A DNA stretch of 40,175 bases from Archaeoglobus sp. Its GTDB lineage: Archaea > Halobacteriota > Archaeoglobi > Archaeoglobales > Archaeoglobaceae. Below, in pieces: positions 1 to 40,175 of the stretch (positions are counted from its first letter, which is position 1; every line of letters starts with the position of its first letter). Where the stretch lies: positions 1 through 40,175 of the forward strand of contig JACDNU010000020.1 in NCBI GenBank assembly GCA_017656505.1. Reading direction: 5' to 3'. The notes under the pieces were generated by a model that worked only from the letters and a program-made list of their open reading frames with translations, was not told the origin of the DNA and did no database searches. The translations under genes were made by a program, and so were the position numbers.

Positions 1-49
1 CCATGTGGGTAGTTTATTTTCATTGGTTAAAAATGTTTTGTCTAATACT

Positions 50-3000
50 CTAAAAGAAATCACTTATTTTTACCTGCCTCTTCAGCTCGTTCTCGAAGAG
101 AGAGTTTATCTCCAGCTCGATCAGCATGAGTCTTTGCTTCGTATAATCCCTAACTCTGTATCTCTCGCTTAAGTATTTCGATATTTCCAGATACTTCTTT
201 ATCGAACTTTCATGAACTGAAAGGGTAAGATTCCCCCCACATTTTATGCATTTCCCTGAAAGCGGAACTCTTTTGTACTTCGTGTTGCATTTAACACATC
301 TGAACTCCTGTTTCGAAAAGGCTCGAAGGTTCCCGATCAAATCCGGCAGGAAATGAGTTGAGATCACCCTCTCGGCCACATCATTCTCATCTACAGCAAG
401 AAGCTTCTCGGCGATCTCCATCTGAGCTCTAACCTTATCTGCCATAGTCTTCAGAGACTTGTACGCGCATATTTTCACTCCAGCTGCAATGTTCTCTGTA
501 TCATGCGTGAATTTTAGGCCGTAAAATCTTCTTTCAGTAGCAAGTCTGTCCTCAACCCTCTCTATTCGGCCAACAAGCTCCTTGGGATCCGCATAGTTTA
601 AGGTAGCATGGTAGAAAGTGAGAGGATAGCTTTCCACTACATCCATGTTATGAACTTCGCTATCCACCTCTCTCGGATCAAGGATCGTTGTTAGAACGAG
701 AGGAGCATCCATCTGGCCACCCCTCTTCTCAGGGAGAAACTGCCTCGAGAAATTCAACAATCCGTCGAGCAGAAGCATGACGCAATCTTCATCTCCATCG
801 CAGTTTCTCCTCTTTGCAGCATGGAAATACGGATGTGCGTATCCGGCAAGAACGTCTGAAAAGCCAATTATCCTACCCAGAACACCTGCTGAAGTATGAG
901 GAGCGAGGCCGATGACAAGATGACCCACCAAATCCTCAACCCTCCTGGCTTTGTAGTAAGGCTCTAAGCCATAGAACTTCTCGAGAAGCTCATCAACGAA
1001 TTGTGCAACTCTCAGCAAGTAGTTTGCGGCATCCTTTGCGAGGATTATGTCCTGCGGCTTTAGCTCGACTATCTGATCCTCACTCGTTAAGGGGTTTCCT
1101 TTGTAATCGTAGCTGTAACCAAGCTCTTTAAGCTTCTCAACGCTGATCCCAATTTCCAATGGCTTGAAATGGGTTAGAGGCAAATCTGTCATATCATATC
1201 TCACAGTTCCATCCTTAAACACGAAGATTTCGTGCTTTGCCCTTAGTATCCCTTTCTCTATCCTCTCACAAACCTTATTTTTGTTTGTTAGCCCCAGAAC
1301 ACCTTTTATTGGAGACTTCACATCCCTCTCGTTCAGATTTCTCATAGCCTCCTCGTAAAGCTGCCTGACGTTGATTCTTTTCCTTCTGAAACTTTGCGTC
1401 TCGTTTCCGCACCTCGGACATCTCTCTTCAGCTGTCTTAAGCCTGCATCTCGGGCAGTAGTATGCTTGCCTCGTTTCCCCTCCGCATTCGCACTTAGCCC
1501 ACATAGTTTCCTTCCCACACCTCTCGCATATACGGATTGCAGCCTCGACAACTATCTCGCCCTTAGCAGAATTGTAGCTGCTCGTGAAGTTTATCGAGTT
1601 CTTCAGATCTCTCGTTTTCCCACCGCTCTGTCCGAGAGGGAAAAGGAAATTCGGTGGCGGACTCATCCTTCTCTCCTTGGCTTTCTCCGGCCTTCCCATT
1701 CTCGCCCCTATTCGTGTTGGAGCTTTGGCCCTAACATCCAAGCCAGATATGTATCGTACGTTTTCGAGAACATCCTTTTCCGGTTTGATTTCCTTGACTA
1801 TCGCTAGCGTATCATCCAAACCCAGACATCTCACAAAAACTCTCCACTTTTCAATGACTATGAAGCCATCTCTGACTTTGTGCTCAAGCAAAATCTTTTC
1901 AAGGATTTCCTTGGTTTTGGGGTCCTTCGGGATTACAAGAGAGCTCTTTCCGTACTTCCCTTCGATCTTACCCTCGTTTGATATGAAATCCCTGATATAG
2001 CGAAGCTCATCAACGGTTATGTCATGCCAGAGATATGTGTAGTTCGGGTGTAAGGGAACACCAAACTCATCGCAGAGCTTGATAACCTTTTCTTCGCTCG
2101 GATTTCTGTAATCTCCCGGTGGTAGAATGTTTTTTACCTCTTCCAACCACCACTCGTAAGTGTAGGAAGCAGGGAGCAAAGGATGATTGTTTTCGAGGAA
2201 GTCTCCATAATTTATCAGAATTTCGCCCAGATCGAGAATCGCATCAACCTGATCTCGGTAAACATAGGCTGCCTTTTCAGAATTTATCCTCAAAACATCT
2301 CCGTTTTTCAGCCTTACAGTTGGCCCTTCTATCGATGTAACCGGCACCACACCCCCAGCTTTCCCTGGCCTTTCGATTTTCAACTGAGTTCCAACGGCTA
2401 TGAAATCTCCGGTTATTGCCATTACCGCGGGGTTTATACCTACGGTAGCAAATCCGGAATTTCTGGCCCTTCCATATCTCAGCCTGAAACCACCCTTTCG
2501 GGAGGGGTGGCTGAAAACAGGTCTTCCTGCCACGATGTCGGTGAGATATTTATCAGCAGGCGATACACTCGCTTTAGACTCCGAAGCTGGAGCTTTTACA
2601 AGCTTGTCCAACCATTCCCATCCATCGATTTTCAGCTCCTCAACCATCTTCTTAAGTTTTGGAGCTTTTAAAGCTATTCCCTCTGCGATAACTAGAGCCA
2701 TTCCTCCCCTGACTCTGTTCGTCTCGATTCTGTCAAGATCGCGATGTCCGGATACCTCCGCATCCTCAGTTGGCTCACCATCGATGCAAACTGGACATTT
2801 AGAGACGATAAGCCTTATTTCTTCGTCGGAAGGGAGATACTGGAGGTTTGCCACCTTCTTATACAGGGGAATCTCCTCGATGTAACGAAGGATCTCGTCT
2901 TCAGTTGGTATAAAACGATTCAGGCCAGCTAACCTTCTGACATAATCTCCAACGAGAACCGAGATAACTTGCGCCGTCCCGCCAGCACTCCTAATAGGGC

Positions 3001-3493
3001 CAGCATAGTAAATTCTGAGATACTTGCTGCCATCGTAGTTCCTCCCTTGATTAACCCTAGCGATTCCTTCTATCGGTGCCGCAACAACACCTTCTGTGAG
3101 AATAGCAACCGAAGCCCTTACAGCCTTCTCCATCGCTTCTTCCATGCTAAAATCGCCGAGCTTACCTTCCATCAGCTCTTCTGCAACAATGAAACAAATC
3201 TTTTCTCTGCTAATCCCCTTTTCTTCCAGCTCATGAATTAGCCCAGAGATACCGGGTAAATTCAAAAGCTTCTCAACCCTCTCAGGCATGTTTCTAGCAA
3301 CGGGAATCTCAACCTTTTTCTCTGGATCAAGACCTTTGTTCCTTGCTTTTTCAGCTATTGAATAAGCCTCATCCACTTTTTTAAGCAATGTAGAGTGATA
3401 TTCACTTATTTCTTTGTAAAACTTAACATCCTGGGGCTGTGATTTCTGTTCGCTTTGAAACAGTGAGAAAAATCTGTCGAGAGTAGTGTTCAT
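50..3493 (-). CDS. polC: DNA polymerase D large catalytic subunit (DP2)
   Basis: This is the large subunit of the euryarchaeal replicative polymerase PolD, which extends DNA together with the small exonuclease subunit (not in this window). The 1147-residue length fits the family, and no intein is visible. The polymerase motif NCDGDED lies near residue 900. Cys-rich zinc-binding stretches lie near residue 240 (CPVC), 655-700 (CERC, CECG, CPRC, CPRCG) and 1065-1090 (CVKC, CIKC). The extreme C-terminus, QVKISDFF, matches a PCNA-interacting (PIP) box. I chose the ATG at 3493; a TTG three codons upstream also keeps the frame, but an AT-rich box near 3526 would place transcription start close to the ATG. 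The gene ends with TAG. It stands alone, with no replication neighbours visible. Confidence 0.97.
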   Translation of the reverse strand: MNTTLDRFFSLFQSEQKSQPQDVKFYKEISEYHSTLLKKVDEAYSIAEKARNKGLDPEKKVEIPVARNMPERVEKLLNLPGISGLIHELEEKGISREKICFIVAEELMEGKLGDFSMEEAMEKAVRASVAILTEGVVAAPIEGIARVNQGRNYDGSKYLRIYYAGPIRSAGGTAQVISVLVGDYVRRLAGLNRFIPTEDEILRYIEEIPLYKKVANLQYLPSDEEIRLIVSKCPVCIDGEPTEDAEVSGHRDLDRIETNRVRGGMALVIAEGIALKAPKLKKMVEELKIDGWEWLDKLVKAPASESKASVSPADKYLTDIVAGRPVFSHPSRKGGFRLRYGRARNSGFATVGINPAVMAITGDFIAVGTQLKIERPGKAGGVVPVTSIEGPTVRLKNGDVLRINSEKAAYVYRDQVDAILDLGEILINYGDFLENNHPLLPASYTYEWWLEEVKNILPPGDYRNPSEEKVIKLCDEFGVPLHPNYTYLWHDITVDELRYIRDFISNEGKIEGKYGKSSLVIPKDPKTKEILEKILLEHKVRDGFIVIEKWRVFVRCLGLDDTLAIVKEIKPEKDVLENVRYISGLDVRAKAPTRIGARMGRPEKAKERRMSPPPNFLFPLGQSGGKTRDLKNSINFTSSYNSAKGEIVVEAAIRICERCGKETMWAKCECGGETRQAYYCPRCRLKTAEERCPRCGNETQSFRRKRINVRQLYEEAMRNLNERDVKSPIKGVLGLTNKNKVCERIEKGILRAKHEIFVFKDGTVRYDMTDLPLTHFKPLEIGISVEKLKELGYSYDYKGNPLTSEDQIVELKPQDIILAKDAANYLLRVAQFVDELLEKFYGLEPYYKARRVEDLVGHLVIGLAPHTSAGVLGRIIGFSDVLAGYAHPYFHAAKRRNCDGDEDCVMLLLDGLLNFSRQFLPEKRGGQMDAPLVLTTILDPREVDSEVHNMDVVESYPLTFYHATLNYADPKELVGRIERVEDRLATERRFYGLKFTHDTENIAAGVKICAYKSLKTMADKVRAQMEIAEKLLAVDENDVAERVISTHFLPDLIGNLRAFSKQEFRCVKCNTKYKRVPLSGKCIKCGGNLTLSVHESSIKKYLEISKYLSERYRVRDYTKQRLMLIELEINSLFENELKRQVKISDFF

Positions 3494-3601
3494 CAGTGTC
3501 AAACTTTCAAAGAGGAAAGATAATATTTCTGGATGTTGTGAAAGTTATCTCCTAATTGTTATTATTAAAATTTGTAGGGTAATGAAAAATAATGTAGTTC
3601 T

Positions 3602-4237
3602 TCAATCCAAATTTCTGCTTGCTATAATCTGAATGGCCTTTTCAAAAAGTTCCCTTATTCCTCTCCTTCCACTCAGAATCCTTCCGTGACCGGGTAAAAT
3701 GTACTCAGGATCGAGGGCCTGAATTTTTTCAAGAGACTTGACGATGTACCTCGTGTTACTCCCATACAAATCTGTCCTTCCTGGAAGTCCATTTTCAAAA
3801 ATAAGATCTCCCGTTATTGCTGTCCCGAATTCTTCGATGTAAATTGAGATGCTCCCCGGTGTGTGGCCGGGTGTATGGATTAACTCTAGATTAAACCTTC
3901 CCGTATTGTAAAATTTTAAGCTGGACACGGATATGTCTGGTGTAAAATTATAGGCAGAAGTTTCCTTCTCTTTTTCATGAAAAGCGAGCAAAGCTCCTTT
4001 TTTCATGAACATCTGATTGGATTCGCAGTGATCCTTATGCAGATGGGTGTTAAAAACGACATCTATGTCAGAGATCTCTATCCCATCGTTTTTCATTAAG
4101 CCGAAGAGGTTCGTGAAGCTCTTATAACAACCCGGATCGATTATTACATTTGTGTCATCCTTTATGATGTAAGAGTTGGATGAATCGAGAAAAGCTGTTC
4201 CCCAAACGTAAGCGTAAAGGCCCTCGAACATTTTCAT
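3602..4237 (-). CDS. metallo-beta-lactamase-fold hydrolase
   Basis: A 211-residue single-domain metallo-beta-lactamase-fold protein. The dinuclear metal site is visible: THLHKDH (H65, H67, D69, H70), HTPGH (H125), TGD (D144) and a late LPGHG near residue 195. This set is typical of the glyoxalase II-like group, which hydrolyses thioesters, lactones or similar bonds, but the substrate cannot be told from sequence. It is transcribed divergently from the TatD-like gene with only 39 bases between the two starts. No Shine-Dalgarno sequence precedes the ATG, and a TATA-like box near 4262 fits leaderless transcription. A second ATG two codons in is the alternative start. Confidence 0.88.
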   Translation of the reverse strand: MKMFEGLYAYVWGTAFLDSSNSYIIKDDTNVIIDPGCYKSFTNLFGLMKNDGIEISDIDVVFNTHLHKDHCESNQMFMKKGALLAFHEKEKETSAYNFTPDISVSSLKFYNTGRFNLELIHTPGHTPGSISIYIEEFGTAITGDLIFENGLPGRTDLYGSNTRYIVKSLEKIQALDPEYILPGHGRILSGRRGIRELFEKAIQIIASRNLD

Positions 4238-4276
4238 TAGCTAAATTTTTATTAGCAGGTAAATTTACATTTTTCT
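4238..4276. promoter_or_regulatory. compact divergent promoter between the MBL-fold and TatD-like genes
   Basis: Only 39 bases separate the two start codons. GTAAATTTAC (4258-4267) lies about 26 bases before the left gene's ATG, and TAAATTTTTA (4241-4250) lies about 30 bases before the right gene's ATG. Each is well placed as a TATA box for a leaderless transcript, so the two promoters interlock. This is read from spacing only. Confidence 0.5.
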
Positions 4277-5047
4277 ATGGTTCTTCTAGAAGAGATATAC
4301 GACTCGCACATTCATTCGGAGGGTAGAAGTCAGAAAGAGCTAACTGAGATGGTGAAGGCTGGGATAAAATTTGCAAATTCCTGCGCTTTTTATCCCGTCC
4401 AACCTCGGTTTGCAGAAACTCTCATCGATCTTTTCAGGAAGCTTGAGGAATTTGAGACGGAGAGGGGAAAAAGGGTTGGAATGAAAATTACCCCAGCTTT
4501 GGGCATACATCCGAGGTGTATTCCCCAAAACTGGAAAAAAGCGCTTGATTTTCTGGAGGAAAATCCCCCTCGAATCTTTGGTGAGGTGGGTCTGGAAGAA
4601 GGTGGAAGCTTAGAAGTGGACGTGCTAAAATCCCAGCTTAGTCTTGCAAAGAAATTAGACGTTCCATGCATAATCCACACCCCCCGAAAGAACAAGGTGG
4701 AGATGACCCAAAAGATTCTGGAAATTTTGGCTGAATTAAGCTTCCCAGAAAATTTAGCCGTTATCGATCATGTTAGCATGGAAACCGTCTCTGAGATCCT
4801 CAAAAGGGGATATCATGCTGGGTTAACAGTTGAGGAAGGAAAATTGTCTGAAAAAGATGTCCTCGACATACTCAAAAAGTATGGTGCAGAGAGACTCATG
4901 ATTAACAGCGATACCGGATTCACCTCGCTTGAATATCTCTCTACATCAAAAACAGTTTCTTTTTTAATTGAAAGAGATGTCGAAAGGGAAGATGTTATCA
5001 GAGTAGCTTGTAAGAACGCAAAAGAATTTTTTAGAGTAAGATGTTGA
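4277..5047 (+). CDS. TatD-like metal-dependent hydrolase
   Basis: A 256-residue amidohydrolase-fold protein of the TatD type. Visible motifs are the N-terminal YDSHIH metal pair, ALGIHPR near residue 77, GEVGLEEGG with the bridging Glu, IIHTPRK, a late IDHVS, and MINSDTGF with the final Asp. The TatD family includes metal-dependent deoxyribonucleases, but archaeal members of this branch are mostly untested. The canonical second segment HxGD is not obvious, so nuclease activity is only an inference. The ATG is about 30 bases after a TATA-like box and has no Shine-Dalgarno sequence, so a leaderless mRNA is likely. Confidence 0.85.
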   Translation: MVLLEEIYDSHIHSEGRSQKELTEMVKAGIKFANSCAFYPVQPRFAETLIDLFRKLEEFETERGKRVGMKITPALGIHPRCIPQNWKKALDFLEENPPRIFGEVGLEEGGSLEVDVLKSQLSLAKKLDVPCIIHTPRKNKVEMTQKILEILAELSFPENLAVIDHVSMETVSEILKRGYHAGLTVEEGKLSEKDVLDILKKYGAERLMINSDTGFTSLEYLSTSKTVSFLIERDVEREDVIRVACKNAKEFFRVRC

Positions 5048-5170
5048 TATAATGATGTTGATGTACTGAAAGGCTTTGTAAAATCAGAGCATAAATCTCA
5101 GAGCACAGCAAACTTTATATAGCTTGGAGAGGAAATTGCGGGAAATCAAACCGAACAGGAGGAGTTTGTC

Positions 5171-5428
5171 TTGGTAGAAATAACTGAAGTGAGAATATAT
5201 AAGCCGAAAACGGAGGGGGCTGTAAAGGCTTATGCCACGGTCTCCTTGGATAACGAGTTTATCGTGAAAGGATTGAAAATTTTGGAAGGGGAAAACGGAC
5301 TCTGGGTTAGCATGCCCAGCAGGAAGGCGAAGGATGGAACCTTCCAAGATGTCTTCCATCCTGCAAGCAGAGAGGCGAGAGAGAAGATAGTTAATGCAAT
5401 TCTCGACGCTTACAGAGAGCAGGAATAA
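5171..5428 (+). CDS. spoVG: SpoVG family nucleic-acid-binding protein
   Basis: An 85-residue protein matching the compact SpoVG fold along its whole length: ITEVRIYKP at the start, the central ATVSLDNEFIVKGLKI strand pair, then GLWVSMPSRK and FHPASREAREKI. SpoVG proteins in bacteria bind DNA or RNA and act as small regulators; they were named for a septation/sporulation effect that need not apply here. The start codon is TTG, supported by an AGGAGG-type Shine-Dalgarno sequence at about 5157-5163. The gene stands alone between the TatD-like gene and a convergent transporter. The family is mainly bacterial, so transfer from bacteria is possible. Confidence 0.88.
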   Translation: MVEITEVRIYKPKTEGAVKAYATVSLDNEFIVKGLKILEGENGLWVSMPSRKAKDGTFQDVFHPASREAREKIVNAILDAYREQE

Positions 5429-5562
5429 ATGGAATAAAAAGAGATGAGATTAGAAGCTATAGCCCCATAAGCTTTTCTGGCTTTACTTATTTTAATTCTT
5501 TTATTATAAGCTCCTTATCCTTAGGTAAAGATTCAAAGATTGTGCTTATGCTTTGTTGAAAC

Positions 5563-6396
5563 TTAGATTAAATTCTTTAAGGCGATTCCCACCCCCAGCA
5601 ACACAAGGGTTATACCTAAAATCTGGATGGGTGTGAAGGTTTCTCCGAAAATTATGAATCCGAAGATTGATGCTGCAACAGGCTCAGTTAGAGCGAGCAA
5701 TGGCCCTTCTGAAATTCTACAGTATTTGAGGCCGAAATTGAAGAGGGTGAAAGCAATGGCAGTTGGAATCAAACCAAGACCTATCAGCCACAAAGGATCA
5801 AATCCTGAGATGGGCAGAATTAGCAAGCTAGGGGAGAGAATAATCGAAGATATGCCAAGATAGATCGTCGTTATTTCTAAGGAGGGCATCCACTCCCTCA
5901 GCCTCTTTATAACGAAGAAGTAAAATGCGTAGCTCAAACCAGCAATAAATCCAAAGCCAATCCCAATATTAAAGCTGCCGGACGGCATTAACATCAAAAA
6001 AAGTCCAGCGATGCTTATTGGGAGCGAGATAAAAACTCCTGGATTAACTTTCTCTCCTGTAAGATATGCGATCGGTATAACGTAAACGGGTGCCATGTAA
6101 AGGAGCAAAGCTGCCAAACCAACCGGAATTAGCTGAATTGCTGAGATATAGAAGGTGACTATCGCCACATTAATTATTGAAATACTCAGAAGCAACTTAG
6201 GATCATCGAATGATGGCCATCTTTTAGTCGACATCGTTATGGGCAAAAGGAAGAGAAAGCCAAACAGGAATCTGAAAAAAGTAATGTGGATGGGGTTCAT
6301 ATGGAGATTTCTGACGAAAATTGCGACTGAGCCCATGAGGATGGCAGCTATGATAATCGATAGAATTCCGCTGCTTCCTTTCTCCCCTAACCCCAT
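5563..6396 (-). CDS. EamA/DMT-family membrane transporter
   Basis: A 277-residue protein with about ten hydrophobic segments arranged as two similar halves of five, the hallmark of the drug/metabolite transporter (EamA) superfamily. The first half carries FFRFLFGFLFLLP; the second ends in ALTEPVAASIFGFIIFGE, the conserved late EamA segment, followed by a last helix LGITLVLLGVG. Family members export or import amino acids, sugars and other small metabolites; no substrate can be named. A TATA-like box at about 6418-6429 lies 26-27 bases before the ATG, which again fits leaderless transcription. The gene is convergent with spoVG. Confidence 0.88.
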   Translation of the reverse strand: MGLGEKGSSGILSIIIAAILMGSVAIFVRNLHMNPIHITFFRFLFGFLFLLPITMSTKRWPSFDDPKLLLSISIINVAIVTFYISAIQLIPVGLAALLLYMAPVYVIPIAYLTGEKVNPGVFISLPISIAGLFLMLMPSGSFNIGIGFGFIAGLSYAFYFFVIKRLREWMPSLEITTIYLGISSIILSPSLLILPISGFDPLWLIGLGLIPTAIAFTLFNFGLKYCRISEGPLLALTEPVAASIFGFIIFGETFTPIQILGITLVLLGVGIALKNLI

Positions 6397-6506
6397 GACA
6401 GTTTTTTTACCAGCCCATAATAAATTATTTTGGGGTTTTTGCTTGCTTCAGGATAGCACAGCTCAAGATAAGCTCGAGATAGGCTTAAGATAGATAAGAA
6501 ATCAAA

Positions 6507-6817
6507 GGTGGGCGCGCCTCGGGTCGATTCGCTTTGCAGGGGAGCACTCAAGACATCCCCTCCTCCCCGCTACCCCGACAGCGCCGGTCGTCCGGGATAA
6601 GCTTGCTCCCTTCCGGGCCTGGGCCGATCCCCCCGGTTAATACTGCTGACAGCCCCTCCGGGCAGCCAGACAGTAACCGCCAGCCCGTCGGGACGGGGAC
6701 TCTACGGGGATGAGGAGAGTGCCTTCCCCCGCTCCACGAACCTTCCCTCGGCTTCGGCCCCCGCATATCGACGGTTTCGGGTCACAGGCTACGCCGAACA
6801 GCCCGGCCTAGCCCACC
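6507..6817 (-). ncRNA. ffs: signal recognition particle RNA (7S RNA)
   Basis: The minus strand reads as an archaeal SRP RNA of about 311 nt. The conserved helix 8 core GGCCCGGAAGGGAGCA is complementary to 6609-6624. The 5' domain contains the GGGCTAGGCCGGG start, a GTTCGGCG loop and the segment ATATGCGGGGGCC. The 5' end GGTGGGC (6811-6817) pairs with the 3' end GCCCACC (6507-6513), closing helix 1 as in archaea. It scaffolds SRP19 and SRP54 for membrane targeting of nascent proteins. The stretch is far more GC-rich than the flanks, as expected for a structural RNA in a thermophile. An open frame inside it is spurious. Confidence 0.97.
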
Positions 6818-6837
6818 AGAATAGATGTTTTCTGGTA

Positions 6838-6850
6838 GGTATATTAAGCT
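6838..6850 (-). promoter_or_regulatory. TATA box of the SRP RNA gene
   Basis: The minus strand reads AGCTTAATATACC here, centred about 27 bases upstream of the inferred RNA 5' end at 6817. This is the usual archaeal TATA-to-start distance and supports both the strand and the 5' end. Confidence 0.75.
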
Positions 6851-6924
6851 TTCCGGGTGCAAGGTAGCTTACAACGTAAAAGAATTTATTAGATGGAAGT
6901 TATAGATGAAAGAGGTGAGAAAAA

Positions 6925-7173
6925 ATGGTGGAGCTTAAGGAATTGATAGGACACGTTACATCCAACAGCAACAAGGTGAAGATAATCGAGATCCTCCATC
7001 GAAAACAGAGCAATCCGAAAAATATCTCAAAGAATATGAGAGTTCCAGAGAGGGTTGTTAAAGGTTTATTAGATGAACTGGCTGCTGATGGAATTGTCGA
7101 GGAGCATGAGAGTGAATTCAAACTTACAGATCTCGGAAAGCAGATCTTCGCGGAAGTGAAAGGGATCAGATAG
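6925..7173 (+). CDS. small winged-helix DNA-binding protein
   Basis: An 82-residue protein that is essentially one winged helix-turn-helix domain: SNSNKVKIIEILHRKQ, then NISKNMRVPERVVKGLLDELAADGIV as helix-turn-recognition helix, then a wing FKLTDLGKQIF. It has no ligand-binding domain, as is common for archaeal regulators. A GAGGTGA Shine-Dalgarno sequence (6911-6917) precedes the ATG at good spacing. It sits 45 bases before the radical SAM gene and may be co-transcribed with it. The target is unknown; I do not recognise a named family. Confidence 0.8.
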   Translation: MVELKELIGHVTSNSNKVKIIEILHRKQSNPKNISKNMRVPERVVKGLLDELAADGIVEEHESEFKLTDLGKQIFAEVKGIR

Positions 7174-7218
7174 ATTAGCGGAAAGAGCAGCAAAAATCTT
7201 AAAAATCTTACACCCCGG

Positions 7219-8391
7219 ATGAATTCAGCCATTCCTGTGTTGAGAGAGTACGAAAGGGAAGGAGAGAAGGTTTTCATTCTCAGAAACTTTATAGAGATTA
7301 GGATTCCTTCGAAAGTTTACGATTCCCTAATTAAAAGAAAAAGCAAGGAGTACATAATCTCCTATGCAGAGCCAAGAAAGGTTCTAAGCCACGTTACGAA
7401 GAGAGACCTCGTCTTCGTCACGAGAGAGAGCGGGATACCACTAATGGGAAGTTCTGCCTTCGGCATCATCGATAGAGGGACTAACCTCATCCAAATTAGG
7501 CCCGTTTGCGGATGCAATTTGCGATGCATCTTTTGTAGCGTTGATGAGGGAAAAAACAGCAGAACGAGGGCTACAGACTACATCGTAGACCCAGACTACA
7601 TGCTTGAATGGATTGCAGAAGTTGTAAGGTTCAAGGGAAGGTTTGGAAACGTGGAGGCTCATATAGATGGACAGGGTGAACCCTCCCTCTACCCCTACAT
7701 GGAAGGATTGCTCGAGAGTATAGCAAAATTAAGAGAGGTTAAGGTTATCTCAATCCAGACAAATGGAATTCCACTTTCTGAAAGGAAAATAAAAAAGCTT
7801 GAAAATTTTGTCACAAGGATAAATCTTTCCCTGAGTTCTCTTGATGAAGAAAGGGCCAGTAGGCTGGCAGGTGTTAAGTATCCGTTGAAGAGGGTTTTGG
7901 AGATAGCAAAAGAAATCGCAGAAAGCAAAATTGATCTTCTAATCGCTCCTGTTTGGGTTCCGGGATACAACGATGATGATATCCAAAAGATAATCGAGTT
8001 CGCCCTCGAGATTGGAGCAGGAAAAAGATATCCACCCCTAGGAATTCAAAAATACATACCTTACAAATTTGGGAGAAGGCTGAAGAAGGTCATGTCCTTC
8101 AAGGAATTCTACAAAAAGCTTGAAGAGTTGGAGAGAGAATATGGGGTGAAGCTTATTCTGAAACCGGAAGATTTTGGTATGTACAAATGCGAGAAGTATC
8201 CACATCCAATCAAGAAGGGAGACGTTTTCAAAGCAAGGATAGTCGCTGATGGCAGAATGCATGGAGAAAAGCTTGTAGTGGTGAAGAACAGGGTTGTAAC
8301 CGTCAGAACAGATCGCAAAATAGGTGATTTCGTTGAATTTAAAATTGTAAGGTCAAAAGATGGGATATTTCTCGGTGAGGTTTTGGATTAA
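7219..8391 (+). CDS. radical SAM protein with C-terminal TRAM-like domain
   Basis: A 390-residue archaeal radical SAM protein, resembling the group annotated as predicted Fe-S oxidoreductase (COG2100, from memory). The cluster-binding motif is C99-NLR-C103-IF-C106, and a nearby C97 gives the run CGC. GQGEPSLYP is the glycine-rich SAM-binding strand. The last 60 residues (GDVFKARIVADGRMHGEKLVVV and following) look like a TRAM beta-barrel, an RNA-binding fold seen in tRNA-modifying radical SAM enzymes such as MiaB. RNA modification is therefore a reasonable guess but unproven. No Shine-Dalgarno is seen; a TTAAAAATC stretch about 20 bases upstream could be the promoter. Confidence 0.85.
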   Translation: MNSAIPVLREYEREGEKVFILRNFIEIRIPSKVYDSLIKRKSKEYIISYAEPRKVLSHVTKRDLVFVTRESGIPLMGSSAFGIIDRGTNLIQIRPVCGCNLRCIFCSVDEGKNSRTRATDYIVDPDYMLEWIAEVVRFKGRFGNVEAHIDGQGEPSLYPYMEGLLESIAKLREVKVISIQTNGIPLSERKIKKLENFVTRINLSLSSLDEERASRLAGVKYPLKRVLEIAKEIAESKIDLLIAPVWVPGYNDDDIQKIIEFALEIGAGKRYPPLGIQKYIPYKFGRRLKKVMSFKEFYKKLEELEREYGVKLILKPEDFGMYKCEKYPHPIKKGDVFKARIVADGRMHGEKLVVVKNRVVTVRTDRKIGDFVEFKIVRSKDGIFLGEVLD

Positions 8392-8470
8392 GTTTTTTAA
8401 GTTTGAATCATTTTTAAATTAGTTTTGACTTGTAAATTATTTTGAAAAATCCGAAAGTGCAAAAAAATGA

Positions 8471-8481
8471 AAAATTTTAAA
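8471..8481 (+). promoter_or_regulatory. TATA box of adk
   Basis: AAATTTTAAAA-type sequence centred about 27 bases before the adk ATG, with no Shine-Dalgarno sequence in between. This implies a leaderless adk mRNA. Confidence 0.55.
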
Positions 8482-8503
8482 ATGGCAAGGGCATTTTACC
8501 TTC

Positions 8504-9154
8504 ATGAACCTGATTTTGTTGGGTGGTCCAGGGGCTGGAAAAGGTACTCAGGCGAAGCTTATCGTTTCGAAATACAACATTCCGCAAATCTCAACTGGAG
8601 ACATGCTCAGGGAGGCTGTAGCAAAACAGACGGAGCTTGGAAAAAAGGCTAAGGAATACATGGACAGGGGCGAACTCGTGCCGGATGAGGTTGTTATAGG
8701 AATCGTCAAGGAAAGGCTTGCCCAGCCTGATTGTGAGAAAGGATTTATTCTCGATGGATTTCCAAGAACGCTGAAGCAGGCTGAAGCTCTAGACAAGATT
8801 CTTGAAGAGCTCGGAAAGAAGATCGATGCGGTGATAAACATTGCTGTGCCTGAGGATGAGATCGTCAAAAGGATAGTGAACAGGAGAACCTGCAAGAAGT
8901 GTGGAGCAGTATACCATCTAATCTACAACCCGCCGAAAGAGCCGGGCAAGTGCGATAAGTGTGGAGGAGAGCTATATCAGAGGGATGATGACAAGGAAGA
9001 AACCGTTAAAGAGAGAATCAGAGTCTACAAAGCTCAGACAGAACCGCTAATAGACTATTACAGCAAGAAGGGTTTGGTTTACAACGTGGATGGAACCAAG
9101 TCGATAGAAGGTGTTTTCGAGGAGATAAAGAAGATTCTCGACAAATTCGCCTGA
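8504..9154 (+). CDS. adk: adenylate kinase, zinc-LID type
   Basis: Adenylate kinase (ATP + AMP to 2 ADP), 216 residues. The P-loop GGPGAGKGT is at residues 7-15, ISTGDMLR forms the AMP site, and FILDGFPRT follows near residue 81. The LID domain (about 129-152) carries two CxxC pairs (CKKC and CDKC) that bind structural zinc, then [18 protein letters not shown]. This is the monomeric type typical of bacteria, not the trimeric archaeal AdkA of many methanogens. It appears leaderless. It is convergent with the alpha/beta hydrolase, with 9 bases between stop codons. Confidence 0.96.
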
Positions 9155-9163
9155 TCGAGTCAG

Positions 9164-9892
9164 CTAAACAAATATCTCTTGCATAACCTTTCCATACTTC
9201 TCTTTTTTAATAAGCCAGGTCCTAATCTTGTCCATAACTTCACGATGGTGTCTGAGGAAATGACTGCCATTAACTACCTTCAGGAAGTATTTAGGCTCGT
9301 TTGCAGCGTTGAAAAGCCCTTCCGCATCTTCAAACGGAATTATCTGGTCTGAAGAACCATGGACTATAAGCTTTGGGCATCTCACTTCCCTTATCCACGT
9401 TTTAGGCTCATACATTTCCATCTCTTTGAGGAATCTCGTTTTAAAGGATTCAAAATCCCTTATGCCTCTTAAAACTCCTGTGAGTTTGTTATGGGCGTAG
9501 ATCTCCCTCAACATGTCCTCTGTAATTGAATCGGAACAGCATGGTACTCCCACCAGAACAAGATTTTTCACGTTGTCCTTATTAGCAGCAACGTAGGTGC
9601 CAGCAACCCCACCCATGCTGAAGGCAACCAAGCTCACAGATGTAAACTCGCTAACGATTGCTGAAAGATCTTTCACCCAGTTCTCTATACTAAAGTCTCC
9701 TTTGCTCAATCCAGTTCCAGAAAAGTCGAATATTAAAGAATTCAGCCCCTTTTCCGCGAAACTTTTTGCAAGCTGATCGTAACCCTTCTCAATAACCGAG
9801 CCAGCTTCATACGGCAAACCATGGCAGAATACAACAACATTTTCAACATGAAATCTGAGATGCTTACCTCCAAATTCAGTGTCGAGCTTCAT
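9164..9892 (-). CDS. alpha/beta hydrolase
   Basis: A 242-residue alpha/beta-hydrolase with a complete apparent triad: the nucleophile elbow AFSMGG (S92), an Asp in HGSSDQIIPFEDAE, and the His in NGSHFLRHH. FCHGLPYEAGS supplies the oxyanion-hole HG motif, and FDFSGTGLSKG matches the hydrolase/peptidase subfamily often called serine aminopeptidase-like. The substrate is unknown; esters or amides are typical. No signal peptide is seen, so it is cytoplasmic. A TATA-like box (minus-strand TTTAATATACT near 9920) lies 28 bases before the ATG, which suggests a leaderless transcript. Confidence 0.88.
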   Translation of the reverse strand: MKLDTEFGGKHLRFHVENVVVFCHGLPYEAGSVIEKGYDQLAKSFAEKGLNSLIFDFSGTGLSKGDFSIENWVKDLSAIVSEFTSVSLVAFSMGGVAGTYVAANKDNVKNLVLVGVPCCSDSITEDMLREIYAHNKLTGVLRGIRDFESFKTRFLKEMEMYEPKTWIREVRCPKLIVHGSSDQIIPFEDAEGLFNAANEPKYFLKVVNGSHFLRHHREVMDKIRTWLIKKEKYGKVMQEIFV

Positions 9893-10059
9893 GATACTAA
9901 TAGGATTTTGAGTATATTAAATTAGGCATTTAAATTAGATTGCTAAACATTAAACTTAGTTAAAACTCAACTATCATTGAAAGGCGATTATACCCATCAA
10001 AAGTTAACTCAGAATAAATAAACTACAAATAAACTCAAAATAAATTGAATGAGAAAAGA

Positions 10060-10425
10060 TTACAGGCCAACAAGCCTTTCCAGTTCCTCCAAATCCTTCT
10101 CAGTTCTTTTTATTTCCTCTCTCTTCTTCTTAACAAGCTCCGACACTATATCTTTAATATCAAGGGTTAGCTTGTAGCTTTTCAGCGGTCGCCCTTTTCC
10201 CTTCTTTTTAAGCTCTCTCTCCTTGATCCAGTTCCATTCCTTGAGCTCTTTCATAGCTAAGCTCACTTCAGGTTGCCTTAGATTGGCAGCTCTTTCAATG
10301 TCGCGAGAGATTGCTTCACCTGATTTAGAGAGGAACACAACAACTTTTGCGATATTCCTGTTTAATCCTGCATCGGATAGTAATTTAACGATCTTTTCTT
10401 CCTTTTCGGTAAGCTCTTCAACCAT
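10060..10425 (-). CDS. winged-helix transcriptional regulator with C-terminal coiled coil
   Basis: A 121-residue regulator. Residues 15-80 form a TrmB/MarR-like winged helix (IAKVVVFLSKSGEAISRDIE, then NLRQPEVSLAMKELKEW as recognition helix, then wing KGKGRPLKSYKLT). The tail KKKREEIKRTEKDLEELERL is a Lys/Glu-rich coiled coil, probably for dimerisation. I chose ATG at 10425 because a GAGGTGG Shine-Dalgarno sequence sits 7-8 bases before it; an in-frame GTG at 10434 would overlap that site. The target is unknown. It is followed upstream by a long AT-rich gap rather than an operon. Confidence 0.8.
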   Translation of the reverse strand: MVEELTEKEEKIVKLLSDAGLNRNIAKVVVFLSKSGEAISRDIERAANLRQPEVSLAMKELKEWNWIKERELKKKGKGRPLKSYKLTLDIKDIVSELVKKKREEIKRTEKDLEELERLVGL

Positions 10426-10434
10426 TAAATCCAC

Positions 10435-10780
10435 CTCACTTGATGTTAGGATTTACTTATACTAACGACTATATAAATATTTTTCCATTAACAAATTTAT
10501 TTAAATATCTTAAATCCAAAAAAACCGGCCAAATTGGGCCAATTGAGGAAATATGGTTAATTATTCCTAATCTTAATGATTAGAATGAAAATAAAATCCT
10601 TTTCTTAAATTCAGTTGATTGACACTCATGATTGGATTAATATAAATTTTTTGTAAAATATTTCGGATCTGAATGTTTAACTTGATAAAATATATTTATA
10701 TATTTCTTTTCTTAAATTAATTTTCACTTCAACTTTCGGCAAAAGTTTAATATCCCCCAAGTTTCCTGAACTAAGATTAA
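10435..10780. other. AT-rich intergenic stretch before the tRNA
   Basis: This stretch of nearly 350 bases holds no supported gene. It is strongly AT-rich with several TATA-like runs. The only other feature is a short imperfect direct repeat, GGCCAAATT then GGGCCAATT, at about 10527-10544. The end contains the tRNA promoter. Promoter DNA for the leftward regulator must also lie here. Confidence 0.5.
10745..10754 (+). promoter_or_regulatory. TATA box of the tRNA gene
   Basis: GTTTAATATC centred about 30 bases before the mature tRNA 5' end, a good fit to an archaeal promoter with a very short 5' leader. Confidence 0.6.
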
Positions 10781-10854
10781 GCCGAGGTAGCCTAGCTGGT
10801 TGGGGCGCCTGACTCATAATCAGGAGGTCGGGGGTTCGAATCCCCCCCTCGGCA
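10781..10854 (+). tRNA. tRNA with CAT anticodon, probably elongator tRNA-Met
   Basis: A full cloverleaf can be drawn: acceptor GCCGAGG pairs with CCTCGGC, discriminator A at 10854, anticodon stem CCTGA/TCAGG with loop CTCATAA (anticodon CAT at 10815-10817), and a T arm GGGGG-TTCGAAT-CCCCC. The anticodon stem lacks the three G:C pairs of initiator tRNA, so it is not the initiator. Elongator Met is most likely; the alternative is tRNA-Ile2, whose C34 becomes agmatidine. No intron and no encoded CCA are seen. Confidence 0.93.
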
Positions 10855-10909
10855 TGCTTTTCTCAATTGCTAAATCCACTGCTAAACTGATCCGGAACGG
10901 TAAAAACCA

Positions 10910-11080
10910 TCAGATAAGAGATAAATTAGAATTCTTTACTCTCTTTAGCTTGCCATCAAAAACTCTATAGCTTACAGCTTTCTTACTCGCAAAGTCCGCA
11001 ATTGTCCTAATCTGTTCAAGCTTTAAAGCACTATACTTTTTTAGAGTCGGAATACTTCTTAAGCGGGTGCAATCTGCCCG
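10910..11080 (-). pseudogene. in-frame open extension beyond the amber stop of the zinc-ribbon gene
   Basis: Immediately after the TAG that ends the zinc-ribbon frame, the same frame stays open for 56 codons until TGA at 10910-10912. The reading is Lys/Arg-rich and protein-like (for example LKLEQIRTIADFASKK and VSYRVFDGKLKRVKN). Either the original gene was about 179 residues long and has acquired a nonsense mutation, or this is chance. A 6-bp hairpin (AGCGGG/CCCGCT) lies just after the TAG. TAG ends other intact genes here (polC, tsaC), so routine readthrough is unlikely. Confidence 0.35.
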
Positions 11081-11449
11081 CTATAAGCCTAAAATTCCTT
11101 TTTCTCTTCCCATTCTCGTAATACCCCTCATCTCCCACTCCATAACCGGCTTAAACACGCTCCCATGATTTGGACATTTATACTCCTCATTTCTGCATAC
11201 TAAGCCATCTCCATCAGCTTCAAGCTCTTCCCCACAAAAACAGGTTAAAAATTCGAGAGGTCTTTGAACTGCCTCGTTAGCATTGAGAACTTCGGTCATG
11301 TTATCTCCCCAAGCCTTTGATGGATTGTAACATTCATTGCAAACAGGACAGCAACCGATGAGCTCAATGTTATCTTGAGATAGTTTTCTGCCGCAGTAAG
11401 AGCATTCAAGCAGTTTATCGGACTCTGATAAACGCTGTGCGTCAATCAC
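11081..11449 (-). CDS. zinc-ribbon protein of unknown function
   Basis: A 122-residue protein with several metal-binding Cys pairs: CSYCGRK near residue 16, CCPVCNEC near 33, CFCGEE near 70 and a later C with CPNHG near 92. I do not recognise a family. The arrangement suggests two small zinc ribbons, and a nucleic-acid or protein-binding role is only a guess. The GTG start follows a GGGAGG run by one or two bases, closer than normal, so the true start is uncertain. It is divergent from hicB. The frame continues open past its TAG stop, so the gene may be truncated. Confidence 0.6.
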   Translation of the reverse strand: MIDAQRLSESDKLLECSYCGRKLSQDNIELIGCCPVCNECYNPSKAWGDNMTEVLNANEAVQRPLEFLTCFCGEELEADGDGLVCRNEEYKCPNHGSVFKPVMEWEMRGITRMGREKGILGL

Positions 11450-11468
11450 ACCTCCCTGAAAAGAGCAG

Positions 11469-11505
11469 AAGAGTTAATCAAACCAAGCCCTCGATAGTAA
11501 CTCTT
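11469..11505. promoter_or_regulatory. inverted repeat in the hicB / zinc-ribbon divergent region
   Basis: AAGAGTTA (11469-11476) and its exact reverse complement TAACTCTT (11498-11505) are separated by 21 bases. It lies between two divergent genes and just before the HicB antitoxin gene, so it could be an operator. HicB here lacks an obvious DNA-binding domain, so the binder is unknown. Confidence 0.3.
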
Positions 11506-11532
11506 TTCTACTTCTTCTACCAATTCTAATGC

Positions 11533-11745
11533 ATGAAATTCAAGGTCATCCTTGAAGAGGCTGAAGAAGGCGGATACGTTGTTTATGTTCCTTCTCTGCC
11601 GGGATGCGTTTCTCAGGGTGAAACGCGAGAGGAGGCTATTGAAAATATCAAGGAGGCTATTGAAGTCTATCTGGATATTGATGATGCTCAGATTGATGCT
11701 GAAATCAAGGGCAAGAAGGCTGAAGTTGTAGAGATCTCTGTGTGA
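11533..11745 (+). CDS. hicB: HicB-family antitoxin
   Basis: A 70-residue short-form HicB. The RNase-H-like partial fold is clear: FKVILEEAEEGGYVVYVPSLPGC, then SQGETREEAIENIKEAIEVYL. It has no C-terminal ribbon-helix-helix or HTH domain, unlike longer HicB proteins, so self-regulation by DNA binding is uncertain. It should neutralise the HicA toxin encoded 25 bases downstream. The antitoxin-first order differs from the classical hicAB order but is common in archaea and cyanobacteria. No Shine-Dalgarno precedes the ATG. Confidence 0.9.
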   Translation: MKFKVILEEAEEGGYVVYVPSLPGCVSQGETREEAIENIKEAIEVYLDIDDAQIDAEIKGKKAEVVEISV

Positions 11746-11770
11746 CGATCCTCTAAGATCGGTGATCTCT

Positions 11771-11995
11771 TTGAAACTTCCTGTGGTTTCTGGTGAAGAT
11801 ACTGTTAAGGCTTTATCTAAGGCTGGTTTCAGAGTCGTAAGGCAAAAAGGAAGCCACGTCCGGATGGAGAAAAAGACGGAATCCAAAGTCACCAAAGTTA
11901 CAGTCCCGTTGCATCGCTCGCTGAAAAAGGGAACGCTGAAAATCATCCTGAAACAAGCTGGTTTGAGTGTTGAGGAGTTCGCTAAGCTACTCTGA
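11771..11995 (+). CDS. hicA: HicA-family mRNA interferase toxin
   Basis: A 74-residue HicA toxin with a double-stranded-RNA-binding-like fold. The catalytic His is in QKGSHVRM (H29), after KALSKAGFRVVR; the tail GTLKIILKQAGLSVEEF is typical. HicA cleaves mRNA until bound by HicB. I chose the TTG at 11771 because GGTGATC (11761-11767), complementary to the archaeal 16S 3' end, lies just before it, and the product then begins MKLPVVSG as in the family. A GTG at 11762 is inside that site and is less likely. Intact by sequence. Confidence 0.9.
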   Translation: MKLPVVSGEDTVKALSKAGFRVVRQKGSHVRMEKKTESKVTKVTVPLHRSLKKGTLKIILKQAGLSVEEFAKLL

Positions 11996-12080
11996 TTTTC
12001 CATTTTTCAACCCTCCAGCCCGAAAATCGTCAGCCTTCTTTGCATGAAGCCTTAAAGTCGGAATCGAACGACTTCTTCGA

Positions 12081-12461
12081 TTAAATAATAACCGGAATGC
12101 TTACCTCTATTTCGTCGTAAGGAACTATGGGTTTCTTACTCTTCCTTTTTTTCCACCTTTCTTCCTTGAATTCAACAAATCCAAGTTTACTCAGGAATTC
12201 AAGATCTCTCATAACAGCAGATCTGTCCCTTTCGAGTAACTTAGAGAGTTCGTAAATGCTATTCGGCTTCCTGTTCTTGATTACTTGAAGTATTCTGATT
12301 CTTTCAGGAGTGAGAATCTTCCTCAAATCGTCGAGATTATCCACCACGATCTTTTCATCTTTAAACTCTTCTCTCCCTTCGACCTTCCTGAAAGCATCAA
12401 CTACCTCTTCCAAATCCTCCTCCAAAGGTCTAACAACGACCTTGATTTCCTTAACTTTCAT
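12081..12461 (-). CDS. TumA-like antitoxin, winged-helix (HVO_A0114 type)
   Basis: A 126-residue winged-helix protein. Residues 45-105 hold the DNA-binding part: LTPERIRILQVIKNRKPNSIYELSKLLERDRSAVMRDLEFLSKLGFV followed by a basic wing KERWKKRKSKKP. It resembles the HVO_A0114/COG4190 group, which pairs with TumE-type toxins. It overlaps the upstream toxin gene by 11 bases, so the two are translated together. The expected role is to neutralise TumE and repress the pair. A repeated AACTATA site lies before the operon. Family identity is from memory of the group. Confidence 0.8.
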   Translation of the reverse strand: MKVKEIKVVVRPLEEDLEEVVDAFRKVEGREEFKDEKIVVDNLDDLRKILTPERIRILQVIKNRKPNSIYELSKLLERDRSAVMRDLEFLSKLGFVEFKEERWKKRKSKKPIVPYDEIEVSIPVII

Positions 12462-12744
12462 ACATATCCCTCCTCAACTCTTTCACATCCTCAAGGAATT
12501 TTCTGACGAGGTTTTCCCAATCATCAAATTCTATCTTCTCTTCTCTATCAAAGTAATGCTTGTGATGGCTTTTTCCTCTCTCATTATCGTAACCTAGAAC
12601 TCTTCTTCCCTCCTTGATGTAAGCAAGGGAGTACTTCACTCCTTCCGGAAAGTCCTCAGATTTTGGGACTTCCCAGATTTTTATTTCCATGATGTCCCCT
12701 TCTGGGAAGATCCTCTTCAGGTGGTATCTGAGCTTTGCCACCAA
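12451..12744 (-). CDS. TumE-like toxin (DUF6516)
   Basis: A 97-residue protein with the features of the TumE/DUF6516 family: an early EIKIWEVP strand, then KYSLAYIKEGRRVLGYDNERGK and the His-rich SHHKHYFDREEKI, then a C-terminal helix LVRKFLEDVKELRRD. The family is the toxin partner of HVO_A0114-like antitoxins; its chemistry is not something I can infer from the sequence. The start is TTG at 12744 or GTG at 12741; a TATA-like box (12765-12773) puts transcription start at about 12742, which favours a leaderless GTG or TTG start. Toxin-first order with overlap is usual. Confidence 0.82.
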   Translation of the reverse strand: MVAKLRYHLKRIFPEGDIMEIKIWEVPKSEDFPEGVKYSLAYIKEGRRVLGYDNERGKSHHKHYFDREEKIEFDDWENLVRKFLEDVKELRRDMYES

Positions 12745-12770
12745 TATGTGATATAGCAGGTCACCTATTT

Positions 12771-12823
12771 AACTATATCGGAACTCATTTGGAACTATAA
12801 TTTTTTATTTCAATTGTATAGTT
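12771..12823. promoter_or_regulatory. three AACTATA sites before the tumE/tumA pair
   Basis: AACTATA occurs at 12771-12777 and 12793-12799, and its reverse complement TATAGTT at 12817-12823, at spacings of 22 and 24 bases. The first site touches the toxin gene's TATA box. The spacing of about two helical turns suggests an operator, perhaps for the winged-helix antitoxin. Confidence 0.4.
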
Positions 12824-12894
12824 TATTTAGCCAATACACCACCTTAAATTCTCTATGCAGCTGTTTTCCAAATAGGTCGCAGCTAATTCAAAAA

Positions 12895-14019
12895 TTACTC
12901 GTACCTCAAAGCTTCAATTGGTTCTAACTTGCTTGCTTTCCAAGCAGGATATAGGCCGCTTGCCACAGCAGTTAGAATACCCACAGAAAATCCTTCTGCC
13001 ACATAGAAAACTGAAGAAAGATCGAGGATATATGAAGTGGTGAAACCCATCATCGAAATGATGAGATAACCTCCTACCAGACTCATCCCTGCCCCCACAA
13101 CACTTCCTATTAGCCCTAAAATTAAAGCCTCTAAAAGGAATATTCTGAGGATCGTTTCTCTAAAAGCCCCAATGGCTCTCATAACTCCGATTTCTTTTGT
13201 TCTCTCCATTGTTGACATCAGCATGATGTTCAGGATGCTAACTCCGGCAACGAGCAACGAAATTGCTGCTATCGCTGTCAGAAACTGTGTCATTGTCGAC
13301 AGACTTGCTTCGATGTTCTCTATCAGCGATTCAAAGTCCCTAATGTCAACCTTCTCGTCTCTCCTATTTACAGCATGATCAATGCTTTTCTCAACCGTAT
13401 CGATGTAATCCAAGCTCTCAACCTGAATAACAACGGAGGTGTAACCTCGGTCAAAAAGCTTGTCAAAATCCTCGACTGATAGGAAAACGGCATTGTCAGG
13501 GCTTAATCCAACACTAATTCCTTGAGACTCCAATATTCCCGCAACCTTGAACTGCTCGCCACCAACAGTAAGTTTGCTACCTAGATTGAGTCCAAAATCT
13601 TCTGCAAGCTGGTATCCAACAACAGCCGAACCCTTAAGTTTTATACTTCCTTCGTAGGGCTCGTAAAGCTTTTTCAGGTCCTCCTCATCTATCCCATATA
13701 CTGTCAGAAAAGCCTTTGAGTCCTTATATTTCACCATTTCCCTTTTATCCTTTACCGGAATTGCGTAATCTATGTAGCTAGTTTTCTTTATGAGCTTGAT
13801 ATCATCTTCATCTATTTCCGTAAATCCCTCAGAATGTTTTGGTGACACTATAATCGTATCTGCCAGATCCTCAAATCTTTCGAGAACGCTTTGCCTCATC
13901 GAATTTCCGAAAATACCTATGGAGGCAACTGCCATAACACCGATTATTATTCCCACAATTGCAAGAATGCTCCTTGTTTTAGCCCTCTGAAGGTTCCTTC
14001 TCGCGAGCTCAAGATACAT
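12895..14019 (-). CDS. MacB/FtsX-type ABC transporter permease
   Basis: A 374-residue permease of the MacB/LolCE group. There is one transmembrane helix near residues 18-40 (SILAIVGIIIGVMAVASIGIF), a large extracytoplasmic MacB-PCD domain (about 45-235), then three helices in the C-terminal FtsX domain, with the conserved TKEIGVMRAIGA segment after the second helix and YPAWKASKLEPIEALRYE at the end. Such permeases usually drive export or mechanical work outside the membrane, not import. It overlaps the ATPase gene by 11 bases. It probably works as a homodimer with the ATPase and the extracytoplasmic protein of the same operon. Confidence 0.93.
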   Translation of the reverse strand: MYLELARRNLQRAKTRSILAIVGIIIGVMAVASIGIFGNSMRQSVLERFEDLADTIIVSPKHSEGFTEIDEDDIKLIKKTSYIDYAIPVKDKREMVKYKDSKAFLTVYGIDEEDLKKLYEPYEGSIKLKGSAVVGYQLAEDFGLNLGSKLTVGGEQFKVAGILESQGISVGLSPDNAVFLSVEDFDKLFDRGYTSVVIQVESLDYIDTVEKSIDHAVNRRDEKVDIRDFESLIENIEASLSTMTQFLTAIAAISLLVAGVSILNIMLMSTMERTKEIGVMRAIGAFRETILRIFLLEALILGLIGSVVGAGMSLVGGYLIISMMGFTTSYILDLSSVFYVAEGFSVGILTAVASGLYPAWKASKLEPIEALRYE

Positions 14020-14692
14020 CTTCCACCTCTATTCTGCCATCTCTGATATTCACAACCCTGTCCGCAAAATCAGAGAGTGAAGGGTCGTGGGTGACTAGGA
14101 TTACCGTTACTCCCTCGTTTTTATTCAGTTCTCTTATTATTTTCATGACAGCTTCTCCGCTTTTCGTATCCAGGTTACCCGTTGGTTCATCGCAGAGCAG
14201 AATTGTCGGATTGTTTGCTAATGCTCTAGCTATCGCAACCCTTTGCTGTTGCCCACCACTGAGCTCCGTGGGCTTTCTATTTGCAACCTCCTCGATACCA
14301 ACCTGCTTGAGCAACTCCTTCGCCTTGGCTTCTCTTTCCCCTCCATTCATTCCGCAGAAGATTAAAGGTAGTTCGACGTTTTCCAGTGCCGTGAGGGTGG
14401 GAATCAAATTGTATTGCTGAAAGACAAAACCAATGCTGTCCCTTCTCAGTTTTGTTAGCTCTCTGTCGTTGAGGTTCGATATCTCTATTCCACTGATCTT
14501 CACCTCACCTCTCGTCGGTTTGTCGAGGCAACCGATTAGATGGAGGAGGGTTGATTTTCCGCTACCTGAAGGGCCCATAATTGCAACGAATTCTCCTTTT
14601 TTGACACTCAGGTTGACTCCACTTAATGCGTGCACCTCATAGTATGCGGTTTTGTAGATTTTGTGAACGTCTATCAGCTCTATAACCTTCAT
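14009..14692 (-). CDS. ABC transporter ATP-binding protein (MacB/LolD type)
   Basis: A 227-residue ATPase with all motifs intact: Walker A GPSGSGKST (40-48), Q-loop VFQQYN, signature LSGGQQQR, Walker B ILLCDEPTGNLD and the switch His in VTHDPS. LIGCLDKPTRGEV and DEPTGNLDTKSG place it in the LolD/MacB group. It energises the permease encoded directly downstream, with overlapping ends. It follows the extracytoplasmic protein gene by 42 bases, so three genes probably share one transcript. Confidence 0.95.
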   Translation of the reverse strand: MKVIELIDVHKIYKTAYYEVHALSGVNLSVKKGEFVAIMGPSGSGKSTLLHLIGCLDKPTRGEVKISGIEISNLNDRELTKLRRDSIGFVFQQYNLIPTLTALENVELPLIFCGMNGGEREAKAKELLKQVGIEEVANRKPTELSGGQQQRVAIARALANNPTILLCDEPTGNLDTKSGEAVMKIIRELNKNEGVTVILVTHDPSLSDFADRVVNIRDGRIEVEDVS

Positions 14693-14734
14693 CTCTACAA
14701 CCTTCGCTACTTCTTCGCTACTTCCACTACCTCT

Positions 14735-16186
14735 CTACTTCTTCCTCCTCCTATGAAGGAAATAGCCTACAATCACAAGAGCAATAGCCAATCCACCTAT
14801 CAGATATGGACTTAGAAGGGGATTGGTTGCTTTAGCTCTTGTTATGGGTTGAGTTGAAGTCAATTGATACTCCTTTGTTATGCTCTTTGTCATTCCTAGC
14901 TCGTTCATCCATTCAACGGTAACTTTTACACTCCTCTCACTTCCCGTTGCTGGAATGCTGAAACTTTCAGCCTCCGAAGGCTCGATACTCCCGATGTAGT
15001 AATCCTTTCTGATCTCTCCGAAATCGAGATAGACGTAGACACCTCTAATCTTTCCAAAGCCGTTGTTGCTTACATCACCGGAAACCGAGATTTCAACCTT
15101 GGCTGTTGTGGCTGGCGAGGGTCTGAAAAGTCCTTTCGGCTGAGGCGAGGATGAGCTCTTAGTTTCAATTTCAACCCCAGCGATATCAACAGCTGGTTTA
15201 TTTAAAATCTCTAGACTAAGCTCCTTTGTTATTTTCCCCTCGTTTCCAAACTCGTCTTTGTAGTGGATGGTAAATCTCAGAACATCTTCTCCGCCGTGTT
15301 CAGGAGAGTAAAAAAGGTGTATGCTTTCGCTTTCGCCGGGTTTAAGCATAGCTATTTCTCTATTCTCCGAGAAAACACCTTTCTGCGAAGAGGCTTCGAT
15401 CCTAATGGAGAACACCGGATCATCCCTTAGATTCGTAATATTAAGCGTAACGGGAAGAACATCGTAAAGGTAGGCTGAAGTACAGGGCATCGAAATACCT
15501 ACAAATAACCCTTTCGACTCCTCAAAAGCGGGAATGAGCTTGACTGTGTAACTGTGGTAGTTCCCAGAGTTGTAAAAGGAAATGCTAAACTCATAGCTCT
15601 CATTCTGACTCGCGTAGAACTTTATCGGAGCCTTTGCTGTTTCAGAGATTTCAGCAATGTATATCCTCTCGGGTTCAGAATCAAAGAGAGGATCTATGAC
15701 GACCTTCTCTATCTTCAGCGGGGTTGAAACAACAATACTTACTTCATTAACTTCTCCCAGTCTTACATTGCTGTCCAAAGATATCTCAGGCGGCTTTTCT
15801 TCCACGTAAATCGTAAAAGTTGTGTAGACAGCCTTGCTTCCGGAGTAAACCTTAACCCTTACATCCTGCGTTCCGCTCTCCAGTGCTTTAATCGAGAACT
15901 GGAGATGATGGGTTGATTGGGGTGGAATGTAGCCGACATCCAAGAAATCGGTTGAAGAGATGCCATCACCATCTATCTGAACTGACGAAACTCTGACACT
16001 TTGAGTATTTGGATTGTAAAGGGTGAGCGTAACCTCCGCCACATCACCGACAAAGAGCTTATTGGGACTTACGGTTATGCTCTGAATTGCAACGGTCTGT
16101 ATTTCCTCCTGTGCAGTAGCTAGCTGCATAAGGAGCAGAAATACTGCTGTCAAGAGCATTACTCTGAATTTCATTCTCCATGACAT
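14735..16186 (-). CDS. secreted, membrane-anchored CARDB/S-layer-like protein of the ABC exporter operon
   Basis: A 483-residue extracytoplasmic protein. It has an N-terminal signal peptide (FRVMLLTAVFLLLMQLATAQ), repeated beta-sandwich segments of the CARDB/NEW3 type (for example VTLTLYNPNTQSVRVSSVQI and VTLNITNLRDDPVFSIRIEA), and a C-terminal helix YLIGGLAIALVIVGYFL followed by HRRRKK, which anchors it facing outward. This domain layout resembles the COG1361 S-layer-like group, often beside MacB-type ABC genes in archaea. It may present or receive the exported substrate. A TATA-like box near 16207-16217 lies about 26-28 bases before the ATG; Met5 is an alternative start. Confidence 0.85.
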   Translation of the reverse strand: MSWRMKFRVMLLTAVFLLLMQLATAQEEIQTVAIQSITVSPNKLFVGDVAEVTLTLYNPNTQSVRVSSVQIDGDGISSTDFLDVGYIPPQSTHHLQFSIKALESGTQDVRVKVYSGSKAVYTTFTIYVEEKPPEISLDSNVRLGEVNEVSIVVSTPLKIEKVVIDPLFDSEPERIYIAEISETAKAPIKFYASQNESYEFSISFYNSGNYHSYTVKLIPAFEESKGLFVGISMPCTSAYLYDVLPVTLNITNLRDDPVFSIRIEASSQKGVFSENREIAMLKPGESESIHLFYSPEHGGEDVLRFTIHYKDEFGNEGKITKELSLEILNKPAVDIAGVEIETKSSSSPQPKGLFRPSPATTAKVEISVSGDVSNNGFGKIRGVYVYLDFGEIRKDYYIGSIEPSEAESFSIPATGSERSVKVTVEWMNELGMTKSITKEYQLTSTQPITRAKATNPLLSPYLIGGLAIALVIVGYFLHRRRKK

Positions 16187-16356
16187 GAGATTAAATTATT
16201 TTAGGTGTTATTTAAGCAAGATGAAATAAAAATGTGCATTTGAAGTCCATTTTTGAATGCAGCACTCAGTTTTGGATTTTTAACATGGTTAGAACTAGCC
16301 TAGACATGGATTTAAAATCCATCTTCCTTATATATTATCGCAGAAAAATGTAATCC

Positions 16357-17064
16357 ATGCCATCAAACGTTCCGATCTACCTCAGAACGCCACCCATAGG
16401 ATTCTTCGCAATCGAATTGGTTTACTCAGCCATAGTCGTATTTCTCTGCCTTCTAATATACTTCAAAACAAAAGAAATCTACGACTTGTCGAAGTATAAA
16501 GGCATATACCACTTCAGAAACGCTTTTCTATTTCTTTCACTCGCCTATCTCGTGAGATTCTTCATTGCAAGCCTCGCTTTTTCAATTCAGCTTTTTGATT
16601 CGAGAATCGAAGTCTCTCCAAACGAGTGGCTCATGGTCAGATCGCTCATCCTGTTTATAAGCTACTTTAGTTTCATGGCGATATTCTCCTTAGCTTGCAG
16701 CCTACTCTGGAGAAAACTTGAATCGGGAATTTTGCAGCACGATGTTGTACTCCATGCAATTGCATTGGGCTTATCGAGTTTTATTTTTCTGACAAGATCG
16801 TATTGCCTCTTCATCCTGTTTCATATAGCCTCTCTACCAATTCTTATTCTCACAGCAGTTATAAATTACAGAAGTTCGGAGAAGAGAGGGCCATTTATCT
16901 CCCAAATCTACATAATTTACTTCCTGCTGTTTGCTTTCTGGGTTGTGAATATAGCATTTCTCCCGCTTAGAGGTCTTCAGATTGAGCTGAGAATACCATT
17001 CTACGCAGCATCGGTTCTTATCATGTCTTTAATCGCATACAGGGTTGTCAAGATCGTATCCTGA
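16357..17064 (+). CDS. seven-helix membrane protein of unknown function
   Basis: A 235-residue integral membrane protein with about seven hydrophobic helices and almost no soluble domain. The first helix is FFAIELVYSAIVVFLCLLIYF and the last is YAASVLIMSLIAYRVVKIV. I recognise no catalytic motif. It lies 8 bases before a small winged-helix gene, so the two are almost surely co-transcribed; a membrane sensor with a separate DNA-binding partner is possible, but inferred only from context. A TATA-like box TTATATATTA (16329-16338) lies about 24 bases before the ATG. Confidence 0.8.
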   Translation: MPSNVPIYLRTPPIGFFAIELVYSAIVVFLCLLIYFKTKEIYDLSKYKGIYHFRNAFLFLSLAYLVRFFIASLAFSIQLFDSRIEVSPNEWLMVRSLILFISYFSFMAIFSLACSLLWRKLESGILQHDVVLHAIALGLSSFIFLTRSYCLFILFHIASLPILILTAVINYRSSEKRGPFISQIYIIYFLLFAFWVVNIAFLPLRGLQIELRIPFYAASVLIMSLIAYRVVKIVS

Positions 17065-17072
17065 GGGGTAAA

Positions 17073-17351
17073 ATGAGAGACAGAAAAAGAGAGCGCCTAG
17101 AAATAATTTACGACATTTTGAAAATCATAAGAGAGCACAATAACTCCATTCTGCCTACACCCCTCCTACGCTATTCCAATCTCTCATCTCAGAGATTTAA
17201 TGAATATTTGAGCGAGCTCATCGAAAAAGGGTTTATCCGCGAAGTTTTCGATAAAAAAGGTAGAAGGTATCTATCTCTAACTGATAAGGGGTTTAGATAT
17301 TTGGAAAAATACAAAAAGATCATCGAGTTTATCGATGAATTTGGATTGTAG
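17073..17351 (+). CDS. ArnR1-like winged-helix protein
   Basis: A 92-residue single-domain winged helix: RLEIIYDILKIIREHNN, LLRYSNLSSQRFNEYLSELIEKGFI as the recognition region, then wing RRYLSLTDKGFRYLEKYKKI. It matches the ArnR1-like winged-helix family of archaea. A GAGGGG Shine-Dalgarno sequence overlaps the end of the membrane-protein gene. In Sulfolobus, ArnR proteins carry their own membrane helices; here the membrane part could be the separate upstream gene. The target is unknown. Confidence 0.83.
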   Translation: MRDRKRERLEIIYDILKIIREHNNSILPTPLLRYSNLSSQRFNEYLSELIEKGFIREVFDKKGRRYLSLTDKGFRYLEKYKKIIEFIDEFGL

Positions 17352-17400
17352 ATTGTGGAGATTGTGGATTATAGATTGTAGATTGTAAAATGATTGTAAG
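17341..17400. repeat. degenerate GATTGTAG/GATTGTGG short tandem repeat
   Basis: About six copies of a 7-10 base unit based on GATTGTAG or GATTGTGG run from the last codons of the winged-helix gene into the gap. It has no hairpin potential of note. It looks like slippage expansion and holds no gene. Confidence 0.6.
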
Positions 17401-17522
17401 ATACTGGAAGATTTACTTGGGAAAAGTAAAGGAAATAAGTTGGAAAGCAGCAAGTGTGAAAACTTAAAATAGATTGCAATCTAATTTGTCCTAACTGATC
17501 TGAATCCAACAGTGGTGAAAAA

Positions 17523-18158
17523 GTGAAAGAACAGACCTATTACTTCTCAGCAGAAGAACTAAATCAGCTCCACATAAAGGCGGAGGATTTGTGGAGGGTT
17601 CAAGCTAAACAGGGATGGCAGAGGTCCCCCGTGAGTCCTATGGAAATTTTAGAGCTTTTCAAAGGAATACGGATTAAAGATGGTTACACACTGAGAGGGT
17701 ATATCTACAGAGAGGGTATGAGCGGTTTTGGAGTCGTCTGGGCTTTGCCGGAAGCCGAATTTCCTGAAGTTGAGAGATGCGAGAGACTCGATCTATTTGG
17801 AACGCCAAGGCCCAAAAATGCTATGCACTTCATGGATGTTCTTGAAGGAGATAAAACCCCACAGTCATACATCAACGCATCCCTTTTCTATCGGGAAATG
17901 CTGGAGTTTGGAGCCGTATGGCATGGGCTTTCATGGGGCTTGCACGAGATAATTGAGAGAATAGAGAGAACCGATTTATGGGAGGCTGAAGATCTTAGGC
18001 CCAAAGTGATTTTAGGAGAAAGAGCAATTGTAGAGTTCTACACTCTCTGTGGACTCTACAGGTGGAGGATCTTTAAACATAGGGATGTTTTCATTGGGTA
18101 TAGGATAAGACCCTCAGTAACCCTAATTGCTGAAGGAGAGAAGGGTTACGTGCCTTAG
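17523..18158 (+). CDS. conserved-looking protein of unknown function
   Basis: A 211-residue soluble protein that I do not recognise. It is rich in aromatic residues, especially Trp (LWRVQAKQGWQRS, VVWALPEAEFPEVE, AVWHGLSWGLHEII, YRWRIFKHRD). There is no signal peptide, membrane helix, Cys cluster or nucleotide-binding motif. The GTG start is supported by a GGTGA Shine-Dalgarno sequence at 17512-17516. It stands alone before the Lrp-TRASH gene, which may or may not be related. Codon use and composition look native, so I treat it as a real gene. Confidence 0.65.
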   Translation: MKEQTYYFSAEELNQLHIKAEDLWRVQAKQGWQRSPVSPMEILELFKGIRIKDGYTLRGYIYREGMSGFGVVWALPEAEFPEVERCERLDLFGTPRPKNAMHFMDVLEGDKTPQSYINASLFYREMLEFGAVWHGLSWGLHEIIERIERTDLWEAEDLRPKVILGERAIVEFYTLCGLYRWRIFKHRDVFIGYRIRPSVTLIAEGEKGYVP

Positions 18159-18273
18159 CAATGATAGGCAAATTTGCTAAGTCAGATAATTAAAGATAAT
18201 TAAACCAGATCTATTTCAACAAAATGTTAAATTTTCTGAGAAATCATTTATAAGATGTTAACCAAGATCCCAC

Positions 18274-18804
18274 ATGGATGAGATAGATATAAAACTCATT
18301 AACCTGCTTAAGGAGAATTCCAGACTTAATTACTCCGAGCTCGCAAACCTTCTAAAGTTGAGTAGGCAGACCGTAAAGACAAGAATTGAGAGGCTTGAAA
18401 AAGAGGGGATCATAAGGAAATATACGATTAAGCTGTCTCCCGAGCTTGGAAGCAAGGGTTCTGCTATGATGATTGTTTCTACAGATAATCCCGAAAGAAT
18501 AAAAGAAATAAAAGAGGTCACCGAGATAAACAAAATTGCAGGGAAAAAGTTTCTGATTAGGTTGAGAATTAGTGATTTAAACAGACTTGCACAGCATATC
18601 AGAGCTTGATTTTTTAGATGTGCATGAGGTAATCCCCGTTCTCGAAACTGAATATATCGAGAGACCTCTGAGCTTGAAGTGCCCTTCAAATGCGATTATT
18701 GTGGCAAAGAAATCCATGATAGCCCAGTAGTTTACAGATACAGAAACAAAGTATACGTTTTATGCTGTGAAACTTGCTTGAGAGAATTCAAATCGATAGG
18801 ATAG
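18274..18804 (+). pseudogene. Lrp-type HTH regulator with C-terminal TRASH domain, two compensating frameshifts
   Basis: The frame from 18274 encodes an Lrp/AsnC helix-turn-helix (IDIKLINLLKENSRLNYSELA, LLKLSRQTVKTRIERLEKEGII) and part of the sensor region, then meets TGA at 18607. The protein continues one frame over from about 18602 (ELDFLDVHEVIPVLETEYIERP), then returns to the first frame near 18670 as a TRASH metal domain: FKCDYCGKEI and VLCCETCLREF, ending at TAG 18802-18804. The whole is about 176 residues, the size of archaeal CopT/CopR-type copper regulators (Lrp HTH plus TRASH). Two opposite one-base shifts about 65 bases apart suggest sequence error or recent decay. No copper ATPase is nearby. 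Confidence 0.75.
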
Positions 18805-18945
18805 GAAGATGGGTAGACGGTATGCTAGGATGCTAGACTAGAACGCTAGAAACAGAAATCCCGTTAGAAAATAAAATTTAGGAATTTTAGAGTCTTTTGA
18901 GTCTCTTTTTATCAGTCCAGAGATTGGGCAAACAGCAAGATCCTT

Positions 18946-18972
18946 CAAATTATTACCTATTACCTATTATTA
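18946..18972. repeat. short TATTACC tandem repeat
   Basis: ATTATTACCTATTACCTATTATTAC is a small 7-base tandem repeat directly after the 3' end of the leftward ribC gene. It is probably slippage; no function is proposed. Confidence 0.5.
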
Positions 18973-18977
18973 CTTCA

Positions 18978-19439
18978 TTACTTCAGGATTTCTCCAACAT
19001 CTTCATAACCCTGTCTTTGGCCAGTTCCAGCAAGCTTCACGAGCTTTTCAGGTTTTAAAAGCAGATCCACAGCATTCCTTACGTGTTCTCTAACTCTATT
19101 TTCAGCAACCCTCAATAGCTCCGCCTCGCTTTCAGCCTCATCCTCATGGATCGTCACATCGATGACGTGCTTTCCCGTGAGAATTTGGACGAGCTGAATT
19201 CCAACACCGAGAATTATGTAGCTGAGCTTGTCTGTCTCAGTCCCACCAACCCAGCCGCAGGTAATGACGATATCACAGTCCTTCTCGTCAATCAGCTTTT
19301 TCGCAGCAATGGGCAGATCCTTTATTCCAGGCACAGTATATCTTTCGTAAGGCAGCGAGCAAATAGATCTTAGCTCATCTATCGCAATTTTCCCCATGTT
19401 TACTCTCGAGAAAGTTGTGTCGGCTATTCCCACTTTCAT
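18978..19439 (-). CDS. ribC: riboflavin synthase, archaeal type
   Basis: Archaeal riboflavin synthase, 153 residues, which dismutates two 6,7-dimethyl-8-ribityllumazine molecules to riboflavin and a pyrimidine. It is related to lumazine synthase, not to bacterial RibE. Visible family features are KVGIADTTFSRVNMG at the start, CDIVITCGWVGGTE, and the tail HEDEAESEAELLRVAENRVREH. The enzyme is known as a pentamer. A GGTGATT Shine-Dalgarno sequence precedes the ATG, and the gene is 15 bases downstream of the aminotransferase gene, so the two form an operon. The FAD synthetase gene is close by on the same strand. Confidence 0.95.
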   Translation of the reverse strand: MKVGIADTTFSRVNMGKIAIDELRSICSLPYERYTVPGIKDLPIAAKKLIDEKDCDIVITCGWVGGTETDKLSYIILGVGIQLVQILTGKHVIDVTIHEDEAESEAELLRVAENRVREHVRNAVDLLLKPEKLVKLAGTGQRQGYEDVGEILK

Positions 19440-19454
19440 AGAATCACCTTTAAT

Positions 19455-20585
19455 TTAAGCCAAACCCTGTAAAACGCTGATCGCTGAATTTAAAGCTGGC
19501 ATGCATGCCCCTTTCCTTGTAAGCACATCTTCCACAGCCGCCAAGGTTGCAAGAACCTCTTTCTTACCTATATTACCCATCGTACCAATTCTGAATATCC
19601 TTCCCTTCAAATGCTCCTGCCCGCCAGAAATGGTTATCCCGTATTCCTTTTTTAGCGTACCCCTCAGCTCGGAATCAGAAATCTCTGCGGGCATTTTTAT
19701 GGCGGTGACAGTATTGGAATAGCTGCTGTACTCATTCAATTCGGGAAACAGTTCGAGGCCAGCATTGATCGCCCATTCCCTCACAGCCCTTGAGAAAACT
19801 CTGTGTCTTTCAATCCTCTTCTCCAGCCCCTCTTCCTGGATCATCTTTATCGCCTCATCCAGAGCAACGAACAGCGGGACGGCAGGGGTATAAGGTGTTT
19901 GCCAATCTTTAACTTTCTTTCGATAGGCAGCAAGATCCAGATAGAAAGGGGCCTTCTCGTTGTAAAACTCCCATGCTTTCTCTCTTACAGCCACAGCAGC
20001 CAATCCCGGAGGAATCCCTAAACATTTCTGTGAGCCGACTATGGCAACGTCTATCCCCCATTCGTCCATCTTTACTTCGTCCCCTCCGACGGATGTGATC
20101 CCGTCCATTATCACAAGGGCTGAGTGCTTTTTCGCAAGCTTTGCCATCTCCTTGGCGGGATTGAGTATTCCCGTTGAGGTTTCGTTGTGAACGAAAGCAA
20201 CAGCCTCGCTCCCCTCTTCAAGCGATCTCTCAACTTTATCAAGCTCTATCGATTTTCCCCATTCAAAGCGAAGTTCATCCACTTCCGTATAGTGGGAAGC
20301 TATTTTGCATAATCTGTCTCCAAACTTTCCGTTGTCTATGCATGTGATTTTTTTCACAGAGGAAAAAGATGCGATGGCAGCCTCCATTCCAGCAGTGCCC
20401 GAACCGGTTATTAGGTAAACGTCTTCTTTTGTCCCGAACAGCTCCTGCAAGCCTTCCGTGCACCTTTTCATTATCTCCGAAAATTCTGGAGTTCGGTGGC
20501 CTATCAAAGGCTTTGACATAGCGTTTAGAATCCTGCTGTGCACTTGTACGGGCCCAGGTATCATCAGTAGCTCATCGAACTTCAT
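19455..20585 (-). CDS. class V PLP aminotransferase (alanine/serine-glyoxylate type)
   Basis: A 376-residue fold-type I, class V aminotransferase. The PLP lysine is K187 in VGSQKCLGIPPG; GSGTAGMEAA binds the cofactor phosphate and MDGITSVGGDE holds the PLP-ring Asp. LMIPGPVQVHSRIL and GHRTPEFSEIM are typical of the serine-pyruvate/alanine-glyoxylate group. The exact amino donor cannot be fixed; archaeal members are often called aspartate or serine aminotransferases. A TATA-like box near 20612 lies 27 bases before the ATG (leaderless). It is co-transcribed with ribC. Confidence 0.92.
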   Translation of the reverse strand: MKFDELLMIPGPVQVHSRILNAMSKPLIGHRTPEFSEIMKRCTEGLQELFGTKEDVYLITGSGTAGMEAAIASFSSVKKITCIDNGKFGDRLCKIASHYTEVDELRFEWGKSIELDKVERSLEEGSEAVAFVHNETSTGILNPAKEMAKLAKKHSALVIMDGITSVGGDEVKMDEWGIDVAIVGSQKCLGIPPGLAAVAVREKAWEFYNEKAPFYLDLAAYRKKVKDWQTPYTPAVPLFVALDEAIKMIQEEGLEKRIERHRVFSRAVREWAINAGLELFPELNEYSSYSNTVTAIKMPAEISDSELRGTLKKEYGITISGGQEHLKGRIFRIGTMGNIGKKEVLATLAAVEDVLTRKGACMPALNSAISVLQGLA

Positions 20586-20706
20586 GCTACTCCGAGCGAG
20601 AAGAGGTTTTAATAAACTTTTGGCTACGCTTTCAAGTTATAGAAAAGAAGTTAAAAAGTTTTGAAAAACATTTTAGGATGAAGAGAGAACGTTAAATTGT
20701 GATACG

Positions 20707-21007
20707 ATGGCAGTTGTAAGAATATGGCATGGTAAGGTTCCGATTGAGAAAGCTGACGACTACGAGAGATCTTTGATCGATAAAGCAGCCCCAGACTATA
20801 CTCGCGAAGGTTTGCAAAAGCTGTACTTCCTGCGAAGAAACGAAGATAATAGCGCACTTCCTCCTAATAACAGTTTGGGACTCGCTGGAGTCGATAAAAA
20901 GGTTTGCAAGCGAGCCTGAAATAGCAAAATACTATCCCGAGGACGATGAATTTCTGCTGGAAAAGGAGAAGTACGTTTCCCTTTATGAGGTGTTCTACGA
21001 GAAATGA
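20707..21007 (+). pseudogene. antibiotic-biosynthesis-monooxygenase-fold protein, frameshifted
   Basis: The first frame reads AVVRIWHGKVPIEKADDYERSLIDKAAPDY and LQKLYFLRRNED, then runs to a stop at 20919. One frame over, from about 20849, the coding sense continues: IAHFLLITVWDSLESIKRFASEPE, then YYPEDDEFLL and VSLYEVFYEK, ending at TGA 21005-21007. Corrected, it is a 99-residue ABM ferredoxin-like domain protein with the usual VxVW...YYPEDD features. One extra base in GATAATAG (or two missing) explains it. The family includes cofactor-free monooxygenases and proteins of unknown role. Sequencing error is as likely as decay. Confidence 0.75.
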
Positions 21008-21017
21008 ATAATCAAAA

Positions 21018-21461
21018 TTAGCGTCTCAAATCAATTTTTATTCCGGTTCTGCTTTCAACGAGTGCCTGAATTATCTTGGCAGAACTGCAGAATTCGCATT
21101 CTTCCTTAGCCCTTATCCTCACAACCTTCGTGCTTAAATTCCTCTTTCTCAGCTCCTCCTCTAGCCATTCCTCGCTGAAGTGCTGGTCGTGGCCGAGAAC
21201 GATTATATCTGGCTTTATCTCCATTATCGGCTTGAAGATGTCCTTTTCATCCCCTAAAATAGCCTTATCAACGTACTTTATGCTCTCCACAACTTTTCTC
21301 CTCTGTTCCTCTGGGATTACCGGCTTGGGTTTGTGCTTCACATTTTTGGCTCTCGCAACGATAACTATGAGCTCATCCCCCAAAGCTTTTGCTTCCTTTA
21401 GAAATCTGAGATGTCCGGGATGGATTATTTCAAAGGTACCGGTTGCAACAACTTTTACCAT
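21018..21461 (-). CDS. ribL: FAD synthetase, archaeal RibL type
   Basis: A 147-residue nucleotidyltransferase of the cytidylyltransferase-like fold. TGTFEIIHPGHLRFL contains the HPGH nucleotide-binding motif, IVARAKNVKHKPKP and VIPEEQRRKVVESI follow, and VLGHDQHFSEE precedes the C-terminal ECEFCSSAKII, whose two Cys are a feature of archaeal RibL. RibL transfers AMP from ATP to FMN to give FAD. It ends flavin biosynthesis, matching ribC nearby. An AT-rich box near 21491 lies about 27 bases before the ATG. The JAMM gene lies upstream, on the same strand, with a 69-base gap. Confidence 0.93.
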   Translation of the reverse strand: MVKVVATGTFEIIHPGHLRFLKEAKALGDELIVIVARAKNVKHKPKPVIPEEQRRKVVESIKYVDKAILGDEKDIFKPIMEIKPDIIVLGHDQHFSEEWLEEELRKRNLSTKVVRIRAKEECEFCSSAKIIQALVESRTGIKIDLRR

Positions 21462-21530
21462 CCTATGATCGCCAACCCTTCGGCATAAAAATCCTTTGGG
21501 ATTTAGGTTGCTTGAATTGGGTGCTTGAAT

Positions 21531-21890
21531 TCAATCCACAATCTCCACTTCCACCTCATTTCCGTATCTGTCGTAGCATTTCCAGCTGTCCTCGTCGTAG
21601 GGATAAGCGACGATTATGTGAAATCTGCCGAACCTTGAGAACATCTGGAGATCTGCTGCCGATGGAACGGGATGGGGAGAAGGATGGCTGTGAAAGGTTC
21701 CTACTATTCTCATTCCAAGGGGGAGCATTTCCGTATGGATTATCGCGCTTGTAGTCCCGCTTTCAAAGGGAAGAACAACTAACTCCTCCGCAACGTTCTT
21801 TTTCCCCGCTAACAGGGCAACCATCTCATTCGGATGGCTCTCTTTAGAGGCCACAAGAAGCATCTCGAGGAGCTCCCTCTTGATTTTCAT
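21531..21890 (-). CDS. JAMM/MPN+ metalloprotease for ubiquitin-like modifiers
   Basis: A 119-residue JAB1/MPN+ domain with every active-site element: E22, then HSHPSPHPVPSAAD, giving H67, H69, S77 and D80 of the HxHx7Sx2D zinc motif. Archaeal JAMM proteases remove ubiquitin-like SAMP proteins, and Archaeoglobus fulgidus JAMM was an early structure of the fold; the sequence here resembles it closely from memory. I chose ATG at 21890, which gives an MKIKRELLEM start like that protein and leaves 4 bases after the AOR stop codon. An ATG at 21908 would overlap the AOR gene by 14 bases. Confidence 0.93.
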   Translation of the reverse strand: MKIKRELLEMLLVASKESHPNEMVALLAGKKNVAEELVVLPFESGTTSAIIHTEMLPLGMRIVGTFHSHPSPHPVPSAADLQMFSRFGRFHIIVAYPYDEDSWKCYDRYGNEVEVEIVD

Positions 21891-21894
21891 CTTA

Positions 21895-23721
21895 TCAGGG
21901 GCAACCATCCCTTCTCCATCCCCTCTCTTTGTAGTAATTCCTTAGCATCTCCAAAAATTCCTTTTCGGAAATTTCTTTTCCAGTGATGTAATTTCTCATA
22001 ACCTTCCTACTCCTTCCAATTCTCAAGGGTTCAAAAAACTTCTTTGGTGGAAGATCTGCCAAGTAATTGTATCCTTCTCTGCAATTCAGCGATCGTGCAA
22101 GATTTATTGCCTTTTTCGCCCCCTCCAAGAGCTGCTCTCTTTCAAGCTCGAAGCCCGTAGAGGAGTTGAAAAGCTCCTTGACGAATTCCAGATCCAAGCT
22201 CCTAGTGATGCTCTCCCTCCTGCATAACCCCATCCCGTTAAGCACCCATAGCCAGTTCTCGCATGCAGCTGTGTAGAGCTCCACCCTGAATCCGTTACCG
22301 AATATTTTCTCAACGCTGCCGCCAATCTTTTCCACATACCTCTTCAAGCTCTCCTCGCTCCTTCCTTCCAGAATTGTGAGCGTTATCGGCCCTTCATGCC
22401 CTCCTCTCAGATTCGTAAGCTCACCAAATGCCTCGCTTCCCAAACTGACTCTTGGATCGAAAACCCAGTCCATATTCTTTATGAAATGATTCTCCTCTCT
22501 CACCCACTCACCGAATTTCTCTGCCATCCCATCCATCCCTCTCGCCAAGTACTTCCCAATTCCCGTTTGGTAAGCGATGAGATTCATCAGTGTTTTCACG
22601 GACTTCGTGTCCCTCGATATTTCGAAACCAATTTCATCTTCGAAAATTTTTGCTTCCTCTTTGAAAGTTAGCAAAGCATCAAAAAGTTCAGAGAAGTAAA
22701 GCTCATCTATGCCAAGTCTGTTAGCGATATCATGGCATTCAACAGCATCTTCAGCTGTCTGAATTCCGCATCTTATCCCCAAAGACATCGCAAGGCCGAG
22801 ATAGACCGAGGCTTTGGTCGTTTTCCCGTTGGGCATTTTCAATTCAGCCTTACACGGAGAAGGACAGCCATAGCATCCTAAGCTCTTAACTTTTATTCTC
22901 TGGGCAAACTTCTCAAGCCCAAACTCCGTCAGCATACCTGCCGGAGCTTTTTTACTCCTCATCTTGTAAGTGAGGTAGCCGTGCTTGGCCCAGGCATCCC
23001 ATGCGACCATAACTCCAAACTCGGAATACATTTTCCTGACCTTATCAGCGTTAATCCTCTCCCTGAGGATTTTTGCATACTCTCTAAATTTCTCCTTGTC
23101 AAATATCGTTACCTCTTTTCCACCTTCAACAACAACTGCTTTGACTTTCTTCGCCCCAAAAACAGCCCCTAACCCTCCCCTTCCCAAATGATGTACGCCA
23201 TCAACCAAGGTAAGGGAAATTGGAACTAAATTCTCTCCTGCCGGACCGATAACAATCGCTGAACCCTTCTCCTTCTTTTTAAGAAGCTCTGTTACCTTCA
23301 AAATGTCCTTACCCCAGAGTCTGCTTGCATCCTTAAACTCAACTCCCTGAGGGGTGATCTTCAATACTAGGGGAGAATCTGAAACTCCCCTTATAAGAAT
23401 GAAATCATACCCGGCCCCCTTTATGTCGTGAGCAAGTTTACCTCCAACAACTCCCGGGCCAAAAGTGGAATTTAAAGGATTCTTCGTTATACAAACAGTC
23501 TTCGGAGCTGGTATGCCGGTTGCGGAAAGCAAGCCAGCACAGAAAATTACAAAGTTTTTCTCCCCAAAAGGATCCATTTTTTTCTTGTAGAGTTTTGTCG
23601 CGAATTCATAGCCAATGCCGATAGTTCCTGCATACTTCTCGTATTTCTTATCGCTGATGTTTATCTCTGAGAACTCTTTCGTCGAGAGATCGATGTCCAG
23701 AACCGAGCCCGTGTAGGCCAT
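21895..23721 (-). CDS. aor: tungsten aldehyde:ferredoxin oxidoreductase family enzyme
   Basis: A 608-residue AOR-family enzyme, expected to oxidise aldehydes to acids with ferredoxin as acceptor, using a tungsten bis-pterin and one [4Fe-4S] cluster. The cluster Cys are in LGCYGCPSPCKAEL and the late GMGLCRRE. Pterin-binding stretches include GRGGLGAVFGAKKVKAV and LGSEAFGELTNLRGGHEGP. The N-terminus (YTGSVLDIDLSTKEF) starts the family correctly. Members differ in substrate (AOR, FOR, WOR), and I cannot assign which. A TATA-like box near 23746 lies about 25 bases before the ATG. The JAMM protease gene follows directly. Confidence 0.95.
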   Translation of the reverse strand: MAYTGSVLDIDLSTKEFSEINISDKKYEKYAGTIGIGYEFATKLYKKKMDPFGEKNFVIFCAGLLSATGIPAPKTVCITKNPLNSTFGPGVVGGKLAHDIKGAGYDFILIRGVSDSPLVLKITPQGVEFKDASRLWGKDILKVTELLKKKEKGSAIVIGPAGENLVPISLTLVDGVHHLGRGGLGAVFGAKKVKAVVVEGGKEVTIFDKEKFREYAKILRERINADKVRKMYSEFGVMVAWDAWAKHGYLTYKMRSKKAPAGMLTEFGLEKFAQRIKVKSLGCYGCPSPCKAELKMPNGKTTKASVYLGLAMSLGIRCGIQTAEDAVECHDIANRLGIDELYFSELFDALLTFKEEAKIFEDEIGFEISRDTKSVKTLMNLIAYQTGIGKYLARGMDGMAEKFGEWVREENHFIKNMDWVFDPRVSLGSEAFGELTNLRGGHEGPITLTILEGRSEESLKRYVEKIGGSVEKIFGNGFRVELYTAACENWLWVLNGMGLCRRESITRSLDLEFVKELFNSSTGFELEREQLLEGAKKAINLARSLNCREGYNYLADLPPKKFFEPLRIGRSRKVMRNYITGKEISEKEFLEMLRNYYKERGWRRDGCP

Positions 23722-23787
23722 GGGAAAAATTGCGCAAAGGGATTTAAAACCTTATCTGACATGGTGATGATTATTTTTTATTACTTT

Positions 23788-25113
23788 TCAATTCTGTTTC
23801 GATTGCTTTCCAATCGCCGAAAAAGTTGGCGTCTCGGGCTCAAGGATTTCCTTTACAGCTTCAAGAAATTCTGCATAGATGTGTGCATCAACGGCGAAGT
23901 GGTAGTATTTATGTCTGTTAAATCCGGTTAGCTCAGCAACGTACTGCGTGAGGGTAGAGAAAGCAAAGGCGTTCGCGTGCATAGCGCCATATATATCGTT
24001 GGATCGCATGAAGAAGATTCCATTCAGTCTTCTATTATCCATTCCTTCTTTCGACCTCTCTCCAACGAACTGATAGCCTCTTAAGCAAGGTGGCTCATCG
24101 CTCTCGATATCCCAGGGCCTTGAGATTCCTATGTAGCAATCCCTCCGATACGGATCTTCCTTTAGCTTGGTCAGGACTGTGTAGAACTGATCAACTGTCA
24201 CCTCATCTGCCTCGCAGCGCCTTGCTCTCTCGGCATAGGTGTAGCTTTCACCTTCTTTGAGTATATTTTCTTCCACGGGCTTATCTATGCATTTCGCATA
24301 GATCATGTACTCGTGAGCGTACTCTATAGCATACTTCTTCGTGAAAGGAGCCTTATCGTGAAGCTGATGCTCGTAAGGATTTTCTACTTCGATGAAGAGT
24401 CTGTGGATGAAACGACTTTCTTCCTGTCCCTCGAAAACCTCGCCCCACTCGGTTTTTTTCCTCTCTCCTTCATAGTAAACAGCCTCCATCGCCGAATGCC
24501 ATGCCGTGGATAGGTAATCCTCCTTAAGGTGAGTCGCTAACCTATGATGGCCAAAAATTTCCCTAGCTTTCTCCGATACCTTTTCTGCTTTTTCCTCATC
24601 TCTAACGTATACGTGCGGGATGGAAACGAGCATCGCAGCACTTCCAACGTCCAAGCCGGAGAGCGTATGGAGGACATCAAGCACATAGGTTATGAAGTCC
24701 GCGTTGTACATGAAGAAGTTGTAGGCATCGAGGGATCTGATGAAGGCTGTTGCATGGATTTTCCCATCGATGGGCAGGATGCTGATCTCCGTTATGGCTG
24801 GCGGGTTATCACAGAAGTGATCCTTAGGATTCCAGATTGGAATTGAAACTCTCCTCGTGAAAGGGCTAGATTTAATTTTGTTTGCAGCTTTGGAAAGTAC
24901 CGGCTCGATTCTGCTCGAATAACTCTCCCCGCAAAATCTCCATCCTGAAAAGTCACGTTCAAGCTTGAAAAAGTATGAAGGCTGCTCAACAACAACCAAG
25001 GTTGGCTCGCATCTGAGCGTGTTCCCAAATCTTGATTCGTAAGTATCTCCAGACTCCAGGATCTTTCCGATGAGCTTTGCTCTCGCCTCACTCCATTCTT
25101 TTGCTAGGATCAT
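23788..25113 (-). CDS. tandem thymidylate-synthase-fold protein; first domain lacks the catalytic Cys
   Basis: A 441-residue protein holding two thymidylate synthase (TS) domains. Domain 1 (about 20-175): R87-R88, W94, PPA with A106 at the catalytic Cys position, R126, D129, N137, H167, Y169. Domain 2 (about 235-425): R323-R324, W334, PPC with C343, R370, D373, N381, H411, Y413. Spacings Arg-to-Cys (20), Arg-to-Asp (3), Asp-to-Asn (8), Asn-to-His (30) and His-to-Tyr (2) match E. coli ThyA. TS is a homodimer sharing Arg pairs across subunits, so this may be a built-in pseudodimer. Product (dTMP or a hydroxymethyl nucleotide) and cofactor are unknown. A GAGGT Shine-Dalgarno sequence precedes ATG 25113. 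Confidence 0.85.
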   Translation of the reverse strand: MILAKEWSEARAKLIGKILESGDTYESRFGNTLRCEPTLVVVEQPSYFFKLERDFSGWRFCGESYSSRIEPVLSKAANKIKSSPFTRRVSIPIWNPKDHFCDNPPAITEISILPIDGKIHATAFIRSLDAYNFFMYNADFITYVLDVLHTLSGLDVGSAAMLVSIPHVYVRDEEKAEKVSEKAREIFGHHRLATHLKEDYLSTAWHSAMEAVYYEGERKKTEWGEVFEGQEESRFIHRLFIEVENPYEHQLHDKAPFTKKYAIEYAHEYMIYAKCIDKPVEENILKEGESYTYAERARRCEADEVTVDQFYTVLTKLKEDPYRRDCYIGISRPWDIESDEPPCLRGYQFVGERSKEGMDNRRLNGIFFMRSNDIYGAMHANAFAFSTLTQYVAELTGFNRHKYYHFAVDAHIYAEFLEAVKEILEPETPTFSAIGKQSKQN

Positions 25114-25350
25114 CGAACCTCAATTTCCGAGTTTTGATAAAAGCTTTGTGGGGCTTTTCTACAAATCGTTTTAAATGCACTTTAATACGGTTTAATCTAA
25201 TCTCGCTCCAACAAATCCAATCAAATCAATTAAATTTTCTCCATTTTTCAACAGTAAAATGCTTTTCACCACAATTTTCCATGTATTTCCCTTTCAGAAA
25301 TCTCAACTCCGACAAAACATTTAAGTTTCATTTAATGCATACAAAGAGGT

Positions 25351-26334
25351 ATGGATGTCAGAAGACTTCAGTTCATAGGCGGCTCTAGCTACATGATCAG
25401 TATCCCGAAAAACTGGGTTAGAAACAACAATCTCGAGCAGGGGGATGAGATAGTCCTTAACGTGGAGGATGAGTGCATACTCATCGTTCCCAAAAAGATA
25501 TCTGAGTCCTCGAAAATTATTAAAGGGCATGTCAGGGGATTGCAGCAGTACGATGAGGAATTTCTGAGGAGGTTCATCTACGCCATTTATATCCAAGGGC
25601 TGGACGAGATAGTGATCGAGGATGATAAGATTACACCAAGAATTCTAACGAAGATTAGCGAGATCGTTCGATCGATGATCGGGATGGAGATCATCTACGC
25701 CCAGGACGGCAAGATCGTACTCAGATGCATGAACACTCCAGACTTTGATTTCAACGGCGTGCTAAGGAGAATGTATCAGATAATCGAATCGATGATCGAT
25801 GGAATTATCGAAAGCATTGAAACAAAAGACGAGAGAGCTTTAGAGGAGATAAAGTACTTCGAGGTTGATCTGGACAGGCTTTACTTGTTGGCTTTAAGGG
25901 AGCAGCACAGAAGGGTTAAGGAGCTTTCCATTTCTGTGAAATGGCATGATCTCAGGATGATAATCGGAGCAAGAATGGTGACCAAACTGATAGAGGAGAT
26001 TGCAGATTCCCTCAGAGATTTCTCTATTTACGTGAAAGGCTTATCCGACGCCAATGAGCTTATAAAGGTACTCAAAGAAATAAAAACCGCATTCTCAGAA
26101 ATGCTTAAGGCTTATACAGAGTCAAATCTAGGTATGTCTGAAAAGGTAATAAAGGACACCGACCGATTGCTTTTGGAAATAAGGAATCTCGAATTGCCCG
26201 GGGGAGAAATAAACTACAGAATGGCTCTCGAAACGCTCAAAGAAGTTTGCAAGAATATAAAATCCATAGGTGAGGTTTCCTTCAACAGAAGTGTAAGGGA
26301 AATGATGGCCCAAGAAAGTAAACACGTGGTTTAA
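25351..26334 (+). CDS. AbrB-PhoU domain regulator
   Basis: A 327-residue protein with an N-terminal SpoVT/AbrB swapped-hairpin DNA-binding domain (RRLQFIGGSSYMISIPKNWVRNNNLEQGDEI) and, from about residue 110, two PhoU-like helical bundles (for example YQIIESMIDGIIESIETKDERALEEIKYFEVDLDRL). PhoU proteins tune phosphate uptake; the archaeal AbrB-PhoU form probably joins sensing and DNA binding, but no pst genes are visible here. A CATTTAAGTTT box (about 25319-25329) lies 26-27 bases before the ATG. It is divergent from the TS-like gene across a 237-base gap. Confidence 0.9.
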   Translation: MDVRRLQFIGGSSYMISIPKNWVRNNNLEQGDEIVLNVEDECILIVPKKISESSKIIKGHVRGLQQYDEEFLRRFIYAIYIQGLDEIVIEDDKITPRILTKISEIVRSMIGMEIIYAQDGKIVLRCMNTPDFDFNGVLRRMYQIIESMIDGIIESIETKDERALEEIKYFEVDLDRLYLLALREQHRRVKELSISVKWHDLRMIIGARMVTKLIEEIADSLRDFSIYVKGLSDANELIKVLKEIKTAFSEMLKAYTESNLGMSEKVIKDTDRLLLEIRNLELPGGEINYRMALETLKEVCKNIKSIGEVSFNRSVREMMAQESKHVV

Positions 26335-26379
26335 GCCAAAGCTAAGCCATAACTTATACATCAATCTTTTTTGTCAAAG

Positions 26380-26919
26380 TCAAAAAGAGTCATAAACCTT
26401 TTCTTTCCTCAAATATTCCCCTCGATCCACTAAATTCTCAACAACAACCCTGTCCTTCTCAACACTTCTCAGCTTATCCGCTTCGTATCTACTTTTTCCT
26501 ATTCCGAGGATATCTCCCGCTTTGTTGCAAACGAACACAATATCGTTTTCCTTGATGTCAGGAGTCGCTTTAACAACAGATTCGGAAAAAATGTCCCTGC
26601 CATAAAGAAAGAGCATTTCACCCCTATCGTTAACGTAAATCCTTTTCTTCTTCTTTTTTACTAGAAAGAAGGTTCCTTCAACAGTAAACCTGAATCTTCG
26701 ACCCACCTCTCCCAGTTTCAGCCCAGCAAAAAGTGGTTTGATGTCTTTCTCTTTAAGAAAATCGTAAAGAAAATCGTACAGCTCTTCTGATAATAAGTAA
26801 ACCTCCCTTTTCTTTGACTCCAGAACCGCTACCTTCCCCTGAACATCTGAACCGAAATACTTCATCGCCGATTCAATTACTTTTGCTTCCTTCTTTTTAG
26901 GCTCTCTGAATTGGATCAT
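26380..26919 (-). CDS. Nip7-like PUA-domain protein
   Basis: A 179-residue protein with a pre-PUA domain (about 1-90) and a C-terminal PUA domain (about 92-165), with the Nip7-like run MLFLYGRDIFSESVVK, DIVFVCNKAGDILGIGKSRYEA and the end RGEYLRKE. In eukaryotes Nip7 joins pre-rRNA processing for the large ribosomal subunit; archaeal homologues bind RNA through the PUA fold. A run of basic residues (KKKKKR) sits at the domain junction. The gene is convergent with the AbrB-PhoU gene. Confidence 0.88.
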   Translation of the reverse strand: MIQFREPKKKEAKVIESAMKYFGSDVQGKVAVLESKKREVYLLSEELYDFLYDFLKEKDIKPLFAGLKLGEVGRRFRFTVEGTFFLVKKKKKRIYVNDRGEMLFLYGRDIFSESVVKATPDIKENDIVFVCNKAGDILGIGKSRYEADKLRSVEKDRVVVENLVDRGEYLRKEKVYDSF

Positions 26920-26971
26920 TTAAATCATTTGAGTTATCTGAGCATAAAAATTGGTTTACAATTCAAATTGC

Positions 26972-27370
26972 TTAAACCTGTTTAAACTTGTCTTCAATCT
27001 TCTTAATCGCTTTGATCACGTTAAAATAGTCTCCATCGATTCTGAAGCTCTCCACCGTATTCAGCACGACATCTTTTCCAACGTGTTTCTCAAGTTTGTC
27101 TCTTAACCTTTCGGGTAGGACAACTTCCCCATTCGGGCTTAGATGTGCTGGAAGACCGACGATTCTGAAGCTCTTTCTTAGGAAATAAGGTGGATTTCTC
27201 TCATCCAAGATTTTTATTCTCGCCTCTGTCTCACCGACTATTATAGAGGTGTTGAGGTGCAATGCTTCCTCGTTTATACCGAGTTCCCTTTTTCCTACCT
27301 CTTCTGTAAAGCCACCCAGCTTACTGACATACGTTTCCGCCAACACCTCTATTGGATATGCATACATCAA
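26972..27370 (-). CDS. protein of unknown function
   Basis: A 132-residue soluble protein that I do not recognise. Its first half is hydrophobic-alternating (TSIIVGETEARIKILDERNPPYFLRK), then GEVVLPERLRDKLEKHVGKDVVL resembles an AbrB-like or structural hairpin segment, but not well enough to call. No signal or metal motif is seen. A TATA-like box (minus-strand AAATTTATATGG, 27392-27403) lies 27 bases before the ATG at 27370, which supports this start and leaderless expression; Met2 is the alternative. It is separated by 52 bases from the Nip7-like gene and may be co-transcribed with it. Confidence 0.65.
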   Translation of the reverse strand: MMYAYPIEVLAETYVSKLGGFTEEVGKRELGINEEALHLNTSIIVGETEARIKILDERNPPYFLRKSFRIVGLPAHLSPNGEVVLPERLRDKLEKHVGKDVVLNTVESFRIDGDYFNVIKAIKKIEDKFKQV

Positions 27371-27422
27371 TTTAAAGGGTTGTGCAACTCCATATAAATT
27401 TATTCCGGATTTCCATGAGATC

Positions 27423-27438
27423 TAAATTCCGGAATTTA
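27423..27438. promoter_or_regulatory. 16-base perfect palindrome TAAATTCCGGAATTTA
   Basis: A perfect 16-base palindrome, 53-68 bases upstream of the leftward unknown gene and about 90-130 bases upstream of tsaC. ATTCCGGA recurs at about 27411-27418, so there may be two half-sites. It is a plausible operator for a dimeric regulator. Confidence 0.4.
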
Positions 27439-27470
27439 AAGTAATCTAACAGGTCTAAAATTAAGCCCAC

Positions 27471-27490
27471 TTAAGCTTAATTAAGCTTAA
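27471..27490. promoter_or_regulatory. 20-base palindrome/direct repeat TTAAGCTTAA x2 at the tsaC promoter
   Basis: TTAAGCTTAA occurs twice in tandem; each copy is itself a palindrome, so the whole is a 20-base perfect palindrome. Its right end merges with a TATA-like GCTTAAAAAC that could serve tsaC. Confidence 0.4.
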
Positions 27491-27549
27491 AAACAAACTG
27501 GTAAAAGGGAGAAAAGGAAGAGGGAATGAGGAAAAGAATGGGGAAGAGA

Positions 27550-28563
27550 ATGCAAACGGAAATACTGAAAGTGGATCCGAAAAATCCTGAGAAAGAAAAA
27601 CTCGAAAAAGCAGCAGAAGTCATTAGAGAGGGTGGACTTGTAGCCTTTCCTACCGAAACTGTTTACGGATTGGGGGCAAACGCTTTGGATAAAAAAGCGG
27701 TCACGAAAATTTTCAGAGCGAAGCAGAGGCCAATGGATAACCCATTGATAGTCCACATCTCGGATATGGGGATGGCAAGGCGAATAGCCGAGCTTAACGA
27801 GGTTGCAGAAAAACTTGCCAAAGAGTTCTTTCCCGGACCTTTAACGCTCGTTGTTCCCAAAAAAGAGGTTGTTCCCGCAGAAGTTACAGCAGGTTTGGAT
27901 ACGGTTGCAATAAGAATGCCTTCCCACCCAATTGCATTAAAGCTTATCGAGGCGGCAAAGGTTCCGATCGCAGCTCCTTCAGCTAATCTCGCAGGAAAAC
28001 CGAGCCCAACGAAAGCCGAACACGTAATCGAAGATCTTTATGGCAGGATTGACCTGATAATCGATGGTGGGGAGACGAACATAGGGGTTGAGTCAACTGT
28101 ATTGGATACGACGACGCTGGAGATTCTAAGGCCGGGCGGTTTACCGATAGAAGAGATTCGCAAGCTGGTGGATGTGAAGGTTTTCAAAGGAAAAGTTGAG
28201 GTTGCCAAATCACCTGGCATGAAGTACAGGCATTATGCTCCAGATGCAGAACTCATAGTTTTCTACGGAAAAAGGGATGATGTGGTAGAGAAAATCAAAA
28301 AGTTGAGCGGGGAGCTTGTGAGAAAGGGATTAAGAGTCGGAATCGCTGCCACAAATTTGCAACCGTACTCAGAGCTAAACGCAGAGGTAATTGAGCTTGG
28401 AAATTCGATCGAGGAGGTCGCAAAGAATCTTTTCTCATGTTTAAGAGAATTAGATAAGAAAGCCGATGTCATTATCGCTGAAGGTGTGGAGGAGAAAGGT
28501 ATCGGATTAGCTGTTATGAACAGGCTGATGAAAGCATCGGCTGGAAAATTCTATAGGGTTTAG
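27550..28563 (+). CDS. tsaC: threonylcarbamoyl-AMP synthase (TsaC/Sua5)
   Basis: TsaC2/Sua5 type, 337 residues from the ATG chosen. It makes threonylcarbamoyl-AMP from threonine, bicarbonate and ATP, the first step of t6A37 in ANN-decoding tRNAs. The YrdC domain is clear: GGLVAFPTETVYGLGANA, IFRAKQRPMDNPLIVHI, PSANLAGKPSPT and GVESTVLD; a Sua5 C-terminal domain follows a linker with SPGMKYRHYAPDA. In-frame ATGs at 27526 and 27538 lie 12 and 24 bases upstream inside a 12-base repeat and have their own purine-rich sites; I prefer 27550 because the protein then starts MQTEILKVDP like the family. Confidence 0.95.
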   Translation: MQTEILKVDPKNPEKEKLEKAAEVIREGGLVAFPTETVYGLGANALDKKAVTKIFRAKQRPMDNPLIVHISDMGMARRIAELNEVAEKLAKEFFPGPLTLVVPKKEVVPAEVTAGLDTVAIRMPSHPIALKLIEAAKVPIAAPSANLAGKPSPTKAEHVIEDLYGRIDLIIDGGETNIGVESTVLDTTTLEILRPGGLPIEEIRKLVDVKVFKGKVEVAKSPGMKYRHYAPDAELIVFYGKRDDVVEKIKKLSGELVRKGLRVGIAATNLQPYSELNAEVIELGNSIEEVAKNLFSCLRELDKKADVIIAEGVEEKGIGLAVMNRLMKASAGKFYRV

Positions 28564-28654
28564 TGGTTACAAGTTTTAGTAAAGGTTAGTCCAGAACCTT
28601 GGCCCAGAACCCAGAACAAAAGAATTATATCCTTTCCGCAGCTATTGAAAATTG

Positions 28655-29152
28655 ATGTGGGAGAAAATTCTGGAAAAATTCGATAGATACCCCTCTCAAA
28701 TTGCTGTTGTCCGCGAATTCCTGAGGTTTGGAATTTCGGTTAAAGATGGAAAAGCTTACTGCGGGAATATCGAGCTGATACCCACAAAAATTGCCGATGC
28801 TGTAGGAGTCGACAGGAAGGTTGTTGTCTCCGCCATTCAGAACATCGAGAGAGACGAGGAGCTCAGAAGAGTCTTTTCATCTCTCAAACCGGTCGCGAAT
28901 ATCGCTGATGTTGCAAGATTCTATAATTATGGAGTGCTCGAGATATATGCTCAGAGCAAGAAAATAGGTATAGTCTCTGGAGTGACCTCCGTTTTAGCAA
29001 GAGAGGGGATTTCAATCAGATACATCCTCGCTGAGGATCCCGAGCTAAGTGTCGAGTCAAAGCTCACGATAGTAACGGAGACGAAAGTTCCCGGGAGACT
29101 TGTGGATGAGTTTCTAGAAGTTGAGGGTGTTGAGAAGGTAGTAATAAGCTGA
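28655..29152 (+). CDS. ACT-domain HTH regulator of amino acid metabolism
   Basis: A 165-residue protein with an N-terminal HTH (IPTKIADAVGVDRKVVVSAIQNI) and a C-terminal ACT domain (LEIYAQSKKIGIVSGVTSVLAREGISIRYILAEDPEL, then LTIVTETKVPGRLVDEFLEVEGVEKV). It matches the archaeal family called predicted regulator of amino acid metabolism (COG2150, from memory). The ATG at 28655 is 28 bases after GAATTATATC (28622-28631), so a leaderless transcript starting at the ATG is likely; the TTG at 28652 is the other in-frame start. Confidence 0.88.
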   Translation: MWEKILEKFDRYPSQIAVVREFLRFGISVKDGKAYCGNIELIPTKIADAVGVDRKVVVSAIQNIERDEELRRVFSSLKPVANIADVARFYNYGVLEIYAQSKKIGIVSGVTSVLAREGISIRYILAEDPELSVESKLTIVTETKVPGRLVDEFLEVEGVEKVVIS

Positions 29153-29180
29153 TTAGGTTTAAAATTTTATAAATTATAAA

Positions 29181-29431
29181 TTATTTAAAAAGATACGGCC
29201 AGTCCTTGGATTCAACAAGAGCGTCAACGTCCATGGATAATATATCCTCAAGTTTTTCAAAAATTGCCTTAACTCTTTTTGACTTTTTTTATGAGTTTTA
29301 TATAGATTACATTTATAACCCCTAATAGCTCCCCTTCCCTGATTAGACCATCTTGGATTGGAAGAAACATATTGCGTACAGCTTTTGGGACTGAAAAGAA
29401 GAATCGAACCTTGGCTGATCGAAATAAAAAG
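29181..29431 (-). pseudogene. broken small ORF downstream of trkH
   Basis: After the TrkH stop, the same minus-strand frame gives a protein-like run (VRFFFSVPKAVRNMFLPIQ, DGLIREGELLGVINVIYIKL) that stops shortly after an A7 run near 29284-29290. One frame over, another run follows (SKRVKAIFEKLEDILSMDVD, then ALVESKDWPYLFK) to TAA at 29181. Joined across the A7 run they give a single product of about 80 residues with no clear start. I cannot name it. A homopolymer length error, or a decayed gene, would explain the split. Confidence 0.35.
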
Positions 29432-29433
29432 GA

Positions 29434-30873
29434 TCACCACCTTTCCCTCCAGAATGAGGGGATGAAAAGGGAGAAAACCGTGAAAATTTCAAGCCTCCCC
29501 GCCCACATGTTGAAGAAGAGAACTATCTTTACAAAAGGGTGCAAGGCAGAGTAGCTTTCAGATGCTCCAACCGCACCAAGCCCCGGACCGACATTTCCCA
29601 TTGTCGCAGCAACGGCCGAGGCAGCAGAAATAATATCAAGTCCAAAGAAAGAGATTAAAATCGTTGAAATTGAGAAAATAAGAACGTAAAGTACAAAAAA
29701 CGCTGCCACATCATCTATCACATCTTTTTTGAGAGTCTCCTTTCCCAGTTTAACAACTCTTGCCGTTCTTGGTTCAGCTTCCTTGAGAATCTGATGGATC
29801 GAATACTTTGCAAGCACGAGGATCCTTATTACCTTCATCCCACCACCAGTTGATCCCGAACAGCCACCTACGAACATGAGAGCAAGCAAGACGAGCCTTG
29901 CTCCATCACCCCACCGATCGAAATCAAAATTCGTGTAGCCGGTTGTTGTCATGATAGATATGGCATTGAAGGCTGAGTGTCTGAAATTTGTAAGAATGTC
30001 TTCATTGCCGAGATTCAAAGCTGTAATTAGAATTATTGCGAAAAGCAAAATGGCTGTGTAAAATCTAAATTCAGGGTCCTTGAAAAGTCTCGGACTCCCC
30101 TTTAAAAGATAGTAATGGAGGGCAAAGTTGGCTCCTGCTAAAAACATAAAGATTGAGATTATCAGCTCAACTACCGGACTTCTGAAGTATGCTACACTTT
30201 GCGTGTGCGTTGAAAAACCACCGGTGCTTAGAGTTGTGAAGGCATGATTCACCGCATCGTAAAAGCTCACACCTGCGAGGTAAAGAAGGGAGATTTCTAC
30301 AACTGTAAAGAGAAGATAGATCGCCCATAGCCTAATCGCCGTGTCTTTAAGTCTAGGTGTTAGTTTGCTGACAGTTATACCCGGTACTTCTGCGGGGAGC
30401 AAGGCATAACCGCGGGTTGCTATTGAGGGGAAAACAGCCACGAATAAAACTATGATTCCCATTCCACCGATCCATTCCGTCATACTCCGCCAGAGGAGGA
30501 TGGATTTTGGAAGAACTTCAATCTTGTCGTAGATTGTTGCCCCGGTCGTTGTAAAGCCCGACATCGATTCAAATAAAGCGTCAACAATGCCCGTTCCAAC
30601 CATTACATACGGAATTGCTCCCAAGATGCTTATAAAGAGCCATCCAAGCCCAACTATCGCAAATCCTTCCTTGTATCTGAAAACATCGCTCTTCGGTTTT
30701 ACCGAGAAAAGGATTATCCCCAAAACTACTGAAGCGATAACCGAGTATAAAAAGGGCCTAAGAGGTTCGTGATAGTAGTAAGCAGTGAGGATCGGAAGGG
30801 AGTAAAGAAAAGAGAAATAGATGATCATTCTGCCGAGAAAGTTGAAAACCAAACCTTTGTTCATGGATATCAC
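29434..30873 (-). CDS. trkH: TrkH-type potassium uptake channel
   Basis: A 479-residue TrkH/KtrB-type potassium translocator. It has four pore-loop repeats with filter glycines: FTTTGATIYD, LSTGGFSTHT, TTTGYTNFD and GNVGPGLGAVG, between paired helices. It should import K+ when gated by the cytosolic RCK-domain protein TrkA, encoded just upstream with a 4-base ATGA overlap. TM content and length are normal for archaeal TrkH. A possible broken small ORF follows its stop codon. Confidence 0.95.
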   Translation of the reverse strand: MISMNKGLVFNFLGRMIIYFSFLYSLPILTAYYYHEPLRPFLYSVIASVVLGIILFSVKPKSDVFRYKEGFAIVGLGWLFISILGAIPYVMVGTGIVDALFESMSGFTTTGATIYDKIEVLPKSILLWRSMTEWIGGMGIIVLFVAVFPSIATRGYALLPAEVPGITVSKLTPRLKDTAIRLWAIYLLFTVVEISLLYLAGVSFYDAVNHAFTTLSTGGFSTHTQSVAYFRSPVVELIISIFMFLAGANFALHYYLLKGSPRLFKDPEFRFYTAILLFAIILITALNLGNEDILTNFRHSAFNAISIMTTTGYTNFDFDRWGDGARLVLLALMFVGGCSGSTGGGMKVIRILVLAKYSIHQILKEAEPRTARVVKLGKETLKKDVIDDVAAFFVLYVLIFSISTILISFFGLDIISAASAVAATMGNVGPGLGAVGASESYSALHPFVKIVLFFNMWAGRLEIFTVFSLFIPSFWRERW

Positions 30874-32186
30874 AGAAAGCGCTTTTCCACTTTCTCAACC
30901 TCATCCCATGGGGCAAAGATGAGCAATCTATCTCCTTTCTGAATCTCAGTCTCACCCCTCGGAATTAAGCAGTCCTCACCCCTGAGTATCCCCCCTATGA
31001 TTGCCCTCTTAGGTATCTTCAGGTCCTTGACTTTTTTCCCAGAAAGCTTGTCCTTCGTAATCTGAACCTCAAAGACTACTGCCTCCCCTTTTTCGATTTC
31101 TGCCAGAGTTTCAACCTCCATAAGGCGGAGATGTCTCAAAACTTCAACGTAGGTTATGGTCCTTGGAGAAAGAACGACATCCACTCCAACCTTCTCGAAA
31201 AGTTTCATGTAGCTTCCCTTGCTAACCTGAGAGATAGCTTTCTTGGCCCCGAGACTTTTTGAGAGGAGTGACAAAAGAAGATTTTTCTCATCACTTTCGG
31301 TGCATGCTACAACAACGTCAGATTTCCCTATATCTTCCTCGTGGAGGAAATCAAGGTCTGTGGGATCCCCTATAATCACCTTAACCCTCTGGAAGATCGA
31401 GCAAAGGTTTTCGCAAACTTCTGGACGGGGATCTATCAGCTTTATGTTGAGGTTGCTCGAATCCAGAATTTTAGCCAGATATCCTCCAACAGTCCCTCCT
31501 CCGAAAACCACAACATTTCTTGGAAGCCTAGCCTCGAATAGCCTCTGCACCGACAATAAATTCTCAGATTTTCCGACAACAGAAATTCTGTCGTTGGCCT
31601 CGATTTCCGTGTCTCCACGGGGGACTATTAGTTTCCCTTCACGATATATGGCTGTGAGGATTATGTTTTCGGGCAGAGGTATTTCGCTTACCTTCTTCCC
31701 CACGACAGGAGAGTTCTCGTCCACCTCCATCTCAATCAAATTGAGCTTTCCTCCGCTGAGGGAAACGAAGTCTACTGCTCCGCTGAAAGTTATGATGTTC
31801 GCCATCGCCCTTGCGAGAACGAGCTGGGGGCATATAATCAGATCGAAACCCAGAGGGTGGTTTTTCACATAGGGCTTGTCCACGTATTCAGGATTTCCGA
31901 CCCTGACTATCGTTTTCCTTGCCCCCAGTTTCTTTGCTGCAATGCCGGAAAGCAGATTGATTTCATCATTTCCTGTGACGCCAAGAAAGATTTCGGCCTT
32001 TTCCACCCCTGCCCTTCTCAAAACCTTGAGGTTTGCAGCGTTACCTCTAACTACCTCAACGTTTAATTTTTCTATTTCCTCTATCTTCTTCTCATCGTTT
32101 TCTATTACAAAAACATCATACTTGTTTGAAAGGGCCTTTGCAACGTTGTATCCTACCTCTCCAGCCCCTGCAACGACTATGTGCAT
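30870..32186 (-). CDS. trkA: TrkA potassium-uptake regulatory protein, two RCK units
   Basis: A 438-residue gating subunit with two RCK units, each a Rossmann TrkA-N domain plus TrkA-C domain. The first GxGxxG is GAGEVGYNVAKAL near residue 6; the second is FGGGTVGGYLAKIL near 225. The acidic end of the nucleotide pocket shows as VFVIENDEKKIEEIE. It binds NAD(H) or nucleotides and regulates TrkH. A TATA-like AATTATAAG near 32211 lies about 26 bases before the ATG, so the trkAH transcript seems leaderless. Confidence 0.95.
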   Translation of the reverse strand: MHIVVAGAGEVGYNVAKALSNKYDVFVIENDEKKIEEIEKLNVEVVRGNAANLKVLRRAGVEKAEIFLGVTGNDEINLLSGIAAKKLGARKTIVRVGNPEYVDKPYVKNHPLGFDLIICPQLVLARAMANIITFSGAVDFVSLSGGKLNLIEMEVDENSPVVGKKVSEIPLPENIILTAIYREGKLIVPRGDTEIEANDRISVVGKSENLLSVQRLFEARLPRNVVVFGGGTVGGYLAKILDSSNLNIKLIDPRPEVCENLCSIFQRVKVIIGDPTDLDFLHEEDIGKSDVVVACTESDEKNLLLSLLSKSLGAKKAISQVSKGSYMKLFEKVGVDVVLSPRTITYVEVLRHLRLMEVETLAEIEKGEAVVFEVQITKDKLSGKKVKDLKIPKRAIIGGILRGEDCLIPRGETEIQKGDRLLIFAPWDEVEKVEKRFL

Positions 32187-32329
32187 CTAAACCCGATACC
32201 ACATCTTATAATTAAACTTTTACCTTTTCGAATTCAGAAATCGTATTTTTCGGGAAAGATCGTGCAGAGATTATGCCTAAATTATACCTAGGTTATATCC
32301 AAAACCCAGATGAATTGTTCAGCTATCAT

Positions 32330-33124
32330 CTAGCTTTTACCTCTCTCCATGAGCTTGGCAAGCAGGATGCTGAGCTCGTACATCGCTGCAACCAAAGCCA
32401 AAATGACGATTTGGCTTATGCCTGAGATGTCGAAAGTTATGTTCGTTGCCAAGATGAAGATTGCAATGTAAACTATTATTCGCTTCCCCTTCAACCAGTT
32501 CGAGTCAATAAGCCCAAGTTTTACGGAGATTAAAGCCAAGACAGGAATCTGGAATGTGAGTCCAAAAGCGAAGAAGATTTTAAAGGCTCCATAGAGTGTT
32601 CTCTTGACAGATAAATGCGGTTCAGCCCCGAAATAGGGCACAACAGCCCACGAATAAAGCTTTGGAATTACGATGAAGTAAGCTATTCCGGTGCCAAGAA
32701 GAAAGAGGAGGTAGGAGAAGGGCAGAAAGGTCTTAACGAATTTTCTTTCATGCTCAAAAAGCCCGGGTTTCGCGAACTGATAAAGCTCGTAAACGAGGAA
32801 GGGATAGGTAGCAAAGATAACCAGAATTAGGGAGAAGATTAGTTGAGTTACTATCCACTCGGTTGGCGTGTAGATGACCATGTCCAGCCTTTGAAGGAAA
32901 AGCCCCTCCCAGAATTCCTTTATCAGGCGGGAAGAAAAGGGAAAAACAATGGCCATTCCGGCTATTATAACTATCAGAACCCTTACAGTCCTTTTTCTGA
33001 GTTCAGAAAGGTGCTCCCTTAGTTCCATCTCTCTGTCTTCCGGCGGTTCAGTCGGCTTCGATTCTGGCGATTCCACAAACCCAGTTGTTTCTCCGGCTTT
33101 ATATTTTTCCGGTTTTAGTTTCAA
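32330..33124 (-). CDS. tatC: Sec-independent protein translocase TatC
   Basis: TatC, 264 residues with six transmembrane helices, the twin-arginine signal receptor. The conserved MELREHLSELRKR lies near residue 33, followed by VYELYQFAKPGLFEHERKF with the family's conserved Pro-Gly-Leu and acidic residue. The start used is TTG, giving a polar 32-residue extension rich in Pro, Glu and Lys; Met33 would also give a functional-looking TatC. No tatA is in the window. The ferredoxin of the cytochrome operon carries a likely Tat signal. Confidence 0.93.
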   Translation of the reverse strand: MKLKPEKYKAGETTGFVESPESKPTEPPEDREMELREHLSELRKRTVRVLIVIIAGMAIVFPFSSRLIKEFWEGLFLQRLDMVIYTPTEWIVTQLIFSLILVIFATYPFLVYELYQFAKPGLFEHERKFVKTFLPFSYLLFLLGTGIAYFIVIPKLYSWAVVPYFGAEPHLSVKRTLYGAFKIFFAFGLTFQIPVLALISVKLGLIDSNWLKGKRIIVYIAIFILATNITFDISGISQIVILALVAAMYELSILLAKLMERGKS

Positions 33125-33145
33125 ATGAGCCCGAGAAGCATCACC

Positions 33146-33181
33146 TAAACGTCAAGAAACAGCACCTAAACGAGACCTAAC
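33146..33181. repeat. CACCTAAACG direct repeat
   Basis: CACCTAAACG occurs twice, 21 bases apart, in the gap between divergent tatC and thiolase genes, followed by a partial third copy ACCTAAC. Two-turn spacing suggests a possible regulator site; the evidence is weak. Confidence 0.3.
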
Positions 33182-33238
33182 AAGCTGGCAAGAACTCAAA
33201 CCAGAAGACTTAAAAAATAAGGTGAAAATTTCAATCGC

Positions 33239-34516
33239 ATGGAAGCTGTAATCGTCGGGGCAATCAGAACTCCCGTTGGGAGGTTCGGGGGTTCTTTAAA
33301 GGACGTACAGGCTTATGAACTTGGGGCAATTGCTATCAAAGCCTTGCTGAAAGATCTCGGGCTTAAACCGGTTGTTTCGAAGGAAGATGTCGAGAACTAC
33401 CCATCAAAGCTACCAAAAGGGAGAATAGAGTTGGAAGAGAAGTACTATGACTATGAAGATGGCTTGGAAATTAAGATCGACGAGGTTGTGATGGGAAACG
33501 TTCTGCAAGCAGCGCAGGGACAAAATCCCGCTCGCCAGTCAACGATTCTAGCTGGATTACCCAAAGAAACTCCAGCGATGACGATAAACAAGGTTTGTGC
33601 AAGCGGATTGAAGGCTATAGCAATCGCTGCCTCCTCAATAAAAGCTGGGGATGCCGATGCTATCATTGCAGGAGGGATGGAGAGCATGAGCAACGCTCCA
33701 TACGCCTTAACGAAGGCCAGATGGGGTTACAGGATGTTCAATGGCGAGCTAATCGATATAATGGTTCACGATGGGCTCTGGGAGAAATTCTACGGCTACC
33801 ACATGGGAGTTACCGCTGAAAATATAGCCGAACTCTATGGAATTTCGAGGGAGGATCAGGACAGGCTCGCTTACGAGAGCCACATGAGGGCGATTAAGGC
33901 AATGGACAACGGTATTTTCGCAGAAGAAATAGTTCCCGTTGAAGTCAGGCAGAAGAAGGAAACAATAGTGGTTGACAAGGATGAGCATCCCAGGCGAGAT
34001 ACATCGCTTGAAAAGCTCGCCAAACTTCCGCCGGTCTTCAAAAAGGATGGAACCGTAACGGCTGGAAATGCAAGCGGTGTGAACGATGGAGCTTCAGCCT
34101 TGCTTGTGATGTCCGAAAGGAAAGCTGAGGAGCTTGGCTTGAAACCAATGGTAAGGATCGTGAGCTACGCAGCTGGGGCGATAGACCCAGCCTACATGGG
34201 TCTCGGGCCGATTCCGGCGATAAAGAAGGCCGTTGCGAAGGCTGGATTAAAGCTTGAAGACATCCAGCTCTTCGACATCAACGAGGCTTTTGCCTCCCAG
34301 GCTTTAGCTGTTATACGAGAGCTCGGTCTCGATGAGTCGATCGTTAATATATACGGCAGCGGAATAAGCCTTGGCCATCCAATCGGATGCACAGGGGCGA
34401 GAATAACGACAACCCTCGTAAAGGAGATGGTCAGGAGCAAGATAGAATATGGCCTGGCGGGGCTATGCATAGGCGGCGGAATGGGCTTTGCGATGGTATT
34501 CCAAAGGGTGGACTAG
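33239..34516 (+). CDS. acetyl-CoA C-acetyltransferase / thiolase
   Basis: A 425-residue thiolase. The nucleophile is C120 in NKVCASGLKA; the other catalytic parts are GHPIGCTGAR with its His and Cys region, and CIGGGMG near the end. The N-terminal AIRTPVGRFGG and FDINEAFASQ are typical. Compared with ordinary thiolases the catalytic Cys is about 30 residues later, because of a charged insertion around residues 45-80 (KEDVENYPSK to EEKYYDYEDG). Likely role: beta-oxidation or acetoacetyl-CoA synthesis. A TATA-like ACTTAAAAAATA lies about 26 bases before the ATG (leaderless). Confidence 0.94.
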   Translation: MEAVIVGAIRTPVGRFGGSLKDVQAYELGAIAIKALLKDLGLKPVVSKEDVENYPSKLPKGRIELEEKYYDYEDGLEIKIDEVVMGNVLQAAQGQNPARQSTILAGLPKETPAMTINKVCASGLKAIAIAASSIKAGDADAIIAGGMESMSNAPYALTKARWGYRMFNGELIDIMVHDGLWEKFYGYHMGVTAENIAELYGISREDQDRLAYESHMRAIKAMDNGIFAEEIVPVEVRQKKETIVVDKDEHPRRDTSLEKLAKLPPVFKKDGTVTAGNASGVNDGASALLVMSERKAEELGLKPMVRIVSYAAGAIDPAYMGLGPIPAIKKAVAKAGLKLEDIQLFDINEAFASQALAVIRELGLDESIVNIYGSGISLGHPIGCTGARITTTLVKEMVRSKIEYGLAGLCIGGGMGFAMVFQRVD

Positions 34517-34576
34517 ATTTCTAGATTTTAATTTTTGAAAAATTTATTGAAATTTTATCAAATTTTATAAAATCTG

Positions 34577-35728
34577 CTAACTTTCAGCCTCCCAAGGTGG
34601 AAGGAGCCAGGAAAGAATGTAGAGGATTACGAAAGGAAGTGCCAATATCCCGAGAGCGAGAGTGAGGCTTTCTGCCCCAAAAACAGGCATGGAATAGCTG
34701 CTGAATCCCCTGAGAGTCTTTGAAAGTATCTGCCCGCCTATTACGACGTTCCATCTCATTGCGAAAACGCCTATTAGGGTTAATATCGATGCCAAGGTGA
34801 AGATGGCGGTTTGCATTTTTGGCTTAAACAGTTTTGTCAGAACGATTAGAAGAATCGGAATCAGTGCTCCAGCAACCATCTGAATTCCTACGAAAGTGAG
34901 GAAGAGCTTGTCTACTATCAGTCTGGCTATGAGCTCCGTCCCTTCCTCAGCTGCATAGAAGATATGGGTTAATTCGACAAACTCCAAGCTGAGATCGAGA
35001 ATGTAGCTGTAAAGGAGATAGGATGCAAGCGTGTCAACGCAAGCAGCATCTGGTTTCTTTCCTCTAAGCTTGCTGCCGAAAACGTAGATCATCATCACCA
35101 GAGCTATTCCCGAAACCATCGCGGAAAAGAGAAAGATTATCGGAGTTAGAGGTGAGCTCCACCATGGATTTGCTTTAACGCTTCCAAAAATGAAGCCAAC
35201 ATAGCCGTGCAGAAACGCTGCAGATGGTAAGCCGATAACGGTTATCCAGTAAACGACCTTTTCATCACTTTCCACAGCCTCTTCGCTGACATCTCTGTCC
35301 CCCAAGGTTAGAATTCTGTAAATAAATCCCTTTATGACAGATTGCGAAACCCTAGAGGCCCATGAAACGATATCCTTTCTGTAGTCGTAGTAAATCTCCA
35401 GCAGCAAAACGACGAGCAGATACCATGCATAGATGAAGCCGAAACCGGCCATGGCAGAGGAAGAGTGAGGTGTGAACATTATCTCGAATGCCCTCTCTGG
35501 ATGGCCAAGATGGGCTACCAAGGGCAGGGGGGCGGTGAGCAAGAAAGCTAATGCGGTGAGCAAGGAGAGTCTGTAAACCGGCCTGAGCTTTGCTACGTTG
35601 AAAACTCTTAGCAGTGATGCAACTATGAAAGCTCCCGCAACAAGTCCTGTGATGTAAGGATAGACCGCTATGAGGACACTCCAGTAGATCTCCGCTTCGT
35701 TCGGATAGATAAAGCCCTCAAAATTCAT
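34577..35728 (-). CDS. nrfD: NrfD/PsrC-type quinone-interacting membrane subunit
   Basis: A 383-residue membrane protein with about ten helices, of the NrfD/PsrC/DmsC type that exchanges electrons with menaquinone without a haem of its own. PLPLVAHLGHPERAFEI is the conserved segment near the quinone pocket. A cytoplasmic-looking insertion (about 130-160, ILTLGDRDVSEEAVESDEKV) separates helices. A GAGGTGAAGG Shine-Dalgarno sequence is well placed before the ATG. It is the last gene of the cytochrome operon, 27 bases after the ferredoxin gene. It probably passes electrons between the quinol pool and the ferredoxin subunit. Confidence 0.9.
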   Translation of the reverse strand: MNFEGFIYPNEAEIYWSVLIAVYPYITGLVAGAFIVASLLRVFNVAKLRPVYRLSLLTALAFLLTAPLPLVAHLGHPERAFEIMFTPHSSSAMAGFGFIYAWYLLVVLLLEIYYDYRKDIVSWASRVSQSVIKGFIYRILTLGDRDVSEEAVESDEKVVYWITVIGLPSAAFLHGYVGFIFGSVKANPWWSSPLTPIIFLFSAMVSGIALVMMIYVFGSKLRGKKPDAACVDTLASYLLYSYILDLSLEFVELTHIFYAAEEGTELIARLIVDKLFLTFVGIQMVAGALIPILLIVLTKLFKPKMQTAIFTLASILTLIGVFAMRWNVVIGGQILSKTLRGFSSYSMPVFGAESLTLALGILALPFVILYILSWLLPPWEAES

Positions 35729-35755
35729 CCTTCACCTCTCTTTCATCGTCATCTT

Positions 35756-36526
35756 TCACCTCACATCCGAATCTATGCCGTAGTAAAGCACCTTAGGCTT
35801 CGTGCCCATTTCCGGCTTCAAAGTTCTCAGGCCTTTGAGCTGTTTGATTTTTTGTAGCTTAGTTTTGTATGCCGAATCTTGATCTTCCGAATCCAGAAAG
35901 ATGAACTGTCTCGCCCCCGTTGGACAAACTTTAACGCAAGCCGGCTCTAAGCCCTTTCTGATGCGGTGATAGCACCATGTGCACTTATCAGCAGTCCCGA
36001 CTCTGGATTTTACGGGACCAGAAGAGGGATAGATATATCTTGCACCGTAGGGACAGGCCTGGATGCAGTATCTGCAACCGATACAGTACTTCTCATCGAC
36101 AAGCACAACTCCATCTTCCGTTTTAAATGTAGCCCCAACCGGGCAGACCTGGACACAGGGTGGCTCTTCACACTGGTTACAGAGCTTCGGAACGAAGTAG
36201 CTCTTTTCAATTTCATCCTTTTCAAGAATTTCAGTTATTTCAGTCTCAAATCCGCCAAAGCCTCCGTTTGGAGAGTCAACTTTGAGCTCTCCATCTTTAA
36301 GCCAAGTGTATCTCTCGATCCACGTTCTGAAGTAAATAGGCTCCAGAGGTACATCGTTTTCAATTTTGCAAGCTATCACACACCTCCCGCAGCCGATGCA
36401 TTTGGTAACATCAACGAAGAAAAGGTAGGCCGGTTTAGTCGACTTACTCGATTTAACTTTAAGCTGTAAACCCGCCGCAGCAACTCCAAGGCCAAGGATC
36501 GAGAGTAGAAATTTTCTCCGTTTCAT
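35756..36526 (-). CDS. nrfC: Tat-exported four-cluster ferredoxin (NrfC/DmsB type)
   Basis: A 256-residue iron-sulfur protein with 16 Cys in four groups: CIGCGRCVIAC, CNQCEEPPCVQVC, CIGCRYCIQAC, and CTWC with a later CVKVC; four [4Fe-4S] clusters are expected. The N-terminus KRRKFLLSILGLGVAAAG resembles a twin-arginine signal, so the mature protein should face outside the membrane. It would link NrfD to the cytochromes. The ATG overlaps the tetraheme stop codon by one base (TGATG), with a GGAGGA site before it. Confidence 0.92.
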   Translation of the reverse strand: MKRRKFLLSILGLGVAAAGLQLKVKSSKSTKPAYLFFVDVTKCIGCGRCVIACKIENDVPLEPIYFRTWIERYTWLKDGELKVDSPNGGFGGFETEITEILEKDEIEKSYFVPKLCNQCEEPPCVQVCPVGATFKTEDGVVLVDEKYCIGCRYCIQACPYGARYIYPSSGPVKSRVGTADKCTWCYHRIRKGLEPACVKVCPTGARQFIFLDSEDQDSAYKTKLQKIKQLKGLRTLKPEMGTKPKVLYYGIDSDVR

Positions 36527-36993
36527 CAGGATTCTCCTCCCACCGGGTTATGGGGATTGTGGCATCTCAAACAATCCCAGTACTTGTTATGCTCAACGGA
36601 AACTTGCGGAAAAGACTCTGGCTTGCTAACGCTCACACCATGGCAGCTGAGACAGAATTCTATGCTCGAATTAAACGCTTTTAAACTTAAAAATTCGTCG
36701 TATGCGGTCTCTTCAGGATTCTCTGCATGCGATTTTAACAGGCCATGGCAACTCTCGCAGCTTATGTTTCTGTGTTCTCCAACACTCCACTCCGCAAACT
36801 CATTTCCATGGCAGTTGAAGCATCTATACTCTTCCCCAATTTTTGTTTCTAAGCCCGCAATTTCCTCGACCGAAGCGTTTCTATACCATCCTACCTCACC
36901 AAAAGTAGGGGGAACTAGGACTGCCCTTAAAGCAAAAAAGATGATGACCCCTGCGAAATAAAGTATCAGTATTCTCGTGCTGACTTTTCTCAT
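36526..36993 (-). CDS. membrane-anchored tetraheme cytochrome c
   Basis: A 155-residue cytochrome with an uncleaved-looking N-terminal helix (ILILYFAGVIIFFALRAVLV) and four CxxCH haem motifs: CFNCH, CESCH, CLSCH and CLRCH. Extra His residues (for example GEHRNI, LLKSHAEN and SVEHNKY) are candidates for sixth ligands. It probably shuttles electrons between the ferredoxin/NrfD part and the octaheme protein. It starts 19 bases after the octaheme stop codon. I cannot match it to a single named subfamily. Confidence 0.9.
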   Translation of the reverse strand: MRKVSTRILILYFAGVIIFFALRAVLVPPTFGEVGWYRNASVEEIAGLETKIGEEYRCFNCHGNEFAEWSVGEHRNISCESCHGLLKSHAENPEETAYDEFLSLKAFNSSIEFCLSCHGVSVSKPESFPQVSVEHNKYWDCLRCHNPHNPVGGES

Positions 36994-37012
36994 ACCGATC
37001 TCAGGCTAACAA

Positions 37013-38533
37013 CTATTTCAAGAATCTCACCGTAGCAATGGCAGCGGCGACTACTCCGATCAGACCTCCCCAAACAATTTTGAGATTTGTGTTATCCTCT
37101 GGCTGCTTAGGTTGCTCCGGTTGCGTAGCTTGCGGAGCACCGGTCTGGAGGCTCTGGGTAGAAGAAGTTAGAGTTGCTTTTTCACCCCTGATCTTTTTCT
37201 GCGTCTCGTACCAGTCGATCATCCTTCCAAGCTTGTCGAAAACGGTGTCAACAGCTCCATTCCAGTGTGTGTAGTCGGGCCCCATCATCGAGGCTCCCAT
37301 CCTCCATCTCCTTCCGTCGTGATGCCATACATAATACCACATGAACTCCGGAAACTCATCTATGGGATTCGATTTATCGATCAAACCTTCGTCGTACATC
37401 TTGTTAAGCAAAGCTAGGGTGTACTTAGCGGTTATATTATAATCCTCTAGCACCATTTCGTATTTCTTGAAGTAGTTTTCAACCCACTCTGGACTGTGAC
37501 ATTGCATGCAGACTTTTTCCATTCTCTCCCTGTTCTCCTCTCCCAGTTCCTTATCCGGCTTAAATCCGCCTGCCGCTAGGTTGGAGTTCGAGCTCTGATA
37601 CATTATGAACTTCGCTTGGATTTCCCATTTAAGCCTCGATCCAACGTCATGTGTCCCTGAAACAATTACCTTACCACTCGGATTGGCAATCTCACTCATA
37701 TGGCATGCAGCACATGTAGGGGCTGAGAAATCAGCGCCGGCTTTCCAAGGCATAGCTGTCCAATTCCAGTTCTCCTCATCTGCTTCATATCTGGCTCCAT
37801 GGTGGCTTTGCTCGTAGATCTCTATCTGTGGGTGATCGGGCCCGAGGTGGCACTTACCACACGTTTCTGGTTTTCTAGCTTCTTTTATGCTAAACTGATG
37901 AGCTGTATGGCACGAGCTGCACGCCCCAATACTTCCATCTGGGTTTATTCTCCCTACTCCTATGTTCGGCCATCCCACAAGCTCTCCATTCTCGGCATAA
38001 ACGTAGCTGCCATGACATTCAAGACAGCCCAGAAGCTGGTTTGCATGCATGAATTCCGGCACATCGTTTATTCCTGTTTTTTCAAGCACACCGCTTGCGG
38101 GATAGAGAGGAGTTACGAGATCCCTTATGAATTCTTCAGGCGGGTTCTGTCTTGCTGTGTCCGAATCGAGGGGGTTCAAGCCCTTACCAACCATAGCCTT
38201 ATACCACGTTTTCAGTGGCCCGTTTATCGAAGCGTATGCGTGTTTGCTCTTTGAGTTTGCAAGATACTCCTCTTCATGGCACATTGCACATTTTTTGGGA
38301 GAGACTACAGGTGTTATCCAGTATCCATGATGCTCCTCCGCGTAATCGCCTTCTTTTACCTGATGACACACGTAACAGTTAACTCCAACCTCGAAATGCT
38401 TGCTCCTTTTCCAATCCTCAACTATGGAGGGTGTCTGAGAACTATGACATGCGACGCAGAGCTCTTCAGATAAGACTGGGAATGAGAGAAGGCTAAGCAA
38501 GGATATCAGAAATACCACTTTCAGATATTTCAT
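37013..38533 (-). CDS. octaheme cytochrome c of the hydroxylamine-oxidoreductase-like family
   Basis: A 506-residue secreted multihaem protein with eight CxxCH motifs (CVACH, CYVCH, CAMCH, CLECH, CSSCH, CGKCH, CAACH, CMQCH). It has a signal peptide (VVFLISLLSLLSFPVLS), a Gln/Pro/Thr-rich linker and a C-terminal anchor helix (IVWGGLIGVVAAAIATV). Haem number, an early SKHFEVGVNCYVCHQ and a late GPDYTHW segment recall the HAO-like octaheme family, which includes hydroxylamine/hydrazine oxidases and nitrite or hydroxylamine reductases. Direction and substrate are unknown. I chose the ATG at 38533; an upstream frame to 38578 would place 15 residues before the signal, and a TATA box (about 38563) lies 30 bases before this ATG. 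Confidence 0.88.
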   Translation of the reverse strand: MKYLKVVFLISLLSLLSFPVLSEELCVACHSSQTPSIVEDWKRSKHFEVGVNCYVCHQVKEGDYAEEHHGYWITPVVSPKKCAMCHEEEYLANSKSKHAYASINGPLKTWYKAMVGKGLNPLDSDTARQNPPEEFIRDLVTPLYPASGVLEKTGINDVPEFMHANQLLGCLECHGSYVYAENGELVGWPNIGVGRINPDGSIGACSSCHTAHQFSIKEARKPETCGKCHLGPDHPQIEIYEQSHHGARYEADEENWNWTAMPWKAGADFSAPTCAACHMSEIANPSGKVIVSGTHDVGSRLKWEIQAKFIMYQSSNSNLAAGGFKPDKELGEENRERMEKVCMQCHSPEWVENYFKKYEMVLEDYNITAKYTLALLNKMYDEGLIDKSNPIDEFPEFMWYYVWHHDGRRWRMGASMMGPDYTHWNGAVDTVFDKLGRMIDWYETQKKIRGEKATLTSSTQSLQTGAPQATQPEQPKQPEDNTNLKIVWGGLIGVVAAAIATVRFLK

Positions 38534-38617
38534 ATAAAGGAATTGAGAGACCCCATACTTAAAATTGAATACGAACATTTCCGAAATTATTAAAATGTTT
38601 AAATATGACTAAATTCA

Positions 38618-39172
38618 ATGTCCTCCATGTTTAAGGTTAAGCTGGAGACGTCATCAAAAGACTGTAAGTTACTCAAAATATTTCCCCAAGCAATACTAAA
38701 GCACCGCCAGATATGCAAAGGAGTTAGAGGTGTGAAAGTAGTTGTAAGCGTGAAAACCCCCAATGGCGAGAAGATAGAAGTAATAGATGAACATCCCTGT
38801 GAGATTGCAATGTGCATTCTAAATAGCGGGGCCATAGTAACATCTTCCGAGGTTTTTGGAGATAGAACCTCATGGACAGCGATATGCAGCAACTACGAGA
38901 TTTTCAAAGAAATCATGAGTGGTCTAGAAAGATTGAACATCGATTTCGAGGTGATTTACAAAGCAACCCTTGCCGAAAAAGAAGAGAGAGACGAGATAAC
39001 CCACAATGAATACAGACTGTTGAAGCTCGCTTATGAAAGAGGTTTTTTTGATTCTCCAAAAAGAATAAAGTTAGATGAACTAGCAAAATTAGAGGGTATT
39101 TCAAAATCTACTGCCTCAGATACCCTCAGAAGAGCTTTGAAAAAAGTATTGTCGAGATTTTTTGAGTTCTGA
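38618..39172 (+). CDS. Bat-type HTH regulator (HTH_10)
   Basis: A 184-residue protein whose C-terminal 60 residues match the bacterio-opsin activator HTH (HTH_10): LTHNEYRLL-like THNEYRLLKLAYERGFFDSPKRI, then LDELAKLEGISKSTASDTLRRALKKVL. The N-terminal part (1-120) is a putative sensor with several Cys and no recognised ligand domain. It is divergent from the octaheme operon with about 84 bases between starts, so it probably regulates it. Start is ATG 38618 or 38627; TATA-like runs at about 38588-38597 and 38597-38606 fit leaderless starts at the first and second ATG. Confidence 0.87.
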   Translation: MSSMFKVKLETSSKDCKLLKIFPQAILKHRQICKGVRGVKVVVSVKTPNGEKIEVIDEHPCEIAMCILNSGAIVTSSEVFGDRTSWTAICSNYEIFKEIMSGLERLNIDFEVIYKATLAEKEERDEITHNEYRLLKLAYERGFFDSPKRIKLDELAKLEGISKSTASDTLRRALKKVLSRFFEF

Positions 39173-39204
39173 GAATAGATAATACACTCTTCTCTTTGTA
39201 GAGA

Positions 39205-39330
39205 CTTAAAAACGACAGGTGGATCTGAGCCTCGGGTTCTGGCTTGCCCCTCTGCTTCGTTTGATGTGATCGCCCGAAGCTTTGGGGTTTGCCTTTCCCC
39301 GAAGCTTGCCCTCCACCTGCAACTCTCTTT
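39205..39330. ncRNA. candidate structured RNA of unknown class
   Basis: A closing stem CAGGTGGA (39216-39223) pairs exactly with TCCACCTG (39312-39319). Inside lie a 5-bp hairpin (39227-39231 with 39241-39245) and an 11-bp hairpin (39277-39287 with 39297-39307), each with a 9-base loop. The whole is much more GC-rich than its flanks. Plus-strand transcription turns one position in each inner stem into a G:U pair, where the minus strand has C-A; this favours the plus strand. But the minus strand has a better TATA box (about 39343-39352) and a T5 end after the stem. Not a typical C/D or H/ACA RNA. Confidence 0.5.
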
Positions 39331-39603
39331 TATCACTAATAATACTTAAAGTTTTTGGCGAGTTGAAAGGAATTTATTGGAGAGATAGCTTAATTTGATT
39401 ATTTAATATCCCTTTCTTAAATTCAAATTTATTTTGAGAGATTATCTCTTGCTTACGACCAAAACCAACTTCAGTTGATAGCTATAAAATTATTTACATC
39501 TCACATCAAATACCCAGGTATGTCAAAAACCTTAAATATCACACCCTGTCAAGAAAATAAACGCCTTGCATACACTCAAGAAAGCTTAAAATCCTTAGCA
39601 AAA

Positions 39604-39614
39604 GGCTTATAAAT
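39604..39614 (+). promoter_or_regulatory. probable rRNA operon promoter
   Basis: GCTTATAAATC is a strong archaeal TATA box that would start transcription near 39635. A second candidate, CCTTAAATATC at 39530-39540, would start near 39562. Multiple promoters are common for archaeal rRNA operons. The spacing argument is all I can offer. Confidence 0.55.
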
Positions 39615-39658
39615 CACAAAGACTAAAAGGACATTTACCAAAAAAACATTGGTTATGA

Positions 39659-39760
39659 ACCGCAGAACCGGCAAGTGCCCGGATTGAGGCGCAAGCCATA
39701 GATGAAGGGCGGAGTTCCCCTCTGCGGTAAAAAAATGAGGACCGCAACTCTTTGCGGTCT
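39659..39760 (+). other. structured 16S leader with mutually exclusive stems
   Basis: ACCGCAGA (39659-39666) pairs with TCTGCGGT (39721-39728), enclosing GGCGCAAGCC and other small stems. GGACCGCAA (39739-39747) pairs with TTGCGGTCT (39752-39760). Because ACCGCA and TGCGGT recur, the middle two segments can also pair (39723-39728 with 39741-39746), excluding both outer stems. Processing, assembly or attenuation roles are possible. Confidence 0.5.
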
Positions 39761-39823
39761 GAGGTGGGCTTGAGTAGGATTGATCCGGTGGGCGAGAGGC
39801 GTATTCATCGCATCTCCCCCGCA

Positions 39824-40175
39824 ATTCTGGTTGATCCTGCCAGAGGCCGCTGCTATCTGGCTGGGACTAAGCCATGCTAGTCCAGGGGTCAATTCTCCCT
39901 CGGGAGAATTGGCACCGGCGGACGGCTCAGTAACACGTGGACAACCTACCCTCGGGTGGGGGATAACCCCGGGAAACTGGGGCTAATACCCCATAGGCCA
40001 TGGAGACTGGAATGTCCCATGGCTGAAAGCTTCGGCGCCCGAGGATGGGTCTGCGGCGGATTAGGTAGTTGGTGGGGTAACGGCCCACCAAGCCTAAGAT
40101 CCGTACGGGCCATGGGAGTGGGAGCCCGGAGATGGACCCTGAGACAAGGGTCCAGGCCCTACGGGGCGCAGCAGG
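39824..40175 (+). rRNA. rrs: 16S ribosomal RNA, 5' part (cut by window end)
   Basis: The 5' end begins ATTCTGGTTGATCCTGCCAG, the standard archaeal 16S start, and continues through the conserved GGCGGACGGCTCAGTAACA and GATTAGGTAGTTGGTGGGGT regions to ACGGGGCGCAGCAGG at the window edge. Only about 350 of roughly 1500 bases are present. From memory it is close to Archaeoglobus-type 16S, with a different variable hairpin around 39890-39915. It is the first gene of the rRNA operon; the 23S part lies outside. Confidence 0.97.

Follow-up and report, generated by a model that had tools for sequence, protein, structure and literature searches.

Thymidylate synthase (TS) of the ordinary ThyA type is a symmetric dimer in which the phosphate-binding Arg pair of each active site comes from the other subunit. 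The TS domains of the protist DHFR-TS fusions still form a symmetric two-site dimer, and the half-the-sites reactivity of the TS dimer, in which one protomer is idle as the other works, has been studied largely with asymmetric mutants that had been built. In the E. coli enzyme, the phosphate of the dUMP bound by one protomer is contacted by R126 and R127 of its partner, and when one protomer of a heterodimer carries R126E/R127E, only one site is functional, the one in the mutant protomer (PMC5981203). According to a 2023 study, experimental work on archaeal TS is still scarce (PMC9931769), and no description of a tandem ThyA was found in the open-access literature. Here we describe such a protein from Archaeoglobus, in which two TS domains are joined in one chain and only the second carries the catalytic cysteine.

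Two TS domains in one chain

The gene lies in the window, i.e. the whole stretch of 40,175 nucleotides that was analysed, and its features are collected in Table 1. The open reading frame begins with ATG, and this start is supported by a TTTATC box about 25-30 nt upstream and a GAGGT a few nt upstream, both recognised by eye. Neighbouring genes (AOR, JAB-domain, RibL) were dropped as functional evidence, since this context is common only to close congeners. Elsewhere in the window, the minus strand of 34577-38578 encodes a multihaem cytochrome, a smaller haem protein, a 4Fe-4S ferredoxin-like protein and a polytopic membrane protein, a cluster that looks like a membrane redox complex. Three further window ORFs, 17523-18158 (211 aa), 26972-27370 (132 aa) and 11081-11449 (122 aa), had no Pfam match.

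Table 1. Features of the tandem TS gene and their positions in the window.
Feature	Position	Strand	Remark
Whole gene, tandem ThyA-family protein, 441 aa	23788..25113	-	Sole PF00303 protein of the genome
Promoter/RBS-like stretch, TTTATC box and GAGGT before ATG	25114..25150	-	By eye
Domain 1 (D1), residues 1-192, TS fold without nucleophile (A106)	24538..25113	-	
Domain 2 (D2), residues 193-441, predicted catalytic TS domain	23791..24537	-	
Codon of A106, position of the catalytic Cys (E. coli C146)	24796..24798	-	
Codons of R87 and R88 (E. coli R126/R127)	24850..24855	-	Predicted D2-site phosphate contacts
Codon of C343, putative catalytic cysteine	24085..24087	-	
Codons of R324 and D325, D2 donor positions (E. 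coli R126/R127)	24139..24144	-	
Residues 353-359, 7-residue loop insertion	24037..24057	-	Absent from most relatives
Codon of W223, within the T-E/Q-W-G motif of D2	24445-24447		

The presence of two TS domains had been proposed from the sequence alone, and it held when each half was scanned by itself. The PF00303 profile gave 29.9 bits for residues 1-223 (D1, E=4e-7) and 71.1 bits for the remainder (D2, E=1e-19), both above the curated cut-off of 24.3. In addition, a profile of D1 examples matched solved TS chains at E=1e-11, and the D1 and D2 profiles aligned with each other over 179 columns (E=3e-14). On the basis of these separate matches and profile alignments, the two-domain match is not due to chance. 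The first half was TS-like in every homologue, and all 11 of the D1 examples scanned matched phage TS families. The best NCBIfam match was TIGR03283 (methanogen-type TS) with 128.3 bits, below its equivalog cut-off of 174.55.

In the full-length AlphaFold model, which used an alignment of 7 sequences and had a pTM of 0.74, most of D1 reached pLDDT 80-95 and the core of D2 66-86, and the N-terminal part of D2 stayed below 50. The PDB matches listed by a structure search with this model were TS or TS-fold enzymes and, with D1 confidently modelled, there was no sign of a lone TS fold. D2 modelled alone (AlphaFold, 7 rows) reached a mean pLDDT of 46, too poor for use; this would fit, weakly, a domain that needs its partner.

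Active-site residues across 51 tandem proteins

The residues named in the sequence-only reading are all found at the numbers it gave in the 441-residue protein, and its description of D1 as lacking the nucleophile was borne out. The Cys position, A106 here, is occupied by Ala in 46, Ser in 3 and Thr in 2 of the 51 tandem proteins and by Cys in none, and Cys is present in all single-domain archaeal relatives aligned. The donor pair R87/R88 of D1 is kept in 51/51, and R126, S127, H167, Y169 and Y65 are also invariant. Of the 192 positions in D1, twelve show a conservation of at least 98% (G30, Y65, R87, R88, E109, T122, R126, S127, G157, H167, Y169 and R171), and seven of these twelve belong to the TS active site, namely Y65, R87, R88, R126, S127, H167 and Y169 (hypergeometric p ~2e-8). 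D129 and N137, which occupy the cofactor and base recognition positions of D1, are variable. To judge from this pattern, D1's own phosphate and ribose residues may hold the interface together, or a nucleotide may still be bound.

In D2, C343, R370, S371, D373, N381, H411 and Y413 are each found in 51/51. The residues of D2 were mapped by phmmer alignment to Lactobacillus casei TS and by profile alignment to E. coli-type TS, which pair R324 with E. coli R126, D325 with R127 and R323 with S125. The D2 Arg pair had earlier been placed at R323/R324, one residue off, and the donor pair of D2 is therefore Arg-Asp, not Arg-Arg. R324 is conserved in 51/51, and position 325 is Asp in 43/51 and Arg in 5 outgroup tandem proteins. 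One of the lent Arg residues, the counterpart of E. coli R127, has been lost from D2 in most Archaeoglobales.

Two statements on spacing survived in part. D1 had been said to reproduce every E. coli spacing; this is exact after A106, but the step from R87 to A106 is 19 residues, one short of the 20 in E. coli. Between C343 and R370 of D2, the 7 additional residues are real in this protein; the insertion is missing from most relatives, and the D2 of the family therefore mostly has the standard spacing. D2 is nevertheless not a textbook site, since the region of the Arg-bearing loop (R21 in E. coli) contains no Arg and the position of E264, tentatively aligned by eye with E. coli E58, varies between E, D, S and N among the tandem proteins. 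A T-E/Q-W-G motif stands in place of this loop in 51/51.

Compared with the attributes of a ThyA, the catalytic Cys with its accompanying Arg, Asp, Asn, His and Tyr is complete in D2, whereas D1 lacks the Cys. The Arg pair donated to the partner site is present as R87/R88 of D1. Two equivalent sites from identical chains are not found; the two domains differ and the nucleophile is in D2 only.

Distribution, genome content and origin

In a survey of 60 relatives, the tandem protein was found in nearly every Archaeoglobales genome, and overall the two-domain arrangement is present in almost all members of the order that were examined, as well as in three other families of the phylum. Among 393 genomes of the phylum, a full-length profile identified it in 47 from Archaeoglobales and in 5 from families f17, f26 and f29, a few of these matches being fragments at contig ends. 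No tandem protein was found outside these groups in the 393 genomes or in the class of G172, which was also searched. Named relatives in public records belong to Archaeoglobus and other Archaeoglobales, and no phage tandem relative with 80% coverage of the query was found.

Among 34 Archaeoglobales genomes that are at least 90% complete, 26 have the tandem protein only, 5 have ThyX only, 3 have both and none has neither. The alternation gives ~2e-4 in a one-sided Fisher test that ignores relatedness, and the 5 ThyX-only genomes represent two genera. The Archaeoglobales genera without the tandem protein are mostly ThyX carriers, and the sister family in the class carries ThyX alone. In five genomes of the Archaeoglobaceae genera g8 and g12 (G012, G016, G022, G026 and G031) the tandem TS has apparently been replaced by ThyX, and in genus g6 the two are both present. 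One 72% complete Archaeoglobaceae genome (G033) is without tandem TS or ThyX and carries three single-domain ThyA-family genes with Cys (L099, L100 and L101), possibly through contamination or transfer. In family f17 (L119, 5783-10430), the tandem TS gene has within ~30 bases downstream a match to the large subunit of archaeal DNA polymerase II (PolD-type) that the window encodes.

The genome that contains the window is 99.6% complete and has one ThyA-family gene. ThyX (PF02511) had no match anywhere in it, neither DHFR nor thymidine kinase was found, and the genome does encode thymidylate kinase and a dUTPase-family protein. When the genome was checked for thyA and thyX, as had been suggested, the tandem protein was left as the only TS candidate, and with no second ThyA, ThyX or thymidine kinase it is the only visible route to dTMP.

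A maximum-likelihood tree with single-domain TS recovered a D1 clade (support 100/98) and a D2 clade (100/97) as sisters (97/91), with the single-domain methanogen-type TS outside the D1+D2 clade. The tree program warns that long branches meet; a tree without the long rows had the same shape, with weaker support for the sister relationship (81/96). Since D1 and D2 are sister clades, they go back to one old internal duplication, which took place before Archaeoglobales split from f17, f26 and f29. D1 has diverged faster, with a mean pairwise identity of 0.48 against 0.68 for D2, and where dS is measurable its dN/dS of 0.04-0.07 indicates strong purifying selection. In two species, the loci L025 (G024) and L026 (G032) are ~95-97% identical in D2 and the flanks and differ by ~30% at the DNA level in D1 only (dS 3.2 for D1, 0.17 for D2). 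The differing block covers TS codons 1 to ~155, and D1 looks to have been exchanged by recombination as a block.

A candidate one-site pseudodimer among known TS systems

It is likely that the tandem protein is an obligate pseudodimer whose one live site, in D2, converts dUMP to dTMP, probably with methylene-tetrahydromethanopterin; the intramolecular pairing, the activity and the cofactor are those that we infer. Two ThyA domains would have been fused after the internal duplication and then specialised. D2 would be the only working site, built from C343, R370, S371, D373, N381, H411 and Y413, and D1, without its nucleophile, would act as a fixed partner supplying R87/R88 and the dimer face. 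The reaction would most likely be dUMP + methylene-tetrahydropterin to dTMP + dihydropterin. Tetrahydromethanopterin as the carrier is suggested by the lack of DHFR together with the C1 metabolism of Archaeoglobus, with which it is consistent. A pseudodimer with one live site had been put forward in the sequence-only reading, and the data agree with it: the nucleophile is gone from D1, a donor Arg is gone from the Archaeoglobales D2 and the D2 site is invariant. A one-site pseudodimer would lead one to expect just this complementary loss. That reading had left the substrate as dUMP, dCMP or something else, and the Asn at 381 favours dUMP over dCMP.

A possible but somewhat doubtful extension is that, with D2 as the only catalytic site, a nucleotide (dUMP, dTMP or another phosphate ligand) is bound by D1 as well, not for chemistry but in a regulatory role. 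The seven active-site residues among the twelve most conserved D1 positions speak for this; by homology, R126, S127, H167 and Y169 point into the pocket of D1 itself, for which a pure Arg donor has no obvious need, and R324, the Arg donated to D1, is invariant. On the other hand, most Archaeoglobales have Asp in place of the second Arg that D1 would receive, in heterodimers of E. coli TS one binding site is abolished when both donor Args are made acidic (PMC5981203), and the conserved D1 residues lie near the dimer interface and are maybe kept for structure. We consider it rather unlikely that D1 combines the Arg donor with a nucleotide-sensing allosteric site, in an obligately asymmetric TS whose half-the-sites behaviour was hard-wired by duplication and fusion. 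There is also a minor chance that two chains dimerise, with D1 of one completing D2 of the other in a domain-swapped or higher-order assembly whose live sites would again be of a single kind. A stretch of ~34 residues lies between the conserved parts of the two domains, which is in favour of such an exchange; pairing within the chain is simpler, and specific counter-evidence was not found.

It is very unlikely that D2 is a nucleotide hydroxymethylase or another TS-fold modifying enzyme instead of a dTMP-forming TS. TS-fold dCMP/CMP-modifying enzymes are among the structure matches and D2 is unusual around the R21/E58 positions, but such an enzyme would leave the nearly complete genome without any other TS, ThyX or thymidine kinase, and the tandem protein alternates with ThyX across the order. 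Moreover, dCMP hydroxymethylases have Asp at the substrate-selecting position (E. coli N177), where D2 has Asn (N381) in 51/51. An assembly or sequencing artefact, or a pseudogene decaying in D1, is scarcely credible. The faster evolution of D1 would fit decay; however, the frame is open in dozens of species, the low dN/dS of D1 tells against loss of constraint, and the invariant residues persist at only 33-37% protein identity. Single-contig genomes among the carriers exclude an assembly artefact, and recurrence across species refutes the reading as a whole.

If the one-site pseudodimer is correct, a whole archaeal lineage appears to have fixed an asymmetric TS. The tandem protein identifies how Archaeoglobales most likely make dTMP. 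A natural one-site system would also allow the role of a protomer as partner to be measured apart from catalysis. With ThyA (PF00303) and TIGR03283 it shares the fold, the active-site map, the short archaeal length of each domain and the Cys in D2; it differs in having two domains per chain, one of them without nucleophile, and in its score below the TIGR03283 cut-off. ThyX has the same cellular role and takes the place of the tandem protein in two of the family's genera, but its fold and mechanism are unrelated and it is absent from this genome. The TS-fold phage dCMP hydroxylase (PDB 9iqc/9iqu) gave the top structure-search matches of the full model, and the D1 profile aligns to it over positions 2-177; that enzyme, however, is a single-domain phage nucleotide-modification enzyme, and the likeness seen is one of fold and profile. 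In the DHFR-TS of protists the TS domain is likewise C-terminal in a fused chain, with DHFR as the fusion partner. A further parallel is the engineered E. coli heterodimer of wild type and R126E/R127E (PMC5981203), in which one protomer lends the Args and the other holds the only functional site. By this analogy the tandem TS would be a natural counterpart of the engineered one-site heterodimers, with the difference that it is fused and fixed by evolution and that its D1 has also lost the Cys.
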